Assembly: GCF_021431925.1 (NCBI RefSeq)
Contig: NZ_CP090371.1
Coordinates: 1,488,001-1,552,000, forward strand
Reading direction: 5' to 3'
DNA from: Halobaculum sp. CBA1158
GTDB lineage: Archaea > Halobacteriota > Halobacteria > Halobacteriales > Haloferacaceae
DNA: 64,000 bases
The position numbers and the translations under genes were made by a program. The notes beneath the pieces were generated by a model, which saw nothing but the letters and a program-made list of their open reading frames with translations, was not told the DNA's origin and made no database searches. Below are positions 1 through 64,000 of this stretch, in pieces (within the stretch, counting starts at the first letter, position 1; every line of letters begins with the position of its first letter).

Positions 1-743
1 GGCACGTCGCCGCTTTCGCCCCCGTCGCCCCCGCCGGCGGCGCTCGCGTCGTGCAGGAGCGTCACGTCGGCCCCGCGGGCGACGAGCGCGCGGGCGACCG
101 CCCGGCCGGTGCGACCGGACGCGCGGTTCGTGAGCACGCGGACGGTGTCGATCGGCTCGCTGGTCGGCCCGGAGGTGACGACCACGCGTTCGCCGGCCAG
201 CGGACGGTCGCCGGCAGCCCGCGCCGTCGCCGTCACGATCGCCTCCTCGGTGGCGATCTTCGCTTTCCCCTCCTCGATCCGCGGGTCGACGAACTCGACG
301 CCCCACGACTCCACGCGGTCGATGGCCTCCAGCACGCCCGGATGGTCGTACATCGGCTCGTGCATCGCCGGCGCGCACACGACGGGTACGTCCGCCCCCA
401 ACGCCGTCGTCGCGCAGGTGGTGACCGGCGTGTCGTCGATCGCGGCGGCGACCTTCCCGACGGTGTTGGCGGTCGCCGGCGCGAGCAGGAGCACGTCGGC
501 CCAGCCGTCCCTGCCGCACAGGTCGACGTGCTCGACGCCGCCGGTGATCTCGGTGACGACGTCGTTCTCGGTCGCGAACTCGACGGCCCACGGGTGGACG
601 ATCCCGGCGGCGGCGTCGGTCATCACTCCGCGGACGCTCGCGCCGTGACGGCGGAGTTCGTGGGCGAGTTCCACCACTTTGACGGCCGCGATGGACCCGG
701 AGACGCCGAGCGCGACGTTGGTGTCGGCGAGGAGATCGCTCAT
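1..743 (-). CDS. coaBC: CoaBC, phosphopantothenoylcysteine decarboxylase / phosphopantothenate-cysteine ligase (3' part cut by window edge)
   Basis: This bifunctional cytosolic enzyme makes 4'-phosphopantetheine for coenzyme A. CoaB joins cysteine to phosphopantothenate and CoaC decarboxylates the product using FMN. The start ATG reads from 743 and the protein opens MSDLLADTNVALGVSGSIAA, the flavin-binding start of the CoaC fold. Further on are EHVDLC (the region of the active-site His), APATANTVGKVAA and CAPAMHEPM, all CoaC signatures. VVTSGPTSEPIDTVRVLTN then marks the start of the CoaB domain. About 247 codons lie in the window and the reading frame runs off base 1 without a stop, so most of CoaB lies outside. 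Confidence 0.95.
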   Translation of the reverse strand, partial: MSDLLADTNVALGVSGSIAAVKVVELAHELRRHGASVRGVMTDAAAGIVHPWAVEFATENDVVTEITGGVEHVDLCGRDGWADVLLLAPATANTVGKVAAAIDDTPVTTCATTALGADVPVVCAPAMHEPMYDHPGVLEAIDRVESWGVEFVDPRIEEGKAKIATEEAIVTATARAAGDRPLAGERVVVTSGPTSEPIDTVRVLTNRASGRTGRAVARALVARGADVTLLHDASAAGGGDGGESGDV

Positions 744-1051
744 CGCGGTGGGGTAGGAGGGTTCGGGTGGTAAATCCTCGCCGTGTGGTCGTCCGCGCCG
801 TTGCCCAGTCCTCGCCCGCGACGATCACCGTCGCAAGGTCCGCCCGATCGAGAACCACCACGGCGGTGGGTCGGCGACGCCTCCGTCACGACGGGCGCGT
901 CGTACTCGGCGTCGGCGTCGAGCGTGGTGTCGGTCACGGTCGACGGCGCTGTTCGCGACGGCTACAGTTCCGCGATCGATCCACCGAGGCAGATTCCACC
1001 GACCGTGGGAGCGTGACAACGCCTTTCGGGACCGCGGTCCAACCGTGCGCC
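744..1051. other. Intergenic gap between coaBC and the GYD gene; no supported gene
   Basis: About 300 bases without a convincing gene. A minus-strand reading frame from a GTG at 937 starts plausibly (MTDTTLDADAEYDAPVVTEA) but then turns into Gly/Arg-rich sequence. A neighbouring frame gives a more protein-like continuation (VVVLDRADLATVIVAGEDW). This could be a decayed small gene with a frameshift, or chance in GC-rich DNA. Confidence 0.3.
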
Positions 1052-1339
1052 ATGCCGACGTACACCGTACTCGCGGACGCGGACGAGGCGCAGTTCCAGA
1101 ACCCACAGGAGTTGGTGTCGATCTGGGGCGGTATCCGCGAGGACATCGACCGACTCGGAGGCGAACTGGAGGATAGCTACGCGCTCGTCGGCGGCCACGA
1201 CTTCATGCTCACCTTCGAGGTCGACGAGGAAGACGCCGCCCTCCAGATCGCGCTGGCCATCGAGGGGCGCGGGCTGGACACCGAGACGCTGCGGTCGATC
1301 CCGATCGATCGAATGGGCGACCTCGTCGAGGACGTCTGA
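1052..1339 (+). CDS. GYD domain-containing small protein
   Basis: A 95-residue cytosolic alpha/beta protein of the GYD family, whose function is unknown. The ATG at 1052 gives MPTYTVLADADEAQFQNP, the usual family start; longer in-frame starts upstream give Arg-rich shadow sequence. The family signature is seen in slightly altered form: VGGHDFMLTFEVDEEDAALQ, where GHD stands in for the eponymous GYD, followed by the typical TETLRSIP. The gene is alone between divergent coaBC and the convergent ABC exporter gene. The family call is strong; no role can be inferred from context. Confidence 0.8.
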   Translation: MPTYTVLADADEAQFQNPQELVSIWGGIREDIDRLGGELEDSYALVGGHDFMLTFEVDEEDAALQIALAIEGRGLDTETLRSIPIDRMGDLVEDV

Positions 1340-1382
1340 CCGCCGGCTCCGGCGGTCCTGGAGAACCCCGCGTCGTCCCGCT

Positions 1383-3317
1383 TCAGTCGTCGTCCGGGTT
1401 GCCGACGAGCGTCTCGGCCTGTCGCTCGCGGGCCCGCTGGACGAACTCCTCCGGCAGCGACTCGATCTCGCCGGCCTGCACGCCCCAGAGCTTCGCGTAC
1501 AGCCCGTCGGCCGCAAGCAGTTCCTCGTGGCCGCCGCGCTCGACGACCTCGCCGCCCTCCAACACGAGCACCTCGTCGGCGTCCTTCACCGTCGACAGGC
1601 GGTGGGCGATGACGAACGTGGTGCGGTCCTCGGCGAGGCGGTCGAGGCTCCGCTGGATGAGCATCTCGGTCTCGGTGTCGACGGCGCTCGTCGCCTCATC
1701 GAGCACGAGCACGTCCGGGTCCTGAAGGACGACCCGGGCGATGGAGAGGCGCTGGCGCTGCCCGCCCGAGAGCTTCACGCCGCGCTCGCCGATCCGGGTG
1801 TCGTAGCCGTCCGGGAGGTTCTCGATGAACTCGTGGGCCTCCGCGGCCGTCGCGGCCTCTCGGACCGCCTCGTCGTCGGCGTCGAATCGGCCGTATCGGA
1901 TGTTCTCGGCGACCGTCCCGTCGAAGAGGTACGTGTCCTGGCTCACGTAGCCGATCGACTCCCGGAGCGAGCGCACGGTCACGTCGCGCACGTCGTGGCC
2001 GTCGATCCGAACCGCGCCCTCGTCCACGTCGTACAGCCGCAAGAGGAGCTTCAGCAGGGTCGACTTGCCCGCGCCGGTCGGTCCCACGAGCGCGACCGTC
2101 TCGCCGGCGTCGACCGAGAAGTCCACGTCCCGCAACACCGGTTCGTCCTCGTCCTCGTAGGCGAAGTCGACGTGGTCGTACGCGACATCGCCGTCGACGG
2201 CGGTCAGTTCGACGGCGTCCGCGTCGTCCGTGATCCGCGCGGGGATGTCCTGGAGGCCGAACACGCGCTCGCAGGACGCCTTCGCGTTCTCGTACTGCGA
2301 GACGATGTTCGACACCTCCGCCAGCGGCGTGACGAACCGCTGGGTGAGAAACAGGAACGAGACGAACGTCCCGGAGGTGAGCCCCCCCGTCAGCGGTCCC
2401 GGGGCGGTACCGGTGACGATCCACAGTCCGCCGACGACGAACGTCGTGACGAAGGAGATACCCGCGAACAGCTCCATCCCCGGCCGGTACACGTAGTTGA
2501 GCCGGAGCATCGCGAGCGTCTTCCGGAAGTACGAGTAGGAGGTGTCGGCGACGCGGTCGGTCTCGTACTCCTCCGTGCCCGTGGTCTTGACCAACTGCAT
2601 CCCGCCCAGCGAGTTCTCCAGGCGGGTGTTGAGGTCGGCGACCGCCTCGCGCTGTGCGGCGTACCGGGGCTCGACGGCCTTCATGAACCAGTAGGTGAAC
2701 AGCAGCATTCCGGGCACGGCGACGAGCGTGACCAGCGCCAGTTGGGCGTTCTCGATGAACAGGAACAGCCCGATGCCGAGCAGCATGACCCCGAGTCTGA
2801 CGGAGTTCTGGAGCGCGTCGTCGAGGAACCGCTCGAGGTTCGTCGCGTCGTTGTTGAGGACCGACATGACCTCGCCGGTCTGCTTGTCGTCGAAGAACCA
2901 CATGTCGAGGTCCTGCATCTTGGCGTAGGAGTCCGTCCGCACGTCGTGCATCACCCGGTGAGCGAAGTTGTTCGCGGCGACGCCGTACACCCACGTCAGC
3001 GCGGCCGACACGGCGAACGCGGCGACGATCAGCCCCGCGGAGAACCAGAACTGCGTCTCGTCGGGGGCGTTCGTCGGCAGCCACGCGTCCGGCACCAGCG
3101 ACAGCCTGTACGGCTCGCCTCCGGTGAACGCGGCGTCGATGGCCGCGCCGAGCACGATCGGCGGCAGGAGGCTCGACACCCGGGCGATGACGTTCGCGGT
3201 CATCCCGACGACCAGCCACGGCCACTTGTCGAGCCCGTACTCGGTGAAGAGCCGGTACAACGGGCGCTCGACGCGGTCGCGGTAGACGTCGAACGCGCTC
3301 TCCTCCTCGACGCTCAT
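1383..3317 (-). CDS. ABC transporter fused permease/ATPase (exporter type)
   Basis: A 644-residue half-transporter that would dimerise in the membrane and export an unknown substrate using ATP. The first ~350 residues hold six predicted membrane segments. The nucleotide-binding domain follows, with Walker A GPTGAGKST (about residue 411), signature LSGGQRQR (about 516), Walker B VLVLDEATSAVD (about 535) and the H-loop in FVIAHRLS (about 568). The length and the Asp following the Walker B Glu fit the ABCB/MsbA-like exporter family. The start MSVEEESAFDVYRDRVE is typical for haloarchaeal members. No accessory gene is adjacent, so the substrate is unknown; drug, lipid or peptide are all possible. 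Confidence 0.93.
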   Translation of the reverse strand: MSVEEESAFDVYRDRVERPLYRLFTEYGLDKWPWLVVGMTANVIARVSSLLPPIVLGAAIDAAFTGGEPYRLSLVPDAWLPTNAPDETQFWFSAGLIVAAFAVSAALTWVYGVAANNFAHRVMHDVRTDSYAKMQDLDMWFFDDKQTGEVMSVLNNDATNLERFLDDALQNSVRLGVMLLGIGLFLFIENAQLALVTLVAVPGMLLFTYWFMKAVEPRYAAQREAVADLNTRLENSLGGMQLVKTTGTEEYETDRVADTSYSYFRKTLAMLRLNYVYRPGMELFAGISFVTTFVVGGLWIVTGTAPGPLTGGLTSGTFVSFLFLTQRFVTPLAEVSNIVSQYENAKASCERVFGLQDIPARITDDADAVELTAVDGDVAYDHVDFAYEDEDEPVLRDVDFSVDAGETVALVGPTGAGKSTLLKLLLRLYDVDEGAVRIDGHDVRDVTVRSLRESIGYVSQDTYLFDGTVAENIRYGRFDADDEAVREAATAAEAHEFIENLPDGYDTRIGERGVKLSGGQRQRLSIARVVLQDPDVLVLDEATSAVDTETEMLIQRSLDRLAEDRTTFVIAHRLSTVKDADEVLVLEGGEVVERGGHEELLAADGLYAKLWGVQAGEIESLPEEFVQRARERQAETLVGNPDDD

Positions 3318-3407
3318 TACGAATCGAAACCGCCGGGGGAGACTTAGTCGGACCGGTGTCGACCGACCGTCACGCGCCCGATCGTCCAGACGGAGCCGGG
3401 TCGAACC

Positions 3408-4331
3408 TCACCCGCCGACTCCGACCAACCACAGCACGGGCACCAGCGTCGCCACCGACGCGACCGTCGTCGCGAAGACGGTGACCGAGGCGAGGTCCGG
3501 GTCGCCCCCGAGGGCCGTCGCGTACACGAACGTGGAGACGGCCGTGGGCATCGCGAACATGACGACGCCCGTCCGGACCGTCGCGGCGTCGCCGCCCAGG
3601 GCCGTGAACACCGCGAGCGCGACGACCGGCATGGCCAGCAGCTTCACGGCGGCGACGGTCCCGAGCGTCGGCAGGTCGAGGTCGGTGGCCTCCAGCGACA
3701 GCGACGCGCCGACGCCGAGCAGCGCGACCGGGAGCGCGAGATCCGCCAACACGCCGAGCCCGGAGACGGCGAGCCCCGGCGGGCTCCAGCCGACGGCCGC
3801 CGAGAGGAGTCCCGCAGCGAGCGCCGCCAGCACCGGGTTTCCGGCGAGGCCGCGAAGCTCGCCGACGAGGTCCGTGTCGCCGCCGTTGATGACGCCCAGC
3901 AGCGTGACCGTCGCGGGCACCTGCACCAGCGCGCCGGTGCCGAGGACGACACTCGCCTTCCCGGCCTCGACCGCGCCGGCTCCGAACGTGGCGGCGACGA
4001 TCGGCAGCCCGAGGAAGCCGAGATTCGTGTGGTACGACTGCACGACCGCGACGCTTCGCACGGCCGCCGGCTTCCGCCGACGATGGACGAGCAGGCTCAC
4101 GGCGACGCCGACGGCGACGACGACGACCACGCCGCCGACGAGGCCGACGGACAGCACGTCACCCAGGGGCTGGGCGAACGTCGAGGTGTACACGAGCGCC
4201 GGGAGCGCGACGAGGAAGGCGGCGTCCGTGAGCGCGTCGCGTCGCGACGGCGTCAGCAGTCCGACGCGGCGGCCGGCGACGCCGGCGGCGAGGAGAACGA
4301 GCATGTACGCGAGGTTCGAGGCGACGGACAC
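3408..4331 (-). CDS. AEC-family (auxin efflux carrier-like) permease
   Basis: A roughly 307-residue integral membrane protein of the auxin efflux carrier/bile-acid transporter superfamily, probably a secondary transporter of organic anions. About ten hydrophobic segments are visible. I chose the GTG at 4331 (VSVASNLAYMLVLLAAGVAG), which matches the usual family start in a membrane helix. The open frame continues to an ATG at 4472, but the extra 47 residues are Arg-rich and look like non-coding shadow. Conserved family features include the SYHTNLGFLGLPI segment and the ATALGGDPDLAS region near the C-terminus. The substrate is unknown. Confidence 0.82.
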   Translation of the reverse strand: MSVASNLAYMLVLLAAGVAGRRVGLLTPSRRDALTDAAFLVALPALVYTSTFAQPLGDVLSVGLVGGVVVVVAVGVAVSLLVHRRRKPAAVRSVAVVQSYHTNLGFLGLPIVAATFGAGAVEAGKASVVLGTGALVQVPATVTLLGVINGGDTDLVGELRGLAGNPVLAALAAGLLSAAVGWSPPGLAVSGLGVLADLALPVALLGVGASLSLEATDLDLPTLGTVAAVKLLAMPVVALAVFTALGGDAATVRTGVVMFAMPTAVSTFVYATALGGDPDLASVTVFATTVASVATLVPVLWLVGVGG

Positions 4332-4512
4332 GGGGTTCGGTCGAAGTCGTCGCCCCCGGCGGTTGACGGTTGCGTTCGCGGCGAGCGAGCGTGGTGGCGG
4401 TGTCGTCGCGGGCGCGGTCTCATCGTCGACGCGGTGGCGGCGGCGTCGCCGTCTCGTCGCCGTCGCGGTCACGACTCGGACGGCGTCGCGAGACCGGCGA
4501 GACCGCGACGAC

Positions 4513-5433
4513 CTACGACCTCGGAGTGACCCCGGTGAGTCCCGTCGGCTCGGTCACGCCGTTGGCCGTGAGTGCGAGCCGCCAGGTGCCGGCTTCGGGG
4601 CGACCGGCCGTCTCGATCGACAGCGACCGGACCGACGCGCGCCGAAACAGCGCGACGACGACCGGGAGAGTCACCACGCGGTCGCGGTCGGCGAGCGGGT
4701 ATCCCTCCAGGGTCACTCGCCAGGTCCGCGCGTCGGCGTCGGCGTCGACGGCCGGCGACGTGACGGCGTACGAGCCGACCATCCCGATCGATCCCAACGC
4801 CGAGAGCACGCCCGCGACGGGGTCGGTCTCGTCGCGCGGGGGGGCCGGCATCCGCTCGCCCGCCCCGCGCAGCACCTCGGCGACCGCGTCGGCGTCGAGG
4901 CGGGCCGAAAGCTCGTCGGCGATGCTCCCCAACAGCCTGACGCAGAGCTCGTCGGGATCGTCCACCGCCTCGGCCGAGTCGAGGTATCGGTCCATGATCG
5001 CGTCCTGCAACTCCGTGTGTGTGGAGTCCGCGATCGACTCGAAGACGACGCCCGCGACCGTGTGACAGAAGTCGATCGACGACGCCGGCGGGCGGGCGTC
5101 GGCCGTCGAGACGTTCGTCGTCCCCGACGGTCGCGGTGCGACTCCGGGGTCGTCCGCGGTGGTCGGCTCGGCCGGCGGCGGCGTCGGGTCGGCGACCGCC
5201 TCGCAGGCGACGATATCGTACACCGGCACCTGCGGGTCGTAGCGTCGTAACGTCGCGCGGTACTGCTCGGTGCTTCGGACGGCAGCGCGCGCTGTCGGTC
5301 GGTCCGGAAACCCGAGTCCGTCCGCCGGCACCGGGCGCTCGCCGGTGCGCGCGCAGACCAGCCGGTAGTCGCCGTCGGGGTCGGCGAGCGATTCGATGTG
5401 GCGTCTCAGGTCGCCGAGGGCGGTTCCGATCAT
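4513..5433 (-). CDS. Uncharacterised haloarchaeal protein (DUF7551-like)
   Basis: A 306-residue soluble acidic protein. I recognise the type as a conserved haloarchaeal hypothetical, probably the DUF7551 group, without a known function. The N-terminal 60 residues (MIGTALGDLRRHIESLADPD, then YRLVCARTGERPVP) look like a small domain followed by a Pro/Thr-rich linker (about residues 105-145). The C-terminal half is alpha/beta and ends in strand-rich sequence (TWRLALTANGVTE). It lies 29 bases downstream of the siderophore-binding lipoprotein gene on the same strand only in map order: that gene's stop precedes it, so co-transcription is possible. A longer overlapping Arg-rich frame is a shadow. 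Confidence 0.7.
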   Translation of the reverse strand: MIGTALGDLRRHIESLADPDGDYRLVCARTGERPVPADGLGFPDRPTARAAVRSTEQYRATLRRYDPQVPVYDIVACEAVADPTPPPAEPTTADDPGVAPRPSGTTNVSTADARPPASSIDFCHTVAGVVFESIADSTHTELQDAIMDRYLDSAEAVDDPDELCVRLLGSIADELSARLDADAVAEVLRGAGERMPAPPRDETDPVAGVLSALGSIGMVGSYAVTSPAVDADADARTWRVTLEGYPLADRDRVVTLPVVVALFRRASVRSLSIETAGRPEAGTWRLALTANGVTEPTGLTGVTPRS

Positions 5434-5462
5434 GGTGGTGGCAGGTCGGTCGACGGGCGGAG

Positions 5463-6659
5463 TTACACGTCGCCGCGGATCGCCGCGGACAGCTCCGCCC
5501 GCGAGAACAGCTCACCCGAGAACCGCTCGGGGAAGTACAGCGTCGCGAACCGCTCGAGGTTGAACAGGTGCTGGATCGGGCCCTGATAGATGGGACCGCC
5601 GCGGAACACTCGCCCCTCCTGCACCGCGGTGAGCTCCGAGGCAACCTCGTGGTCCTCCATGAACGAGACGACGGTGTCGCGGAACTCCGCCTCGGTCTTC
5701 GCCTCGTGTCCCCGCAGGAGGATCGAGTCGGGGTCCACCGACAGCATCGTCTCGTAGTCGATCTGTCCTCGCTCGTTCGTCGACAGCCCCGAGACGCCGG
5801 AGCCCGAGAGCGCGTCGGCGATCCCGAGGTCCCGGAACTGCTTTTTGTTCGTTCCGCGGTCCGAGAGCCGGTACGGGTAGAACCGCTCGGGGTCGTCGCC
5901 CGCGCCGAAACACAGCAGGGCGTTCGGCCGGTCGTCGGCGCTCGGGAGGCTCGCGCTCACCGTCGCGACGGCGTCGTCGTGTACCGCCTTCACCGCCTCG
6001 TAGCGGTCCTCCCGTCGGAACACCTGCGCGACCTTCTCGAACGCCTCGTACAGCGTGTAGTACCGGTACTCGTGCCAGCCGTCGGTGCGTCGGAATATCG
6101 TGTTGGCGACGAACGGTCCCACGTCCTCGGCGACGCCGTCCACGTCGGACTGCTCCAGTCCGAAGCCGTTGTTGACGAGCCATTGCGGGTCGATCAGGTG
6201 CACGTCGCTGTCCAGCTCGTAGAACAGCTCCCGGTCGACGGCGAACGAGTCGCCGAGCAACTGCGTCGGCTCGGCGGCGACCGAGACGCCGTCGAGCTCG
6301 TCGTAGTGATCGGTGTAGAACCGCGCCGCGTTCCCGACCGCAAGCAGGTCCTCGCCCTTCCCGAGAGCGACCGCCATGTCCGCGTAGCCCGACTCGTAGA
6401 CGGAGAACGTCTCGGGCACCTCCTGAAACGTCACGTCGCCGGCGGGTGCCATCGTCACGGTGTAGCTGGTGTCCTCCGGCGTGGCCGTCCCGGTCGCCGT
6501 CGACTCGGGCGTCGATTCCCCGGAGGTGTCGGTCTCGGTCGGGTCGTCGCCGCCGCTTTGTCCCGAACAGCCCGCGAGGAGACCGCCCGCGACGAGCGCG
6601 CTTCCGTACTTCACGTAGTCACGTCGCGTGAACCGATCGGTCGGATCAGGATCCGTCAT
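5463..6659 (-). CDS. Siderophore/iron ABC transporter substrate-binding lipoprotein
   Basis: A 398-residue extracellular binding protein. Residues 11-31 hold a Tat-type signal (TRRDYVKYGS) ending in a lipobox LLAGC, so it is exported folded and lipid-anchored at Cys31. A Thr/Ser/Glu-rich linker follows to about residue 65. The rest resembles the BtuF/FepB-type class III binding fold: SVYESGYADMAVALGK, then LIDPQWLV and LSVDPDSILLRGHE. The ligand is inferred to be a ferric siderophore or similar iron chelate. No permease or ATPase lies next to it, so it must use partners elsewhere. The start sits a few bases from a double DtxR-like palindrome, which suggests metal-responsive repression. Confidence 0.85.
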   Translation of the reverse strand: MTDPDPTDRFTRRDYVKYGSALVAGGLLAGCSGQSGGDDPTETDTSGESTPESTATGTATPEDTSYTVTMAPAGDVTFQEVPETFSVYESGYADMAVALGKGEDLLAVGNAARFYTDHYDELDGVSVAAEPTQLLGDSFAVDRELFYELDSDVHLIDPQWLVNNGFGLEQSDVDGVAEDVGPFVANTIFRRTDGWHEYRYYTLYEAFEKVAQVFRREDRYEAVKAVHDDAVATVSASLPSADDRPNALLCFGAGDDPERFYPYRLSDRGTNKKQFRDLGIADALSGSGVSGLSTNERGQIDYETMLSVDPDSILLRGHEAKTEAEFRDTVVSFMEDHEVASELTAVQEGRVFRGGPIYQGPIQHLFNLERFATLYFPERFSGELFSRAELSAAIRGDV

Positions 6660-6663
6660 CGGG

Positions 6664-6715
6664 TTTCGGTTCGCCTAAACGAATAAAAGCGATCCGGAAT
6701 TTAGGCGAGCCGAAA
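6664..6715. promoter_or_regulatory. Two DtxR-like palindromic boxes flanking a bidirectional TATA-like element
   Basis: Box 1 (6664-6679) is TTTCGGTTCGCCTAAA and box 2 (6700-6715) is TTTAGGCGAGCCGAAA. Each is an imperfect palindrome of TTTMGG half-sites, and the two are reverse complements of each other except for one base, making a 52-bp inverted arrangement. The A/T-rich core between them (6682-6689, AATAAAAG) is about 27 bases from the minus-strand ATG at 6659 and about 30 bases from a plus-strand ATG at 6717. The half-sites resemble DtxR/IdeR metalloregulator boxes. A role as an iron-dependent operator is inferred. Confidence 0.65.
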
Positions 6716-6831
6716 CATGATTACTCTGCAACACGGCATCGACACCTGCCGCGTCGCTCCCCGTCGGTCGCGACGGACGGCTCGAACCCCCGAGACCGAA
6801 TCCTTACGTCCTGGCCGTCGAATCCGTTGGC

Positions 6832-7374
6832 ATGGACGAACTCGTCGTCTCGACGGACGTGTACGTCGCACCGACGGAGGCGTACGAGTTTCTCATCGAG
6901 TTCCCCCGGTACGAGCGCTACACGGAGTACCTCGAACGGGTGTCGCGCACGCACGGCGACGGCGGGCCGGGATCGCGGTACGCGCTCCGGTTCGCGTGGT
7001 GGAAGCTCTCGTACACCGCCCGCTCGGAGGTGACCGACGTCGACCCGCCGACGCGGATCGACTGGCGGATCCTGAAGGACATCGACGCACGCGGCGCGTG
7101 GGTGATCGAGGGGTACGACGACCTCCCCGCCGAGGCTCCAGCCGACGCGACGGCGGCCTGTCGGGTGACCCTTGAGATCCGCTTCGACGCCGACTCGGCG
7201 GACTCTTCGGCGGTGTCGCTCCCGCCGCTGGTGTCGTTCGGCGGGATCCTCGACCGGGTGAAGGGGCTGGTGGAGGAGGAGGCCGAGCGTGTGGTCAGGC
7301 GGGCGGTCGCCGACCTGGAGGGAAGCGAGCGCGAGGTGACGCTGACCGTCCGGTCCGACGGGGACTCGCTGTAA
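6832..7374 (+). CDS. SRPBCC (START/polyketide cyclase-like) family protein
   Basis: A 180-residue cytosolic helix-grip protein. The sequence opens MDELVVSTDVYVAPTEAYEF, followed by LIEFPRYERYTEYLERV, the typical first strand and helix of the RatA/CoQ10-binding branch of SRPBCC. A long C-terminal helix (GGILDRVKGLVEEEAERVV) closes the cavity. Such proteins bind hydrophobic ligands; the ligand here is unknown. The ATG at 6832 is preferred because upstream in-frame codons give shadow sequence. It is followed 68 bases later by trkA on the same strand, but a functional link is not evident. Confidence 0.82.
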   Translation: MDELVVSTDVYVAPTEAYEFLIEFPRYERYTEYLERVSRTHGDGGPGSRYALRFAWWKLSYTARSEVTDVDPPTRIDWRILKDIDARGAWVIEGYDDLPAEAPADATAACRVTLEIRFDADSADSSAVSLPPLVSFGGILDRVKGLVEEEAERVVRRAVADLEGSEREVTLTVRSDGDSL

Positions 7375-7442
7375 CGGCGCGACTCCGGAACGCTCATTCC
7401 GTTCGGTCGAACACACGCGAGCATGACCGAGGTGGCCCCGCC

Positions 7443-8780
7443 GTGCGCGTCGTGATCATCGGGGCGGGACAGGTCGGCGAGAGCATCGCTGCGGACCTCG
7501 AGGATGGACACGAGGTCGTGATCGTCGAGCGCGACGCCGACCGGTGTGACGAGCTGACCTACTCGCTGGACGTGTTGACCATCAACGGGGACGGAACCGC
7601 CGTCTCGACCCTCGAGGAGGCCGGGATAGGAGACGCGGACATGGTGATCGCCTCCACCGACGACGACGAGACGAACATCGTCGCCTGCTCGACGGCGAAG
7701 GCCGTCAGCGACGCGTTCACCATCGCGCGGATCAAGAACACCGAGTACCTCAGGACGTGGGAGCGGTCGCGCTCGGCGTTCGGCATCGATTTCATGGTGT
7801 GTACGAACCTCCTCACCGCCGAGTCGATCGTCCGCGTCATCGGCCTGCCGGCCGCTCGCGACGTCGACCTCTTCGCCGACGGCGAGGTACAGATGGCCGA
7901 GTTCGAGGTGAGCGAGGGGAGCGCCCTCGTCGGAGAGACGGTCAGCGAGGCCGACCGCTTCGACTCGCTCACGTTCGCGTCGATCCTGCGCGACGACGAG
8001 GTCGTCATCCCGCGCGGGGAGACGCGCATCGAGGTCGGCGACCGCGCGGTCGTCATCGGTTCGCCCGGAAGCGTTCGGGGGTTCGCCGCCGACGTGGCAC
8101 CCGACGAGCACGTCGGCACCGGCGAGGAGGTCGTGATCGTCGGCGGCTCTGAGATCGGCTATCACGCCGCCCGCCTGCTCGGCGAGCGTGGCTTCTCGCC
8201 CCGGCTGATCGAACGCGACCCTGACCGCGCCCGCGACATCGCCGAGGAGCTCCCCGAGACGTTCGTCATGGAGTCCGACGCCACCGACATCGGCTTCCTC
8301 GAGCGCGAGCACATCGGCGACGCCGACGTGCTCATCGCCGCGCTCGACTCCGACGAGAAGAACCTCCTGTCGTGTCTGCTGGCCACCCGCCTCGGCGTCG
8401 AACGAACCGTCGCGATCGTCGACCAGACCGCATACGTCGACATCTTCGAGACGGTCGGCGTCGACGTGGGCGTCAGTCCGCGGGCGGTCGTCGCCGAGGA
8501 GATATCCCGGTTCACTCGGGAGGGGAGCGCCGAGAACGTCGCGCTCATCGAGGACGACCGCGCGGAGGTGCTGGAGGTCGAAGTCACCGAGGAGTCGCTG
8601 CTCGCGAACCGGCCGATCAGCGAGTCGATCCACGACTTCCCGGACTGCCTCGTCATCGGAGCGATCACCCGCGAGGGGGAACTCGTCACCCCGCGGGGCG
8701 ACACCGTGATCCGCCCCGACGACCACGTCGTCGTCTTCTTCGAGGAGAGCGTCGTCGACGAGGTCACGGGGAAGCTATGA
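7443..8780 (+). CDS. trkA: TrkA, Trk potassium uptake regulatory NAD-binding protein
   Basis: A 445-residue peripheral membrane protein that gates TrkH-type K+ channels in response to NAD(H)/ATP. It has the full duplicated RCK layout. The first RCK_N has MRVVIIGAGQVGESIA with Asp/Glu-rich NAD loop IVERDADRCDEL. The first RCK_C lies near residues 145-220. The second RCK_N starts VVIVGGSEIGYHAARLLGER, and the second RCK_C ends the protein. The GTG at 7443 is chosen because it begins exactly at the Rossmann strand. K+ uptake is central to the salt-in osmotic strategy. A matching trkH is 5 kb downstream on the same strand but separated by metal-related genes. Confidence 0.95.
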   Translation: MRVVIIGAGQVGESIAADLEDGHEVVIVERDADRCDELTYSLDVLTINGDGTAVSTLEEAGIGDADMVIASTDDDETNIVACSTAKAVSDAFTIARIKNTEYLRTWERSRSAFGIDFMVCTNLLTAESIVRVIGLPAARDVDLFADGEVQMAEFEVSEGSALVGETVSEADRFDSLTFASILRDDEVVIPRGETRIEVGDRAVVIGSPGSVRGFAADVAPDEHVGTGEEVVIVGGSEIGYHAARLLGERGFSPRLIERDPDRARDIAEELPETFVMESDATDIGFLEREHIGDADVLIAALDSDEKNLLSCLLATRLGVERTVAIVDQTAYVDIFETVGVDVGVSPRAVVAEEISRFTREGSAENVALIEDDRAEVLEVEVTEESLLANRPISESIHDFPDCLVIGAITREGELVTPRGDTVIRPDDHVVVFFEESVVDEVTGKL

Positions 8781-8813
8781 CGCTCTTCCCGTCGGTCACC
8801 GTGGGGGGAGACA

Positions 8814-9281
8814 TCATGCCGATGCGGCCGACTCCGATCCGTCGCCGCGCGGCAGGCCGAACTCGACTTCGATCCTGACTGTGTCGTAGGGAACGTACGG
8901 CTTCTTCGCGCGGCCGCCCTCCTCGAAGTGAACGATGCCGTGATCGGCCAGCAGGTACAGATCGTCGTGCACGTCGTGCACGTCACGGTCGAGCCGGTCG
9001 GCCAGCGCGCGGATGCTCTCGGGCGGATGCTCCATCACCTCCTCAAGCAGTTCCATCCGGCGGTCTGTGAGCAGTTGACGGAGCCTCGAACGGTCCTCGA
9101 AGTTGACGACGTGGGGAACCTCCTCGCCTTGCTCCCACCGTTCTGCGCGCTCAATAGCCGCCGTCTGTGCCTGCTCGGCTGGGAGCGACGTGATGCGGAG
9201 GGTCGAGGGGTACTCGATCTCCTCCGGGTCGGTCGTGAACTCGTCGTGTGTGGGTTCGGTGTCAGTCGGTTCGTCGCTCAT
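8814..9281 (-). CDS. HTH DNA-binding protein, HVO_A0114-like (putative antitoxin/regulator)
   Basis: A 155-residue protein with an acidic N-terminus (residues 1-25) and a winged-helix region near residues 75-130: RRMELLEEVMEHPPESIRAL, then ADRLDRDVHDVHDDLYLLAD. A wing follows in VHFEEGGRAKKPYVPYD. This matches the haloarchaeal HVO_A0114/COG4190 type of predicted transcriptional regulator. It overlaps the end of the upstream small gene by 20 bases (9262-9281), so the two are translationally coupled. Such pairs are usually read as toxin-antitoxin-like modules, with this protein as the DNA-binding antitoxin. That role is inferred from arrangement and family. Confidence 0.8.
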   Translation of the reverse strand: MSDEPTDTEPTHDEFTTDPEEIEYPSTLRITSLPAEQAQTAAIERAERWEQGEEVPHVVNFEDRSRLRQLLTDRRMELLEEVMEHPPESIRALADRLDRDVHDVHDDLYLLADHGIVHFEEGGRAKKPYVPYDTVRIEVEFGLPRGDGSESAASA

Positions 9282-9570
9282 AGATCTCGTTCACCTCGGT
9301 TTGGAAGTCGTCGATCAGATCGGAGACCCCCGTGAACTCCAGTTCCGTGATGTCGTCCTCGGGTGAGTGACGATGGTGCCGGCCGACGTCCAGGTGGTAC
9401 GGCGAGTTGTCGTACCGCAAGATCGTGTCGCCGTCAGCGTCCATGTACTGGAAGCTGTACTTCACCCCTTGCGGGAAGTTATCGCTCATCGGGACCTGCC
9501 ACGCGACCATCTCGTACCGACTCCCGTCCGATCTCTCGTCACGGTCTCGGTACACGACCGTCGCGGGCAT
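9262..9570 (-). CDS. Small DUF6516-like protein (putative toxin partner)
   Basis: A 102-residue protein beginning MPATVVYRDRDERSDGSRYE. It has conserved aromatic/charged segments (MVAWQVPMSDNFPQGVKYSF), then RYDNSPYHLDVGRHHRHSPE, a His-rich motif of the DUF6516 type. The C-terminus is an acidic helix (DLIDDFQTEVNEIYERR). It is the first gene of a two-gene unit with the HTH gene, overlapping it by 20 bases. An A/T-rich stretch with TATA-like elements lies just upstream (about 9585-9612), consistent with a promoter for the pair. The toxin role is inferred only from this pairing; no nuclease motif can be proven by eye. Confidence 0.75.
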   Translation of the reverse strand: MPATVVYRDRDERSDGSRYEMVAWQVPMSDNFPQGVKYSFQYMDADGDTILRYDNSPYHLDVGRHHRHSPEDDITELEFTGVSDLIDDFQTEVNEIYERRTD

Positions 9571-9779
9571 CGTCTCCTATGTTGGGAAAGAATCACAACA
9601 AACATAACTCTTACCGTTGGGATGGAACCTCAACAGTCTCGGCCGGTCAACCGAGTTTCGCGTGGACCACCGAGTCCGTGTAGAAGCTGCGGATAACGGA
9701 CGCAAAACAGCCATCGAATCCACGAAGTGAACGCTCACAGATCGAACCGCTCCGGGCGAGGTGTACCGGCATCCCGCCG

Positions 9780-10877
9780 CTACTCGACCGTCAGTATCCG
9801 CTCGGGCATGCCGCCCAGCAGCCCGCCGAAGGCCGTCTCGTACCCCTCATGTCGGGCGATCTGCGGCCACACGGTCGGCGTCAGCGTCAGTTCGTCGCCC
9901 GACTCGACGCTCGCGCCCGCCAGCGCCGCGCCGTAGTGATACGAGAGGTCCGGGTCGAGCGTCCGCGTCAGTTCGCCCGAGAACACCGTCTCGCCGTCGC
10001 GCTCGTGGGTCGCCTCCAGCCCCATCGCGGGGATGAGCATCCGGTTATACGGCGTCCGCGCCGACACCGCGAGGTACGGGCCCTCGTCGTCGACCCCCGC
10101 GGGCGGCTCGTCCATCACGGTTGCGACGAGCACGGCGTCGTTGCTGTTCACCTCGCCGAGCACCTCGCCGGGGAGCGCCTCGACCGCCGGCGCGGTCCCG
10201 TCGGGGACCATGTCCATCTCCATGCGGTCGACAGCGCCGGCCTCGCCGGCGTCCGCGAGCGTCCGAAATGAGATGTCGTCGCGGTCGGACTGGCTGTACT
10301 CCATCTCGACGGGGATGTCAGCGGGGTCGCCGAAGCGGTCCCGGTAGGCGTCCGTTCGACGGGTGCGAACCCCGCCGACTGAGACGTTCACGGTGTAGGT
10401 CCCGTCGCCCTCGAGCCCGAAGTTCGCGCCGTAGTGGACGCCCATCGGCTGAGAGAGCATCGGGTAGATCACCTCCTGGGAGACGAGCGAGCCGTCGCGT
10501 TCGATCTCGACGGACAGCCCCGTCTCGGGGAGCACCTGCCCGGTGTCGGCGTCCCAGACGCTCGCCATCAGGTGCACGTCGTCGCCCTCGGCCACGTCGG
10601 TTCGCTCGACCGCCTCGCCGTTGACGTTCCAGAAGCGGTGGGCGTACGAGTAGAACACGCCGACCCGGTAGTCGCCGGACTCGGCCATCCCGCCCATCGC
10701 CATTCCCTCGACGTGCGTCGGGAGGTACACGCCGTCCGGACGGTCCTCGACGATCGGCGGCTCGCCGGCGATCCCCTCCTCGGAGCTGAGATCGAAGCCG
10801 AGACAGCCCGCGAGCCCGCCGGTCCCAGCGACCGCGCCGGCCGCGCCGGCGCTAGCGAGGAACGTTCGTCTGTCCAT
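9780..10877 (-). CDS. Tat lipoprotein with two P19-like (Fe2+/Cu transport protein) domains
   Basis: A 365-residue exported protein. The Tat signal (MDRRTFLASAGAAGAV) leads to a lipobox LAGC with Cys25. Residues about 45-175 look like the P19/Tp34 iron-transport family: Met/His-rich THVEGMAMGGMAESG, SYAHRFWN, and YPMLSQPMGVHYGANFGL. A second copy appears at about 265-345, with YNRMLIPAMGLEATHERDG and LDPDLSYHYGAAL. The two HYGA motifs (148-151 and 314-317) and their flanking strands support an internal duplication. P19 proteins bind Cu/Fe outside the cell and assist iron uptake. The family may correspond to haloarchaeal DUF7350. Neighbours are a small His-containing membrane protein and a DyP-like lipoprotein. 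Confidence 0.8.
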   Translation of the reverse strand: MDRRTFLASAGAAGAVAGTGGLAGCLGFDLSSEEGIAGEPPIVEDRPDGVYLPTHVEGMAMGGMAESGDYRVGVFYSYAHRFWNVNGEAVERTDVAEGDDVHLMASVWDADTGQVLPETGLSVEIERDGSLVSQEVIYPMLSQPMGVHYGANFGLEGDGTYTVNVSVGGVRTRRTDAYRDRFGDPADIPVEMEYSQSDRDDISFRTLADAGEAGAVDRMEMDMVPDGTAPAVEALPGEVLGEVNSNDAVLVATVMDEPPAGVDDEGPYLAVSARTPYNRMLIPAMGLEATHERDGETVFSGELTRTLDPDLSYHYGAALAGASVESGDELTLTPTVWPQIARHEGYETAFGGLLGGMPERILTVE

Positions 10878-10992
10878 ACCTCGGTTCGGGACCGCCCACG
10901 AAAGGGGGTTCTGGTACGCCAGTCGAACGCCGGAGGCGACCGCGAGCGATGTGCCGAAACCGAGTTATGCGACCGCCGCCTCGAGTCGATCG

Positions 10993-11280
10993 ATGAGTCG
11001 GATCTCGGCCGCAGTCGTCGTCGGCTGGCTGCTCGCGTGGCTGCCGGGCGGTGCGCTCGCACACCCCGGCCACCCGGGCGGGACGCCGACGCCCACGGGT
11101 CCGATCGCCGGCGCGTCGCCGACGGGACTGGGCGTCGCCGTCGCCGGGGGCATCGTGCTCACCGGGGCGCTGTTGCTCGCGAACGAGAACGTCCTCACCG
11201 ACCGTGCGCGGAGCGCCGGCGTCGGCGTCGGCGCGGCGCTCGTGGCGGCCGGGATCGTGCTCGCGTTCGTCCGCGTCTGA
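10993..11280 (+). CDS. Small exported/membrane protein with His-Pro-Gly motif
   Basis: A 95-residue protein divergent from the P19-like lipoprotein gene. The ATG at 10993 gives a clean signal peptide (MSRISAAVVVGWLLAWLPGG) with probable cleavage near ALA, followed by HPGHPGGTPTPTGP. Two further hydrophobic segments follow (GLGVAVAGGIVLTGALLLAN and the C-terminal VGVGAALVAAGIVLAFVRV). A GTG start at 10951 would add 14 residues before the signal and is less likely. The function is unknown. The outward-facing His residues and the position between two metal-linked genes suggest a part in metal handling, which is inference. Confidence 0.65.
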   Translation: MSRISAAVVVGWLLAWLPGGALAHPGHPGGTPTPTGPIAGASPTGLGVAVAGGIVLTGALLLANENVLTDRARSAGVGVGAALVAAGIVLAFVRV

Positions 11281-11359
11281 CGCCGCCGCGAGCCCGGACA
11301 CCGCTCCCGTCGCCGGCGACGACGCCGAGCGCCTCGACGCGGTCGTCGCGCCCGTCGAG

Positions 11360-12724
11360 TCACCCTTCGCTTCCGTCGGGCGTCGGCAGCGCACGGAGGC
11401 CCCGCGGCGGGACGAGGAAGTAGCCGCGGTGGCGGAGGAAGATGTACTCGAGGATGCCGTTGTTGACCCGCTGGCGGACCGCCGGGGTCGCGTCCGTGGC
11501 GTCCACGCCGTTCATCGCCCGACGGACGGCTTCGAACTGGTCGATCGACCGCTGGAGCGACGGGAAGTGCAGGCTCGCGATGTCGTCGTCGGCCGACTCG
11601 AAGTGGCGGCGGAGCAGGAGGGGGGTTCCCTCCTCGTCGCGGTTGGCGCGGGCGGCCTTCTGGGCGTGGCCGACGCGACCGTACTCCTCGGCGTCCTCGA
11701 CGACCGTGTCGAGAAAGCGGTCGATCCCGGAGTCGTCGCCGAGGTTCGTCCCGACGCCCTCCACGAGGTTCTCCTCGGCGTGCCCCGGCGAGAACATCTC
11801 CGTCACCTGCTGCTCGAAGCTCTGCTCGCCGTACCAGTCGGCGAGGCGCTGTCGCCAGTTGCCCATCGACTCGGTGGTGCCCTCCGCGAACGGCCCCTCG
11901 CCGATGGCGACGGCGTCCTCGGTCGCCTGGTTGCCCCTGAAGCCGGCGGCGAAGCCCATGAACAGCGGGGCGTCCTCCGGCACGGGGTTGGGCTCCGGTA
12001 CGCCCGCGAGGTCGTCGGCCTCCTCGTGGGGCATCCCTGGGTCGAAGAAGCCCGTCCGGCGGTCGTCCTCGGTCAGCGCGTCGGTCAGCGCCGACGGGAA
12101 GTCGACGCCGTTGGCCTCGCTCGCCTCCCCCGTGAGCGCCTCCTCCGCGGCGAGCACGGCGTCGGGGCGGTCAGAGGCGAGGTGGACGAGCACGTCCTGG
12201 GTGTCGAACTCGGGCGTCTCGTAGTCCGCAAGCGGCGTCGGCTCCGGAAGCGACACGTCCTCTGGGACCGACAGCTCTGCCTCGAAGCGGTCGAAGTACG
12301 CCGGCGAGTAGCCGACCGTGTGAAGCAGCCCCTCGTGGCTCCACTCGTACGCCTCGTCGAGCGCGTCGAGGGCCTCGCGGACGGCCTCGCGCTCGGAGTC
12401 GCTCGGCGGACCGTCCTCCGGGAGCGAGAGGTACAACAGGGTCTGGTGACGGGGAAGCTGCCAGTTTCCGGCGTCGTCGGTACGCACGAAGTCGTTCCAG
12501 GCGTACTGACGGTCGGGATGGGCGTCGGGGCCGTCGCCCCCGGGGACCGGATCGGGGTCGTCGAGTCGGTCGAGACACGCCGAGAGCCCGGCCGCGCCGC
12601 CGACGGCAACGGCGGCCTTCAGCGCGTCGCGTCGAGTCACGCCGTCGACGGCGCGTTCGCGGGAGTCGCGGGGGTCGCGACTCTCGCCTGCGTCGCCGGC
12701 AGCCTCGCCGTCCGCGTCGGTCAT
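11360..12724 (-). CDS. DyP-type/EfeB-like Tat lipoprotein with altered GxxDG motif
   Basis: A 454-residue exported protein. Twin Arg at 31-32 (TRRDALKAAVAVGGAAG) is followed by a lipobox ending at Cys50. The body follows the dye-decolourising peroxidase plan: RHQTLLYLSL (about 92-101), LADWYGEQSFEQQVTEMFSP, the proximal haem-ligand region GRVGHAQKAARANR with His353, LHFPSLQRSIDQFEAVRRAM, and a C-terminal YFLVPPRG. The family's catalytic GF.DG motif reads GFAAG (257-261), so the distal Asp appears to be Ala. In Efe systems the DyP partner handles haem iron or oxidises Fe2+. Here it sits close to a P19-like lipoprotein. It may correspond to haloarchaeal DUF7405. Confidence 0.78.
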   Translation of the reverse strand: MTDADGEAAGDAGESRDPRDSRERAVDGVTRRDALKAAVAVGGAAGLSACLDRLDDPDPVPGGDGPDAHPDRQYAWNDFVRTDDAGNWQLPRHQTLLYLSLPEDGPPSDSEREAVREALDALDEAYEWSHEGLLHTVGYSPAYFDRFEAELSVPEDVSLPEPTPLADYETPEFDTQDVLVHLASDRPDAVLAAEEALTGEASEANGVDFPSALTDALTEDDRRTGFFDPGMPHEEADDLAGVPEPNPVPEDAPLFMGFAAGFRGNQATEDAVAIGEGPFAEGTTESMGNWRQRLADWYGEQSFEQQVTEMFSPGHAEENLVEGVGTNLGDDSGIDRFLDTVVEDAEEYGRVGHAQKAARANRDEEGTPLLLRRHFESADDDIASLHFPSLQRSIDQFEAVRRAMNGVDATDATPAVRQRVNNGILEYIFLRHRGYFLVPPRGLRALPTPDGSEG

Positions 12725-12808
12725 ACCGCGACTAGCGGCGTGGCGGCCAAGGGGGTTGTGGTGCGGGCGTCGAACGCGGCGACGCGCTCGCGTCGCCGTG
12801 ATCTCGCG

Positions 12809-13345
12809 TTACTCCAAGACCGCGTCCACCAGCCGGGTGAACCGGTCGAGCAGCCGGTCGGGGAGAGACGGCTCGATCCGCCGAAGCGACCGCGCGGCCG
12901 CCTCGGCGTCGACGAGCGCGAGCGTGACGCGACCGCGCGGGCCGCGCCGCTTCTCGACGACATCGGCGTCCACGAGTCCGTCGAGGTGGTGCTCTAACGT
13001 GCTGCGGGCGACGCCGACCGCGTCCGCGACCGCGTCGGGACGGGCCGGTCCATCGAGAAGTTCGACGACCGCGTCGCGGGCGGTCTCACGCCGAAACAGC
13101 GCCACCCGTCGCCGCTCTTCGGGGTCGATCGATGGGTCGAAGTAGTGCGTGCGTCCGGACACCGCCTCGCCGACGACGCGCTCGGCGCGCGCGAGCCGGC
13201 GGAGGTGGTACTGGGCCTGGCCGGGAGCCAGGTCGAGCCGGCGGACGAGTTCGTTGAAGTGGATCCCCGGATGCGCCCGGACGAACGCGGCGATGCGGTC
13301 GCGGGTGGAGGGGTCCCGGCGCTCGACGTTGCCTCCGCCGGTCAC
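12809..13345 (-). CDS. Double winged-helix transcriptional regulator
   Basis: A 178-residue cytosolic DNA-binding protein with two HTH domains in series. The first is at about 12-60 (RDRIAAFVRAHPGIHFNELV, then RRLDLAPGQAQYHLRRL). The second is at about 85-140 (ARDAVVELLDGPARPDAVAD, then AVGVARSTLEHHLDGLVDAD). This is the ArsR/MarR-like two-domain layout common in haloarchaea. It overlaps by 4 bases (13342-13345) with the upstream small membrane-protein gene, so both are made from one message. The target and signal are unknown; the neighbouring membrane protein may act as sensor. Confidence 0.85.
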   Translation of the reverse strand: MTGGGNVERRDPSTRDRIAAFVRAHPGIHFNELVRRLDLAPGQAQYHLRRLARAERVVGEAVSGRTHYFDPSIDPEERRRVALFRRETARDAVVELLDGPARPDAVADAVGVARSTLEHHLDGLVDADVVEKRRGPRGRVTLALVDAEAAARSLRRIEPSLPDRLLDRFTRLVDAVLE

Positions 13346-13665
13346 GATGTCGCCTCCGTCCGGATCGTTCGCGCGTAGTACACGGCCCCGAGCACCAGCC
13401 CCGCCATCACCACGTCGAGGAGGTGCTCGCCGAAGTGGTGCGCCTCCGCGCCGACGAGACCGACGGCCGTGGCGGTCGCCAGGCCCGCCCGCGCGACGAG
13501 CGTCCCGAGCGCCAGCGCGACGAGCAGGTACGACCGCGAGCGCCGGCGGGCGAACGCGGCGAGCGCGAGGCCGAGCAGTCCCGCTCCGGCGACGCCGCCG
13601 GCGACGACGACCAGGGCGTACGCGACGCCGTGTGCGCCGGGAGCCACGTGGAGCGGGCCGATCAT
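13342..13665 (-). CDS. Small four-helix membrane protein (DUF7471-like)
   Basis: A 107-residue membrane protein that opens MIGPLHVAPGAHGVAYALVV. About three hydrophobic helices are followed by a last segment with AEAHHFGEHLLDVVMAGLVL and YYARTIR at the C-terminus. The HHFGEH cluster could bind a metal or a haem but this is unproven. The ATG at 13665 is preferred; the frame stays open far upstream through trkH sequence, which is shadow. ATGA overlap with the double-HTH regulator gene points to a coupled two-gene unit. I believe it belongs to haloarchaeal DUF7471. Confidence 0.72.
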   Translation of the reverse strand: MIGPLHVAPGAHGVAYALVVVAGGVAGAGLLGLALAAFARRRSRSYLLVALALGTLVARAGLATATAVGLVGAEAHHFGEHLLDVVMAGLVLGAVYYARTIRTEATS

Positions 13666-13803
13666 ACCCGGAGGTGGAGAGCCGCAGACTTCAGCGTTGC
13701 GCGAGCGGGTCGCCGGGAACGACGGCCCCGCCCGCCCGAGAACGACGGTCCCGTTAGCGGGAGAGCGATAACTTAAACACCCGAGCGCTCGCTCGCTCCG
13801 GGA

Positions 13804-15426
13804 GTGAGAGTCCGCGTCGAGTACCGAGCGAGCCTGAGCCTCGTCGGGAGCGTCGTGAAGTACCTCTCGATACCCCTGATCGCGCCGCTTCTCGTCTCGC
13901 TGTACTACGGCGAATCGATCGCGCCGTTCGTCGCGACGATCGCCGTCGCGGTCGCGGTCGGAACCGGGCTCGAACGCCTCGACTCTGATCCCGAGATCGA
14001 GGCTCGCGAGGGCTTTCTGATGGTCGCGCTCACGTGGTTCGCCGTCGCCCTCGTCGGCGCGGTGCCGTACCTGATCGAGGCGCACGGGATCCCCGGTGTC
14101 GTTCCCGCGGCCGCGCCCGACTCGACGCTCGCGAACCCGGTGAACGCGCTGTTCGAGGCGATGTCCGGATTCACGACGACCGGCGCGACCGTGCTCGGCG
14201 ACATCTCCTTCGAGACGCACTCGCGGGGGATCATGCTGTGGCGACAGCTCACTCAATGGCTCGGCGGCATGGGGATCGTCGTCCTCGCGGTCGCGATCCT
14301 CCCGCAGCTGTCCGCCGGGGGCGCGCAGTTGATGGACGCCGAAGCCCCCGGCCCCGGCATCGAGAAGCTCACCCCGCAGATCGCCGAGACGGCGCGTCTG
14401 CTGTGGGGCGTGTACGCCGGAATCACCGCCCTGGAGATCGGGGTGCTGTACGGCATGCACCTCGTCGGCCCGGCGATCGGGATGCCGGAGTTGGCCCCGA
14501 ACATGACCCTCTACAACGCCGTCTCCCACGGCCTGACGACGATGCCGACCGGGGGGTTCTCCCCCGAGGCGCGCAGCATCGAGGCGTTCTCGGCGGCCGT
14601 CCAGTGGGTGATCGTCCCGTTCATGGTCGCCGCCGGCGTCAACTTCGCGCTGTTTTGGAGCGTGCTCGCGGGCGACCCTCGGCGGCTCCTCGATGACGTA
14701 GAGTTTCGGACCTACGCCGGAGCGATGGGCGTGCTGGCGGCGGTGATCGCTGGACTGCTGTTCACGGGGAACTTCGTCGCCGCCGCCCCGGCGGGAGAGA
14801 CGTACGACGCGGCCTACCTCGCGGAGGTCACCGCCGCCGTCGCCGGGAACCCGGAGCCGTCGCTGCGCCACGCCGTGTTCCAGACGGTCTCGATCGTGAC
14901 GACGACGGGGTACGCGAGCATCGACTTCAACACCTGGAGCGCCCCCGCGCAGTACGCGCTGTTTTTCGCCATGTTCATCGGTGGCTCGGCCGGGTCGACC
15001 GGCGGGGGGATCAAGGTCATTCGGTGGGTCGTGATCCTGAAATCGATCCGGCGGGAGCTGTTCACGACCGCGCACCCCGAGGCGGTCCGGCCGGTCCGCC
15101 TGAACGGGCGCGCGCTCGACGAGCGGGGCGTCAGGGGGATCTTCGCGTTCACCGTCCTGTACATCGTGCTGTTCCTGGTGTCGACGCTCGTGTTGTTCCT
15201 CGACGCCACGAGGACTCCGGGGGCGATCACGGTGCTCGAGACGATGAGCGCTGTCGCCGCAACGCTCGGCAACGTCGGTCCGGGGTTCGGCGTCGTGGGT
15301 CCGATGGGGAGTTACCTGGGGTTCACCGACGCCAGCAGGCTGTACATGGTGTTCCTGATGTGGATCGGCCGCCTGGAGATCATCCCCGTGCTCGTCTGTT
15401 TCACGCCGGAGTACTGGCGGCGCTGA
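13804..15426 (+). CDS. trkH: TrkH-family potassium uptake channel subunit
   Basis: A 540-residue integral membrane K+ translocating subunit. Four pore-loop repeats are visible: FEAMSGFTTTGAT, YNAVSHGLTTMPTGGFS, FQTVSIVTTTGYAS, and METMSAVAATLGNVGPGFG-type sequence (reads LETMSAVAATLGNVGPGF). The gating-loop region is GSAGSTGGGIKVIRWVVI. The protein begins at a GTG (13804) with VRVRVEYRASLSLVG and ends in the family-typical EIIPVLVCFTPEYWRR. It functions with TrkA (gene at 7443). A TATA-like stretch (GATAACTTAAAC, about 13767-13778) lies about 30 bases upstream of the start, implying a leaderless transcript and its own promoter. Confidence 0.95.
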   Translation: MRVRVEYRASLSLVGSVVKYLSIPLIAPLLVSLYYGESIAPFVATIAVAVAVGTGLERLDSDPEIEAREGFLMVALTWFAVALVGAVPYLIEAHGIPGVVPAAAPDSTLANPVNALFEAMSGFTTTGATVLGDISFETHSRGIMLWRQLTQWLGGMGIVVLAVAILPQLSAGGAQLMDAEAPGPGIEKLTPQIAETARLLWGVYAGITALEIGVLYGMHLVGPAIGMPELAPNMTLYNAVSHGLTTMPTGGFSPEARSIEAFSAAVQWVIVPFMVAAGVNFALFWSVLAGDPRRLLDDVEFRTYAGAMGVLAAVIAGLLFTGNFVAAAPAGETYDAAYLAEVTAAVAGNPEPSLRHAVFQTVSIVTTTGYASIDFNTWSAPAQYALFFAMFIGGSAGSTGGGIKVIRWVVILKSIRRELFTTAHPEAVRPVRLNGRALDERGVRGIFAFTVLYIVLFLVSTLVLFLDATRTPGAITVLETMSAVAATLGNVGPGFGVVGPMGSYLGFTDASRLYMVFLMWIGRLEIIPVLVCFTPEYWRR

Positions 15427-15450
15427 ACGCGAGGTGCCGGAGGCGGAGGC

Positions 15451-16911
15451 TCACTCTTCGACGGCGCTGGCGGCCCGAACGATCGCCTCCTCGCCGAAGG
15501 CGGGACCGACGAACTGCATCCCGACCGGGAGCCCCTCGGTCTCCCCCGCGGGCACGGAGACGGCGGGGAGGTTCGCGAGGTTCACCGGGACGGTGTTCGC
15601 GTCCATGAGGTACAGCGACAGCGGGTCGTCGAGGCTCTCGCCGCGCTCGGGCGGAAGCACCGGCATCGTCGGCGTCGCGAGCACGTCCGCCTCGGCGAGC
15701 GCCTCGTCGAAGTCGCGTTTCACCCACGCCCGGGCGTCCTGGGCCTTCTTGTAGTACTTGTCGTGGTAGCCGGCCGACAGCGCGTACGTTCCCAGCAGGA
15801 TCCGGCGTTTGACCTCCTCGCCGAACCCTTCCTCGCGGACGCGGGCGAACGCCTCGTTCCAGTTCCCGTCGCCGTCTGCGCCCCCGTCCGTGCCGTCTCC
15901 GTCGTCGCCGGCGGGACCGTACCTGACGCCGTCGAAGCGCGCGAGGTTCGAGGACGCCTCGGACATCGCGATCACGTAGTACGCCTGGACCGCGTGCTCG
16001 ACCGACGGGAGCGACACCTCGACGGTCTCGACGCCCTGCGACTCCAAGTCCGCGAGCGCGTTCTCGAACACGTCGACGACGGCGTCGTCGGCACCGTCGA
16101 CCAGTTCGGTCGGGACGCCGACGGTCATGCCGTCTACGTCGCCGTCGGCTGCCTCGGCGTACGTCGTCGCCTCCGCGGGGTGGGTGTCGTCGGGAACGTC
16201 GGCGGCGGCCGCGTCGGCCAGGCCGCCGTCGGCGGCGTCGTAGCGGGTGGTGGCGTCGCGCTCGTCCGGACCGGCGATCACGTCGAGGAACGCGGCCGCC
16301 TCCTCGACCGTCCGGGCGAACGGGCCGATCTGTTCGAGCGAGTTGGCGTACGCGACGAGGCCGTACCGCGAGACGAGGCCGTAGGTCGGCTTGATGCCGA
16401 CGACGCCGCAGAAGGCGGCGGGGTTGCGAACGGAGCCGCCGGTGTCGGAGCCGAGCGCGAGGTCCGCCTCGCCTGCGGCGACGGCGGCCGCGGAGCCCCC
16501 CGAGGAGCCGCCGGGGACGCGGTCGGGGTCGACGGGGTTTCTCGTCGGGCCGAACGCCGACGTCTCGGTCGTCCCGCCCATCCCGAACTCGTCCATGTTC
16601 GTCTTCCCGACGACCGTCGCGCCGGCGTCGAGCAGGCGGTCGACGACGGTCGCGTCGTACGGCGGGACGTACTCGGCGAGCATCTCCGAGCCGCACGTCG
16701 TTCGGACTCCCGCCGTGGAGATGTTGTCCTTCACGGCGACGGTCGACCCCGAGAGCGGGCCGTCGGCGTCGCGCTCGATGCGGTCGCGGGTGACGAACGC
16801 GTTGAACTCGTCGACGTACTCCCCGTCGTCAGCGTCGCCGTCCACGTCGCCGTCGCGGTCCGCGTCGCCGTCGCGGTCGGCGGATCCGGGCTCGCCCGCG
16901 TCGGTGCTCAT
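15451..16911 (-). CDS. gatA: Glu-tRNA(Gln)/Asp-tRNA(Asn) amidotransferase subunit A
   Basis: A 486-residue amidase that frees ammonia from glutamine for transamidation of misacylated tRNA. The amidase triad is clear: Lys61 (AVKDN), cis-Ser136 (GGSSGGSAAA) and Ser160 (GSDTGGSVRNPAAFCG). The ATG at 16911 overlaps the gatC stop by 4 bases, so it is preferred over longer starts. The first 30 residues are an acidic Asp/Gly-rich extension. There are two further acidic inserts (about 225-255 and near 335, GDDGDGTDGGADGDG), typical of halophilic adaptation. It converges on trkH with only 24 bases between stops. Confidence 0.95.
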   Translation of the reverse strand: MSTDAGEPGSADRDGDADRDGDVDGDADDGEYVDEFNAFVTRDRIERDADGPLSGSTVAVKDNISTAGVRTTCGSEMLAEYVPPYDATVVDRLLDAGATVVGKTNMDEFGMGGTTETSAFGPTRNPVDPDRVPGGSSGGSAAAVAAGEADLALGSDTGGSVRNPAAFCGVVGIKPTYGLVSRYGLVAYANSLEQIGPFARTVEEAAAFLDVIAGPDERDATTRYDAADGGLADAAAADVPDDTHPAEATTYAEAADGDVDGMTVGVPTELVDGADDAVVDVFENALADLESQGVETVEVSLPSVEHAVQAYYVIAMSEASSNLARFDGVRYGPAGDDGDGTDGGADGDGNWNEAFARVREEGFGEEVKRRILLGTYALSAGYHDKYYKKAQDARAWVKRDFDEALAEADVLATPTMPVLPPERGESLDDPLSLYLMDANTVPVNLANLPAVSVPAGETEGLPVGMQFVGPAFGEEAIVRAASAVEE

Positions 16912-17225
16912 GAGACCCTCGGCCCCTTGAAGAAGCCCTCCTCGCTGTCGGGCGCGTTCGAGAGCGCCGCCTCCTGAGAGAGGCCCTCGCGGACCTCGTC
17001 GGCGCGCATCACGTTCACCAGGTCGGGCTCGCTCTCGACCTCGGGCACCTCGTCGAGCGCCTCGAAGTAGTCGAGCACGTCCGCGAACTGCTCGGCGAAC
17101 GCCGCCGCCTCCTCGTCGTCGAGGTCCACGCGTGCGAGGCCCGCGACGTGGCGGACCTCCTCGGGGTCGACGCCGCCGGCGTCGGCGTCGCCGACCGCCT
17201 CCTCGCCGTCGTCGGTCGCTGTCAT
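16908..17225 (-). CDS. gatC: Glu-tRNA(Gln)/Asp-tRNA(Asn) amidotransferase subunit C
   Basis: A 105-residue subunit that clamps GatA and GatB together. Family features are VRHVAGLARVDLDDEEAAAF, then FADVLDYFEALDEVPEVE, and the C-terminal REGLSQEAALSNAPDSEEGF with FFKGPRV at the end. It begins with ATG at 17225, after an acidic 20-residue extension. It is the first gene of a gatC-gatA unit with an ATGA overlap. gatB is not in the window. Confidence 0.95.
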   Translation of the reverse strand: MTATDDGEEAVGDADAGGVDPEEVRHVAGLARVDLDDEEAAAFAEQFADVLDYFEALDEVPEVESEPDLVNVMRADEVREGLSQEAALSNAPDSEEGFFKGPRVS

Positions 17226-17583
17226 GTCCGAGGGGTGCCGCGGACCGGGAGTAAGGGTTTCGATACCCCGGACCCCGCCGCACTCGCGGTCCGCACCGGC
17301 GGCGGTCCCGGACCGAGCACACCGCTCGCGACGGGGGAAACCACTACCGCGTTCCCGCGCTTCGATCCGTCCCGAATCCCGTTGATTGAACCGATCGAAT
17401 TGTCCGTGTAGGCGTCGTCTCCGCGGGGCTGAGCGACCCCAAATTCGATCCGTAGCCGTCGGGTAACCTTCGAGGAACCTGCCGACGGAATCCGCCAGCA
17501 GTTATAAGTAGATTCCGCCCGTGTAGAAGGTACAGAGAATCCGATTGGAGACGCCGGTCTCCCGTTCCTGTTAGACCCTAACA
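17226..17583 (+). promoter_or_regulatory. TFB gene upstream region: TATA box and a perfect palindrome abutting the start codon
   Basis: The 358-base gap between divergent gatC and tfb holds no gene. A strong TATA element (TTATAAGT, 17502-17509) predicts transcription from about 17535 and a leader of roughly 50 bases. A perfect 6+6 palindrome, TGTTAGACCCTAACA (17569-17583), ends on the base before the ATG. It could be an operator or, in RNA, a short hairpin next to the start codon; either would tie TFB level to feedback control. This is inference from position and symmetry. Confidence 0.6.
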
Positions 17584-18561
17584 ATGAGTGAGAACGTCCG
17601 AAGTTACACGGACGAGCGGACCCGGGACGATACGACTACCGAGGAAACCGACGGCGAGCGCGAGCAGGTGGAGTGCCCCGAGTGCGGCGGGCACTTGGTG
17701 AACGACTCCGAACGCGGGGAGACGGTGTGTCGCGACTGCGGACTCGTCGTCGAGGAGGACGAGATCGACCGCGGCCCCGAGTGGCGCGCCTTCGACGCGA
17801 GCGAGAAGGACGAGAAGTCCCGCGTCGGTGCCCCGACGACGAACATGATGCACGACAAGGGGCTGTCGACGAACATCGGCTGGCAGGACAAGGACGCCTA
17901 CGGCAATTCCCTGTCGAGCCGCCAGCGCGAGAAGATGCAGCGGCTGCGCACGTGGAACGAGCGCTTCCGCACCCGCGACTCCAAGGAGCGCAACCTCAAG
18001 CAGGCCCTCGGCGAGATCGACCGCATGGCGAGCGCGCTGGGCCTGCCGGACAACGTCCGCGAGACGGCGTCGGTCATCTACCGTCGCGCGCTCGAGGAGG
18101 ACCTCTTGCCGGGCCGCTCCATCGAGGGCGTCGCCACCTCCAGCCTGTACGCGGCCGCCCGACAGGCGGGGACCCCGCGGTCGCTGGACGAGATCGCGAA
18201 CGTCTCCCGGGTCGACAAGGACGAGATCGCCCGGACGTACCGGTACGTGGTCCGGGAGCTGAACCTGGAGATCCAGCCGGCCGATCCCGAGAGCTACGTC
18301 CCGCGGTTCGCCTCCGATCTCGACCTCTCAGACGAGTCGGAACGACGGGCGCGTGGGCTCCTCCAGACGGCGAAACGGGAGGGCGTACACTCGGGGAAAT
18401 CGCCCGTGGGCCTCGCCGCGGCCGCCGTCTACGCCGCCTCGCTGCTCACCAACGAGAAGGTGACCCAAAGCGAGGTCAGCGAGGTGGCGAACATCTCGGA
18501 GGTCACCATTCGAAACCGGTATCACGAACTGCTCGAGGCCGAAGAGCAGGTCGAAGTGTAG
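17584..18561 (+). CDS. tfb: Transcription initiation factor IIB (TFB)
   Basis: A 325-residue general transcription factor that bridges TBP at the TATA box and RNA polymerase. The zinc ribbon is complete: Cys31 and Cys34 (CPECGGHL), Cys49 and Cys52 (CRDCGLV). The B-finger/linker follows (GPEWRAFDASEKDEKSRVG). Two cyclin repeats come next, the first with LPGRSIEGVATSSLYAAAR and the second with SGKSPVGLAAAAVYAASLL, ending in the recognition-helix region SEVANISEVTIRNRYHELLE. Haloarchaea carry several TFBs that can be specialised; which one this is cannot be told. The gene is single and preceded by a palindrome next to the ATG. Confidence 0.97.
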   Translation: MSENVRSYTDERTRDDTTTEETDGEREQVECPECGGHLVNDSERGETVCRDCGLVVEEDEIDRGPEWRAFDASEKDEKSRVGAPTTNMMHDKGLSTNIGWQDKDAYGNSLSSRQREKMQRLRTWNERFRTRDSKERNLKQALGEIDRMASALGLPDNVRETASVIYRRALEEDLLPGRSIEGVATSSLYAAARQAGTPRSLDEIANVSRVDKDEIARTYRYVVRELNLEIQPADPESYVPRFASDLDLSDESERRARGLLQTAKREGVHSGKSPVGLAAAAVYAASLLTNEKVTQSEVSEVANISEVTIRNRYHELLEAEEQVEV

Positions 18562-18708
18562 CGGATCGATCCGTCCCCGTTCGAGCCGTCTCCGATCGCC
18601 GAGAGTCACCACTCGACCGCCCCGACGCACCCGCCTGAATCAGGGTCTGTAGCACCGAAGCCGACACCCTTCCGTAAAGTCGAAGCCGACGCCCCCACAG
18701 CGACCGGT

Positions 18709-19209
18709 ATGGAGACCACCCGGCACTTCACGGCCACCGTCTATCTGGTTCACGACGGCGCGACGGCGCTGCACCCTCACCCTCGGCTCGGGATTCGAAT
18801 CCCGCCCGGGGGACACGTCGACCGGGACGAACTCCCCCACGAGGCGGCGCTCCGAGAGGCCCGCGAGGAGACGGGGCTGGATCCGACGCTCGTCGACGAC
18901 ACGGAGCCGGTCGAGGCCCCCGCCGGCGAGACGCTTCCGACGCCGCGACACACGATGCTGTACGACATCAACGTCAACGACGACGGGGAGGTGGGCCACC
19001 AGCACATCGACTCGGTGTTCTTCGCCGCGGTCGGGTCACGCGAGATCGACCCCGCCGGCGACGACGAGGTCGGTCCCGATGCGTGGGCGTGGTACACGCC
19101 GGCGGAGCTTCGCGCGGGCGACGTGGACGCCGACACCGTCGCGATCGGCGTCGAGGCGATCGACGCGGTCGCCGAGGCGGGCGGGACCGACTGGGGCGGC
19201 GGGCGGTGA
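18709..19209 (+). CDS. NUDIX hydrolase
   Basis: A 166-residue pyrophosphohydrolase. The Nudix box spans residues 34-56: GGHVDRDELPHEAALREA followed by REETGL, fitting GX5EX7REUXEEXGU with the metal-binding Glu residues present. The substrate is unknown; the GIRIPPGGHVD lead-in and the late WAWYTPAEL segment are seen in many haloarchaeal NUDIX proteins. The ATG at 18709 gives METTRHFTATVYLVHDGATA, a normal first strand. It lies 147 bases after tfb and has no clear operon partner. Confidence 0.9.
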   Translation: METTRHFTATVYLVHDGATALHPHPRLGIRIPPGGHVDRDELPHEAALREAREETGLDPTLVDDTEPVEAPAGETLPTPRHTMLYDINVNDDGEVGHQHIDSVFFAAVGSREIDPAGDDEVGPDAWAWYTPAELRAGDVDADTVAIGVEAIDAVAEAGGTDWGGGR

Positions 19210-19316
19210 CACGCGTCCGGAGGGTGCGCACCGCTTATGGTCCGTTCGGGTCGTAGAGAACGAACATCTTCGTTCATTACACTCTTGGTTATCAGAATTC
19301 GTGTTTTGAGGACCGC

Positions 19317-19324
19317 CCTTATGT
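19317..19324 (+). promoter_or_regulatory. TATA-like promoter element of the transducer gene
   Basis: CTTATGTG at 19318-19325 lies about 28 bases before the ATG at 19349, the normal haloarchaeal distance for a leaderless message. This supports the chosen start of the transducer gene. Confidence 0.5.
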
Positions 19325-19348
19325 GAGTCGTGTCTCTGGTACCCTCCC

Positions 19349-21274
19349 ATGGCACCGACGGCGGACGGCCCCGTGAGCGTGGGACACGCGACGGAACGGG
19401 TGAGAGAGCGGTTCGAACGAATCGTTCGATACACTCCCGACGGGACGACGATCCCAGAGGAGCGATGGCGGGGGAGACACCGCCGGATCCTCATCTCCCT
19501 GGCCGCACACGTTCCGTTCCTGCTCGCGCTCGGACTGTTCTCCGGGACCGAGTCGCTCGTCACGGGGGCGACGATCCCGGAGCTTCCGACGTGGCGGGTC
19601 GGGGCACAGCTCGGGGTACTCGTCGCGATCACGGCGCTCGCGACGTGGTCGCGGTTCGGTCGACGGACGCGGACCGCGCTGGCGTCGCTGGGGCTGATGT
19701 ACAGTTCCGGCGTGTTGGTCCAGTTCTCGGGCGGGTACATCGAGGCCCACTTCCACTTCTTCGTCGTCATGGCCGTGATCGCGGTGTACGAGGACTGGAT
19801 GCCGCTGGCGCTCGGCCTCGTCTACGTCGCCGGCGGTCACGTGATCTTCAGCATGATCGACCCGTCGACGGTGTACAACCACCCGGCGGCGATCGCGAAC
19901 CCGTGGGCCTGGGCCGGGGTACACGCGGCGTTCATCCTCGCGCTGTCGGCCGCGCTGATGACGAACTGGTACTCGATCGAGGAGTCGCGCGAGGAGTCGC
20001 GCGAGCGCCTCGAACGCGTCACCGAGCAGAAAGAACAGGTCCGGGACGCCGAGGAGGCGATGGCGGAGGCCGAGGCCCGCCGCGAGGAAGTGGAACAGTT
20101 GAACGCCCACCTGAAAACGAAGGCCGACGACTACAGCACGGCAATGTCGCGAGTGGCCGACGGCGATCTCACGGTCAGGCTGGACGACGACAGCGAGAGC
20201 GAGGCGATGGAGCGGATCGCCGTCGCGTGCAACGAGATGCTCGCCGAGATCGAATCGACCGTCGCGGACGTGAAGTCCGTCTCGCAGTCGGTGGCGACCG
20301 CCAGCGAGGAGACGAGCGAGGGCGTCGACGACGCCGAGCGGGCCAGCGAGTCCGTGAACGAGTCCGTCACGGAGATCGCCGCGCGCGCCGACGAGCAGCG
20401 CGAACTACTCGACGAGGTCGCCGGCGAGATGAGCGACCTCTCGGCGACCGTCGAGGAGATCGCCTCCTCGGCTCAGACGGTCGCGGACACCTCCGAGGAG
20501 ACCGCCGAGGTCGCCGACGACGGCCGCGAGGCCGCCGGCGAGGCGATCGACGGGATGGAGGAGGTGGAGGCGACGATCGACTCGACCGTCGACAACGTCC
20601 GGTCGCTCGACGAGCAGATGGACGAGATCGGCGAGATCGTCGACCTCATCGGCGACATCGCCGAGCAGACCAACATGCTCGCGCTCAACGCGAACATCGA
20701 GGCCGCGCGCGCCGGCGGGTCGGGCGACGGCACCAGCGACGGCTTCGCCGTCGTCGCCGACGAGGTCAAGCAACTGGCCGAGGAGACCCGCGAGGCCGCC
20801 GCCGACATCGAGGAACTGATCGAGCGGACGCAGGCACGAACCGAGCGCACCGTCGAGGAGGTCAGGGCCGCGGAGTCGGAGATCCACGACGGTGCCGAGG
20901 CCGTTGACGAGGTCGCCGACGCCCTCGCGTCCGTCGCGGACAACGCCGCCGAGACCAACCAGGGGATCCAGGAGATCAGCCGCGCGACCGACGATCAGGC
21001 CGCGAGCACGGAGGAGGCCGTGGCGGCGATCGAGCCCGTGGCCGACATGAGCGAGGAGACCGCCGCCGACGCGGAGGCCGTCTCGGAGACGGCCGACGAG
21101 CAGGTGTCGACCATGTCGCGGGTCAGCGCCGAGACGGACTCGCTGGCCGCCCAGGCCGAACGGCTCCGTCGGACCGTCCAGGCGTTCGAGGTCTCGGGCG
21201 TCGACGGCCGCGACGACCCGCCTGCCAATCCGGGGGACGCGGTCGCCCTCGGCGACGGCGGCCGACCGGAGTAA
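19349..21274 (+). CDS. Methyl-accepting chemotaxis transducer with multi-helix membrane sensor
   Basis: A 641-residue taxis receptor. The N-terminal ~205 residues contain five or six membrane helices instead of a large external domain. They include [20 protein letters not shown], a motif with two His inside or at the membrane face. A coiled coil follows ([20 protein letters not shown]), then a HAMP-like region ([20 protein letters not shown]). The long signalling hairpin has the tip [20 protein letters not shown] and [19 protein letters not shown], the CheA/CheW contact region. Many Glu-Glu/Gln pairs are likely methylation sites. The stimulus is unknown. Confidence 0.9.
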
Positions 21275-21292
21275 CTGGCGATCCCCGGACGG

Positions 21293-22549
21293 CTACGCGG
21301 TCGATTCGTACTCCTCGTCGCACAGCGAGGCCACGTACCGGCCGACGTGGTCGTCCATCCGACGCTTGAAGCCCGCCCGTCTCGCGAGCCGGTCCAGTTC
21401 CCGTGAGACGTAGGTGCCATACTGGACGGCCTTCTTGTCCGTCGATCGGACCTCGTCGGGGACGAGACCGTCGGCCGCCGTCCGCAGCGCCACCTTCCGT
21501 TCGTCGCCGGCGACGAGCAGGTCACCCGGAAGCGACAGCGCCGCGGCGACGACGCGGTCGTGCAGGAGCGGCGCGACCGGCTCGACGCCCGCGGCGCGCA
21601 ACGCGAGCACGTCCCGCTCCAACTGGTCTGGGAGCGTCAGAACGGTCTCGCGGCGCGCACCGCGGACTGTGTCGGCGTCGACGCGGTCGTCCGCCGACGG
21701 GTCGACGACCTTCGCGTACCCGCCGAACAGTTCGTCCGCCCCCTGCCCGACCGCGAGTCGGTCGTAGCCGTCGGCGGCGACGCGCTCGGCGACGAGGTAC
21801 AGCGGGAGCGCGATGGACAGGTCCATCGGATTTCGACGGCCGGTCGTGGCGACGAGTTCCGGCACCGCCCGCCTCAGGTCGGCGTGCGAGAGCTCCACGA
21901 CCCGGAGGTCGCCGCGGCGGCCCATCTCGTCGGCGGCGTCGCGGGCGGCGGCGACGTCGTGTGCGCCCTCGAACCCGACCACGTACAGCGGCGCGTCCGG
22001 GATCCCGGCGGCGACGACCGCCGAGTCGACCCCGCCGGAGAACGCCACCGCGACGCGCGCGTTCCCCGGATCGTCGCGGGTCTCGACGCCCCCGACGCTC
22101 GCGCGAACCGCCTCCGTCACGGCCGCCTGCGCGTCGGCGCGCGCGGCCGGTTCGGGATCCGGCAGCGACCAGATGGGTCGCTCGCGGTCCCCGCCGGAGG
22201 CGGCGGACGCGGCGAGGTCCCGGACCGTCCCAGCCGGCAGCGATCGGGGGGACTCGAGATCGGTCGGGTCGAAGCTCCACTCGTCGCCGGCTCCGTCACC
22301 GCTGTCGCCTCTGCCCACTCTGTCGCCTTCGTCACCTCCGCGGCTTCCCTCGTCTCTACCGCCGGCGGCCTCGTCGACGAACAGCGGTCGGCGACCGAGC
22401 GCGTCCCGAACGAGCAGGTCGTCGACGCGGCCGGCGAACCCGGCGGTTCCGGGGAGCGGGTCCCCCGACTCGATGGCCGCTCGGACGGTCGCCGGATCCG
22501 TCCCGTCGAGACGATCCTCCGAGGGGTCGCCCGCGTCGTCGGCCGACAT
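21293..22549 (-). CDS. Asparagine-synthase-like ATP-pyrophosphatase
   Basis: A 418-residue protein related to the synthetase half of asparagine synthase. The PP-loop VAVAFSGGVDSAVVAAGIPD binds ATP, and AVGQGADELFGGYAKVVDP is the conserved second motif. The N-terminus (residues 1-130) is short and acidic, without the Cys2 nucleophile of a glutaminase domain, so ammonia or another amine must be the donor if it is an enzyme of this type. The ATG at 22549 is one base after the stop of the PHP gene, which shows an operon. A longer frame upstream is shadow. The product is unknown; the PHP partner hints at a shared pathway. Confidence 0.85.
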   Translation of the reverse strand: MSADDAGDPSEDRLDGTDPATVRAAIESGDPLPGTAGFAGRVDDLLVRDALGRRPLFVDEAAGGRDEGSRGGDEGDRVGRGDSGDGAGDEWSFDPTDLESPRSLPAGTVRDLAASAASGGDRERPIWSLPDPEPAARADAQAAVTEAVRASVGGVETRDDPGNARVAVAFSGGVDSAVVAAGIPDAPLYVVGFEGAHDVAAARDAADEMGRRGDLRVVELSHADLRRAVPELVATTGRRNPMDLSIALPLYLVAERVAADGYDRLAVGQGADELFGGYAKVVDPSADDRVDADTVRGARRETVLTLPDQLERDVLALRAAGVEPVAPLLHDRVVAAALSLPGDLLVAGDERKVALRTAADGLVPDEVRSTDKKAVQYGTYVSRELDRLARRAGFKRRMDDHVGRYVASLCDEEYESTA

Positions 22550-22550
22550 C

Positions 22551-23234
22551 TCAAAACAGGTCGTCGACGCGGCGACCGATCCGGCGCTTCGCCCCGCCGG
22601 CGGCCTGCCGGAAGGAGATGTACCACGGCGTGCGCTTGCCGACGACGCTCGTGCGCCCCTCGCGGATCGCCTCGAGGATCGACGCGACCGAGCGCTCGTC
22701 CGCACCGACCTCCGTGACCGCCTGGCCCACCATTTCGGCGATGTGCGCGTCGCTGCCGGCGGTCATCGGCACGCCGTGGTTTACTGCGAACGACTCCGCC
22801 TGGCGGTTCGAGCGACCGGTCAAGAGTCGGGAGTTGTACACCTCGATGGCGTCGGCGCTGGCCAACTGCTCGTCTGTGATGTGGGGCGCGACGCCGTGGC
22901 GCGAGGACTGAAACGGGTGCGGGATCACCGCCAGCCCACCCTGATCGCGGATCCGGTCGAGCGTCTCGTCGTACTCGAGGCCGGCGGGGATCAGCTCCTC
23001 GATGCCGAACGCGAGGACGTGGCCCGCGGCGCTGGTGATCTCCATGCCCGGGATGCCGACGAGTCCGTAGTCGTCCGCCAGGTCGACGGCCTCGAGGCTC
23101 GCGTCGAGTTCGTCGTGGTCGGTGACCGCCAGGGCGTCGAGGCCGACTGCGGCCGCCTGTTCGAGGAGCATATCGACGGGGTCGCGGCCGTCGTGCGAGA
23201 GCGCGGAGTGACTGTGCAGCTCGACCGATAGCAC
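22551..23234 (-). CDS. PHP-domain metal-dependent phosphoesterase
   Basis: A 227-residue hydrolase of the PHP family. All four metal-binding motifs are present: VELHSHSALSHDG (I), LAVTDHDELDA (II), VIPHPFQSSRHG (III) and MTAGSDAHIAEMVG (IV). It is close to the YciV/TrpH branch that hydrolyses nucleoside 3',5'-bisphosphates or RNA 5' ends. Its start MLSVELHSHS is immediately at motif I, so the ATG at 23234 is firm. It is the first gene of a two-gene unit with the asparagine-synthase-like gene one base downstream. Confidence 0.92.
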   Translation of the reverse strand: MLSVELHSHSALSHDGRDPVDMLLEQAAAVGLDALAVTDHDELDASLEAVDLADDYGLVGIPGMEITSAAGHVLAFGIEELIPAGLEYDETLDRIRDQGGLAVIPHPFQSSRHGVAPHITDEQLASADAIEVYNSRLLTGRSNRQAESFAVNHGVPMTAGSDAHIAEMVGQAVTEVGADERSVASILEAIREGRTSVVGKRTPWYISFRQAAGGAKRRIGRRVDDLF

Positions 23235-23361
23235 GCCCTGAGCTTGTCGTGGCTCCTAAAAAGGAGTCCGGTCCGGTCGGTGTCGCCCGGGACCGAGACG
23301 GTGTATCCATATCCGTGCGCATAGAAAGCCATTTGAGACCGACCGATCACCGTACACGTGA

Positions 23362-25548
23362 ATGCCCCTCGCCGACGCGGACCGCGAACTGGTGGAGGCG
23401 GAACTCGGACGGGAGCCGACCCGGGCCGAGTCCGCGCTGTTCGAGAACCTCTGGAGCGAGCACTGCGCGTACCGGTCCTCCCGGCCGCTCCTCTCGGCGT
23501 TCGACAGCGAGAGCGACGACGTGGTGATCGGCCCCGGCGACGACGCCGCGGTCGTCGCGCTCGACGGCGACACCTACGCCACGCTCGGCATCGAGAGCCA
23601 CAACCACCCCTCCTACGTCGACCCGTTCGACGGGGCGGCCACGGGCGTGGGCGGCATCGTCCGCGACACCATGTCGATGGGCGCGTACCCGATCGCGCTG
23701 GCGGACTCGCTGTACTTCGGCGGCTTCGACCGCGAGCACTCGAAGTACCTGTTCGAGGGCGTCGTCGAGGGGATCAGCCACTACGGCAACTGCATCGGGG
23801 TCCCCACCGTCGCCGGTTCGGTCGCCTTCGACGAGGGCTACGAGGGGAACCCGCTCGTCAACGTCGCCTGCGTCGGGCTCACCACTCCCGATCGGCTCGT
23901 CACGGCGACCGCTGAGACGCCCGGAAACGAGCTGGTGCTCGTCGGCAACGCCACCGGACGCGACGGCCTCGGGGGCGCGTCCTTCGCCAGCGAGGACCTC
24001 GCGGAGGACGCCGAGACCGAGGACCGTCCCGCCGTCCAGGTGGGCGACCCGTACGCCGAGAAGCGGCTTATCGAGTGCAACGAGGCGCTCGTCGACGAGG
24101 GGCTGCTCGTCGCCGCCCGCGACCTCGGGGCGGCCGGGCTCGGCGGCGCGTCCTCCGAACTCGTCGCGAAGGGCGGACTCGGCGCGGCGATCGAACTCGA
24201 CCGCGTCCACCAGCGCGAGCCGAACATGAACGCCATGGAGATCCTGCTGGCCGAGAGCCAGGAGCGCATGGTGTACGAGGTTCGCCCGGAGGACACGGAC
24301 CGCGTCGCCGAGTTGGCCGAGCGCTTCGACCTCGGCTGCTCGGTCATCGGCGAGGTGACCGACGGCAACTACGTGTGCACCTTCGAGGGCGAGACGGTCG
24401 TCGACGCCCCGGCGGAGTACCTCGCCGACGGCGCGCCGATGAACGACCTCGCGCGCGAGGAGCCCGAGCAGCCCGAACGCGACCTGCCGGGTCTCGTCGC
24501 CGGCGACGACAGCGGCGTCGACGCTGACGACACCGACGCGGACCCCGACGGCGACGCGCTTCGCGAGGCGTTCGAGGCGGTCGTCGCCGACCCGAACACG
24601 GCGAGCAAGCGCTGGGTGTACCGCCAGTACGACCACGAGGTCGGCGTCAGGACGGCCGTCCGCCCGGGCGACGACGCCGCGGTCATGGCGATCCGCGAGG
24701 CCGAGACCGAGTCGGGCGAGCCGCTGGGACTCGCACTCTCGTCGGGGGCCGAGCCCCGCTGGACCGCCGTCGCGCCGTACGAGGGCGCGCGCGCCGTCGC
24801 GCTGGAGAACGCGACGAACCTCGCGGCGAAGGGCGCGACCCCGCTGGCGGCGGTCGACTGCCTCAACGGCGGCAACCCGGAGAAGCCGGACGTGTACGGC
24901 GGCTTCGCCGCGGCGGTCGACGGCCTCGCGGCGGCGTGTGCGGACCTCTCGATCCCGGTAGTCGGCGGCAACGTCTCGCTGTACAACGACTCCGTCGCGG
25001 GACCGATCCCGCCGACGCCGACGCTCGCGGTCATCGGCACCCGCGAGGGCGTCGACGCCCCGCCGGCGTCGGTGTCGGGGGAGGGAACGCTCCTGCACGT
25101 CGGCGCACCCGGCGGCGCGCTCGGCGGCTCCCGATACCTCGCACACGCCGGCGGCAGCGACCGGTTCCCCGACCTCCCTGACGACGCGCCCGAGGTGGTG
25201 GAGGCGCTCTCGACCGTCGCCGACGCCGACGCCACCCGCGCGGTCCACGACGTGAGTCACGGCGGGCTCGCCGTCGCGCTCGCGGAGGTGGTGACCGACG
25301 AGACCGGCGCTGACGTGGCCGTCGACGACGCCCTCGCGCTGTTCGACGAGACGCCCGGCCGGGCGGTGATCGAGACGACCGACCCCGGGGCCGTGCGGGC
25401 GGCCTTCGACGGGATCGCTCCCGTCTCGGAACTCGGGACCGCGACCGACGACGGGTCGCTGTCGCTGTCGGTCGACGGCGTGGAACTGACGTACGACGCC
25501 GACGCGATCCGCGACCTCCGTGGGGTCATCGAGCGAGAGCTCGTCTGA
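23362..25548 (+). CDS. purL: Phosphoribosylformylglycinamidine synthase subunit PurL
   Basis: A 728-residue cytosolic enzyme of purine synthesis. It turns FGAR and ATP into FGAM using ammonia delivered by PurQ/PurS. Seen features: [20 protein letters not shown] at the N-terminus, [10 protein letters not shown] (ATP-binding loop), [20 protein letters not shown], a central linker ([14 protein letters not shown]), and the second AIR-synthase-like half with [10 protein letters not shown] and [15 protein letters not shown]. The length fits the small-type PurL, which needs separate purS and purQ; neither is adjacent. The ATG at 23362 begins [20 protein letters not shown], as in relatives. Confidence 0.97.
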
Positions 25549-25564
25549 GGGGTCGCGACGCCGC

Positions 25565-25723
25565 TCAGATCAAAAGCAGCGGGACGACGAACGCGACGAC
25601 GACGCCCGCGAGGGCGATGAGCGCCCCGATTCCGACCTGGCGGCCGGTCGCGTCCTGCATCGGCGAGGTGACGCGCTCGTAGTCGAACTCCTTGAAGTGG
25701 TCGTGATCGTGGTGGTCGGCCAT
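25565..25723 (-). CDS. Tiny His-rich tail-anchored membrane protein (DUF7550-like)
   Basis: A 52-residue gene easily missed for its size. It opens MADHHDHDHFKEFDYERV, an acidic His-rich soluble segment, then TSPMQDATGRQVGIGALI. It ends in a single membrane helix (ALAGVVVAFVVPLLLI, directly before the TGA). The pattern is that of a tail-anchored protein, and I recall similar haloarchaeal proteins (DUF7550). It converges on purL, 16 bases from its stop. Codon use fits a true gene. The His/Asp cluster could bind metal, which is unproven. Confidence 0.72.
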   Translation of the reverse strand: MADHHDHDHFKEFDYERVTSPMQDATGRQVGIGALIALAGVVVAFVVPLLLI

Positions 25724-25878
25724 GCTCGGCGGTGGGTGTGCGGACGGGAAAAAATCACCTATCCGTCGGGTCGCAGACGACGACGAGGGATGCGATCGGC
25801 CGGTCGTGGCAGACGCCCCCGATCAGGTCGTCACAGACGGCCACAATCACTAAGTGACGGACAGGCGCGAGGTGTGGC

Positions 25879-26205
25879 ATGTCCCTCCCCGGCCGCGAGG
25901 CCGCGCTACGGCGCGTGCAGCGTGCCGCCCGACGAAACGAGTACGTCGCCGAGACGGTGTGGTGGAGCGTGTTCGTCTGTTACGCGATCGCGGTCGGAGC
26001 CGTCGGACTCGGCGGCGTCGTCGGTGGCGTGTACGTCTACCTCAGATACGTGTTCCCGATGGTCGCCGAGGCCGTCGGCCTCGAAGCGCAGGTGGTGATC
26101 GGTCTCGGCTACGTGTTCGTGCTGTTCTGTGCGCTCCACTCGGTGGTAAGCCGGATCCGACGGTGGGTGTACGGTGACGCGACGGACGCGCGCTGGAAGC
26201 GATAA
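25879..26205 (+). CDS. Small two-helix membrane protein, unknown
   Basis: A 108-residue protein that I do not recognise by function. A basic amphipathic N-terminus (MSLPGREAALRRVQRAARRN) precedes a first helix (VWWSVFVCYAIAVGAVGLGG, continuing through GVVGGVYVYL). A second helix follows (VVIGLGYVFVLFCALHSVVS). The C-terminus is short and basic (RIRRWVYGDATDARWKR), which places both ends on the cytosolic side. No motif suggests a role. It lies between divergent small genes and hisF, apart from both. Confidence 0.6.
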   Translation: MSLPGREAALRRVQRAARRNEYVAETVWWSVFVCYAIAVGAVGLGGVVGGVYVYLRYVFPMVAEAVGLEAQVVIGLGYVFVLFCALHSVVSRIRRWVYGDATDARWKR

Positions 26206-26231
26206 GCGGTCCGTCGAACCGACGCGACACG

Positions 26232-26318
26232 CCGTCGACTGTGACGTACGGTCGCGGGCGTCGGCGACTCTGACGTACGGTCGCGGTCGTCGGCGACTCT
26301 GACGTACGGTCGGGCGAC
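26232..26318. repeat. Three tandem copies of a 29-bp unit
   Basis: Units at 26232-26260, 26261-26289 and 26290-26318 share the core TGACGTACGGTCG, starting at 26242, 26271 and 26300, exactly 29 bases apart. The second and third units are near-identical; the first has diverged at its left end. They lie in the gap upstream of hisF, 86 bases before its ATG. There are no spacers, so this is not a CRISPR. It may be a small minisatellite or a cluster of protein-binding sites (GACGTAC is itself close to palindromic). Confidence 0.8.
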
Positions 26319-26403
26319 GCCGGCGTCGACCCGCGGTCCGCGGTCGTGCGACGCCACCGGCGACAGGCGAAACGGTGAAACCGCGTTCGGGGCTATCGGG
26401 GGT

Positions 26404-27231
26404 ATGACTCTCACGAAACGGATCATCCCCTGTATCGACGTCGACATCGATGACGAGGGGGACGCCGCCGTCTACACCGGGGTCAACTTCGAGGACCTCA
26501 AGTACTCCGGTGACCCCGTCGAGATGGCGAAGAAGTACAACGAGACCGGGGCAGACGAGTTCGTCTTCCTCGACATCACGGCCAGCGCCGAGGGGCGCGA
26601 GACGATGCTGGACACCGTATCCGCGGTCGCCGACGAGTGTTTCATTCCCCTGACGGTCGGCGGCGGCATCCGCACGAAGGCCGACATCAAGGAGACGCTC
26701 CGGGCCGGCGCGGACAAGGTGTCGATCAACTCCGGGGCCATCGCGAACCCGGACCTGATCACCGACGGAGCGGACGCCTTCGGCAGCCAGTGCATCGTCA
26801 TTTCGGTCGACGCGCGCCGCCGCTTCGACGACGAGGGCGACCACTACGTCGAGGTGGAGCGCGACGGCGAAACCGTCGAGTGCTGGTTCGAGTGCACGAT
26901 CAAGGGCGGGCGAGAGGGAACCGATATGGACGTGGTGACGTGGGCGAAGGAGGCCGAGGAACGCGGCGCTGGCGAGCTGTTCGTCAACTCCATCGACGCC
27001 GACGGCACCAAGGACGGCTACGACATCCCCCTCACGAGGGCCGTCTGCGACGCCGTCTCGACGCCCGTCATCGCCTCCTCCGGTTGCGGGGGCCCCGAGG
27101 ACATGGAGGAGGTGTTCCTCGAGGCGAACGCGGACGCCGGCCTCGCGGCCAGCATCTTCCACTTCGACGAGTACGGAATCGACGAGGTGAAGCGCTATCT
27201 CGACGAGCGCGGCGTTCCCGTGCGACTCTGA
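26404..27231 (+). CDS. hisF: Imidazole glycerol phosphate synthase cyclase subunit HisF
   Basis: A 275-residue TIM barrel that uses ammonia from HisH to make imidazole glycerol phosphate (histidine) and AICAR (to purines). Catalytic Asp residues are in the usual places: IIPCIDVDID near the start and NSIDADGTKDGYD after the sixth strand. Phosphate-binding loops are VGGGIRTKAD and ASSGCGGPEDM. The start MTLTKRIIPCIDVD is canonical. No other his gene is adjacent; hisD is at 58216 in the same window, so the histidine genes are scattered. Confidence 0.97.
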   Translation: MTLTKRIIPCIDVDIDDEGDAAVYTGVNFEDLKYSGDPVEMAKKYNETGADEFVFLDITASAEGRETMLDTVSAVADECFIPLTVGGGIRTKADIKETLRAGADKVSINSGAIANPDLITDGADAFGSQCIVISVDARRRFDDEGDHYVEVERDGETVECWFECTIKGGREGTDMDVVTWAKEAEERGAGELFVNSIDADGTKDGYDIPLTRAVCDAVSTPVIASSGCGGPEDMEEVFLEANADAGLAASIFHFDEYGIDEVKRYLDERGVPVRL

Positions 27232-27321
27232 GACGAGAAGTTCGGTCGGCTACGGGGGGATTCGTTCGACGACGGAGTGATTCGTTCGGTTACGGAGCGA
27301 TTCGCCGTCGCGGGTCCTGAT

Positions 27322-27627
27322 TCAGGCCGCGGCGTCGGCCTCGTCGAACGCGGCCTCGACGTCGCCGTACAGCGTTTCGAGCCGGCCGGAGATACCGTCG
27401 GCGGCCTCCGAGAGCGCGTCGAGCGGGTCGAGTCCCTCCTCGGTCTTGATCGAGAGGATCGGCTCGGTCTGACCGCCGGACTGCTCGGGGTTCATGTCGT
27501 AGGTCGCCGCGACGACGCCGTCGGCCTCGAGGAGTTGCCCCTTCAGCACGTTCATGAAGGTGTGGTCCTCGCCCGCGACCTCGATGCGGAGTTCCTCGTC
27601 GGTCTTGTCGATGACGCGAAGTTCCAT
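27322..27627 (-). CDS. rpoL: DNA-directed RNA polymerase subunit L (Rpo11)
   Basis: A 101-residue subunit that pairs with RpoD in the assembly platform of archaeal RNA polymerase, like eukaryotic Rpb11. It shows [20 protein letters not shown], then the family signature [20 protein letters not shown], and [19 protein letters not shown]. The C-terminal helix is longer and acidic. It converges on hisF. The gene is single, with its promoter in the short gap towards the MBL gene. Confidence 0.95.
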
Positions 27628-27713
27628 TGCCTGAGGATTCGCCCGAGGCGGGTTTCAACCTTGTGTTCCGGGCGCTCGCGGGAGGCGAACGACGCGTCGG
27701 ACCGTCCGACTCC

Positions 27714-28745
27714 TCACGTCTCCGATTCCTCCCACTCGACGACGCGGTCGATCCCCGACTCCGGGAACAGCGCGTCGACGGCAACCCCGTCGGCGGGTTC
27801 GGTCAGCGCGTAGGCGTCGTCGTCACGCTCGACCACGCCCGCGCTGGCGAGGTGTTCGAGGTGGGCGAACGCCTCGCCGGGACCGTGGAGCACGTGGATG
27901 CCGTGGAGGTCGCCGAACAGCGCGGCGCTGACCTCCCACGGCGTCGACGGACCCCGGTCGGCGAGCACGTCGACGACGTTCTCGGTCCGCTCGACGTGGT
28001 GTCGGAGGATCGTCGCCGCGCGACCCGCCGGGTCGTCGATGCGGTCGCGGTGGCCCGGCCACGCGACGGCCGGATCGAGGTCGATCAGCCGCGTGAGACT
28101 GTCGACGTAGCTGGCGAGCGGATCCTCGACGCGCACGTCCGCACCGCCGACGTTCGGAGTGTACTTCGGGAGAATGGCGTCGCCGACGAACGCCCCGTCG
28201 GTCGCGGGGTCGTGAAACGCGGTCAGCCCGGCGGCGTGGCCCGGGAGGTGGACCGCCTCGAGAGTCCGGTCGTTGACCGCGACGGCGTCGCTGTCGGCGA
28301 ACGGCGTCACGTCGCAGGGCTCGCCAGAGAGATCCGCGTGGTCGTCCATGTACGCCACCAGTTGCTCGCGAGTGTCGTCCGGCATCCCCCACTCGCGAAA
28401 CGCCGCCGCTTGGAGGTCGCGCATCTCAGACAGGCTGTCCTCGTCGCCGGACACCAGCGGAGCGTCGGCCTCGTGGGCGTGAACCGTCGCACCGGACTCG
28501 GCCTGGATCGCGCCGGCGAGGCCGGCGTGGTCGTAGTGCCAGTGGGTCAAGAGCACCCTGTCGACGTCGCCGACGGCGTAGCCGAACTCGTTCAGCCCCG
28601 CCGCGAGGTCGTCGCGGACCGCCGACGTGGCGACGCCGGCGTCGACCAGGACGAGCTCGCCGGTCTCGTCCTTCTCGGAGCCGTCGAGCACGTAGACGTT
28701 GTTGAGGCCCTCGAAGACGGTGTTAGTGAGACGGATCCGCTTCAT
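27714..28745 (-). CDS. MBL-fold metallohydrolase
   Basis: A 343-residue metallo-beta-lactamase fold protein, likely a hydrolase of the glyoxalase II/lactonase type. The zinc motif LTHWHYDHAG gives His68, His70, Asp72 and His73; later metal ligands are in LPGHAAG and AWPGHRDRI. The C-terminal ~90 residues are a winged-helix-like tail (LEHLASAGVVERDDDAYALT), typical of the larger LACTB2-like members. The ATG at 28745 gives MKRIRLTNTVFEGLNNVYVL; longer starts are shadow. The substrate is unknown. Confidence 0.9.
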   Translation of the reverse strand: MKRIRLTNTVFEGLNNVYVLDGSEKDETGELVLVDAGVATSAVRDDLAAGLNEFGYAVGDVDRVLLTHWHYDHAGLAGAIQAESGATVHAHEADAPLVSGDEDSLSEMRDLQAAAFREWGMPDDTREQLVAYMDDHADLSGEPCDVTPFADSDAVAVNDRTLEAVHLPGHAAGLTAFHDPATDGAFVGDAILPKYTPNVGGADVRVEDPLASYVDSLTRLIDLDPAVAWPGHRDRIDDPAGRAATILRHHVERTENVVDVLADRGPSTPWEVSAALFGDLHGIHVLHGPGEAFAHLEHLASAGVVERDDDAYALTEPADGVAVDALFPESGIDRVVEWEESET

Positions 28746-28948
28746 GCCGGGAGTGGTTCCCCGCGGGTGAAGAAGCCTTCCGACTCGGTCGCGTCCGCGT
28801 CGTTCGACGGAGCGCGTGCACACGGTCGCGGCGGAACCGCGGACTGGGACAGTTTGATACGGTGTCGGTACGATGATCAGTCCGTAATGTCAGCCGGGGA
28901 GTGGTCCCACCGGCGGCGTCGCCACCGAGAGAAAGCCGGGGGAGGCGC

Positions 28949-30292
28949 GTGAGCTGGCACGCGGTAGCGTTCGTGGCGGCCGGGGTTCTCGGGGGCGTTG
29001 CCGCCGGAGTAGCCTCGTTCGCGCTCCGACGACGCCGGGCCGACTCCGGCCCGAGCGGGGAGGCCGATAGCGACGGACGTGCCGTGGGCGACAGAGCGGG
29101 CGTGGGAGACGGCGTGACCGTGGGAGACGGCGGGACCACAGATCCCGCAGAACGGGCCCGCAGCGTCGCGCTCGCGGAACTCGATGACGGGGTCGTGATC
29201 CTCGACGACGACGGAACCGTCGTCGACTGCAACGTCGCGGCGGCGACCGCGCTCGGGACCGACCGTGAAGATGTCGTGGGCCGATCGCTCGCGGCTGTCG
29301 ACTCCGAACTCGCGGAGATCGTCGGCGAGACCGACCCCGAAGCGGCGACGGATCCCGCGGAGCCGGCGGACATCGGAACCCCGACCGAGGATCCGACGGA
29401 CGACGCGAACCCGTCGACAGACGGACCGCAGTACGTCAGACGGATGGAGGGTGGCGACAGGCACTACGAGGTCCGGGTGTCGGCGGTCGACCGCGACGCG
29501 CCCGCCGGGCGGATCGTGACGCTCCGCGACGTGACCCGTCGACACCGTCACCGCCGCCGGCTGAGCGTCCTCAACCGGGTGATCAGACACGACCTCCGTA
29601 ACGAGATGAACGTCGTGTTGGGATACGCCGAGATCCTCGAGGAGGAGATCGGAAGGCTGGACGGACACGGACGCGACGCCCGCGTCGGCGAGGAGCGCGA
29701 CGAGGGATACGACCGGAGGAGCGAGAGCGACGGCGACGGAACCGGTCCTCGGGCGGCGGTCGAGCGGATCACCGAGGCGGCAGAGTCGATGCTCGAGTTG
29801 TCAGGGCAGGTCCGCGAGGTGGAGGCGACGCTCGACGCACGGGTGTCCGGGAACGCCCGCCTGGACGTGGCGGCGCTCGTTCGCGTGCACGCCGAGTCCC
29901 TGCGCCGTAACGAGCCGGCGGCGACGATCACGCTCGAGGCTCCGGAGGAGGCGTGGGTCAGCGCCAGCGACCTGATCGACGCGGCCGTCGAGAACGTCCT
30001 GTCGAACGCTATCGAGCACAGCCACCGCACGGAACCGCGGGTGGACATCGCCGTCCGCGAGGCCGACGACCGCGTCGAGGTCGTCGTCGCCGACGACGGG
30101 CCCGGGATCCCCGAGCAGGACCTGGAGACGTTCCGCGCCGACGCGGAGACGCAGATCACGCACTCCTCAGGGTTCGGACTGTGGCTCGTCGTGTGGCTCG
30201 TCGAGGAGTCCGGCGGCGACGTGGCCTTCGACGTGACCGAGTCGGGGACGACGGTGACGCTCAGGCTCCCCGCCGCCGAGCCTCCGGAGTGA
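28949..30292 (+). CDS. Membrane-anchored PAS-type histidine kinase
   Basis: A sensor kinase of 447 residues from the GTG at 28949, which follows a purine-rich GGGGGAGG ribosome-site-like stretch. One N-terminal helix (VSWHAVAFVAAGVLGGVAAG) is followed by an acidic Gly/Asp linker and a PAS-like domain (LAELDDGVVILDDDGTVVDC). It has a phospho-acceptor box VIRHDLRNEMNVVLGYAE with His214. The ATPase domain shows an N-box (VENVLSNAIEHS), G1 (VVADDGPGIPEQD) and G2 (SSGFGLWLV). No response regulator is adjacent. A start at 28901 is open but gives a less hydrophobic lead. Confidence 0.88.
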   Translation: MSWHAVAFVAAGVLGGVAAGVASFALRRRRADSGPSGEADSDGRAVGDRAGVGDGVTVGDGGTTDPAERARSVALAELDDGVVILDDDGTVVDCNVAAATALGTDREDVVGRSLAAVDSELAEIVGETDPEAATDPAEPADIGTPTEDPTDDANPSTDGPQYVRRMEGGDRHYEVRVSAVDRDAPAGRIVTLRDVTRRHRHRRRLSVLNRVIRHDLRNEMNVVLGYAEILEEEIGRLDGHGRDARVGEERDEGYDRRSESDGDGTGPRAAVERITEAAESMLELSGQVREVEATLDARVSGNARLDVAALVRVHAESLRRNEPAATITLEAPEEAWVSASDLIDAAVENVLSNAIEHSHRTEPRVDIAVREADDRVEVVVADDGPGIPEQDLETFRADAETQITHSSGFGLWLVVWLVEESGGDVAFDVTESGTTVTLRLPAAEPPE

Positions 30293-30334
30293 GATCGCCA
30301 CCGACGCGGGTCAGGCACCGCCGCGATCGGGATG

Positions 30335-30985
30335 CTACCGGACCAGATACGGGTCTGACCCGGCGATGAAACGGCCGAGGTCGGACTCCCGACGGTAGTC
30401 CGTCGACTGGAGCGTGTCGAGGCCGGCGACGAGGCGGTCGGCGTCGCCGTCGACCCACTCGGCGGGGTCCTTGATCGGAACCACGAGCCAGCCGGAGCCG
30501 CGGATCTCCGTCCCGTGGAGGGCGTCCATGTCGACCTCGGTGTCGGCGATGCGCGCGGTGTAGTTCGCCAGGACGTGACGGGTGGTCCGCGCGCCGACCG
30601 GGAGAAGGACGTGGGCGGCGATGGCGCGGAGTTCGGCGTCGAAGAAGCGCTCCATGTCGTCGTAGGAGGCCGGCGTCGGGTCACCGTCCTCGCCCAGTCG
30701 GTCGCCCTCGGCGACGCACATGTGGAGGTACGAGAGGAAGGTGGACGCCACGTCCGGTTCGTGGCCGGCGGCGTCGAGGAGTCCCGCCCGGACGAGCGCC
30801 CCGAGCAAGCGGTCGCCGGCGTCGGAGCCGGTGAACGGCACGCCGGTCTCGACTCCCCCGTGGACCCCCGGGTGGTCGCCCGCGACGTGGAAGTCGGCGT
30901 TGGCGTCGCCGTAGCCGGGGACGAACCGCTCACAGTCGGGGGTCATTCCGAAGGGATTCGAGACGCGGTCGGTGACGTTCTTCAC
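30335..30985 (-). CDS. Uracil-DNA glycosylase superfamily protein
   Basis: A 216-residue protein of the UDG fold. The GTG at 30985 gives VKNVTDRVSNPFGMTPDCER, which matches the haloarchaeal family start better than the internal ATG at NPFGM. A motif-A-like loop reads HVAGDHPGVHGG, and a later conserved block is LLPVGARTTRHVLANY. The usual HPSP leucine-loop motif of classic UDGs is not seen; in that region the sequence reads LVVPIKDPAEW. Repair of deaminated DNA is likely from the family, but the changed motif means substrate and activity are uncertain. Confidence 0.78.
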   Translation of the reverse strand: MKNVTDRVSNPFGMTPDCERFVPGYGDANADFHVAGDHPGVHGGVETGVPFTGSDAGDRLLGALVRAGLLDAAGHEPDVASTFLSYLHMCVAEGDRLGEDGDPTPASYDDMERFFDAELRAIAAHVLLPVGARTTRHVLANYTARIADTEVDMDALHGTEIRGSGWLVVPIKDPAEWVDGDADRLVAGLDTLQSTDYRRESDLGRFIAGSDPYLVR

Positions 30986-31121
30986 GCACCCTCGTAGGCG
31001 ACGAGCGGGGCAAGGCACTTGCGGTTCCCGCGGTGTCGCTGGAAGTCGAGATCGACCGGGGGCGAGATCCGAGACGGCGACAGAGAGGGAGAAGGGCCGT
31101 GGGCGTGAGACCCAGAGCCGG

Positions 31122-31595
31122 CTACAGTTCGACGCCGGAGGGGATGAGGCTCTCGCGGCGCAGGAGGTTTCCGTTCGCGTCGTACACGAGGAACGTCTCC
31201 TTCTCGTAGGTGACGAGCGGTTCCCCGTCGAGTTCGATGTCGACGCGGTAGCTGCCGTCGCCGTCGTCGGCGCGGCCGTACTCGCGGGCCGCGCGGATAA
31301 ATCGGAGCACGTCGTCGGCGCGCTCGTTGAGTTCGAGCACGAAGTCGCCGGTGATCCGGTTGGTGACGCCGACGACGCCCTCGGCGTCGGGGTCGCGTTC
31401 GTGATCCGAGCGCAGGCGGAACGCCACGTCGGTCTCGCCGGCCGAGAGGAGTTCGTCGTCCGTGCCCGTGAGCCGCTCGCGAAGCGTGTCCTCGGGGCCG
31501 TGGAAGTCGATGGAGACGGTCGGTTTTTCCGGGTCGCCCTCGTCGTCGACCCAGTCGATGTTGTCGACCTTCAGCTCGAAGTGATCGCGCCTCAT
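31122..31595 (-). CDS. Conserved haloarchaeal protein (DUF5793-like)
   Basis: A 157-residue acidic soluble protein beginning MRRDHFELKVDNIDWVDDEG. Recognised as the haloarchaeal DUF5793 type, function unknown. Features include VSIDFHGPEDTLRERLTG, a middle segment with VTNRITGDFVLELNERADDV, and a strand-rich end (YRVDIELDGEPLVTYEKETF). It stands alone between the UDG-like gene and a divergent membrane-protein gene. No catalytic motif is seen. Confidence 0.75.
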   Translation of the reverse strand: MRRDHFELKVDNIDWVDDEGDPEKPTVSIDFHGPEDTLRERLTGTDDELLSAGETDVAFRLRSDHERDPDAEGVVGVTNRITGDFVLELNERADDVLRFIRAAREYGRADDGDGSYRVDIELDGEPLVTYEKETFLVYDANGNLLRRESLIPSGVEL

Positions 31596-31700
31596 TCCGT
31601 TGGCTGTGCTTGGGGATCGGTGTGTAAGTACGTAACGCCCGGGGCGATTGTCGGGAACCGGTCCCGGCCATTTATCCCGGCGCGACGTGGGTCGAGGTAC

Positions 31701-32234
31701 ATGGTCTGGGTACGCTCGGAGTACGCGGGGGAGCTGGCGGTGTTGTCCACCTGGGTCACGGCGCTGCTCCCGTGGAACGTCTTCTACGGCGTCGTCGGCG
31801 GGGGGACGGCCCTGTTCATCCGGTTTCCGCTCCTCCAGATCCGCTACACCACGGGGATTCCCCTGGTTCAGGCGACGACGCTGTCGGATCCGGTCTCGGC
31901 GTATCTGCTCCAGGCGGGTACGTCAGTTCAGGTCGCGTACGGCCTCTGGGTCGTCGGCGCGGCGGTCTACCTCGTCGCGCTCGCGGCCTCCGTGTACTAC
32001 TATCGCAACGAGGCGGCCGCCGAGTCGTGGTCGGTCGACCCCGTCTCGCTACTTGGCGGCCTCCTCGTCGCCAGCGCGGTCGCGTTCCTGGCCTCCTCGG
32101 CGCTGTTCCCCGAACGACTGTTCGGGCTCTCCCTCGGCCTCGGCGGCGGACTGCCGGGAGTGTCTGTCCCCGTCGGCGCGGTGATCCAACTCGCGCTCGG
32201 CGGGGTGCTCCTCCGCGCCGAACGGGTCGCGTGA
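31701..32234 (+). CDS. Uncharacterised haloarchaeal membrane protein (possibly DUF7549)
   Basis: A 177-residue membrane protein with four predicted helices. It begins MVWVRSEYAGELAVLSTWVT, then ALLPWNVFYGVVGGGTALFI. The second helix lies near YGLWVVGAAVYLVALAASVY. The last two are LLGGLLVASAVAFLASSALF and the C-terminal VGAVIQLALGGVLL. I recognise the N-terminal pattern from conserved haloarchaeal proteins, but no function is known. The ATG at 31701 follows a TATA-like CATTTATCC (about 31670-31678), supporting this start. Confidence 0.72.
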   Translation: MVWVRSEYAGELAVLSTWVTALLPWNVFYGVVGGGTALFIRFPLLQIRYTTGIPLVQATTLSDPVSAYLLQAGTSVQVAYGLWVVGAAVYLVALAASVYYYRNEAAAESWSVDPVSLLGGLLVASAVAFLASSALFPERLFGLSLGLGGGLPGVSVPVGAVIQLALGGVLLRAERVA

Positions 32235-32416
32235 GGCCGTGATCGGGTCGGCATCGGCGTCTCCCGATCCGCGACCGCGACGATACCAGAAACCGCAACC
32301 GCGACCGCGACGCCGCCGCCGTCGTGACGAAGCCGATCGGGACGCGACGCGTCGCACGGCCGCGGAACTGGTGGTGAAGTTAAGTACCGGACCTCCCTAC
32401 GAGGCGTAACTGCGCC

Positions 32417-34129
32417 ATGTCCGGGGACACCGTCGAGCCGAGGTCGGGTGAGAGTCGCCTCGACGCGCTCCGTCGGCAAGTCTCGCGGACGATCGAGGTG
32501 CTTCGCGGCACCGACATCGACGTGCGCCCGTTTCGCCCCGGAGAGGACGGCCCGCTCGCGGGGTTCGATCCCGATCCGGACCACGAGGAGATCGACCGCT
32601 ACTGGGTGAACGCCCCGTACGCGTACATCGTCGTCACCTACGATACCGTCGAGGACAAACACCTGTACAACGTCGTCGAGCCCGAACTCGACGACTTCGA
32701 GTTGTCGCTGCTCCAGCGCATCGTCGACGACATCCGCGACCCGCTCCTCTACAGCGGCGACGTGGAGCGCGCCGACGAGGACACCCTCCGCCGGGAGCTG
32801 GAGGCGCTGCTCGAACAGTACGGCGTCGACGCGGACATGTCGACGTATCACACGCTGCTATACTACCTGCGGCGCGATTTCCGCGGCTTCGGCAAGGTCG
32901 ACGCGCTGCTGTCGGACCGTCACATCGAGGACATCTCCTGTGACGGCTACGACCTCCCGCTGTTCGTCTATCACGACGACTACACCGACATCGAGACGAA
33001 CGTCGTCTTCGGGGAGGAGGAGCTCGACAACTACGTCATCAGGCTGGCCCAGCAGTCCGGCCGGCACATCTCCGTCGGCGACCCCATCGTCGAGACGACG
33101 CTTCCGGACGGCTCCCGGGCGGAACTCGCGCTCGGCGAGGAGGTGACGCCGCGGGGGTCGGCGTTCACCATCCGGCAGTACGCCGAGGAGCCGTTCACGC
33201 CGATCGACCTGATCGACTACGGGACGTTCTCGATCGAGCAGATGGCGTACTTCTGGCTCTGTATCGAGCACAACAAGAGCCTCATTTTCGCCGGCGGCAC
33301 GGCCTCGGGGAAGACCACCTCGATGAACGCCGTCTCGATGTTCATCCCCCCGCGCTCGAAGGTGCTCACGATCGAGGACACCCGCGAGCTGTCGCTGTAT
33401 CACGACAACTGGCTCTCGTCGGTCACCCGGGAGCGGACGGGAGAGGGCGAGGACATCGACATGTACGACCTCCTGCGCTCGGCGCTGCGACACCGGCCGG
33501 AGTACATCATCGTCGGCGAGGTGCGCGGCGAGGAGGCGCTCACCCTGTTCCAGGCGATGAACACGGGCCACACCACCTTCTCGACGATGCACGCCGACTC
33601 CATCGAGACGGTGATCAACCGCCTGGAGAACGAGCCGATCAACGTCCCGCGGGCGATGGTGCGCTCGCTCGACATGCTGTCGGTGCAGACGCTCACCCGC
33701 TTCGGGGGCGACCGGGTTCGGCGCGCGAAGACCGTCGGCGAGATCGGCGACATCGACCAACGGACCGGGGAGTTGGACTACTCGTCGGTGTTCAGTTGGG
33801 ACGCCGAATCGGACAGCTTCCGGCGGAACGACTCGGTCCTCCTCGACGAGATCCAGGCCGAGCGCGGGTGGAGCCGGAGCGAACTGCTCTCGGAGATGCG
33901 TGACCGGCGGCGCTTCCTCACCCACCTGCGCGACCAGGGCGTGACCGACTACCGCCGGTTCACGGCGCTGGTCAACGAGTACTACGCCGACTCGGACCGC
34001 GTGATGGACCGGATCGAGGCGGCCGAGGACGCCGACGAGACTGTCGAGGCGGACGAGGCGCTCGTCGATGCGGGGGGCGCATCCGTCGAAACCGAAGACG
34101 AGTCGACCGGGGACGACGGCGGGGGCTGA
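32417..34129 (+). CDS. Type II/IV secretion (pilus) ATPase, PilB/GspE/TadA-like (locus 1)
   Basis: A 570-residue hexameric ATPase that drives pilus or archaellum-like assembly from the cytosolic side. It has an N-terminal domain (RYWVNAPYAYIVVTYDTVED), then the CTE region IEDISCDGYDLPLFVYHDDY. Walker A is IFAGGTASGKTTSMNA (about residue 290). An Asp box follows in TIEDTRELSLYHDNW. Walker B is YIIVGEVRGEEALTLFQAM (about 360), and the His box includes MNTGHTTFSTMHADS. The C-terminal tail is acidic. Three bases later a TadC-type gene begins, so the two form an operon. A TATA-like TTAAGTA (about 32378-32386) precedes it. Confidence 0.93.
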   Translation: MSGDTVEPRSGESRLDALRRQVSRTIEVLRGTDIDVRPFRPGEDGPLAGFDPDPDHEEIDRYWVNAPYAYIVVTYDTVEDKHLYNVVEPELDDFELSLLQRIVDDIRDPLLYSGDVERADEDTLRRELEALLEQYGVDADMSTYHTLLYYLRRDFRGFGKVDALLSDRHIEDISCDGYDLPLFVYHDDYTDIETNVVFGEEELDNYVIRLAQQSGRHISVGDPIVETTLPDGSRAELALGEEVTPRGSAFTIRQYAEEPFTPIDLIDYGTFSIEQMAYFWLCIEHNKSLIFAGGTASGKTTSMNAVSMFIPPRSKVLTIEDTRELSLYHDNWLSSVTRERTGEGEDIDMYDLLRSALRHRPEYIIVGEVRGEEALTLFQAMNTGHTTFSTMHADSIETVINRLENEPINVPRAMVRSLDMLSVQTLTRFGGDRVRRAKTVGEIGDIDQRTGELDYSSVFSWDAESDSFRRNDSVLLDEIQAERGWSRSELLSEMRDRRRFLTHLRDQGVTDYRRFTALVNEYYADSDRVMDRIEAAEDADETVEADEALVDAGGASVETEDESTGDDGGG

Positions 34130-34132
34130 CGG

Positions 34133-36298
34133 ATGGTGCTCTCGTACCTCCCGTTGGTGGCGGCGCTGGCGCTGCTTGCCCCGCCGGTGGCGGCCCCGTG
34201 GAACCGACGGGCGAACCTCGTCGTGACCCGGGTCGCCGTCCTGGTGTTCGGGACGTACGTCGCCGAGTCCAATCCGCGCAAGCACGACCAGCAGGAGCGG
34301 ATCCGCGCGACGCACATGGGCGTCACCCATCGGATGTACACCTCGAAGACGCTGCTGTACGCTACGATCTCGGGGGTCTCCGGGAGCGTGATCGGGGTGT
34401 ACGCCGCGGCGGCGACGCTCGCGCTGCTCCGGATCGGCGGGGAGACGATCCGGGCGATGGTGCCGCCGCAGTTGGGATTCCTCGCGGGGTTGACGCAGAT
34501 CGGTGCCCTCGGCGTCGGAGAGCTGTTCCCGTTGCTGTTGATCTCCTCGGCGACCGTCGGGGCCGGATCGGCCGTCGCCGTCTACCTGTTCCGGTGGAAG
34601 ATCCTCGACCAGCGGGCGCAGGCGCGCGCCGGTCAGGTGGAGGCGACGCTCCCGCGGACGGTCGCGTTCGTGTACGCGCTGTCGCGCTCGGGCATGTCGT
34701 TCCCCGTCGTGTTGAACACGGTGACGCGGAACGAGGACGTGTACGGCGAGGCGGCCCGCGAGATCGGCGTCGCCGTGCGCGACATGAACACCTTCGGGAC
34801 GGACGTGCTCACGGCCTTAGAGCGGATGTCGTCGCGTACTCCCTCCGAGAACATGTCCGAATTCGGTGAGAACCTCGCGTCTGTGCTCGGTAGCGGTCGG
34901 AGCCTCACGGAGTTCCTGCGCGGCCAGTACGACCGATACCAGGAGGAGGCGGAGTCACAGCAGGAGCAGTACCTCGAACTCCTCTCGACGTTCGCGGAGG
35001 CGTACGTGACCGTGTTGGTCGCGGGGCCGTTGTTCTTCATCACGATCCTCGTCGTCATCGGGCTGGTGCTTCAGGACACGGTTCCGATTCTCCGAGTCGT
35101 CGTCTACGCCGGGATCCCGCTCGCGAGCGTCGGCTTCGTGGTCTACATCGACTCGATCACCCGCTCGGAGGGCGAATCCGGCGGACTCGACCGGAACGTG
35201 CGCGACCCGCGGGTCGTCGGCGCGGCGAACGCCAGGATCGGGACGAGCGCGACGACGGAGGGAGCGCGCACGGACGGCGGCGTCGCCGATGCGGGCGACC
35301 TCGGGTCGACCGTCGGATCGCCGGGCGGGAACGACCGATGGACCGCCAGCAGGGAGCGACTCGCCGTCTACGATCGGCTGGAGCGACTCATCGACGTCGC
35401 GGGGCGACCGCTGGAGATGATGCTGGTCCGGCCGTCGCTGACGGCGACCCTGACCGTTCCGTTCGGGCTGTGGTGGGTGTGGGCGCGGACGGGGTCGATC
35501 CCGCTGTCGCCGCTCCCGCTGGCGCGACTGTTCGACTCGCCGGTGATCGAGGCGACGCTGTTCGCGCTTCTGGCCTACGGGATCGCCTACGAGATAGACA
35601 AGCGTCGGACGCGGGCGATCGAACGCGCGGTTCCGGACTTTCTCGACCGGATGGCGAGCATTAACGAGGCGGGCATGACGGTCGTCGAGAGCATCGAGCG
35701 ACTCACCCGGTCGGACCTCGACCGGCTCACGCCGGAGGTGCAGCGCGCGTGGCGGGACATTCAGTGGGGAGCGGACGCCTCGACGGCGCTGGAGCGACTC
35801 CGGGATCGCACCGGGTCGCCGATGGTGTCGCGGTCGGTCGCGCTGATCACGAACGCGATCGCCGCCAGCGGCGAGGTCGCGCCCGTTCTCGAGATCGCCG
35901 CCGACGAGGCGCGCGCGACCAGACTGCTTCGCAAGGAGCGCCGGCAGGTGATGATCACGTACCTGATGGTGATCTACATCTCCTTCGCGGTGTTCATCGG
36001 CATCATCGCGGCGCTGACCGTGGCGTTCATCCCGGCGATCGAGGGGGCACAGCTCTCGGGCGCGACCGGGGGGATCAGCAGCCCGGTCGGAGGGTCGGTC
36101 TCCACCGGCGGGATCGGCGACCTGGGCGGCGTCAACATCGACCAGTACATCGTGTTGTTCTATCACGCCGCCGCGATCCAGGGCGTCTGTTCGGGGCTCA
36201 TCGCGGGCCAACTCGGCGAGGGGAGCGTCAGCGACGGGGTGAAACACGCCGCAGTCATGCTGTTGGCCGCGTACATCACGTTCGTCTTCATCGGATGA
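34133..36298 (+). CDS. Type II secretion F-family (TadC/PilC-like) membrane protein (locus 1)
   Basis: A 721-residue platform protein of archaeal type IV pilus-like machines. Two T2SSF domains are visible, each with a cytosolic helical bundle between membrane helices. The first carries ATLPRTVAFVYALSRSGMSF and the second RAVPDFLDRMASINEAGMTV. A Gly/Thr-rich linker joins them (about residues 350-400). At the C-terminus, an extracellular Gly/Ser loop (SGATGGISSPVGGSVSTGG) precedes the last two helices. It starts three bases after the ATPase stop and its own stop overlaps the ATG of a methyltransferase. No pilin gene is adjacent, unlike locus 2. Confidence 0.92.
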   Translation: MVLSYLPLVAALALLAPPVAAPWNRRANLVVTRVAVLVFGTYVAESNPRKHDQQERIRATHMGVTHRMYTSKTLLYATISGVSGSVIGVYAAAATLALLRIGGETIRAMVPPQLGFLAGLTQIGALGVGELFPLLLISSATVGAGSAVAVYLFRWKILDQRAQARAGQVEATLPRTVAFVYALSRSGMSFPVVLNTVTRNEDVYGEAAREIGVAVRDMNTFGTDVLTALERMSSRTPSENMSEFGENLASVLGSGRSLTEFLRGQYDRYQEEAESQQEQYLELLSTFAEAYVTVLVAGPLFFITILVVIGLVLQDTVPILRVVVYAGIPLASVGFVVYIDSITRSEGESGGLDRNVRDPRVVGAANARIGTSATTEGARTDGGVADAGDLGSTVGSPGGNDRWTASRERLAVYDRLERLIDVAGRPLEMMLVRPSLTATLTVPFGLWWVWARTGSIPLSPLPLARLFDSPVIEATLFALLAYGIAYEIDKRRTRAIERAVPDFLDRMASINEAGMTVVESIERLTRSDLDRLTPEVQRAWRDIQWGADASTALERLRDRTGSPMVSRSVALITNAIAASGEVAPVLEIAADEARATRLLRKERRQVMITYLMVIYISFAVFIGIIAALTVAFIPAIEGAQLSGATGGISSPVGGSVSTGGIGDLGGVNIDQYIVLFYHAAAIQGVCSGLIAGQLGEGSVSDGVKHAAVMLLAAYITFVFIG

Positions 36299-37011
36299 CC
36301 GGCGACGCAGAGGCCGACGGCGACACGATCGAAGCGGGCGATACCGACGGCACCGACGGCGAGAGCCGCGCCGGCGACGTGGCGGCGACGTACGACCGCA
36401 TCGCCGAGCACTTCTCGAAGACCCGCGAGTACGCCTGGCCGGAGGTGTCCTCGTTTCTCGACGCTCGCACCGGGAGGCTCGGACTCGACGTCGGATGTGG
36501 AAACGGTCGACACAGCGGGCCGCTCGCCGACCGCGTCGATCGGGTCGTCGGCGTCGACGCGAGCGTCGCCCTCCTCCGGGAGGCTCGCGACCGGGCCGCG
36601 CGCCGCGGGTACGCGGATCGAGTCTCGTTTCTCCCCGGGGACGCCGCGCGGGTGCCGATTCGCACGGACGCTGTGGACCTCGCGGTGTACGTCGCGGCGG
36701 TGCATCACCTCCGACCGCGCGAGCGTCGCGTGGCGTCGCTCGCGGAGGTCGCCCGCGTGCTCACCACCGACGGCCGCGCGGTCGTGAGCGCGTGGAGCAC
36801 GGCCCACGACCGGTTCGACGCCGACGCGGACGCGGCGACGGGGTTCGACACCGAGGTCGACTGGACGCTCCCGGGCGGAAAGACTGTCCCGCGATTCTAC
36901 CACATCTACGCCCCCCGCGAGTTCGAGGCGGACCTGGCGAGCGCCGGACTCGAGACCGTCGAGTCGTTCGTCTCCAGCGGGAACTGCTACGCCGTCGTCG
37001 CGCCCGAGTGA
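36295..37011 (+). CDS. Class I SAM methyltransferase, Trm9/ALKBH8-like
   Basis: A 238-residue methyltransferase. After a 27-residue acidic extension comes VAATYDRIAEHFSKTREYAW followed by PEVSSFL, a signature close to Trm9-type tRNA wobble-uridine methyltransferases. Motif I is LGLDVGCGNGRHSG, motif II DRVVGVDAS, and the motif IV region is AVDLAVYVAAVHHLRPRERR, with RFYHIYAPREFEADL near the end. Its ATG overlaps the TadC-type stop codon (ATGA), so it is translated from the pilus operon. A tRNA role is inferred from sequence; the coupling to a pilus gene is odd and could mean another substrate. Confidence 0.85.
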   Translation: MTGDAEADGDTIEAGDTDGTDGESRAGDVAATYDRIAEHFSKTREYAWPEVSSFLDARTGRLGLDVGCGNGRHSGPLADRVDRVVGVDASVALLREARDRAARRGYADRVSFLPGDAARVPIRTDAVDLAVYVAAVHHLRPRERRVASLAEVARVLTTDGRAVVSAWSTAHDRFDADADAATGFDTEVDWTLPGGKTVPRFYHIYAPREFEADLASAGLETVESFVSSGNCYAVVAPE

Positions 37012-37103
37012 GTCGGTCCCGGCGTCGCCCGCGACGCGGCCGACGCGCGTGATCCGTGCTACCGGACTCCGGGGAAGTGCGTCCCGCGCACGACCGGACG
37101 CGT

Positions 37104-37111
37104 TTTTATAC
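37104..37111 (+). promoter_or_regulatory. TATA box of the flavoprotein gene
   Basis: TTTTATAC at 37104-37111 is centred 29 bases before the ATG at 37137. This is the expected distance for a leaderless haloarchaeal message and decides the start over longer in-frame options. Confidence 0.65.
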
Positions 37112-37136
37112 TACGGAGGGACCTAACCACGGACAG

Positions 37137-38246
37137 ATGACTACTGACGGTGAGTTCGATTTCGACGTGACGGTCGTGGGCGGCGGTCCCGCCGGGCTGA
37201 CGAGCGCGCTGTATGCGACCCGATTGGGGCTGGACACGCTCGTCGTGAACCGCGGCGGCGGCCGGGCGGCGATGATGCGCGACACCCACAACGTCATCGG
37301 CGTCACCGAGGAGACCTCCGGCAACGAGTTCCTCCAGACGGCACAAGAGCAGGTGCAAAGCTACGGCGGGGAGTACCGCCGCGGCTTCGTCGAGGACGTC
37401 GAGGCGCTCGGAGCCGCCGTCGCCGCCTCCGACGCCGGCAGCGACGACGCGCCGACGGGCTTCCGCGTCGACACCGCCGACGAAGAACTGACGACCCGCC
37501 GGGTCGTCCTCGCGACGGGATTCTCGGACGAACGGCCGGACCCGCCGCTCCCGCGGACGGGGATGGGCCTGCACTACTGCCTGCATTGCGACGCGTACAT
37601 GTTCGTCGACGAGCCGGTGTACGTGATGGGCGCGGGCGACTCGGCGGCGTACGTCGCGATGATCATGCTGAACTTCACCGACGAGGTGGACGTCCTCCTC
37701 CGCGACGAGGAGCCGGAGTGGTCCGACGACACCGCCGAGATGCTGGAGAACCACCCGGTCGACGTGATCCGCGAGGAGATCACCGGGATGGAGAAGGACG
37801 ACGACGGGTGGTTGGAAAGCTTCGAATTCGAGGACGGCACCGTCCGCGAGTACAAGGGGGGATTCCCGATGTACGGCTCGGACTACCACGCCGAACTCGC
37901 CGGCGGACTCGGGCTGGAGCGCGAGGACTCCGGGGAGGTCGCCGTCGACGACCACGGCCGGACCTCCGTCGACGGCGTGTACGCCGTCGGCGACCTGACG
38001 CCCGGTCACAACCAGATTCCGGTCGCGATGGGCGAGGGCGCAAAGTGCGGCATCGCGATCCACATGGACCTGCGGGCGTTCCCGCGCTCGACCGACGAGA
38101 TCGAGGAACTCGGCCCGGTGTCGGAGTCGGAGGTTCCGGCAATCTCCCCCGAGCTGATGGCCACCGCCGTCACCCACGAGGGCCACGCCGCGGGGGCGCG
38201 CGAGGGAGTCGACGGTATCGAGAGCGAGGCGTCCGCCGACGACTGA
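37137..38246 (+). CDS. Thioredoxin-reductase-like FAD-dependent oxidoreductase
   Basis: A 369-residue flavoprotein of the class II pyridine nucleotide-disulphide type. The FAD loop is VTVVGGGPAGLTSALYATRL. The redox pair is in GLHYCLHCDAYMF (CLHC), and the second dinucleotide loop is VYVMGAGDSAAYVAM. The FAD-contact motif near the end reads DGVYAVGDLTPGHNQIPVAM. The protein is longer than bacterial TrxB because of an acidic insertion (AVAASDAGSDDAPTG) and a C-terminal ~50-residue tail. It may reduce thioredoxins or related small disulphide proteins; the NADPH motif is not clearly classic, so the electron donor is uncertain. Confidence 0.88.
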   Translation: MTTDGEFDFDVTVVGGGPAGLTSALYATRLGLDTLVVNRGGGRAAMMRDTHNVIGVTEETSGNEFLQTAQEQVQSYGGEYRRGFVEDVEALGAAVAASDAGSDDAPTGFRVDTADEELTTRRVVLATGFSDERPDPPLPRTGMGLHYCLHCDAYMFVDEPVYVMGAGDSAAYVAMIMLNFTDEVDVLLRDEEPEWSDDTAEMLENHPVDVIREEITGMEKDDDGWLESFEFEDGTVREYKGGFPMYGSDYHAELAGGLGLEREDSGEVAVDDHGRTSVDGVYAVGDLTPGHNQIPVAMGEGAKCGIAIHMDLRAFPRSTDEIEELGPVSESEVPAISPELMATAVTHEGHAAGAREGVDGIESEASADD

Positions 38247-38332
38247 GGCCGGGACGACGCGGAGTCGTCCCCCCGACCGCGAACGGTAAGCCCCTTATTC
38301 TTCGACGCAGTAGCGTGAGGTGACGATATCGA

Positions 38333-38404
38333 GCGCTGGTGGTCTAGTTGGTATGACAATGGCCTTCCAAGCCATCGACCCGGGTTCAAATCCCGGCCGG
38401 CGCA
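38333..38404 (+). tRNA. tRNA-Gly (anticodon UCC)
   Basis: A full cloverleaf is readable. The acceptor stem is GCGCTGG/CCGGCGC with discriminator A. The anticodon arm ATGGC/GCCAT carries loop CTTCCAA (anticodon TCC), and the T-arm is CCGGG/CCCGG with loop TTCAAAT. There is no intron, and CCA is not encoded. A TATA-like CCTTATTC (38294-38301) lies about 35 bases upstream. Confidence 0.95.
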
Positions 38405-38515
38405 TACCGTCTCGAACGAATGTGAGAGGCGTGTGTCCGCCTCGACGGCGATTTGAATCAGGGAGCGTCGAGCGAGGCGAGCGGTGCTTGTGCTGGTACT
38501 CGGAACCGAATCCCG

Positions 38516-39838
38516 TCAGTCGTCGGCCAGGTCGGCGTCCACGTCGATCGCTTCCGCCCGCGCCGACGCGCGACGGAAGACGAACCAGAACACCATCGAG
38601 GCGACGACGATGAACCCGGCGGCGGTGTAGAACGCGACGCTCGTGGAGACGTATTCCTTGATCGCCCCGATCCCGACGGGACCGGCGACCTGTCCGACCT
38701 TCCAGGAGATCGACCGAAGACTCATCGCCGAGGCGACCGAGTCGTAGCGTTCGCCCTCCTCGACGAACAGCGCCATGCTGGCGGGCAGCCGGATCGAATC
38801 GGCGATCCCGAGGATCATGTACGCCGCAAAGAGGCTGAAGAACGCTCCGCCGAGCACCTGTTCGCCGCCGAAGGCGGCGAATCGGACCGGATCGATCGTC
38901 CCCTCGAAGTAGTAGCTCAGCGGGATGAGCGCGGTGCCGAGGCCGTACAGGAGCGCGCCGGCGACGACGAAGTACTCCTTTTTCCCCACGCGGTCCGTGA
39001 GGTCGCCGACGTACCCCTGGGTGAGCGCCTTCGTCAGCCGTCCGCCGGCGAGGATCCACCCGATCGCGAAGGCGGTCGTGCCGAACTCCGTGCGGGCGAG
39101 GATGGGGAGGAAGATGATGACCGCCATCTTCCCGACCGAGAACGCCAGCCTGAACACGACGAGCGCGCGGATCATCGGGAGATTCAGCAGCGCCTTCAGC
39201 GTGTCCAGTCCGCCGCCTGCGTCGTTCTCGGTGCCGCCGCCGGGGTCGTCCCGAAGCGCGCCGAACACGAGCACGAACGCGCCGAGCGTGACCCCCGTGA
39301 GCACGAGGTAGGTGAGGGTGAACCCCTGGGTGAACAGGAGGTAGCCGCCGACCACGTCCCCCGCGAGACTGGAGAACGCCGCCACCTGGTTGTACGACCC
39401 GAGCCAGCGGCCGTTCTGGTCGTCGGGGGCGATCGTCCCCACGACCGTCGAGCCGGTGATCCACAGGATCGACGCGCCGATCCCCTGGAGCATCCGAACG
39501 AGGATGACGTGGGTGGCGCTGTCGACGAGGATGAAGCCGAAGAACACGACGACGTTGACCAGCAGGCCGCCCAGGAGCCACCGCTTGGCGTTGCCGGTGT
39601 CGATCTTCCGGCCCAGGGGGAGGACGATGAGCAGTTGGACGACCGCGAACGCGGTCCCGAACAGCCCCTCGACGGTCCCGGTCGTGTCGTACTGCCCGGC
39701 GTACAACGCGAGGGCGATCAGCACGGTCGAGTACGCCTGACTGCGCGCGAACGCCGTGCCTGCCAGCGCCGCGAACTCCCTGTCACGGAGGAGCGCGACG
39801 GAGCTACCGAACTGCGCCACTGTTACGTTCCGAAACAC
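38516..39838 (-). CDS. MFS transporter
   Basis: A 440-residue membrane carrier with about twelve helices. The family loop between helices 2 and 3 is seen as VLPLGRKIDTGNAKRW, and its counterpart in the second half is GYVGDLTDRVGKKEYFVV. The central cytosolic loop is acidic and Gly-rich (LRDDPGGGTENDAGGGLD). The C-terminus is short and acidic. The substrate is unknown; the closest general type is drug or sugar-phosphate exporters. It lies between tRNA-Gly and the HD gene, transcribed alone. Confidence 0.88.
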   Translation of the reverse strand: MFRNVTVAQFGSSVALLRDREFAALAGTAFARSQAYSTVLIALALYAGQYDTTGTVEGLFGTAFAVVQLLIVLPLGRKIDTGNAKRWLLGGLLVNVVVFFGFILVDSATHVILVRMLQGIGASILWITGSTVVGTIAPDDQNGRWLGSYNQVAAFSSLAGDVVGGYLLFTQGFTLTYLVLTGVTLGAFVLVFGALRDDPGGGTENDAGGGLDTLKALLNLPMIRALVVFRLAFSVGKMAVIIFLPILARTEFGTTAFAIGWILAGGRLTKALTQGYVGDLTDRVGKKEYFVVAGALLYGLGTALIPLSYYFEGTIDPVRFAAFGGEQVLGGAFFSLFAAYMILGIADSIRLPASMALFVEEGERYDSVASAMSLRSISWKVGQVAGPVGIGAIKEYVSTSVAFYTAAGFIVVASMVFWFVFRRASARAEAIDVDADLADD

Positions 39839-39944
39839 ACAGCGGTCGCTTAAACTTCGTCATCCCGGACGGCTTCGTGGTGGACTCACACGACGCGAAT
39901 CGCGACCCGGCTGTCGCTCCGGTCGACTCAGAGTCCGACCGATC

Positions 39945-40874
39945 TCACAGCTCGATACGTTCGACCAACTGGTCGTCGCTTTTCGTGTTGATCGCGACGA
40001 TGCGGACCTGATCCTCGATGAGCGAGTCGCGAAGCTTCGCTTTGAGAAGCCCGTCGACCTGATAGACGCCGGCGGCGTTCACCATCTCGATCTCCACGAG
40101 GACGGGGACCGCGTCGCCGTCCCGCCCGTCGTCGCCGGGCTTGAGTTCGACGCTGTCGATCGCACGCGACGAGAGGGTGTTGATCCCGCGCCCGCCCTTC
40201 TCGTAGGGGATGCGCGAGCGCCCTCGCTCCATGTCGAGGGCGTCGGCGACGCGGATGACGCCGGCCTCCCGCGTCAGCGGCGTCTCCTCGGTGTGGTGAC
40301 AGAGGATCGCGTGCAGCACCTCCGCTTTGACGCGGACGCGTTCGTCGACGCCGTAGTAGTCGAACTGCTGGAGAATACGGTCGAGCACGTCCGCAGCCAG
40401 CGGGATCGAGTAGTACGCGTGGTCGTCGCGGTGGACGACGTGGCCGATGTCGTGGAGCGTCGCCGCGAGCGCGATGATCACCGGCTCGTCGGCCTCCGCC
40501 AGCCCCTGATCGCTCGCGCCGTTGAACGCGACGCCGCCGCGTTTGAGCAACTCGTAGAGGCGAAGCGCCCGATTGCGGACGATCTCGATGTGCTTCGCGC
40601 CGTGGTCGTTGTACCCCTTCCGAGTGACGGCGTTGACGTTCTGCGCGCGGAGGTACGTCTGGATCTCGGAGTCGGACTCGATCGCCGCCAACACGTCGTT
40701 GAGGCGCTCGTCCGGGAACGAGTGGTCACTGTCGGGACGGTACTTCCGGCTCTCGTCGGCGTCGTCGCTGCCGGTGTCATCGGTGTCGTCGCTGTCGACA
40801 TCATCGGTGTCCTCGATGGCCCCGTCGTCGTGCGTGCTCGCGTCGCTCGCGCCGGGTGCGTCTGCGTCATTCAT
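39945..40874 (-). CDS. HD-domain metal-dependent phosphohydrolase
   Basis: A 309-residue protein. An unusually long Asp/Ser/Thr-rich N-terminus (about residues 1-45) precedes a helical HD domain. The domain has HIEIVRNRALRLYELLKRGG, the metal motif TLHDIGHVVHRDDHAYYSIP, and EVLHAILCHHTEETP. The C-terminal third (GVIRVADALDMERGRSRIPY, then a beta-rich end) resembles haloarchaeal/archaeal HD proteins of unknown substrate, probably nucleotides. The ATG at 40874 fits; the open frame further upstream is shadow. It is divergent from tatA. Confidence 0.86.
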   Translation of the reverse strand: MNDADAPGASDASTHDDGAIEDTDDVDSDDTDDTGSDDADESRKYRPDSDHSFPDERLNDVLAAIESDSEIQTYLRAQNVNAVTRKGYNDHGAKHIEIVRNRALRLYELLKRGGVAFNGASDQGLAEADEPVIIALAATLHDIGHVVHRDDHAYYSIPLAADVLDRILQQFDYYGVDERVRVKAEVLHAILCHHTEETPLTREAGVIRVADALDMERGRSRIPYEKGGRGINTLSSRAIDSVELKPGDDGRDGDAVPVLVEIEMVNAAGVYQVDGLLKAKLRDSLIEDQVRIVAINTKSDDQLVERIEL

Positions 40875-41086
40875 GCGCCGGGAGACGAGGCCCGGTCGCA
40901 AAAGCCCTCCCTTCGGGCCGCTGGCGGCCGCCTCGGTTGGGGAGGGACGGATCGAGATCGGTCGCCCCCGATCGCCCCTGGTCGCGGAGGATTCGGGGGC
41001 GTGGGCGGAACGCCTGAAGACTGCGTTTCGGCGGCGTTCGGAGTCGTGAGCCGCTGTGTCTGCGATCCCGCTCGGTCCAAAAAGCC

Positions 41087-41092
41087 TATAAT
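41087..41092 (+). promoter_or_regulatory. TATA box of tatA
   Basis: TATAAT at 41087-41092, preceded by AAAAAGCC (a BRE-like purine run), is centred 29-30 bases before the ATG at 41119. This predicts a leaderless tatA message. Confidence 0.65.
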
Positions 41093-41118
41093 CGGCAGCG
41101 GGTAAGCCGCAGGTAGAG

Positions 41119-41421
41119 ATGTTCACCACCCTACCGCTGTTCGGTGCCATCCCGGGCGGGCCCGAGATGCTCATCATCCTGCTCGTGTTGGTGCTGCTGT
41201 TCGGCGCGAACAAGATCCCGAAGCTCGCTCGCTCCACCGGGCAGGCGATGGGCGAGTTCAAGAAGGGCCGCGAGCAGGTCGAAGAGGAGCTTCAGGAGAT
41301 GCAGGAGGGCGAACTCGACGAGGACGACGAGGAGTTCGTCGCCGACGCGGATTCGACGGTCGCCGACACGGACTCGACGGTCGCCGAGACCGAAACGGAG
41401 ACCGACACCGAGCGGAACTGA
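41119..41421 (+). CDS. tatA: Twin-arginine translocase TatA/E-type subunit
   Basis: A 100-residue pore-forming subunit of the Tat export system, which haloarchaea use for most secreted proteins, including the Tat lipoproteins in this window. The short N-terminus (MFTTLPLFGAIPGGPEML) leads into one membrane helix (IILLVLVLLFG), then the FG hinge and amphipathic helix ANKIPKLARSTGQAMGEFKK. The C-terminal 45 residues are acidic with a repeated DSTVADTDSTVAETE pattern. tatC is not in the window. Confidence 0.93.
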   Translation: MFTTLPLFGAIPGGPEMLIILLVLVLLFGANKIPKLARSTGQAMGEFKKGREQVEEELQEMQEGELDEDDEEFVADADSTVADTDSTVAETETETDTERN

Positions 41422-41469
41422 GCCGGCATCCCGGACGGTTTTTACTCTCCGCCCGACCACGCCCACGCG

Positions 41470-41542
41470 GGGCGTGTGGCCAAGCGGATACGGCGAGCGG
41501 TTCCTAACCGCTAGATCGCGGGTTCGAATCCCGTCACGCCCG
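41470..41542 (+). tRNA. tRNA-Arg (anticodon CCU)
   Basis: The acceptor stem is GGGCGTG/CACGCCC with discriminator G. The D-arm is GCC...GGC. The anticodon arm AGCGG/CCGCT has loop TTCCTAA (anticodon CCT). The T-arm is GCGGG/CCCGT with loop TTCGAAT. There is no intron and no encoded CCA. A TATA-like TTTTTACT (41439-41446) lies about 28 bases upstream, just after tatA. Its 3' 22 bases recur downstream as part of a direct repeat. Confidence 0.95.
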
Positions 41543-41625
41543 TCTTCGTTCGCTTCGCTCACTCGACGGTCGCGACGTAGTCACACTCGCTCACTCCGTT
41601 CGCTCGCGTGACTCCCGTCACGCCC
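41521..41625 (+). repeat. 105-bp direct repeat, copy 1 (includes tRNA-Arg 3' end)
   Basis: This copy begins inside the T-arm of tRNA-Arg and runs to 41625. It differs from copy 2 (41727-41831) at one base (T at 41595 versus C at 41801). It contains two tRNA-tail segments CCCGTCACGCCC, at its start (41530-41541) and end (41614-41625). A tRNA 3' end repeated downstream is the usual signature of integrase attachment sites. Confidence 0.9.
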
Positions 41626-42001
41626 GCTATCGTGTCGAGCGAAGCGAGACCGATAGTGTCTCGTGCGGGATTCGAAGTAGACGAGTCGTAGCCCGCGCAG
41701 CGAAGCGAGCAGGACCGTCTCGGCGTGGTTCGAATCCCGTCACGCCCGTCTTCGTTCGCTTCGCTCACTCGACGGTCGCGACGTAGTCACACTCGCTCAC
41801 CCCGTTCGCTCGCGTGACTCCCGTCACGCCCTCGACGCGACACCGCGACGAACGAAGCGAACAGGTCTGACCCCGGTTCGAGTCCCGCAATCCGTCTTCG
41901 TTCACTCGGTTGAATCGATACGGCCCAGATTTCGGAATCAGCCGTCTCGAACGTGCTACTCGGCCGTCAGGAGTATTTTCATCGATGATACGGAGGGCAA
42001 G
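41626..42001. other. Gene-free region of hairpins and tRNA-tail fragments
   Basis: No gene is seen between the repeat copies or up to the ATPase promoter. The DNA carries several GAGCGAAGCGA/TTCGCTTCGCTC-type inverted elements. A further T-arm-like fragment, GGTTCGAGTCCCGCA (about 41875-41889), belongs to a different tRNA tail. Apparent minus-strand reading frames here simply read through tRNA sequence. Confidence 0.7.
41727..41831 (+). repeat. 105-bp direct repeat, copy 2 (duplicated tRNA-Arg 3' end)
   Basis: The second copy starts GGTTCGAATCCCGTCACGCC, identical to the end of tRNA-Arg, but the sequence before it is not tRNA, so only the 3' part has been duplicated. The offset from copy 1 is 206 bases. 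Like copy 1 it ends in another CCCGTCACGCCC. No integrase lies between or beside the copies. Confidence 0.9.
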
Positions 42002-42011
42002 CATTTAACGT
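42002..42011 (+). promoter_or_regulatory. TATA box of the large pilus operon
   Basis: CATTTAACGT at 42002-42011 is centred about 29 bases before the ATG at 42035. The distance predicts a leaderless message covering the ATPase and downstream overlapping genes. Confidence 0.6.
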
Positions 42012-42034
42012 AGTCCCGGAAGTGGTCATGGGTA

Positions 42035-45000
42035 ATGGCAACCGACGACGCCGAGGTGTCCCCTCACGCCGGCCCCGACGAGTCGCCGGGTGAGGAGACG
42101 CCTTCGGGGGATGCGGCGGTCGTCGGGGAGTACACGTGGGACGACTTCCTCGCGGAGCACGGTCACGAGGACGCGGCCGAGGCCCTCGCCGAGCGCCTCA
42201 GGACCGAGGTAGTCGAAGAGGACGAGGACGGCGAGGAAGTCGTGCGGATCGAAGTCCGCGCGGCGACCGTCGAGGACCTCGACGCCGTCGGCGTCACCGA
42301 CGCCGTCGCCGACGCGCTGGGGATCGACCCCGGCGACGTGTCGTCGGTCGTCGGTTCGGCCGGCGCGCTCGGCGAGTCGATCGCGGCCCGCTCCCCGCTG
42401 CTCGCGTACGACGAGACCCCGGTCTGGAAGGACATCTACACCTGGGACGACTACCGCGAGGAGTACTTCCTCGACGAGAACGGCGACCCCCCGACCGACG
42501 ACGAGGACGAACCGCTGGAGTTCACCGACGAGGACAAGGCCGAGGCCCTCGGCTTCGACCCGAACCGCGTCGAGGAGACGCTCGGGCACCTCGCGAGCCG
42601 AACGCCCGAACTCGAGGCGGTGATCGACGAACGGACGGTGAACGTCGCCGAGGACGTGGACGAGGACGCCTTCTTCAGCGACGCCGCGGGGACGACGACG
42701 GTGGCGAACCGCTACGACCTCGAAAAGGCGGTCCCGATGGACAAGAAGCCCACCTTCCGCGAGGAGGACCGCTACTGGGTGAACGAGCCGTACTCGTTCG
42801 TCATCGTCTTCCACTCGACCAAGGAGAACGAGAAGAAGTACTACGTGGTCGAGCCGTACCGCAACCCCATCGAGACGGACCTGGTGGAGTTCCTGGAGGG
42901 GAAGCTCCGGTCGGCGATCAAGTACGCCGACGAGGGCGAGGTCGCCGGCGACGAGGACCACCGGCGGTCGGTCATCCGCGAGGAGACGTACGACCTGCTG
43001 GACCGGTACGACCTCTACGCGAACGACGGCGGCCCCGAGCTCGGCGACAAGTTCGCCGACCTCCTCGGCATCGACGCCGAGGGCGGCGGCGCGGCGGCCC
43101 GCCTGGTCCGCGCGCTCGGGGTCGCGCCGCGGGAGTCCGACGGGGAGATCGAGGGGATCGCCGCCCGGCCGGAGCCGGCCGTCCTCGCGGAGGACCCCGA
43201 CACGCTCACGGAGTACACAGTAACGAAGGCGCTGTACTACCTCGAACGCGACTTCGTCGGCTACGAGCGCATCGACGGGATCAAACACGACATCAATGTC
43301 GAGGACATCTCCTGTGACGGCTACAACTCCCCCGTCTTCGTGTACCACTCCGACTACGAGCAGATCATCACGAACGTCTACCACGGCGAGCAGGAACTGG
43401 ACGACTTCGTCGTCAAACTCGCCCAGCGATCGGGGAAGGGCATCTCCAAGCGGCGGCCGCAGGTCGACGCCACCCTGCCGGACGGGTCACGGGCGCAGTT
43501 GACCCTCGGAAAGGAGGTGTCCGACCACGGGACGAACTACACGATCCGTCAGTTCAAGGACGTCCCGTTCACGCCGATCGACCTCATCAACTGGAAGACG
43601 TTCAGCCTCGACGAGATGGCGTTCCTGTGGCTCTGTATCGAGAACCACAAGTCGCTGATCTTCGCGGGCGGTACCGCCTCCGGGAAGACGACCAGCCTGA
43701 ACGCGGTCTCGCTGTTCATCCCCTCGAACTCGAAGATCGTCTCCATCGAGGACACCCGGGAGGTCGAACTGCCCCAACGGAACTGGATCGCCTCCGTGAC
43801 GCGACCCTCGTTCGCCGACGACGACGGCGGGGACGTGGACGAGTTCGACCTGCTGGAGGCCGCGCTGCGCCAGCGCCCGGACTACATCGTGATGGGCGAG
43901 ATCCGCGGCGAGGAGGGTCGCACCCTGTTTCAGGTCATGTCGACCGGGCACACCACCTACACAACCTTCCACGCCGACAACGTCGGAGAGGTGCTCAAGC
44001 GGTTCACGACCGAGCCGATCAACGTCTCGAAGACGATGTTCACGGCGCTGGATCTCGTCTCGGTCCAGACGCAGACTCGCGTGCAGGGGCGGAAGGTTCG
44101 CCGGAACAAGTCGCTCACCGAGATCAACCACTACGACGCCGAGAACGACGAGATCAACGTCCAGGACGTGTATCAATGGCAGGCGGAGACGGACGAGTTC
44201 CTGAAGATGGGCGACTCGAACACCCTCCAGGAGATCATGTTCGACCGCGGCTGGGGGGTGGACAGACTCAACGACGAGCTGTTGAAGCGCCGGACCGTCA
44301 TCGCGTACCTCATCGACCGCGGCCTCAACACCTACACGCAGGTCGCGGCGACGCTGCAGGCGTTCATCAACGACCCGGAGACGATCCTCTCGCTCATGGC
44401 CAACGAACGGCTGGAGGAGAGCCTGGAGGACCTCCGCGAGATGGAGTCAGTGCTCATCGACGTCGACCCCGAGAAGGAGGAGATGGTCCCCAGGCCGGAG
44501 CCCGACGAGGCGCAGTTGGACGAGGTCGAGGCGATCCTCGAGGAGGCCGAGCCGCTGCTTTCGGAGTTCCGCGGCGCACGGACAGAGGGCGTCGCGGACG
44601 CGCTCGGAAGCGTGACCCCCGCCGGCGACGTGGCGGCCGAACCCGGGGACGGCGACGAGCTATCGATCGATCCCGAAGCGGTCGAGAATGCGGATCCGTC
44701 CGGGAACAATACCCCGGCGAACGACACGGCCCGGGCGGAGACCGCCGACGGCCTGGACGCCGTGGGCGATGACCCCGTCGCCGGCGACGGGGACGCGGGC
44801 CGAGGCGATCCTGACGGCGACGTGTTCTCGGCGGTCGACCAGTTCGAGGACGCCGCCCCCGACGTGGACGGGGATCCCGAACCCGATCCCGATGCGGATT
44901 CGGCTCCCGACACCGACATCGATACCGACGAAGGTGCTGATCACGGGGGCGACGACGGAGACGCGGTCGGCGATGTCGCCGCCGGCGACGGGGAACGCGA

Positions 45001-45139
45001 CACCGACGGAACCGGCCGAACCGACGGTACCGAATCCGATCCGGCGGACGACTCGGTCGACGAGGAGGTGATCGACGACTGGGGGTTCGGCGAGGTCGAG
45101 TCCGACGGCGACGACACGGCGGGGGCCGAGGAGGAGTAG
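42035..45139 (+). CDS. Large type II/IV secretion (pilus) ATPase with duplicated N-terminal module (locus 2)
   Basis: A 1034-residue relative of the locus 1 ATPase, nearly twice its length. Residues 1-235 are extra and contain an internal duplication: YTWDD at 33-37 and 135-139, each followed by a block like ALGIDPGDVSSVVG (95-108) and ALGFDPNRVEETLG (171-184). The core starts at about 240 (FREEDRYWVNEPYSFVIVFH). It has EDISCDGYNSPVFVYHSDYE, Walker A IFAGGTASGKTTSLNA (about 542), IEDTREVELPQRNW, Walker B YIVMGEIRGEEGRTLFQ (about 615) and the His box. The last ~200 residues are an Asp/Glu/Gly-rich tail ending DDWGFGEVESDGDD. The TadC-type gene starts at the next base. Confidence 0.92.
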   Translation: MATDDAEVSPHAGPDESPGEETPSGDAAVVGEYTWDDFLAEHGHEDAAEALAERLRTEVVEEDEDGEEVVRIEVRAATVEDLDAVGVTDAVADALGIDPGDVSSVVGSAGALGESIAARSPLLAYDETPVWKDIYTWDDYREEYFLDENGDPPTDDEDEPLEFTDEDKAEALGFDPNRVEETLGHLASRTPELEAVIDERTVNVAEDVDEDAFFSDAAGTTTVANRYDLEKAVPMDKKPTFREEDRYWVNEPYSFVIVFHSTKENEKKYYVVEPYRNPIETDLVEFLEGKLRSAIKYADEGEVAGDEDHRRSVIREETYDLLDRYDLYANDGGPELGDKFADLLGIDAEGGGAAARLVRALGVAPRESDGEIEGIAARPEPAVLAEDPDTLTEYTVTKALYYLERDFVGYERIDGIKHDINVEDISCDGYNSPVFVYHSDYEQIITNVYHGEQELDDFVVKLAQRSGKGISKRRPQVDATLPDGSRAQLTLGKEVSDHGTNYTIRQFKDVPFTPIDLINWKTFSLDEMAFLWLCIENHKSLIFAGGTASGKTTSLNAVSLFIPSNSKIVSIEDTREVELPQRNWIASVTRPSFADDDGGDVDEFDLLEAALRQRPDYIVMGEIRGEEGRTLFQVMSTGHTTYTTFHADNVGEVLKRFTTEPINVSKTMFTALDLVSVQTQTRVQGRKVRRNKSLTEINHYDAENDEINVQDVYQWQAETDEFLKMGDSNTLQEIMFDRGWGVDRLNDELLKRRTVIAYLIDRGLNTYTQVAATLQAFINDPETILSLMANERLEESLEDLREMESVLIDVDPEKEEMVPRPEPDEAQLDEVEAILEEAEPLLSEFRGARTEGVADALGSVTPAGDVAAEPGDGDELSIDPEAVENADPSGNNTPANDTARAETADGLDAVGDDPVAGDGDAGRGDPDGDVFSAVDQFEDAAPDVDGDPEPDPDADSAPDTDIDTDEGADHGGDDGDAVGDVAAGDGERDTDGTGRTDGTESDPADDSVDEEVIDDWGFGEVESDGDDTAGAEEE

Positions 45140-47203
45140 ATGAGTCTCGACACCGACGACGGCGGCTTCGGAAGCGCGCAGGGGTTCGCGGACGCCTTCT
45201 ACCCTCTGTTCCAGCGGATCTTCGACGAGGACGGCGACTTCGTCGGCACCGTGAGCGAGAAGCTCACCGAGGCCCGGATGAACCAGCCCGTAGAGCTGTA
45301 CGTCTCGCGGGCGCTCGGCGTCGGCGTGCTCGCGGGACTGGCGCTGTGGCTCGTCGGAACGGCCGTCGGCTGGGGCGTGTTCGCGTTCGGACTCGTCAGC
45401 CCCGAGACGTTCAGCCTCGGGATTCCCATCCGATCGCCGGAGATCGCGGCGGTGCTGGAGTCGCTACGGGAGCCGGCGGCCGTGCTGATAAGCGGGCTGG
45501 TGTTCGGGAGCGTCGGCTTCGGACTCGGCTTCGGCACGCTGATCGCGATCCCGTATCAGCGGGCCGACGCCCGCGAGCGGGAGATCAACATGTTGCTCGC
45601 GGACGCCGTCTCGTTCATGTACGCCCTCTCGGTCGGCGGATTGAACCAACTCGAGATCCTGGAGTCGATGGCGGAGGCCGAGGACACCTACGGCGAGGTG
45701 TCCCGGGAGTTCCAGAGCATCGTCCAGGAGACGAACTACTTCGGCACCGACTACCGGAACGCCGTCCGCCAGCAGTCGATAGAGACCCCCAGCGAGGAGT
45801 TCTCGCAGTTCCTCACGGACATGCTGTCGATCATCAACTCCGGCGGCGACATGGAGCGGTTCCTCTACGACAAAAAGGAGAAGCACCTCCGCACGGCCAA
45901 ACAGCAGCAGGAGCTGACCCTGGAGACGCTGGAGCTGTTCGGCGAGATGTACATGACGCTGTCGCTGTTTCCCCTGCTACTCATCATCATCCTCGTCATC
46001 ATGTCGATGTTGGGTCAGGGCGAGGAGTTCCTGCTGACGGCGACAGTGTACATCCTCACGCCGCTCATCGGCGTGGGCTTTCTCGTGCTCGTCTCGACGG
46101 TGAAGCAGGACGAACCGGGCGACGGCTACCTCGACCCCGGAGGCGTCGACGACCAGTTCGCAGAGGAGCAGCGCGAGGGGCTGCTCCACCTGGGTCTCAT
46201 CGAGGTGTTCACCGGGGAGTTCGCGCTGTTCGACCGCGTCCGCGACCGCGAGGGGACGCACAAGACCGCGGAGCTGCTGAAGGCCCCGCACGTCTTCTTC
46301 CGGGACAATCCGCTGTTCACGCTGGCGCTGACGGTCCCGGCCGTGGTCGTCCTGCTCGCCATCGCGCTGGTGGCCGGTCGGGCACCGACCAGTTGGCAGG
46401 GGTTCGTCGACGCCCCCGTCTGGGGGACGTTCATCTGGGTGTACGTCCCCGCGTACATCACGCTGATCCCGCTGGTGATCTTCTACGAGTGGCAACAGCG
46501 CCGCCGGGCGGGCGTGACCGGTAAGCTCTCCGACAACCTCCGGAAGCTCTCGTCGGCGAACGACACCGGGCAGACCCTGCTCGAGTCGATCCGGACGACG
46601 GCGGACACCTCGACCGGGACGCTCGCCGAGGAGTTCGAGGTGATATACGCGAAGGTGAACTACGGGATGAGCCTCAGGGAAGCGCTCGTCGAGTTCAACA
46701 ACAAGTACCACATTCCGCGGCTCGCGCGGACGGTGAAGCTCATCTCCGAGGCACAACAGGCGTCGAGCCAGATCACCGAGGTGTTAACGACGGCCGCACA
46801 GGCCTCGGAGAACCAGGACGACATCGAGCGCGAGCGGGTCTCCCGGACCCGGATGCAGGTGGCGATCATCCTGATGACGTACCTCACCCTGCTGGCGGTG
46901 ATGGCGATCTTGAAGCTCCGGTTCCTCGACGTGCTCGCTGGGCTGACCGAGCAGGCCGCCGGTGGAGGAGGCGGCGGAGCGACCGACCAGGTGTCCGGGG
47001 GGAGCGGCCTCGGCGCGGGCGGATTCGCTGAGGGCGTGAACGTCGACCGGCTGTCGGTGCTGTTCTTCCACGCGGTGACGATCCAGGCGGTGCTGTCGGG
47101 GATCATCGCGGGCTACATCCGCAACGCCGACATCATCTCCGGAATGAAGTACGTGGTCGCGCTGTTGACGATCGCGCTCGGCGTCTGGGTGGTGGTGGCG
47201 TGA
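45140..47203 (+). CDS. Type II secretion F-family (TadC/PilC-like) membrane protein (locus 2)
   Basis: A 687-residue membrane platform protein that starts directly after the ATPase stop. Two T2SSF domains are present. The first follows REREINMLLADAVSFMYALS and VGGLNQLEILESMAEAEDTY; the second is VTGKLSDNLRKLSSANDTGQ and TLLESIRTTADTSTGTLAEE. About eight membrane helices are predicted. A Gly-rich loop (EQAAGGGGGGATDQVSGGSG) lies outside, before the last two helices. The stop overlaps the GTG of the first pilin-like gene. Its function is to pass pilin subunits into the growing fibre under the ATPase. Confidence 0.92.
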   Translation: MSLDTDDGGFGSAQGFADAFYPLFQRIFDEDGDFVGTVSEKLTEARMNQPVELYVSRALGVGVLAGLALWLVGTAVGWGVFAFGLVSPETFSLGIPIRSPEIAAVLESLREPAAVLISGLVFGSVGFGLGFGTLIAIPYQRADAREREINMLLADAVSFMYALSVGGLNQLEILESMAEAEDTYGEVSREFQSIVQETNYFGTDYRNAVRQQSIETPSEEFSQFLTDMLSIINSGGDMERFLYDKKEKHLRTAKQQQELTLETLELFGEMYMTLSLFPLLLIIILVIMSMLGQGEEFLLTATVYILTPLIGVGFLVLVSTVKQDEPGDGYLDPGGVDDQFAEEQREGLLHLGLIEVFTGEFALFDRVRDREGTHKTAELLKAPHVFFRDNPLFTLALTVPAVVVLLAIALVAGRAPTSWQGFVDAPVWGTFIWVYVPAYITLIPLVIFYEWQQRRRAGVTGKLSDNLRKLSSANDTGQTLLESIRTTADTSTGTLAEEFEVIYAKVNYGMSLREALVEFNNKYHIPRLARTVKLISEAQQASSQITEVLTTAAQASENQDDIERERVSRTRMQVAIILMTYLTLLAVMAILKLRFLDVLAGLTEQAAGGGGGGATDQVSGGSGLGAGGFAEGVNVDRLSVLFFHAVTIQAVLSGIIAGYIRNADIISGMKYVVALLTIALGVWVVVA

Positions 47204-47727
47204 GCGACGACTTCGACCGCGACGCCGGCGGCGACGTCGACAGAGGACAGACGACCATCGACTACGCCATCGGCGTGAGCGTGTTCCTGCTGGTCGTCGC
47301 GTTCGTGTTCGCGTTCTCGCCGTCGCTGACGGCACCGTTCACCGGCGACGCGACGGACGCGGTCGTCGTCGCCGACCGGTCCGCCGACCGGCTGGCGAAC
47401 GACCTGCTCGTCGCCGACCCCGCGCGTCCGGCCGCACTCGACGCCGCCTGCACCGCGGGGTTCTTCGACACCACCGAGCCCGTCGGCGACTGTCGGTACG
47501 AGACCGACGCGAGCGATCTCACGGGCGCGCTCGGGATCGGATCCCCAGTTCGGACGGCGAACGTGACCCTCGTCGACGGCGACGAGATCCGGACGCTCGG
47601 CGACGGCGGGAACGCGGTCCGACTCGCGGCCGGCCCGTCGCCGCCGCGCGGCGCGGACGTGTCGGTCGCGCGGCGGGCGGTCCTGCTCGACGGCTCGGAC
47701 GCCATCGTGGTCGTGAGGGTGTGGTAA
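47200..47727 (+). CDS. Pilin-like membrane-anchored protein 1 (DUF7287-like)
   Basis: A 175-residue protein starting at a GTG that overlaps the upstream stop. The N-terminus has a type-IV-pilin-like pattern: a hydrophilic lead, then RGQTTIDYAIGVSVFLLVVA and a hydrophobic helix, with the rest outside the membrane. The external part has a Cys pair (DAACTAGFFDTTEPVGDCRY). It ends in a strand-rich domain. This is a likely minor pilin or pseudopilin; I believe the family is DUF7287. Confidence 0.78.
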   Translation: MSDDFDRDAGGDVDRGQTTIDYAIGVSVFLLVVAFVFAFSPSLTAPFTGDATDAVVVADRSADRLANDLLVADPARPAALDAACTAGFFDTTEPVGDCRYETDASDLTGALGIGSPVRTANVTLVDGDEIRTLGDGGNAVRLAAGPSPPRGADVSVARRAVLLDGSDAIVVVRVW

Positions 47728-47729
47728 CC

Positions 47730-48314
47730 ATGCGCGCGCAAGCACACACGCTGGAGGGGTTCGCGGCGGCGGTCATCCTGCTGAGCGGCGTCGTCTTCGC
47801 CCTGCAGGCGACCGCCGTCACGCCCCTGACCGCGAGCACGTCGAACCAGCACATCGAGAACCAGCAGGCAGCCGTCGCCGAGGGGACGCTGGCGGCGGCG
47901 GAGGCGAACGGAACGCTCGCGCCGACGCTGTTGCACTGGAACGCGACCGACGGGCAGTTCATCGGAGCCGGGTCGAACGGGGTGTACACCGACGGTCCCT
48001 CCACGGCGTTCGGGGCGACGCTGAATCGGACGTTCGGGGCCGACCGGATCGCGTTCAACGTCGAAGTCGGCTATCGGACCGCGGACGGCGAGCGCGCCCG
48101 CGAGCGGATCGTCAACATGGGCGAGCCGAGCGACAACGCCGTCGCGGCCGAGCGGACCGTGGTGCTGTTCGACGACGACCCCGTCGGCGACGGATCGGGG
48201 ACCCTCGGGGAGGTCGAGGACGACCCGAACCGGGGGTTCTACGCGCCGGACGCGGATCCCGACGGGCCGCTGTACGGCGTCATGGAGGTGCGCATCGTCA
48301 CATGGCGGATCTGA
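47730..48314 (+). CDS. Pilin-like membrane-anchored protein 2 (DUF7288-like)
   Basis: A 194-residue protein that begins MRAQAHTLEGFAAAVILLSG, a short lead and single hydrophobic helix of the pilin type. An external domain rich in Asn and Thr follows (several N-x-S/T sites, such as NGTLAP and NATDGQF). It starts two bases after the previous stop and its end overlaps the next gene by 13 bases. The C-terminus ends in YGVMEVRIVTWRI. Probable minor pilin; the family is likely DUF7288. Confidence 0.78.
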   Translation: MRAQAHTLEGFAAAVILLSGVVFALQATAVTPLTASTSNQHIENQQAAVAEGTLAAAEANGTLAPTLLHWNATDGQFIGAGSNGVYTDGPSTAFGATLNRTFGADRIAFNVEVGYRTADGERARERIVNMGEPSDNAVAAERTVVLFDDDPVGDGSGTLGEVEDDPNRGFYAPDADPDGPLYGVMEVRIVTWRI

Positions 48315-49372
48315 CTGGGGCGTTCGCGTGCGACGCCGATCGCCCGCCGTACCGCGGCGGTGGCCGTGGCGGCGGTGGCGACAGCGACGGCGGTGGCGAC
48401 GAGCGCGGCGACGACCGGGCACAGCTCGTGCTCGTCGCCGGACTCGCGCTGGCGGTCGTGCTCGTCGCGTTGGTGTTGCTGACGAACACCGCGATCTACA
48501 CAGAGAACCTCGCGACCCGCGACAACGGCGTCGGCGAGCGCGACGCGCTCGGATACCGCGCGTCGGTCGTCGACGGCGTCGGGGGGATCGTCGATCGCGA
48601 GAACGCCGCCGAGTACGACGACCCCGCCGACGTTCGGGAGAACGTCTCCGACGGGGTCGCCGAGTTGGACGTGGCGCTGCGCGGGTCGGCCGCACGGAGC
48701 GCAGCCAGCGCCCGGGTGAACCGCTCGGCCGCTACCTACGTCGAAGGCGTGCTCGTCCGCCACCGGAACGACAGCAGGGAGTTCACCTCCGCCGCGGAGA
48801 CGGCCGACTGGACCATCGCGTACGACACGAACCGGACCCGGGCGTTCGCGGCGACCGTCGAGCGGTCGTCGCTGGCGAGCACGAACGACAGTGCCCTCGA
48901 CGGCGCGTTCACCGTCGAGGTGGCGGCCAACTCGAGCGCGGACACGTGGGCGGCGTTCGTCTACCGAAACCAGTCGACCGGCGACATCGCCGTCGCGACC
49001 AGCCCGGCGGGGGGCACCGGCGCGACGGAGGTATGCTCGGTCGACGCGCCGAACGCGACGGTCGGGTTCACGACCGGGACGCTCGCGGGCGAGGAGTGTC
49101 CCGGACTGGACTGGCGCGAGGGGATCGACTCGTCGTACGACCTGTCGTTCCGGAACGGGACGAACGCCGCCGGCACCTACGACATGACTGTCAGGGGAAC
49201 CACGGGCCTGCTGAACCTCGTGACGCTCAACGACGGCACGGTGACCGACGATCCCGACTCACCGTACCACGTCCCCGCGGTGTATGCGGTCGAGGTCCCG
49301 ATCCGGTACGAGACGAACGAACTCACCTACCGAGCGGACGTTCGGGTCGCCCCGGGTGAACACGATGACTGA
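48302..49372 (+). CDS. Pilin-like membrane-anchored protein 3 (DUF7261-like)
   Basis: A 356-residue protein. A Gly/Asp-rich lead of 38 residues comes before DDRAQLVLVAGLALAVVLVA, the single membrane helix. The large external domain has many N-x-S/T sites (NRSAAT, NDSREF, NRTRAF, NQSTGD), suggesting glycosylation. It also has a possible disulphide pair in EVCSVDAPNA and GEECPGLDW. The C-terminus is strand-rich (IRYETNELTYRADVRV). The ATG at 48302 overlaps the previous gene. Probably DUF7261; predicted to be part of the pilus or its assembly platform. Confidence 0.8.
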   Translation: MADLTGAFACDADRPPYRGGGRGGGGDSDGGGDERGDDRAQLVLVAGLALAVVLVALVLLTNTAIYTENLATRDNGVGERDALGYRASVVDGVGGIVDRENAAEYDDPADVRENVSDGVAELDVALRGSAARSAASARVNRSAATYVEGVLVRHRNDSREFTSAAETADWTIAYDTNRTRAFAATVERSSLASTNDSALDGAFTVEVAANSSADTWAAFVYRNQSTGDIAVATSPAGGTGATEVCSVDAPNATVGFTTGTLAGEECPGLDWREGIDSSYDLSFRNGTNAAGTYDMTVRGTTGLLNLVTLNDGTVTDDPDSPYHVPAVYAVEVPIRYETNELTYRADVRVAPGEHDD

Positions 49373-49877
49373 CGCCGACGCCGCGGGGGCGGGATCCGGT
49401 GAGGCGCTCAAGGCGGAACCTGGTGAGGCATTCGAGGCGAGCACCCGAGCGGATCGGGCGACAGCGACGACCCTGTCGTACGTCTTGACGCTCGGGATCA
49501 CGGCGCTGTTGATCAGCGGCCTGCTCATCGCGGCCGGCGGGGCGGTCGAGCAGCAACGGGAGGACACGAGTCGCGAGGCGATGGAGGTCGTCGGACAGCA
49601 GCTCTCCTCGCGACTGATGGCCGCCGACCGCCTCGTCGGTGCCGGCGGGAGCGAGGTCGTCGTCAGGGGGTCGTATCCGGAGACGATCGCCGGCGACACC
49701 TACTCGATCGCGGTCCGATCCGGGTCGCCCGCGACGATCGAGGTGACGGGCACCGGCACGCGGGTCTCCGTCTCCGTCACGGCGGCGACGAACACGCCGG
49801 TGGCCGACACGACCGTTCCCGGCGGCGACGTGGAGATCGTCTACGCCGGCGGCCAACTGGAGGTGCGCGACGCGTGA
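49365..49877 (+). CDS. Pilin-like membrane-anchored protein 4 (DUF7266-like)
   Basis: A 170-residue protein beginning MTDADAAGAGSGEALKAEPG. An acidic lead leads into RADRATATTLSYVLTLGITA and its hydrophobic helix. A helical stretch follows (REDTSREAMEVVGQQLSSRL), then a strand-rich tail (SIAVRSGSPATIEVTGTGTR). The ATG overlaps the previous stop by 8 bases and its own end overlaps the next gene by 4. Likely DUF7266. The pattern of helix plus beta domain is that of a minor pilin. Confidence 0.77.
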   Translation: MTDADAAGAGSGEALKAEPGEAFEASTRADRATATTLSYVLTLGITALLISGLLIAAGGAVEQQREDTSREAMEVVGQQLSSRLMAADRLVGAGGSEVVVRGSYPETIAGDTYSIAVRSGSPATIEVTGTGTRVSVSVTAATNTPVADTTVPGGDVEIVYAGGQLEVRDA

Positions 49878-50623
49878 GCCGCGGACAGAGCGACGCGATC
49901 GGGTTCGTGTTGGTGTTCTCGCTGATCGTGCTCACCGTCGGAACCGTGTACGCCGCGGGATACCCCGCGCTCGAAGCGTTCCGGACGAGCGAGCAACTCG
50001 AGAACATGGAACGGGCCTTCGACGTGCTCGACGACAACGTCGACGACATCGTGCGCGAGGGCGCGCCGAGTCGGGCGACCGAGATCAAACTCAACGGCGG
50101 GACACTCGCGGTACGGGAGCGATCGACGGTGACGATAACGGCGGTCAACGAGGAGACCGGCGAGAACTTCACCGTCCCGGCCGCCACCCGTCCCATCACC
50201 TACACCGACGGGGACACGACCGTCGCGTCCTCCTTCGGCGCGGTGTTTCGCTCGGACGACGGTGCCGCGGTGATGCGAGACGACCCCGGATGGCTGGTCG
50301 ACGATGACCGCGCGGTGATCCCGCTCGTGGTCACCTCTCGATCCGGCGAACGGGGGGCGATCGGTGGACAGTCCACGGTGCTGGTCGCGATGGAGGCGAC
50401 GAGTCGGGGCGTCGCCGACGAGATGACCGCCGGCGACGGGCACGTGGTCCGGGTGAACGTCACCGTCGAGTCGCCGCGCGTCGACGCCTGGAAACGCTAC
50501 TTCGAGTCGCTGGACATGACGCCGGTCGACGGGGACGCCTCCGACGGGGAGATCACCTACCAGGTCGAGGTCGACCGCGTCGTCGTCCCGCAGACGACGG
50601 TCCGGGTGCGACTCGACAGGTGA
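49874..50623 (+). CDS. Pilin-like membrane-anchored protein 5 (DUF7289-like)
   Basis: A 249-residue protein starting at a GTG (VSRGQSDAIGFVLVFSLIVL) with a pilin-like helix and a long alpha-helical stalk (EAFRTSEQLENMERAFDVLD). The external part is beta-rich. It contains VNVTVESPRVDAWKRYFESL, a motif shared with the opposite-strand surface protein at 50684. It is the last gene of the operon and converges on that gene. I believe the family is DUF7289. Confidence 0.8.
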   Translation: MSRGQSDAIGFVLVFSLIVLTVGTVYAAGYPALEAFRTSEQLENMERAFDVLDDNVDDIVREGAPSRATEIKLNGGTLAVRERSTVTITAVNEETGENFTVPAATRPITYTDGDTTVASSFGAVFRSDDGAAVMRDDPGWLVDDDRAVIPLVVTSRSGERGAIGGQSTVLVAMEATSRGVADEMTAGDGHVVRVNVTVESPRVDAWKRYFESLDMTPVDGDASDGEITYQVEVDRVVVPQTTVRVRLDR

Positions 50624-50683
50624 GGGCGTCGGCCACCTGGGGATCGTTGCCGGCTGTGGGCGATCGGCGGTCGACCGGCGCGG

Positions 50684-52420
50684 TCAGTCCTCGTCGACCT
50701 CGATCTCGGTGACGGAGACGTGGAGGTACGTTATCCGGGGGACCGACGCGTCGACCGGGACGACCTGTTCGGTCGCCAGCGCGGTGTCGTAGTGGATCGT
50801 GCCGCCGTTCTGGACGTCCATCTCGCCGGCGACGACGCCGCCGTACACGTCGGACTGCGAGATCGAGAAATCGTTGTCGTCGCTCTCGCCCGTCGCGTGA
50901 AGGACGCCGACGAACCGAGTTCCGTCCGAAAGCGAGATGTCGGTGTCGCTGGCCCCGTACATCCAGAGTTGTCTGGAGCGATCCTCGGGGACGGATACGT
51001 TCGCGCCGTCGAGCGCGATGTCGTCACCGACGAAGAACCGGACCACGCCGCCGCCCGTGACCCTGATCGCGGTCCCGTCGAGACCGACGTCCTCGGCGAC
51101 GGCGATCTCGATCTCGGGTCGGCCCGCGGTATCGATCACCAGCTCCTCCCCGTCGCCGAGATCGATCTCGGAGAGGAAGAACTCGGTCCCGTCGTCGCCC
51201 GACAGCGTCACCGTCTCGCCGCCGGAGACGTTCAGCGAGTACTCGCCGTCGTCATCGCGGATCGCGTCGGTCGCGTCGTTGTCGTTGCTCGACGCCAGCG
51301 CGGTGAGCCGGGAGTCGACGTACGGCGAGAGGTCGTCGCCCGCGTCGACCCCGTCGATCTGGCTGACGCGTTCGGAGTCCGGTTGCGGGTCGGCGTTGGG
51401 GTTCGCGCTGTAGCCGGTCGTGTGTTCGACGGTTCCGGTGATGTTCCCGTTGGCGCTCCCAAGAGAGACCGATCCCCCGGCGCGGACGTTCCCGAGGATC
51501 TTCCCGTTGCCCCCCACGTCGACGCTCCCGGCGGTCACGATCGTCCCGTTGTCGGTCTGGGAATCGGCGTACGGCCCGTCCGAGGAGTTGTAACTGTCGA
51601 TCCAGACGTTGTCGTTCCCGGTGCCGTCGAGTTCGATCTCGTCGCCGACGGCGCGCGAGGTCAGCGCCGCTCCCACCGTCGACACGTCGGCCGGCGTCCG
51701 CAGTTCGATCGTCGCTGTGGAATTGGCGTGGTCGACTTCGACTCCGCCGCCGGTGCGCTGCTCGAAGAACCGACCCCACGCCTCGTAGTACTCGCTCCCG
51801 ACGGTGATCACGACGATCCCCTCGTCGAGGGGGTTCGCGCGCCCGTTCGACTCGTCGGGATACACTCCCGTCGGCTCGCCCGAACGCCGAACGAGCACCT
51901 CGCCGTCGAGGCGCTCGTCGCCGCCGACCCGGACGAGCGGGAGCGTCAGCGTCGTCCCCCGGTAGTGGAACTCCGGCGGCGACACCATCGCGCTGCCGTT
52001 GCCGGTGCGCCGCCAGACGCCCCCGCCCTGATAGGCGATCGAGGTGTCGCCGTCCTCGTAGACGACCGCTCCGAGGGTCGCGTTCGTGATCTCGTACTCG
52101 AACTCCTCGGTCGAGGCGTTGTACACCGAGACGTTCATCCACCCCGCGTCGGCGTCGATCCGCCGCGTCGCGCCGGGGCTGCCAGCCAGGCGCACCCGCT
52201 GGGAGTCGCTGTCGCCGTGGGCCACGAGGCTCGCCTTCGAGTCGAACTGCGTCATCGACTGCTCGGCCGCGCCCGTCGTCGCGGACTGCTGGATGCCGCC
52301 GAGCGCCTCGCCGCCCAGCGTGACGATCGCCGTCGCGCCGGCGACCGTGATCACCAACAGGAGGACGACGCTGATCACGTCGCCCTGCCCGCGGCTGTCG
52401 CCGGTCCCCCCGGATTGCAT
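50684..52420 (-). CDS. Pilin-anchored surface protein: DUF7289-like head and polymer-like C-terminal domain
   Basis: A 578-residue exported protein. The ATG at 52420 (MQSGGTGDSRGQGDVISVVL) is chosen over 52447 because a TATA-like CTTATG is about 27 bases upstream of it. Residues 1-250 share the plan of the last pilus-operon gene (SRGQ-D-I start, helix, ITVGSEYYEAWGRFFEQ). The C-terminal ~300 residues have repeating Gly/Asn/Val-rich strands (TAGSVDVGGNGKILGNVRAG, then GSVSLGSANGNITGTVE). It ends VVAGEMDVQNGGTIHYDTAL, a DUF7305-like fold resembling beta-solenoid adhesins. Many N-x-S/T sites suggest glycosylation. It is likely a pilus-associated surface adhesin. Confidence 0.75.
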   Translation of the reverse strand: MQSGGTGDSRGQGDVISVVLLLVITVAGATAIVTLGGEALGGIQQSATTGAAEQSMTQFDSKASLVAHGDSDSQRVRLAGSPGATRRIDADAGWMNVSVYNASTEEFEYEITNATLGAVVYEDGDTSIAYQGGGVWRRTGNGSAMVSPPEFHYRGTTLTLPLVRVGGDERLDGEVLVRRSGEPTGVYPDESNGRANPLDEGIVVITVGSEYYEAWGRFFEQRTGGGVEVDHANSTATIELRTPADVSTVGAALTSRAVGDEIELDGTGNDNVWIDSYNSSDGPYADSQTDNGTIVTAGSVDVGGNGKILGNVRAGGSVSLGSANGNITGTVEHTTGYSANPNADPQPDSERVSQIDGVDAGDDLSPYVDSRLTALASSNDNDATDAIRDDDGEYSLNVSGGETVTLSGDDGTEFFLSEIDLGDGEELVIDTAGRPEIEIAVAEDVGLDGTAIRVTGGGVVRFFVGDDIALDGANVSVPEDRSRQLWMYGASDTDISLSDGTRFVGVLHATGESDDNDFSISQSDVYGGVVAGEMDVQNGGTIHYDTALATEQVVPVDASVPRITYLHVSVTEIEVDED

Positions 52421-52443
52421 GCGAGGGAGTAGAGAAACCAACG

Positions 52444-52450
52444 GCATAAG
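52444..52450 (-). promoter_or_regulatory. TATA-like element of the surface-protein gene
   Basis: On the minus strand CCTTATGC (about 52444-52451) lies about 27 bases before the ATG at 52420. This supports the internal start and a leaderless message. Confidence 0.5.
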
Positions 52451-52575
52451 GGTTCGTTCCGGAGTATCAGAACCGAATCGGCGGGGCGCTCACGCAGTCG
52501 TGGTTTGGTACTGAAATGGGGTGACGCCCGTGTGCGTGGCGTCAAAACGATTCGAGAACGGAACCGTCGAGCCGT

Positions 52576-52995
52576 TTAGGCGGGCGTCTCGCCGGTCGCG
52601 AGCGCCTGCGAGGTGTCGCCGTTCTCTGAGGTCCAGATCACCCGGACGGTAGTTTCAGATCCAACACCGCTCAGGGTGACGCTGTCCCCGGCGGAGACGG
52701 AGTCACCCGAGGGGAACTGCGTTGAACCACCGCCCGCAGCCGTGAGGTTTACCGCATCCGTGGCGGGGATCGTGTCACCGCCGGTGTGCGTCGCGGTCAC
52801 GTCGTAGGGTGCGGTATCGTTTTCGTAGTCAAACTGGAAGTTCGCGTTCGGTGCCGTCTGCTGGACGCTGTTCCCCAAGCCGAGGACAAACGAACCGATG
52901 ACGGCCGCCAGGATCACCGTGATCGCCACCATCAGGATCACACCGATCACCGGGCTGACTGCGCGGTCGTCGTCGAATAGCTGTCTGAAATTCAT
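52576..52995 (-). CDS. Type IV pilin (archaeal PilA-like), second of a tandem pair
   Basis: A 139-residue structural pilin. The lead ([12 protein letters not shown]) precedes the conserved archaeal pilin helix [20 protein letters not shown], which is processed by a prepilin peptidase and buried in the fibre core. The external part (residues about 48-139) is a Thr/Gly-rich beta domain. The first ~45 codons are almost identical to those of the neighbouring pilin gene, while the C-terminal parts differ. It starts 6 bases after the stop of that gene, so they are co-transcribed. Confidence 0.92.
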
Positions 52996-53001
52996 TGTCG
53001 A

Positions 53002-53394
53002 TTATGCGTCCGCTTCAGCCAGGGTCTGAGAAGTTTCCCCGTTCGCGGACTCCCAGACTACTGATGCACCGTCGCTAGCGGAGACGCTTGCTGAAATTGT
53101 GTCTCCCGCGCTAAACGGCCCGGATTGTGACGTCTCCTCAGAACCGTCGACGAATAGCTTGAGCGTCTCATCGCTCCCGATGGTGTCACCGCCGGTGTGT
53201 GTCGCGGTAGTCTCGCTCCCTCCGAAATCGAACTCGAAGTTCGCGTTCGGTGCCGTCTGCTGGACGCTGTTCCCCAAGCCGAGGACGAACGAACCGATGA
53301 CGGCCGCTAGGATCACCGTGATCGCCACCATCAGGATCACGCCGATCACCGGGCTGACCGCACGATCGTCGTCGAGTAGTGCGCTGAAGTCCAT
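53002..53394 (-). CDS. Type IV pilin (archaeal PilA-like), first of a tandem pair
   Basis: A 130-residue pilin that opens [20 protein letters not shown] and shares the same helix ([20 protein letters not shown]) and post-helix [13 protein letters not shown] as its partner. The beta domain differs ([20 protein letters not shown]). The ATG at 53394 is preferred; a longer in-frame start would place 22 non-pilin residues before the signal. An A/T-rich promoter (53466-53473) predicts a leader of about 50 bases with a small hairpin. Both pilins are likely exported by one of the two pilus machines in the window. Confidence 0.92.
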
Positions 53395-53415
53395 GATTTG
53401 CTCTCTCACAGCCCC

Positions 53416-53473
53416 CCGGGATCGCGCCCGGCCGGTACTGTACATTCCTAAGGGATCCAAGCTTCGTAATAAA
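53416..53473 (-). promoter_or_regulatory. Pilin promoter and 5' leader hairpin
   Basis: The minus strand reads TTTATTAC at 53466-53473, a TATA-type element. Transcription should begin near 53443, giving a leader of about 50 bases. Within it, CCGGG and CCCGG (53416-53420 and 53427-53431) pair around a 6-base loop, about 22 bases before the ATG. The role of the hairpin is unknown. Confidence 0.5.
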
Positions 53474-53599
53474 CGTTCTCTCTAGAGTATCAACGTTGAT
53501 ATCGGTAGGAGCTGGATCTGAGAGGTCCGACCGTCGCTCCGAGAAACGAGGCAAAGGGTCATCCGCTCGGAGACGCCACTCGAGAATATAGCGTCTTAG

Positions 53600-53671
53600 T
53601 GGACTCGGTGGGATTTGAACCCACGGCCTTTCCCCTGCCAAGGGAACGATCTACCACTGATCTACGAGCCC
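53600..53671 (-). tRNA. tRNA-Ala (anticodon GGC)
   Basis: On the minus strand the acceptor stem is GGGCTCG/CGAGTCC with discriminator A. The anticodon arm TTCCC/GGGAA carries loop TTGGCAG (anticodon GGC). The T-arm is GTGGG/CCCAC with loop TTCAAAT. There is no intron or encoded CCA. A TATA-like CTTAACTA (about 53699-53706) lies about 30 bases upstream on that strand. Confidence 0.93.
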
Positions 53672-53709
53672 GCCTGCACTCCAGAGTATCGCGGTTCGGT
53701 AGTTAAGGC

Positions 53710-53973
53710 CTTCGACTGCGAGCCTCCACGGCAGTCACGGGCACGGAGCCGTGTGGGACTCGACGACGGCCCGCGACGGATGGAAAGCCCTTAGACCCGC
53801 GAGCGAGAGGTGTCGACTGGGAACAGCACGGCCGCAACTCCGACTCGCCCGCTGTGGGCTTGGGATTGCGGATGTGCCCCCGTCGGGTGCCCGCTCGCGC
53901 CGCGTGGCGCGCTCGGGAGCGACAGCCGGCGGTGGCTCGCTTCTGCGGCCGACGTTCCAACTCAGAGAACACA
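53710..53973 (+). other. GC-rich region before rpsO with a probable promoter and long leader
   Basis: About 260 bases without a supported gene. CCCTTAGACC (53788-53797) is a TATA-like element. If used, rpsO would have a leader of roughly 150 bases, unusual for a haloarchaeon. The leader includes strong GC-rich self-pairing such as CGCGCCGCGTGGCGCG (53908-53923) and ends AACACA just before the ATG. It could be a structured regulatory leader or hold a small RNA. Confidence 0.4.
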
Positions 53974-54444
53974 ATGGCACGAATGCACACCCGCCGTCGA
54001 GGGTCGTCCGGATCGGACAACCCCGCGGCAGACGAACCCCCGGAGTGGAGCGACGTGGACGCCGAGGACATCGAGGCGCGCGTGGTCGAACTGGCCGAGC
54101 AGGGCCACGACCCGAGCGTCATCGGCCTGAAGCTGCGCGACGAGGGCGTGAAGGGCACGCCCGTCCCGAACGTCAAGCGCGCGACCGGCAAGAAAGTCAC
54201 CGAGATCCTCGAGGAACACGACGCGGACAACGACCTGCCCGAGGACCTCCGTAACCTCATGGCCCGCGCGATCCGCCTGCGCGAGCACATGGAGGATAAC
54301 CAGCAGGACGCGCAGAACAAGCGCGCGCTTCAGAACACCGAGTCGAAGATCCGTCGCCTGGTGGACTACTACCGCGGCGACGAACTCGACGAGGAGTTCT
54401 CGTACACCTACGACGCCGCCGTCGACCTGCTCGACGAAGAGTAA
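53974..54444 (+). CDS. rpsO: 30S ribosomal protein S15 (uS15)
   Basis: A 156-residue small-subunit protein of the longer archaeal/eukaryotic S15 type. It begins MARMHTRRRGSSGSDNPAAD and has EWSDVDAEDIEARVVELAEQ, then GHDPSVIGLKLRDEGVKGTP. The 16S rRNA-binding helices include LPEDLRNLMARAIRLREHME and QNTESKIRRLVDYYRGDEL. It is the first gene of the rpsO / RecJ-like / pcc1 / rps3ae unit, a well-known archaeal order. The 120 bases of open frame upstream are not S15-like. Confidence 0.97.
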   Translation: MARMHTRRRGSSGSDNPAADEPPEWSDVDAEDIEARVVELAEQGHDPSVIGLKLRDEGVKGTPVPNVKRATGKKVTEILEEHDADNDLPEDLRNLMARAIRLREHMEDNQQDAQNKRALQNTESKIRRLVDYYRGDELDEEFSYTYDAAVDLLDEE

Positions 54445-54474
54445 ACCGCCGACACGACACGAGATCCACAACCG

Positions 54475-55641
54475 ATGTCCACCGCCGCCGACGCGCCGAC
54501 CGAGGCCGACCCCGAACGGGTAGCCTCGGCGCTGTCGGCCGCGGGGTTCGTCCGCGTGTACGCCCGACCGACGGGCGACGCGCTCGCGGCCGCAGGGCTG
54601 CTCGCGCGCGTCCTCCGCGACCGGAACACGCCGTTCCAGGTGCGGACGACCCGCGACGGCGTCGCTCCCGACGGCGACGGCACGGCGCTGTCGCTCGGGT
54701 GGGACGCCCCGAACGCGACGGGCGTCGCGCCCGACTCGCGTCCGGTGTCGTCGCTCGCGGCCGCGGTCGTCGACGCGATGGGCGCGGAGCCGGCCCCGCT
54801 GGTCGGACTCGCCGGCGTCGTCGCCGCCGGGACGGTCCCCGGCGACGGCGGCAGCGGCGGCATGCTTGAGGAGGCCGAGCGCCGCGGCGTCGTCGATCGA
54901 CGCCCCGGCGTCGCGGTTCCGACGGCCGACCCGGCCGACGGGCTCGCCCACTCGACGCTGGTACGCGCGCCGTTCTCGGGCGATCCCGAGGCCGCACGCG
55001 CGCTGCTGGCGGAGGTCGGCGTGCCCGCCGAGCCGGACGACGACGACCGGCGGCGACTCGCCTCGGCGGTCGCGCTCGACGCGACCGCGGACGCGCCCGA
55101 CCGCGCGGTCGGGGCCGTCGAGCGACTCCTCCGGCCGTACGCGACGCCGACCGGACCGTTCGAGACGCTCGGCGGCCACGCCGACGTGTTGGACGCGCTC
55201 GCTCGCGACCGCCCTGGCCTCGGAGTGTCGCTGGCGCTGGGAGCCGACGCCGCCGACGAGGCGATCTCCGCCTGGCGCGAGCACGCCGCCCGCGCGCACG
55301 ACCTGCTCGCGGAGCCGACGACCGGGCGGTACGACGGCGTGTTCGTCTGTCGCGTGGAGACCGACGACGCGAGCGCGTCGACCGTCTCGACGGCCGCGCG
55401 GCTCGTCCGCGACTTCGCGTCGCCCGAGCCCGTGGCGCTCGTCGTCTCCGACGACGCCGCGGCCGCCGCCGGCGACGGCACGGTCGACGCGACCGCCGCG
55501 CTCCGCGCCGCCGTCGACGCGGCAGACGGGGTGGCCGACGGCGACGCGGACGTGATCGGCGACGCTCGCGCGGGCGACGCTCGGTTCGCCGGCGGCGACG
55601 TACAGGCGTTCATCGGCGCGTTCAGGGAGGCCCTGCGATGA
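54475..55641 (+). CDS. RecJ-like DHH-superfamily protein, apparently catalytically degenerate
   Basis: A 388-residue protein in the position where haloarchaea carry a RecJ/Cdc45-like gene. The start MSTAADAPTEADPERVASAL leads to VYARPTGDALAAAGLLARVL, the equivalent of the D-x-D/DG first DHH motif but without the catalytic Asp pair. No DHH triad is seen in the following part (VVDAMGAEPAPLVGLAGVVA). The C-terminal region corresponds to DHHA1 (VFVCRVETDDASASTVSTAA, late GGDVQAFIGAF). It may be a structural, Cdc45-like partner in replication or repair. Its stop overlaps the pcc1 start by 4 bases. Confidence 0.75.
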   Translation: MSTAADAPTEADPERVASALSAAGFVRVYARPTGDALAAAGLLARVLRDRNTPFQVRTTRDGVAPDGDGTALSLGWDAPNATGVAPDSRPVSSLAAAVVDAMGAEPAPLVGLAGVVAAGTVPGDGGSGGMLEEAERRGVVDRRPGVAVPTADPADGLAHSTLVRAPFSGDPEAARALLAEVGVPAEPDDDDRRRLASAVALDATADAPDRAVGAVERLLRPYATPTGPFETLGGHADVLDALARDRPGLGVSLALGADAADEAISAWREHAARAHDLLAEPTTGRYDGVFVCRVETDDASASTVSTAARLVRDFASPEPVALVVSDDAAAAAGDGTVDATAALRAAVDAADGVADGDADVIGDARAGDARFAGGDVQAFIGAFREALR

Positions 55642-56063
55642 CGGGAGCCGACCGCGCCGGCGACGCCGCCGACGGCGACGCTGAGTCGCCGGAGCCGCGC
55701 ACGGCCGTCGTGGAGACGACGCACGCGGACGACGACGCCGCGGCGACCGTCGCCGCGGCCGTCTCGCCGGACAACACCGACGACATTCGGACGATCGCGA
55801 ACGGGTCGACGGTCCGAACCCGCCTCACGCGGGAGACGACCGGCGGCCTGCTCGCCTCCGTGGACGACTACCTCGTGAACCTCGACGTGGCCGACGACGT
55901 GGTCGCGACGGGGAGGGATGCGGACGCGACGGCACCGAACACGGCGGAGACGACGAGCGATACGAGGTCGGCGGCCGACGCCGAGTCGGCGGCCGACACG
56001 CGGACGACAGACATCACCGACGACGCAGACGACGCAGACGACGCGAACACACACGACACATGA
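55638..56063 (+). CDS. pcc1: KEOPS complex subunit Pcc1
   Basis: A 141-residue small subunit that dimerises the KEOPS complex, which makes t6A37 in tRNAs decoding ANN codons. The core (RTAVVETTHADDDAAATVAA, then AVSPDNTDDIRTIANGSTV, then RLTRETTGGLLASVDDYLVN) fits the ~80-residue Pcc1 fold. After it comes a tail of about 50 residues made mostly of Asp, Ala and Thr. Overlaps of 4 bases on both sides (55638-55641, 56060-56063) show tight coupling with RecJ-like and rps3ae. Confidence 0.88.
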   Translation: MTGADRAGDAADGDAESPEPRTAVVETTHADDDAAATVAAAVSPDNTDDIRTIANGSTVRTRLTRETTGGLLASVDDYLVNLDVADDVVATGRDADATAPNTAETTSDTRSAADAESAADTRTTDITDDADDADDANTHDT

Positions 56064-56686
56064 GCGAACGATCAGTCTCACGACAACGACAGGGGAAACG
56101 CTGGTACACCGTCCTCGCGCCCGAGGAGTTCGACCGAGCCGAGCTCGGCGAGACCATGGCCGAGGAGCCCGAGCAGGTCGTCGGCCGCACGGTCGAGACG
56201 ACCCTCGGCGAGATCACCGGTGACCAGGGACAGGACAACATCAAGCTGATCTTCAAGATCACCGACGTCGGGTCGGACGCCGCCTATACGGAGTTCATCC
56301 AGCACGAGCTGACGCGGGATTACCTCCGCTCGATGGTCCGTCGCGGCGCGTCGAAGATCGACCTCAGCCGGACGGTCCGCACGACCGACGACTACCGCGT
56401 GCGCGTCCACCCGGTCGCGTTCACGACCAAGAAGGCCGACCGCTCCCAGGAGCAGGCCATCCGGAAGATCATGATCGACCTCGTCGACGACGCCGCCGAG
56501 GAGCGGACGTTCGACGAACTGGTCGACTCCGTGGTCGAGGGCCGGCTCTCCTCGGCCATCTACGGCGAGGCGAAGACCATCTACCCGCTGCGCCGGGTCG
56601 AGGTCAAGAAGCTCTCGCTGGAGGCGCGCCCCGAGGAGATCGCCGCCGAGGAGGAGGCGTCCGTCGACGTGGACGACGACGAGTAA
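56060..56686 (+). CDS. rps3ae: 30S ribosomal protein S3ae (eS1)
   Basis: A 208-residue archaeal/eukaryotic-type small-subunit protein. It shows RWYTVLAPEEFDRAELGETM (shifted by a short lead MSERSVSRQRQGK), then GRTVETTLGEITGDQGQDNI, KLIFKITDVGSDAAYTEFIQ and HELTRDYLRSMVRRGASKID. Further on is FTTKKADRSQEQAIRKIMID and the end YPLRRVEVKKLSLEARPEEI. It is the last gene of the rpsO operon, with an ATGA overlap to pcc1. Confidence 0.97.
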   Translation: MSERSVSRQRQGKRWYTVLAPEEFDRAELGETMAEEPEQVVGRTVETTLGEITGDQGQDNIKLIFKITDVGSDAAYTEFIQHELTRDYLRSMVRRGASKIDLSRTVRTTDDYRVRVHPVAFTTKKADRSQEQAIRKIMIDLVDDAAEERTFDELVDSVVEGRLSSAIYGEAKTIYPLRRVEVKKLSLEARPEEIAAEEEASVDVDDDE

Positions 56687-56812
56687 CGGTCCCGGCGACC
56701 GTGACGCCGACGCGACGCCAGCGTCGCCCGCGACGCGACCGCAGACGCGACTTCTTTCGGACTCCGCACTCGACCGATCAGCGACTGCGCTGCACGCCGT
56801 CCCGGCCCCTCG

Positions 56813-57232
56813 TTACTCTTCGACGCGGACGACCCCGACCATGCCGGCCCCCTCGTGGGGGATACAGAAGTAGGTGTAGTCGCCGGCGACTTCGAAGGTG
56901 TGCGAGAAGCGTTGCCCGTTCGTGATCGCGCCCTCGTTGCCGTCCCACGCCTCCCGGGCGGCCGCCTCCGAGTCGAAGCCGCCGGTGGCGAAGTACTCCG
57001 CCTCCGCGGGGATCTCCTCCTCGTAGGCCGTCACCGAGTGCGCGCGCGTCGAGGTGTTGTCCCAGACGACCGTGTCGCCGACGGAGACGGTGATCTCGTA
57101 TGGGCGGAACGCCTCGGCGGTCATGCCGACGTCGTAGTCGTCGGCAGCCGCCGAGGGGTCGATGACCGAACAGCCCGCGAGCGTGGCCGACGCGCCCGCA
57201 CCCACGGCCGCGAGGAAGCGGCGTCGGTTCAT
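56813..57232 (-). CDS. Halocyanin-type blue copper lipoprotein
   Basis: A 139-residue membrane-anchored electron carrier. A Tat signal (MNRRRFLAAVGAGASATLAG) ends in a lipobox Cys. The cupredoxin domain has the type 1 copper ligands: His in STRAHSVTAYEEE, then Cys, His and Met in DYTYFCIPHEGAGMVGVVRV. Its length and end match halocyanins. It probably carries electrons between membrane oxidoreductases and a terminal acceptor. No oxidase is adjacent; the gene is divergent from the phosphatidyltransferase. Confidence 0.92.
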   Translation of the reverse strand: MNRRRFLAAVGAGASATLAGCSVIDPSAAADDYDVGMTAEAFRPYEITVSVGDTVVWDNTSTRAHSVTAYEEEIPAEAEYFATGGFDSEAAAREAWDGNEGAITNGQRFSHTFEVAGDYTYFCIPHEGAGMVGVVRVEE

Positions 57233-57378
57233 GTCCGAACCGAGGGGACGGCGAGATAAATGGGCCGCGATCGGGGGCCGTCGCTCCCGCCGGCGGCGAG
57301 AGCCGCCGCCGTCGCTGGCGTCGCCGTCGGCGACCCCGGATGGAAAGCCATACGGCGAGCGCTGCCCTCCCGGCGCGT

Positions 57379-58140
57379 ATGACCGACCGGCCGCGCTTCT
57401 GCTCGCGACTCGGCCTCGCCGATATGGTCACGGCCGGGAACGCCGCGCTGGGGACGCTCGCGGCCGCGGTCGTCGCTATCTCGCCGGAACTCGCCGCCCG
57501 ACTCGTCCTCTTGGGAGCGATCGCCGACGGACTCGACGGCGTCGTCGCCAGGCGCTACGGCGGCACAGCGGTCGGCCCCCACCTCGACTCGCTGGCCGAC
57601 GTGGCCTCCTTCGGCGTTGCGCCCGCCCTGCTGGTCGCCGCGACCGTGACCGGAGCGTACCCCCTGGCGGACTCGCCCGTCGTGTTCGCCGCCGGACTGG
57701 CCGTGCCGGCGGTGTACGTCGCGCTCGCGGTCGTTCGGCTCGCCGTCTACACCGTCGAGGAGTCCGGCGCGAAGACGACCCACGGCGTCCAGACGACGCT
57801 CGCGGCGACGGTCATCGCCGCGTCGGTGCTGGCGGGGCTGGACTCGCCCGCCGTCGTCCTCGGGCTGGCGGCGCTTGCCGCCCCGCTGATGGTCACGCCC
57901 GTGCGCTACCCGGACCTCCACCCGCAGGACGCGCTCGTGATGGGCGTGGTGCAGGCGCTCGCGGTCCTCCTGGGCGGGATGGCCGGCGAGTCGTTCGCGT
58001 TCGCGCTGTTGTTCCTCGCGCTCGGGTACCTCGTGCTCGGTCCGCGGTTCTACTGGCGCGAGGTGGTCGACCGACCGGACGGAGGCCCCGGCGGCGACGA
58101 GTCGCTCGCCGCCGCCGGCGACGCCGACCGCGACGCCTGA
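57379..58140 (+). CDS. CDP-alcohol phosphatidyltransferase (archaetidylserine-synthase-like)
   Basis: A 253-residue membrane enzyme. The family motif is intact in modified spacing: ADGLDGVVARRYGGTAVG followed by PHLDSLADVASFGVAP, with the catalytic Asp residues. About seven membrane helices are seen. The N-terminus (MTDRPRFCSRLGLADMVTAG) and C-terminal EVVDRPDG region match haloarchaeal proteins named protein-sorting-system archaetidylserine synthase (PssA), needed for lipid processing of ArtA substrates. The substrate is inferred; the partner decarboxylase is not nearby. The ATG at 57379 avoids shadow sequence upstream. Confidence 0.83.
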   Translation: MTDRPRFCSRLGLADMVTAGNAALGTLAAAVVAISPELAARLVLLGAIADGLDGVVARRYGGTAVGPHLDSLADVASFGVAPALLVAATVTGAYPLADSPVVFAAGLAVPAVYVALAVVRLAVYTVEESGAKTTHGVQTTLAATVIAASVLAGLDSPAVVLGLAALAAPLMVTPVRYPDLHPQDALVMGVVQALAVLLGGMAGESFAFALLFLALGYLVLGPRFYWREVVDRPDGGPGGDESLAAAGDADRDA

Positions 58141-58215
58141 CTCACTCCGACGGTCCGTCGGCTCCGACGGGTCCGTTCCGGGAACGGTTTACCCCCGGCC
58201 GCCGACGGGTCCGAC

Positions 58216-59505
58216 ATGGAACCGAGACAGGTGGCAGACCTCTCTCCCGACGAGCGCCGGGCGTTCTTCGAGCGCGACGCCGGCGTCGACGCGGTCCGCG
58301 GCGACGTGCGCGACATCGTCGAGCGCGTCCGCGACGAGGGCGACGCCGCGTTGCGGGAGTTCTCCCGGGAGTTCGACGGCGTCGAGGTGGCGAACGTCGA
58401 CATCACCGACGAGGCCGAGCGCGCGGTCGAGTCCGTCGACGACGACGTGCTCGCGGCGATCCGCGAGTCGATCGCCAACGTCCGCGAGTTTCACGAGGCA
58501 CAGCTTCCGGAAGACTGGACCCGCGAGTTCGGCGAGGGTCGCGAACTCGGCAAGCGGTACCGCCCGCTCGATCGGGTCGGCGTGTACGTCCCCGGCGGCA
58601 CAGCGGCGTACCCGTCCTCGGCGATCATGGGCGTGGTGCCGGCGACGGTGGCCGGCGTCGACCACGTCGCCGTCGCGACGCCGCCGGCCGAAGAGATCAA
58701 CCCGGCGACGCTGGCGGCGATCCACGAGGCCGGCGCGGACGCCGTGTACTCGGCGGGCGGCGCACAGGGGGTCGCCGCCCTGGCGTACGGCACCGAGACT
58801 GTGACGAGCGTCCGGAAGGTCGTCGGGCCGGGCAACAAGTGGGTCACGGCCGCGAAGGCCGAGGTCCGCGGCGACGTGGAGATCGACTTCCTCGCGGGCC
58901 CCTCGGAGGTGCTGGTGCTCGCGGACGACACGGCCGATCCCGGCGCGATCGCGGCGGACCTGCTCGCGCAGGCCGAGCACGACCCGAACGCCTCGGTCGT
59001 CGCGGTGACCGACGACGCCGACCTGGCGGCGGCGGTCTGCGACGAGGTGGAGGCGCGCGTGCCCGAACGCGAGCGAGCCGAGACGATCGAGGCCGCCCTC
59101 GACAACGACGCCTCCGGCGTCCTCGTCTCGCGGTCGATGCCCGAGGCCGTGCTGTTCGCAGAGGAGTACGCGGCCGAACACCTGTCGATCCAGGCGGCGG
59201 ACGACGAGGCGCTGCTCGACCGGATCTCGAACGTCGGCTCGGCGTTCCTCGGGCGGTTCACGCCGGTCGCCGCCGGCGACTACGCCTCCGGGACGAACCA
59301 CGTCCTCCCGACCAACGGCGGCGCGCGGGCGTTCGGCGGACTCTCGACGGAGACGTTCCTCCGGTCCTCGACCGTTCAGCGGCTCGACGAGGGAGGCCTG
59401 CGCGACCTCGCCGACGCCGTGACGACGCTCGCGGAGGCGGAGGGACTCGAGGCCCACGCCGAGAGCGTCCGGACCCGCTTCGCTGATCTCGAGGACGACG
59501 AGTAG
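58216..59505 (+). CDS. hisD: Histidinol dehydrogenase
   Basis: A 429-residue zinc enzyme that carries out the last two oxidations of histidine synthesis using NAD+. It shows VGVYVPGGTAAYPSSAIMGV (nucleotide loop), AAIHEAGADAVYSAGGAQGV, VVGPGNKWVTAAKAEVRG and LAGPSEVLVLADDTADP. Catalytic and zinc residues are in EEYAAEHLSIQAADDE, ASGTNHVLPTNGGARAFGGL and the C-terminal EGLEAHAESVRTR. The start MEPRQVADLSPDERRAFFER is normal. hisF is 31 kb upstream, so histidine genes are scattered. Confidence 0.97.
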   Translation: MEPRQVADLSPDERRAFFERDAGVDAVRGDVRDIVERVRDEGDAALREFSREFDGVEVANVDITDEAERAVESVDDDVLAAIRESIANVREFHEAQLPEDWTREFGEGRELGKRYRPLDRVGVYVPGGTAAYPSSAIMGVVPATVAGVDHVAVATPPAEEINPATLAAIHEAGADAVYSAGGAQGVAALAYGTETVTSVRKVVGPGNKWVTAAKAEVRGDVEIDFLAGPSEVLVLADDTADPGAIAADLLAQAEHDPNASVVAVTDDADLAAAVCDEVEARVPERERAETIEAALDNDASGVLVSRSMPEAVLFAEEYAAEHLSIQAADDEALLDRISNVGSAFLGRFTPVAAGDYASGTNHVLPTNGGARAFGGLSTETFLRSSTVQRLDEGGLRDLADAVTTLAEAEGLEAHAESVRTRFADLEDDE

Positions 59506-59593
59506 GAGGTGGCCGAGAGCCGCGCGGCCCACCACCGCATCGCCGATGTCCGGGGGATCGCGTGTCCGGGGATCGTGCGAGTCGGCGTCAGGG

Positions 59594-59600
59594 TTATACC
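59594..59600 (+). promoter_or_regulatory. TATA box of the iron-sulfur carrier gene
   Basis: TTATACC at 59594-59600 is centred about 27 bases before the ATG at 59623, so the message should be leaderless. Confidence 0.6.
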
Positions 59601-59622
59601 CCTGTGCGGAGATCCTCGAACC

Positions 59623-59991
59623 ATGAGTACTGATACGTCCGGGGGCGGCGAGGCCGAGATCGCCGTCACGGTCACGCCGTCGGCCGCCGAGGAGGCGCTG
59701 TCCCTGATGGAGAGCGAGGGAATGGACGCCGACGTGGGTGGGCTCCGGCTGTTCGTCCAGCAGGGCGGCTGCGCGGGGCTGTCGTACGGGATGCGCTTCG
59801 ACACCGAACCCGAGGAGGACGACCGCGTGACCGAACAGCACGGCCTGCGGGTGTTCGTCGACCCCTCGTCGATGAACTACGTCGGCGGGTCGACGCTCGA
59901 TTACGAGGCCGGACTCCAGGCGGCCGGCTTCACCGTCGAGAACCCCAACGTCGAGGCCGAGTGCGGCTGCGGCGAGTCCTTCCGGACGTAA
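59623..59991 (+). CDS. HesB/IscA-type iron-sulfur cluster carrier
   Basis: A 122-residue A-type carrier that passes Fe-S clusters to target proteins. After an acidic lead come VTVTPSAAEEALSLMESEGM, the first Cys in LFVQQGGCAGLSYGMRFD, and SMNYVGGSTLDYEAGLQAAG. The C-terminal pair is in AECGCGESF. The three cysteines match the family pattern C...CGC. It is alone, between hisD and a small zinc-finger-like gene. Confidence 0.93.
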   Translation: MSTDTSGGGEAEIAVTVTPSAAEEALSLMESEGMDADVGGLRLFVQQGGCAGLSYGMRFDTEPEEDDRVTEQHGLRVFVDPSSMNYVGGSTLDYEAGLQAAGFTVENPNVEAECGCGESFRT

Positions 59992-60079
59992 CGCCTCCCC
60001 TCGGGTTCGCGTCCCTCCGGATTTTCTCGTGGGCCGTTCGACCCAGAATGTTCAACAGTCCCGGCCACCTCCGTGTGGT

Positions 60080-60322
60080 ATGAACCTCGAGATCGTCGAG
60101 ACGGCCGCCGGGGACCTGTACGTCGACCGCGCGGACGGCGAGCGCGGCTCGAAGTCCCCGTTCTACCACGTCTATGCCGACGAAGACGGCGAGACCCGCT
60201 GGGGGTACTTCTGCGGCAACTGCGAGACCGTGAACAACGCGATGGACGCGATGGGGCGCATCGAGTGCAACGAGTGCGGGAACATCCGCAAGCCCGACGA
60301 GTGGGACGCCGCACACGAGTAG
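60080..60322 (+). CDS. Small putative zinc-ribbon protein (DUF5816-like)
   Basis: An 80-residue protein beginning MNLEIVETAAGDLYVDRADG. Two Cys pairs, FCGNC and CNECGN, would bind one zinc in a rubredoxin-like or zinc-ribbon fold. Highly conserved flanks are GERGSKSPFYHVYADEDGET and RKPDEWDAAHE at the end. I recognise it as the haloarchaeal DUF5816 type; the function is unknown. The ATG at 60080 is the only sensible start. Confidence 0.82.
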   Translation: MNLEIVETAAGDLYVDRADGERGSKSPFYHVYADEDGETRWGYFCGNCETVNNAMDAMGRIECNECGNIRKPDEWDAAHE

Positions 60323-60427
60323 GTCGCGGCGCGGTCACCGCCGCGACTCGCGACCGGGGGCGGTCGCTTTCGTGGGGTCGCTTCCGCAGGCGGGTGAACT
60401 AAGGAACCGCCGCGACCAGTCGGAGCC

Positions 60428-61015
60428 ATGATCTCCGCCATCCCGGCACAGACCGGGACTGCGATCGTGGTGGACGCGCTCGACCGGTTTCTGACGGACG
60501 TGACCGAGGCGCTCCCGAACGTGTTGGCCGGGATCGTCTTCCTGGTCATCGCCGGCGTCGGCGTCAAGGTGATCATGGCGCTCGTGCGTGCGACGCTGCG
60601 GCGGACGGTGCCGGGCGAGTCCCCCGTCTACCGGCAGTTCGTCGCGACGATCGTCGCCGTGTTCCTGTGGTTCGGCGTCGGGCTGTCGTTCCTGTCGGTC
60701 GTCGGCCTGGACGGCATCGCGACCTCGTTGGGCACGGCCGCCGGGTTTCTCGCCCTGGGCGTCTCCTACGCCACGTCGGGCATGATCGCCGACGCGGTCG
60801 CCGGCGTCTACCTCCTGCGCGACCCGGACTTCGACCCCGGCGACAGGGTCGACATCGGCGGGACGACCGGCGTGGTCGACTCGATCGAACTCAGGAAGAC
60901 GCGCCTGAGCGTCGACGGGGACACCGTCGTCCGCGGCAACGCCGAGATCGAAAAGAAGTGGACGAAGTTCGCGGACGAGGACGCTGGCCCGACAGATTCG
61001 GCCGATCTTAGCTGA
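60428..61015 (+). CDS. MscS-like small-conductance mechanosensitive channel
   Basis: A 195-residue membrane protein, shorter than classic MscS because the C-terminal vestibule is reduced. Three helices are seen: NVLAGIVFLVIAGVGVKVIM, FVATIVAVFLWFGVGLSFLS and the pore-lining GTAAGFLALGVSYATSGMIA. The beta domain follows: FDPGDRVDIGGTTGVVDSIE and LRKTRLSVDGDTVVRGNAEI. It should release solutes on hypo-osmotic shock. It has no clear operon partner. Confidence 0.87.
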   Translation: MISAIPAQTGTAIVVDALDRFLTDVTEALPNVLAGIVFLVIAGVGVKVIMALVRATLRRTVPGESPVYRQFVATIVAVFLWFGVGLSFLSVVGLDGIATSLGTAAGFLALGVSYATSGMIADAVAGVYLLRDPDFDPGDRVDIGGTTGVVDSIELRKTRLSVDGDTVVRGNAEIEKKWTKFADEDAGPTDSADLS

Positions 61016-61165
61016 ATCACCGACTAATTCGGCTGATACGACGATTTCCGACCCTCGGTCCTCGTCGGGGAAGGAAATGGTTAGAACGAGACAGAGAGTG
61101 TCCAATGCTACCGTGTGACGGGTTCTACCGCGGATTTAACTCCGACGGGGCGGTAGTACGGTCGT

Positions 61166-62215
61166 ATGTTCGTGGGCCACGCGCTGGCGGCGTTCGCGCT
61201 GGTGGCGCTGGCGACCCGGCGGTTCGACGGGTCGCCGGCGCGAGCGCTGACGCTGGGGGCCGTCGCCGGGCTGTTCGCGGCCGTCCCCGACGTGGACATC
61301 GCGTACGCGCTCGTCGGCGTCGCCTCCGGCCTCGTCGCCGACGCCGGCGTGCTGAGGCTCGCGGAGTCGTTCTGGTCCACGGGGAACGTGGTCCACCGCG
61401 GCGTGACGCACTCGCTCGTCGTCGCGCCGGTCGTCGCGCTCGCGGCCGCCGCCTGGGTCGCCGGCGGCCGCGTCGAGAGGGCGGGAGCGTTGGCGCTCGC
61501 CACCGGGCTCGTCGCCGTCGCCGTCGCTGTGAGCGGCCCGCTTGCGGGCGTCGTGATGGCCGCGTTCGCCGCCGGGTCGCTGGCGATCTCGACCGGGGTG
61601 AGCCGGCTGGACGGCGTGACGCCGCGGGCGACGTTCGCCCTGGCGCTGGTCGGACTCGCCTCCCACCCCTTCGGCGACGTGTTCACCGGCGAGCCGCCCG
61701 CGTTCGCCTACCCGCTCGTGACCGAGCCGATCGGCGCGCGCGTCGCGCTCTCGGCAGATCCGACGCTGCACCTGCTCGCGGCGTTCGGGCTGGAACTGGC
61801 GACGGTTTGGGCGGCCGTGCTCGTCTGGAGCCGCCTTCGGGCCGAACGCGCCGGCCGGATCCCCGGATCCGCCGGGATCGGTGACGCCGGCGCGTTCGGC
61901 GGTCGCTTCGGGATCGCGGGTCGACTCGGACTCACGGGTCGGGTCGACGCCCGAGCGGTCGCCGGCGCGGGCTACGCCGCGTCGGCGTTCGTCATCCCCG
62001 CGCCGACGCTGGAGCTGTCGTACCCGTTCGTGTTCTCCGTGCTCGCGGTCGGCGTGATCGGGTTCGCGCCGGTTCGAGTCCGCGGTCGCGGACGGACGGC
62101 GCTGGTCCCGGAGTTCGCACGCCCCGGGATCGAGCGCGCGGTCTTCACCGGACTGTCGGCCGTGACGCTCGCGGCGACGGCGTACTTGGTGGCGTACCTG
62201 GTCGGCGTCGCGTAG
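61166..62215 (+). CDS. Membrane-bound metal-dependent hydrolase (YdjM/DUF457-like)
   Basis: A 349-residue membrane protein with about eight helices. It begins at MFVGHALAAFALVALATRRF, has VAGLFAAVPDVDIAYALVG, then VVHRGVTHSLVVAPVVALA, and SHPFGDVFTGEPPAFAYPL. The His and Asp residues in GH, PDVD, HRGVTH and HPFGD form the metal-binding site of the family. A central loop (AGRIPGSAGIGDAGAFGGRF) precedes the final helices. The substrate is unknown. Confidence 0.88.
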   Translation: MFVGHALAAFALVALATRRFDGSPARALTLGAVAGLFAAVPDVDIAYALVGVASGLVADAGVLRLAESFWSTGNVVHRGVTHSLVVAPVVALAAAAWVAGGRVERAGALALATGLVAVAVAVSGPLAGVVMAAFAAGSLAISTGVSRLDGVTPRATFALALVGLASHPFGDVFTGEPPAFAYPLVTEPIGARVALSADPTLHLLAAFGLELATVWAAVLVWSRLRAERAGRIPGSAGIGDAGAFGGRFGIAGRLGLTGRVDARAVAGAGYAASAFVIPAPTLELSYPFVFSVLAVGVIGFAPVRVRGRGRTALVPEFARPGIERAVFTGLSAVTLAATAYLVAYLVGVA

Positions 62216-62331
62216 CCGTCCGGTGGGCGGTACGCGGCCGTGCCGTCGGCGTCGCGTGAGGCCGCCGGCAGTCGAATCCGGGGACGCCGCTGCCAAAGTG
62301 CTTTTAGCGTGGCTCGATCGTATCGGAGACG

Positions 62332-62970
62332 ATGACCGGATCCGGACTCCGAAGCGTCGTCGAAGACAGGCGGGCGAACGCCGCCGTCGGGTGGCTGCTG
62401 CTGGCGTTCCTCGCGTCGGCCGGCGTGAGCGAGTTGGCGTGGGGAGAGCGGATCTGGGGGGCGTTCGTGCTGGCGGTCGTCGCTATCGCGGTCGTGCCGC
62501 CGGCGGCGTTTCGCGACGCGACGGCGATGCTGCCGTGGGAGGTGCTCGCGATCGCGTCGCTTCCGGCGGTCGGGCGGACGCTCATCGCCGGCGAGACGGT
62601 GGGCGGGATACCCTTCTCCGGCCGGGTGACGACGTACCTCGCGGTGGCGGCCGTCGCGCTCATCGTCGCCGTCGAGATGGACCTGTTCACCCCCGTCCGG
62701 ATGACTCACTCGTTCGCGGTCGCGTTCGTCACCGTGACGACGATGGCGACGGCCGGCGTCTGGGCGGTCGCGCGCTACTTCGCTGACACCCTCCTCGGTA
62801 CCAGCCAGATGCTCGACGGCCGCCCCGAGCACGTCATCGAGACGGCGCTGATGTGGGACTTCGTCGCGGCGACGCTGGCGGGCGTGCTCGCCGGCTTGCT
62901 CTTCGAGTACTACTTCCGTCGGCGCGCGGGCGCTGACGCCCGGATCGAGGTAGAGGTGGCCGAGACATGA
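62332..62970 (+). CDS. Multi-helix membrane protein, unknown, coupled to a DUF2238-like gene
   Basis: A 212-residue membrane protein not recognised by function. About six helices are seen, including VGWLLLAFLASAGVSELAWG, GAFVLAVVAIAVVPPAAF, YLAVAAVALIVAVEMDLFTP and MWDFVAATLAGVLAGLLFEY. The conserved-looking VEMDLFTPVRMTHSFAVAFV, with an acidic residue and a His at the membrane face, resembles a motif in the DUF2238 partner family. It has a TATA-like CTTTTAGC (62299-62306) about 29 bases upstream of the ATG. Its stop overlaps the next gene by 4 bases. Confidence 0.72.
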   Translation: MTGSGLRSVVEDRRANAAVGWLLLAFLASAGVSELAWGERIWGAFVLAVVAIAVVPPAAFRDATAMLPWEVLAIASLPAVGRTLIAGETVGGIPFSGRVTTYLAVAAVALIVAVEMDLFTPVRMTHSFAVAFVTVTTMATAGVWAVARYFADTLLGTSQMLDGRPEHVIETALMWDFVAATLAGVLAGLLFEYYFRRRAGADARIEVEVAET

Positions 62971-63641
62971 GAGTCCGCGAGGCGCTCGGCATCTCACGGA
63001 GACGACAGCGCCAGGTCTCGCGGGCGATGCAGGTCGTCATGGTCCTGTTTCTCGGGATCGGCATCGAGCGCGGGTCCGTGGGGATCATCGTCAACGGGGG
63101 GATCGGGCTGGCGGTCACCTTCCTGCCGGCGGCGATGGAGCGCGAGTACGACCTCCCGATGGACGCCGGACTGACGCTGTGGATCTCTACGGCCGTCTTC
63201 CTCCACGCCCTCGGCGTCGTCGGGATCCCCGGGGTGACGGGCAACCTCTACGCCGCCGAGAGTCCGATCCCGTTCTGGGACCACCTCACCCACGCGCTGT
63301 CGGCGTCGGTCGTCGCCGCCGTCGGCTACACGGTCGCGCGCGCCCTCGACGAGCACAGCGACGCCGTGTCCCTGCCGCCGCGGTTCATGTTCGTGTTCAT
63401 CCTGCTGTTCGTCTCGGCGTTCGGCGTGCTCTGGGAGGTGCTGGAATTCGCCGTCGGCGGTCTCGCGGCCGTCCTCGGGAGCGGGAACGTCCTCACGCAG
63501 TACGGTCTCGAGGACACGATATACGACCTCGTGTTCGACCTGGTCGGGGCTGTGCTCGTCGCGACGTGGGGGACGGCCCACCTGACCGACGTGGTCGGCG
63601 CGGTCGCGGACCGCCTGGACGCCCGACGCGACGCCGGGTGA
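62967..63641 (+). CDS. DUF2238/YjdF-like membrane protein
   Basis: A 224-residue membrane protein with about six helices. Signature residues of the YjdF/DUF2238 group are present: IPFWDHLTHALSASVVAAVG, FGVLWEVLEFAVGGLAAVLG and LEDTIYDLVFDLVGAVLVAT. The acidic and His residues inside helices suggest ion or metal binding, but no function is known. The ATG overlaps the previous gene's stop (62967-62970), so the two are made together and may form one complex. Confidence 0.78.
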   Translation: MRVREALGISRRRQRQVSRAMQVVMVLFLGIGIERGSVGIIVNGGIGLAVTFLPAAMEREYDLPMDAGLTLWISTAVFLHALGVVGIPGVTGNLYAAESPIPFWDHLTHALSASVVAAVGYTVARALDEHSDAVSLPPRFMFVFILLFVSAFGVLWEVLEFAVGGLAAVLGSGNVLTQYGLEDTIYDLVFDLVGAVLVATWGTAHLTDVVGAVADRLDARRDAG

Positions 63642-63701
63642 CCGCCCGCGGCGATCCCCGCGAGTACCTTTTTGGTCGCGCGCCGCCAGGTGTCACGTGA
63701 C

Positions 63702-63902
63702 ATGGTCTTCAAGAAGATCACGCTGATCGGTCGCAGCACCGAGAGCTTCGACGACGCCGCCGACGACGCCATCGACCGCGCCGAGGAGACGCTCGACGAG
63801 GTGCACTGGGTCGAGGTCGAGGAGTTCGGCGTCGAGGTGGCGTCGGTCGAGGGACGGGAGTACCAGGCGGAGGTGGAAGTCGCCTTCGAGCTCCAGAACT
63901 AG
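63702..63902 (+). CDS. Dodecin (flavin-storage protein)
   Basis: A 66-residue protein that assembles into a hollow dodecamer and binds riboflavin/FMN. It has [20 protein letters not shown], then [20 protein letters not shown] with Trp36, the residue that stacks on the flavin in archaeal dodecins, and ends [19 protein letters not shown]-like CTTTTTGG (63668-63675) about 30 bases upstream supports the ATG at 63702. The last 98 bases of the window hold no supported gene. Confidence 0.96.
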
Positions 63903-64000
63903 TCCGGTCGGGTCCGGAACCGGTCCCGCGGAGGTACGACCACGCGGGCGACGCGGCCGGCCGCCGCCCGACCGCGACGCCCGCACTCGAGCGCGCACCG

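Follow-up and report, generated by a model that had tools for sequence, protein, structure and literature searches.

Copper proteins (halocyanins, haem-copper oxidases, NirK and NosZ) underlie respiration and denitrification in haloarchaea, and little is known so far about how copper is delivered outside the cytoplasm in these organisms. In Streptomyces lividans the gene of the DyP peroxidase DtpA accompanies those of Sco and ECuC, and the copper-dependent maturation of GlxA requires DtpA; its proposed action is the oxidation of Cu(I) bound to Sco (PMC4736821). Histidine-brace copper sites are defined by a mature N-terminal histidine that acts as a ligand (PMC10952591, PMC7529816). A preliminary description of the haloarchaeal locus presented here had likened it to the FetMP and EfeUOB iron uptake systems and proposed a new form of iron or copper acquisition.

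Organization of the locus

The window, i.e. the whole stretch of 64,000 nucleotides that was analysed, contains the following features:

5463-6659: iron-siderophore-type binding protein (profile match within the window)
9780..10877, minus strand: DUF7350 protein, 365 amino acids, Tat lipoprotein, two P19-like domains in tandem
10902..10927, minus strand: cis-element TTCGACTGGCGTACCAGAACCCCCTT, 50 bp 5' of the DUF7350 start codon
10993..11280, plus strand: small exported/membrane protein, 95 amino acids, predicted mature N-terminus HPGHPGG
11360..12724, minus strand: DUF7405 protein, 454 amino acids, Tat lipoprotein with a DyP-peroxidase fold
12749..12774, minus strand: cis-element TTCGACGCCCGCACCACAACCCCCTT, 50 bp 5' of the DUF7405 start codon
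12809..13345, minus strand: winged-helix regulator (HVO_0163-type HTH and ArsR-like HTH) that may control the module
13342..13665, minus strand: DUF7471 small membrane protein, its gene overlapping the regulator gene by 4 bp

The reading frames of the DUF7350, DUF7405 and small proteins are real, all three being picked by a gene caller that applies codon usage learnt from related loci; an alternative GTG start of the small gene lies at 10951. Both outer frames encode an N-terminus with a Tat RR motif and a lipobox: MDRRTFLAS and LAGC in the DUF7350 protein, the lipobox cysteine being kept in at least 90% of its relatives, and VTRRDALK and LSAC in the DUF7405 protein, where the cysteine is invariant among relatives. 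The arrangement first described, Tat lipoproteins on either side of a small His-bearing membrane protein, is therefore present. The small gene is divergent from the DUF7350 gene and convergent with the DUF7405 gene. The regulator gene lies on the same strand as the DUF7405 gene with a gap of 84 bp and, judging from this gene arrangement, DUF7471, the HTH protein and DUF7405 may be encoded in one operon. The HTH protein is likely the regulator that acts on the cis-element.

The DUF7350 protein is a doubled P19-like lipoprotein

The product of 9780-10877(-) matches Pfam DUF7350 with E=7e-54, and PF10634 (Iron_transport) matches it at 22.8 bits for a cut-off of 21. Its AlphaFold model, computed with an alignment of 44 relatives, has a mean pLDDT of 89.2. 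Residues 57–201 form a P19 beta-sandwich (Foldseek E 6e-6 to the P19 fold), which superposes on FetP over 134 residues at 2.6 Å (VIA Z 13.8) and matches the Helicobacter pylori copper protein CrdA with a Z of 10.9; the copper-bound FetP structures M90I and E46Q are named among the matches, and FtrA is recovered with the DUF7350 profile at E 5e-5. An hhalign comparison of the N-terminal with the C-terminal domain gives E=3e-8, the C-terminal domain being a second copy. The idea of a double P19-like lipoprotein is thus borne out, by the P19 fold of the N-terminal domain and by the hhalign match between both domains.

In an alignment of 44 sequences, M59, H80, H102, M104, M140, M145 and H148 are invariant in domain 1, and H314 and H343 in domain 2. 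M140 and H148 align with the FetP copper-site residues M90 and H97, and the PMxx...HYGxN segment is kept. The copper-site E46 of P19 can be aligned in two ways, opposite M104 or opposite G98, and an equivalent of E44/E46 is not secure. H132 of P19 has no equivalent in domain 1; domain 2 carries the invariant H343 in the sequence ARHEGYE. At the level of sequence, this set of only His and Met residues suggests Cu(I) rather than Fe, and the DUF7350 protein is a candidate extracytoplasmic metal (copper) carrier.

The DUF7405 protein has a DyP fold that lacks the distal Asp

The product of 11360-12724(-) matches Pfam DUF7405 with E=6e-158. Its AlphaFold model (alignment of 54 relatives, mean pLDDT 86.8) has the DyP fold, with a VIA Z of 26.8 to the Thermomonospora curvata DyP (7rmu; 309 residues, 3.4 Å) and of 25.6 to EfeB (3o72). 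When the protein and its relatives (56 sequences) were aligned with Escherichia coli EfeB using MAFFT, the proximal haem His (H329 in EfeB, H353 in DUF7405) and the distal Arg (R347 in EfeB, R372 in DUF7405) were found in 56/56. The same alignment shows that the distal Asp of the GXXDG motif, D235 in EfeB, is lost in all 56, being replaced by Ala in 39, Ser in 15, Val in 1 and Thr in 1; the protein of the window has A260 at this position. The designation as a DyP-like lipoprotein holds, given the fold and the full conservation of the proximal His and distal Arg.

The protein of the window matches none of the Pfam DyP models; Dyp_perox_C is matched by 18 of the 54 relatives (best 8e-6), and one DUF7405 paralogue in the host genome passes its cut-off with 24 bits. 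A comparison by hhalign of the DUF7405 profile with the single sequence of EfeB aligned the Tat signal alone. The consequences of losing the distal Asp differ between enzymes: an Asp variant of DtpB forms compound I like the wild type, Arg being the key residue (PMC8463360), whereas D171N abolishes the activity of the B. adusta DyP enzyme (PMC8197335). As these variants behave in opposite ways, either outcome is possible for the predicted peroxidase activity of DUF7405.

A common cis-element precedes both genes and genes for copper delivery

The upstream regions of both genes share TTCGACnnnCGnACCAsAACCCCCTT in four Halobaculum-like loci, 50 bp before the start codon. With up to three mismatches allowed, the host genome (3.32 Mb) contains exactly 2 sites, those at 10902-10927 and 12749-12774, before DUF7350 and DUF7405, and the reversed pattern used as a control has no match there. 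A first matrix, built from the 8 Halobaculum sites and scored on upstream regions of related loci, gave scores above the threshold of 12 for 29/96 DUF7405, 34/91 DUF7350 and 3/1697 other regions. With a refined matrix the same threshold was passed by 34/96 DUF7405 genes, 43/91 DUF7350 genes and 14/1697 other genes, most DUF7405 and DUF7350 genes remaining below it; this matrix had the two families as its training set, so that their counts are partly circular. Most sites found with it are at -50 to -52. An exact search across the class with a degenerate form of the element gave matches in 132 of 292 Halobacteria genomes, compared with one match in all for the reversed pattern.

In other Halobacteria the element also precedes genes for Sco1, NosL, a NosL–NosD fusion, DsbD_2 and Thioredoxin_4/DsbA-like proteins, genes of three families of membrane or secreted proteins (c16, c115 and c458) and, in several genomes, DUF7471 genes. 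It is found at about -50 from these genes, and further away where gene prediction probably places the start codon too far downstream. Another element-bearing gene encodes a DUF7350–DUF7282 fusion of 856 amino acids, its linker being rich in Met. The match at one plastocyanin-like gene is weaker (6.6 bits), and about eight of the inspected sites have no assignable target, or one that is distant or unrelated. We take the Sco1, NosL, NosD and DsbD targets to have copper-delivery or disulphide-reduction functions in the assembly of CuA and CuZ. Sco1 was not found in the host genome: the genetic link of DUF7405 to Sco and copper chaperones is seen in other Halobacteria and is absent in this host.

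The two lipoprotein families occur together across Halobacteria

DUF7405 is present in 261 and DUF7350 in 254 of 292 sampled Halobacteria genomes, and by our own tally 253 have both, 8 DUF7405 alone, 1 DUF7350 alone and 30 neither; the host genome has three copies of DUF7405 and four of DUF7350. Gene neighbourhoods were analysed at 77 loci from named genomes, drawn from the 80 most similar ones, a sample in which close relatives are over-represented. DUF7350 lies near DUF7405 in 57 of these 77 loci, compared with about 1% expected by chance (our own estimate, from about 2 DUF7350 genes per genome of 3.5 Mb and 21-kb windows), hence this proximity is not due to chance. The other neighbours in this sample of 77 were the regulator HTH (26), DUF7471 (21), DsbA-like proteins (19), DUF7282 (16), DsbD_TM/CcdA-like and TlpA-like proteins (12 each) and Sco1 (10). 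The co-occurrence expected from the preliminary description is therefore found for the two lipoproteins, and fails for the small HPGHPGG protein, which among the loci compared was seen only in four Halobaculum-like ones, the window included.

The denitrification-induced SCO operon of Haloferax mediterranei (E6P09_05560-05575), ordered cupredoxin–SCO–thioredoxin–CcdA (PMC11218638), was considered as a counterpart of this locus and rejected, as the Haloferax DUF7405 locus has a different gene order. In the literature searched, neither the DUF7350 nor the DUF7405 Pfam family is named. In Halobacterium salinarum, the Tat protein OE2816F (B0R587) is raised by Cu and Ni, and its deletion causes Ni sensitivity (PMC6978704); this protein might be a family member.

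The small protein belongs to a set of partners with a predicted N-terminal His

Besides a predicted signal peptide ending in ALA|HPGHPGG, the small protein has one or more additional transmembrane segments. The cis-element was not found upstream of its gene, and its limited occurrence rules it out as an obligate third component. In other genera, unrelated partner proteins have the same predicted mature N-terminal His. With cleavage sites predicted by eye, a His directly follows the AxA-type cleavage position in 33/44 signal-bearing members of five unrelated partner families (the HPGHP protein, DUF7282, c16, c115 and c458), compared with 16/865 other signal-bearing proteins, about half of these 16 representing the GGAHCxGMCGP motif of DsbD_2.

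A proposed copper-trafficking regulon and the alternatives

We propose that Halobacteria have a regulon for extracytoplasmic copper trafficking and that this locus forms its core, a reading to which we give a probability of about two in three. DUF7350 would bind copper, probably as Cu(I), through its invariant His and Met residues at the cell surface, and DUF7405 would bind haem and change or hold the redox state of the DUF7350-bound copper, by analogy with the action proposed for DtpA on Sco-bound copper (PMC4736821). The partners with a predicted N-terminal His (the HPGHP protein, DUF7282, c16, c115 and c458) may then hand the copper over or transfer it into the membrane, its destination presumably being cuproproteins such as the oxidase, NosZ and halocyanins.

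The main alternative mechanism, a variant of P19/EfeB iron acquisition, is in our opinion unlikely. DUF7350 would bind Fe(II), another permease would take the place of FTR1, and DUF7405 would oxidise iron or take it from haem, which would agree with the relationship of the two folds to FetP/FtrA and EfeB, with the annotation of plasmid relatives as 'iron transporter', and with the iron-siderophore-type binding protein at 5463-6659. Moreover, bacterial P19 requires copper in order to transport iron, according to the title of a reference in PMC10783030, and copper signals consequently do not exclude iron. However, FTR1 (PF03239), the permease shared by FetMP, FtrABCD and EfeUOB and rightly described as missing from the window, is found in 0 of the 116 Halobacteria genomes searched and in 4 of 14 control genomes. 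This observation removes the canonical iron mechanism, and rules out FTR1-dependent iron uptake for the class, while leaving iron binding as such unaffected. In addition, the cis-element ties the pair to copper-delivery genes, and none of the element-bearing genes is a recognised iron transporter. Iron acquisition of the FetMP or EfeUOB type is not supported, and the automatic annotation 'iron transporter' is probably misleading for the DUF7350 family. From the original proposal of iron or copper acquisition we retain the link with metal, with copper better supported than iron, and 'handling or delivery' is a better term than 'uptake' because no permease was identified.

Judging from the plasmid copies, a broader metal role is possible, since they neighbour Zn/Cd/Pb-type ATPases and a CDF transporter. 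Copies lie next to P1B ATPases on three plasmids (pNG600, Haloferax pBNX82-2 and a Halobaculum salinum plasmid) and near them on the host C3 replicon; these ATPases carry the motif ACPCAFVISTP and score best with Zn/Cd/Pb models. The CDF gene is beside the copy on pNG600, a weak ZIP match is beside the host's own plasmid copy, and an identical 21-kb block occurs in three genera. A heavy-metal (Zn/Cd/Cu) tolerance module, in which surface lipoproteins would bind toxic metal and cooperate with the P-type ATPases and with efflux by CDF transporters, nevertheless seems rather improbable, as the element was found upstream of 0 of 8 ZntA-like ATPases and the near-universal chromosomal copies adjoin Sco1, CcdA-like and DsbA genes, not ATPases. 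DUF7405 could also be a surface haem peroxidase for defence against peroxide or oxidative stress, DUF7350 being merely P19-shaped and its metal link indirect. The DyP fold with its proximal His and distal Arg, and the unchanged compound I formation of the DtpB Asp variant (PMC8463360), would be compatible with such a role, yet it accounts neither for a cis-element in common with Sco1, NosL and DsbD_2 genes nor for the conserved metal-ligand residues of DUF7350, and we consider it very improbable.

Returning to the copper-trafficking reading, a wider claim would be that Halobacteria possess, throughout the class, a regulon for copper delivery that has not been described before and obeys an activator element of its own, and that this regulon uses a new extracytoplasmic copper relay in place of the bacterial routes of the PCuAC/CopC type, a claim that could equally well prove right or wrong. 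If it is true, the relay comprises a haem protein of the DyP type devoid of Asp, a doubled P19 protein and several unrelated proteins with a mature N-terminal His. Two near-universal families of 'unknown function' gain a fold and a probable pathway from this analysis, and the 26-bp cis-element defines a testable regulon, with c16, c115, c458, DUF7282, DUF7471 and the HVO_0163-type regulator as new candidate members. The existence of DyP proteins that have lost the catalytic Asp as a lineage also bears on the question of the role of DyP proteins in metal trafficking (DtpA, EfeB).

Comparison with known systems

The haloarchaeal proteins share part of their properties with each of five described groups. 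As in P19, FetP and FtrA (FetMP and FtrABCD systems), domain 1 of DUF7350 has the P19 fold and keeps the copper-site M140 and H148; in contrast with them, DUF7350 is a Tat lipoprotein that has its two domains in tandem and extra invariant Met and His residues, E44/E46 and H132 are not clearly conserved in domain 1, and Halobacteria are devoid of FTR1. The FetMP-FetABCDEF system of Campylobacter (PMC10783030) similarly encodes its P19 protein near thioredoxin-like proteins, but it is iron-regulated and FetM, an FTR1-family protein, is essential there. With the DyP peroxidases EfeB, DtpA and DtpAa, DUF7405 has in common a DyP fold of about 300 residues, the proximal His, the distal Arg and Tat export, and it differs in being a lipoprotein, in having Ala, Ser, Val or Thr for the distal Asp, and in the lack of a Pfam DyP match for the protein of the window. 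The predicted mature N-terminal His of several partner families recalls the histidine-brace proteins CopC, YcnI and LPMO (PMC10952591, PMC7529816), although no sequence match of these families to them was found.

The sco-ecuC-SLI_4212-dtpA operon of Streptomyces (PMC4736821) likewise ties a DyP protein by gene context to Sco and copper proteins. The haloarchaeal carrier is P19-like and not PCuAC-like. In Halobacteria a common cis-element contributes to the link no less than operon structure does, and the host genome has no Sco1. In conclusion, the haloarchaeal set is made of known folds in a new combination and, by analogy, resembles the Streptomyces DtpA/Sco system in its logic, with a P19-type carrier instead.

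Neighbouring genes and additional element copies

Two overlapping genes adjoin the DUF7350 gene in the window and form a candidate toxin-antitoxin pair; a third gene lies about 3 kb from the set, and the 26-bp cis-element provides no link between this PF01497 lipoprotein and the set.

9262-9570 (-), TumE-type toxin homologue (PF20126)
8814-9281 (-), HVO_A0114-type HTH gene
5463-6659 (-), siderophore-type ABC substrate-binding lipoprotein (PF01497)

Elsewhere, two back-to-back copies of the element separate divergent genes (genomes G067, G245, G003, G035, G093, G234 and G012; L211:1770-1870), and at locus L211 these genes encode DUF7405 and a protein of partner family c115 with the predicted N-terminal sequence HSGTTHAGTPHW. 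At loci L064, L065 and L066 the TTCGAC...ACC motif is partly repeated 5' of the main element, upstream of DUF7350.

Variant and possibly mobile loci

Fused and outlying family members were found at three loci.

L122:5218-7788, 856-aa lipoprotein in which DUF7350 is fused to the partner family DUF7282
L166:6980-8056, DUF7405 homologue on a Streptomyces plasmid
G000:C1:2607962-2608936 (L003), divergent third DUF7405 paralogue of the host genome

The fusion has a Met-rich linker and its gene bears the element. The Streptomyces homologue is devoid of a Tat signal and has no P19-like neighbour, and the distal Asp of the DyP GXXDG motif is absent here too (GFHSG). The third paralogue lacks an adjoining DUF7350 gene and scores above the cut-off of Pfam Dyp_perox_C.

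Three loci of 21,242 bp each, L138, L142 and L143, share an identical 21-kb block containing DUF7405, two DUF7350 genes and a P1B ATPase; their records carry the names Haloarcula japonica, Halorussus marinus and Halosegnis rubeus. This identity across three genera reflects either contamination or recent transfer. On pNG600, the module of this block adjoins a conjugation-type gene.
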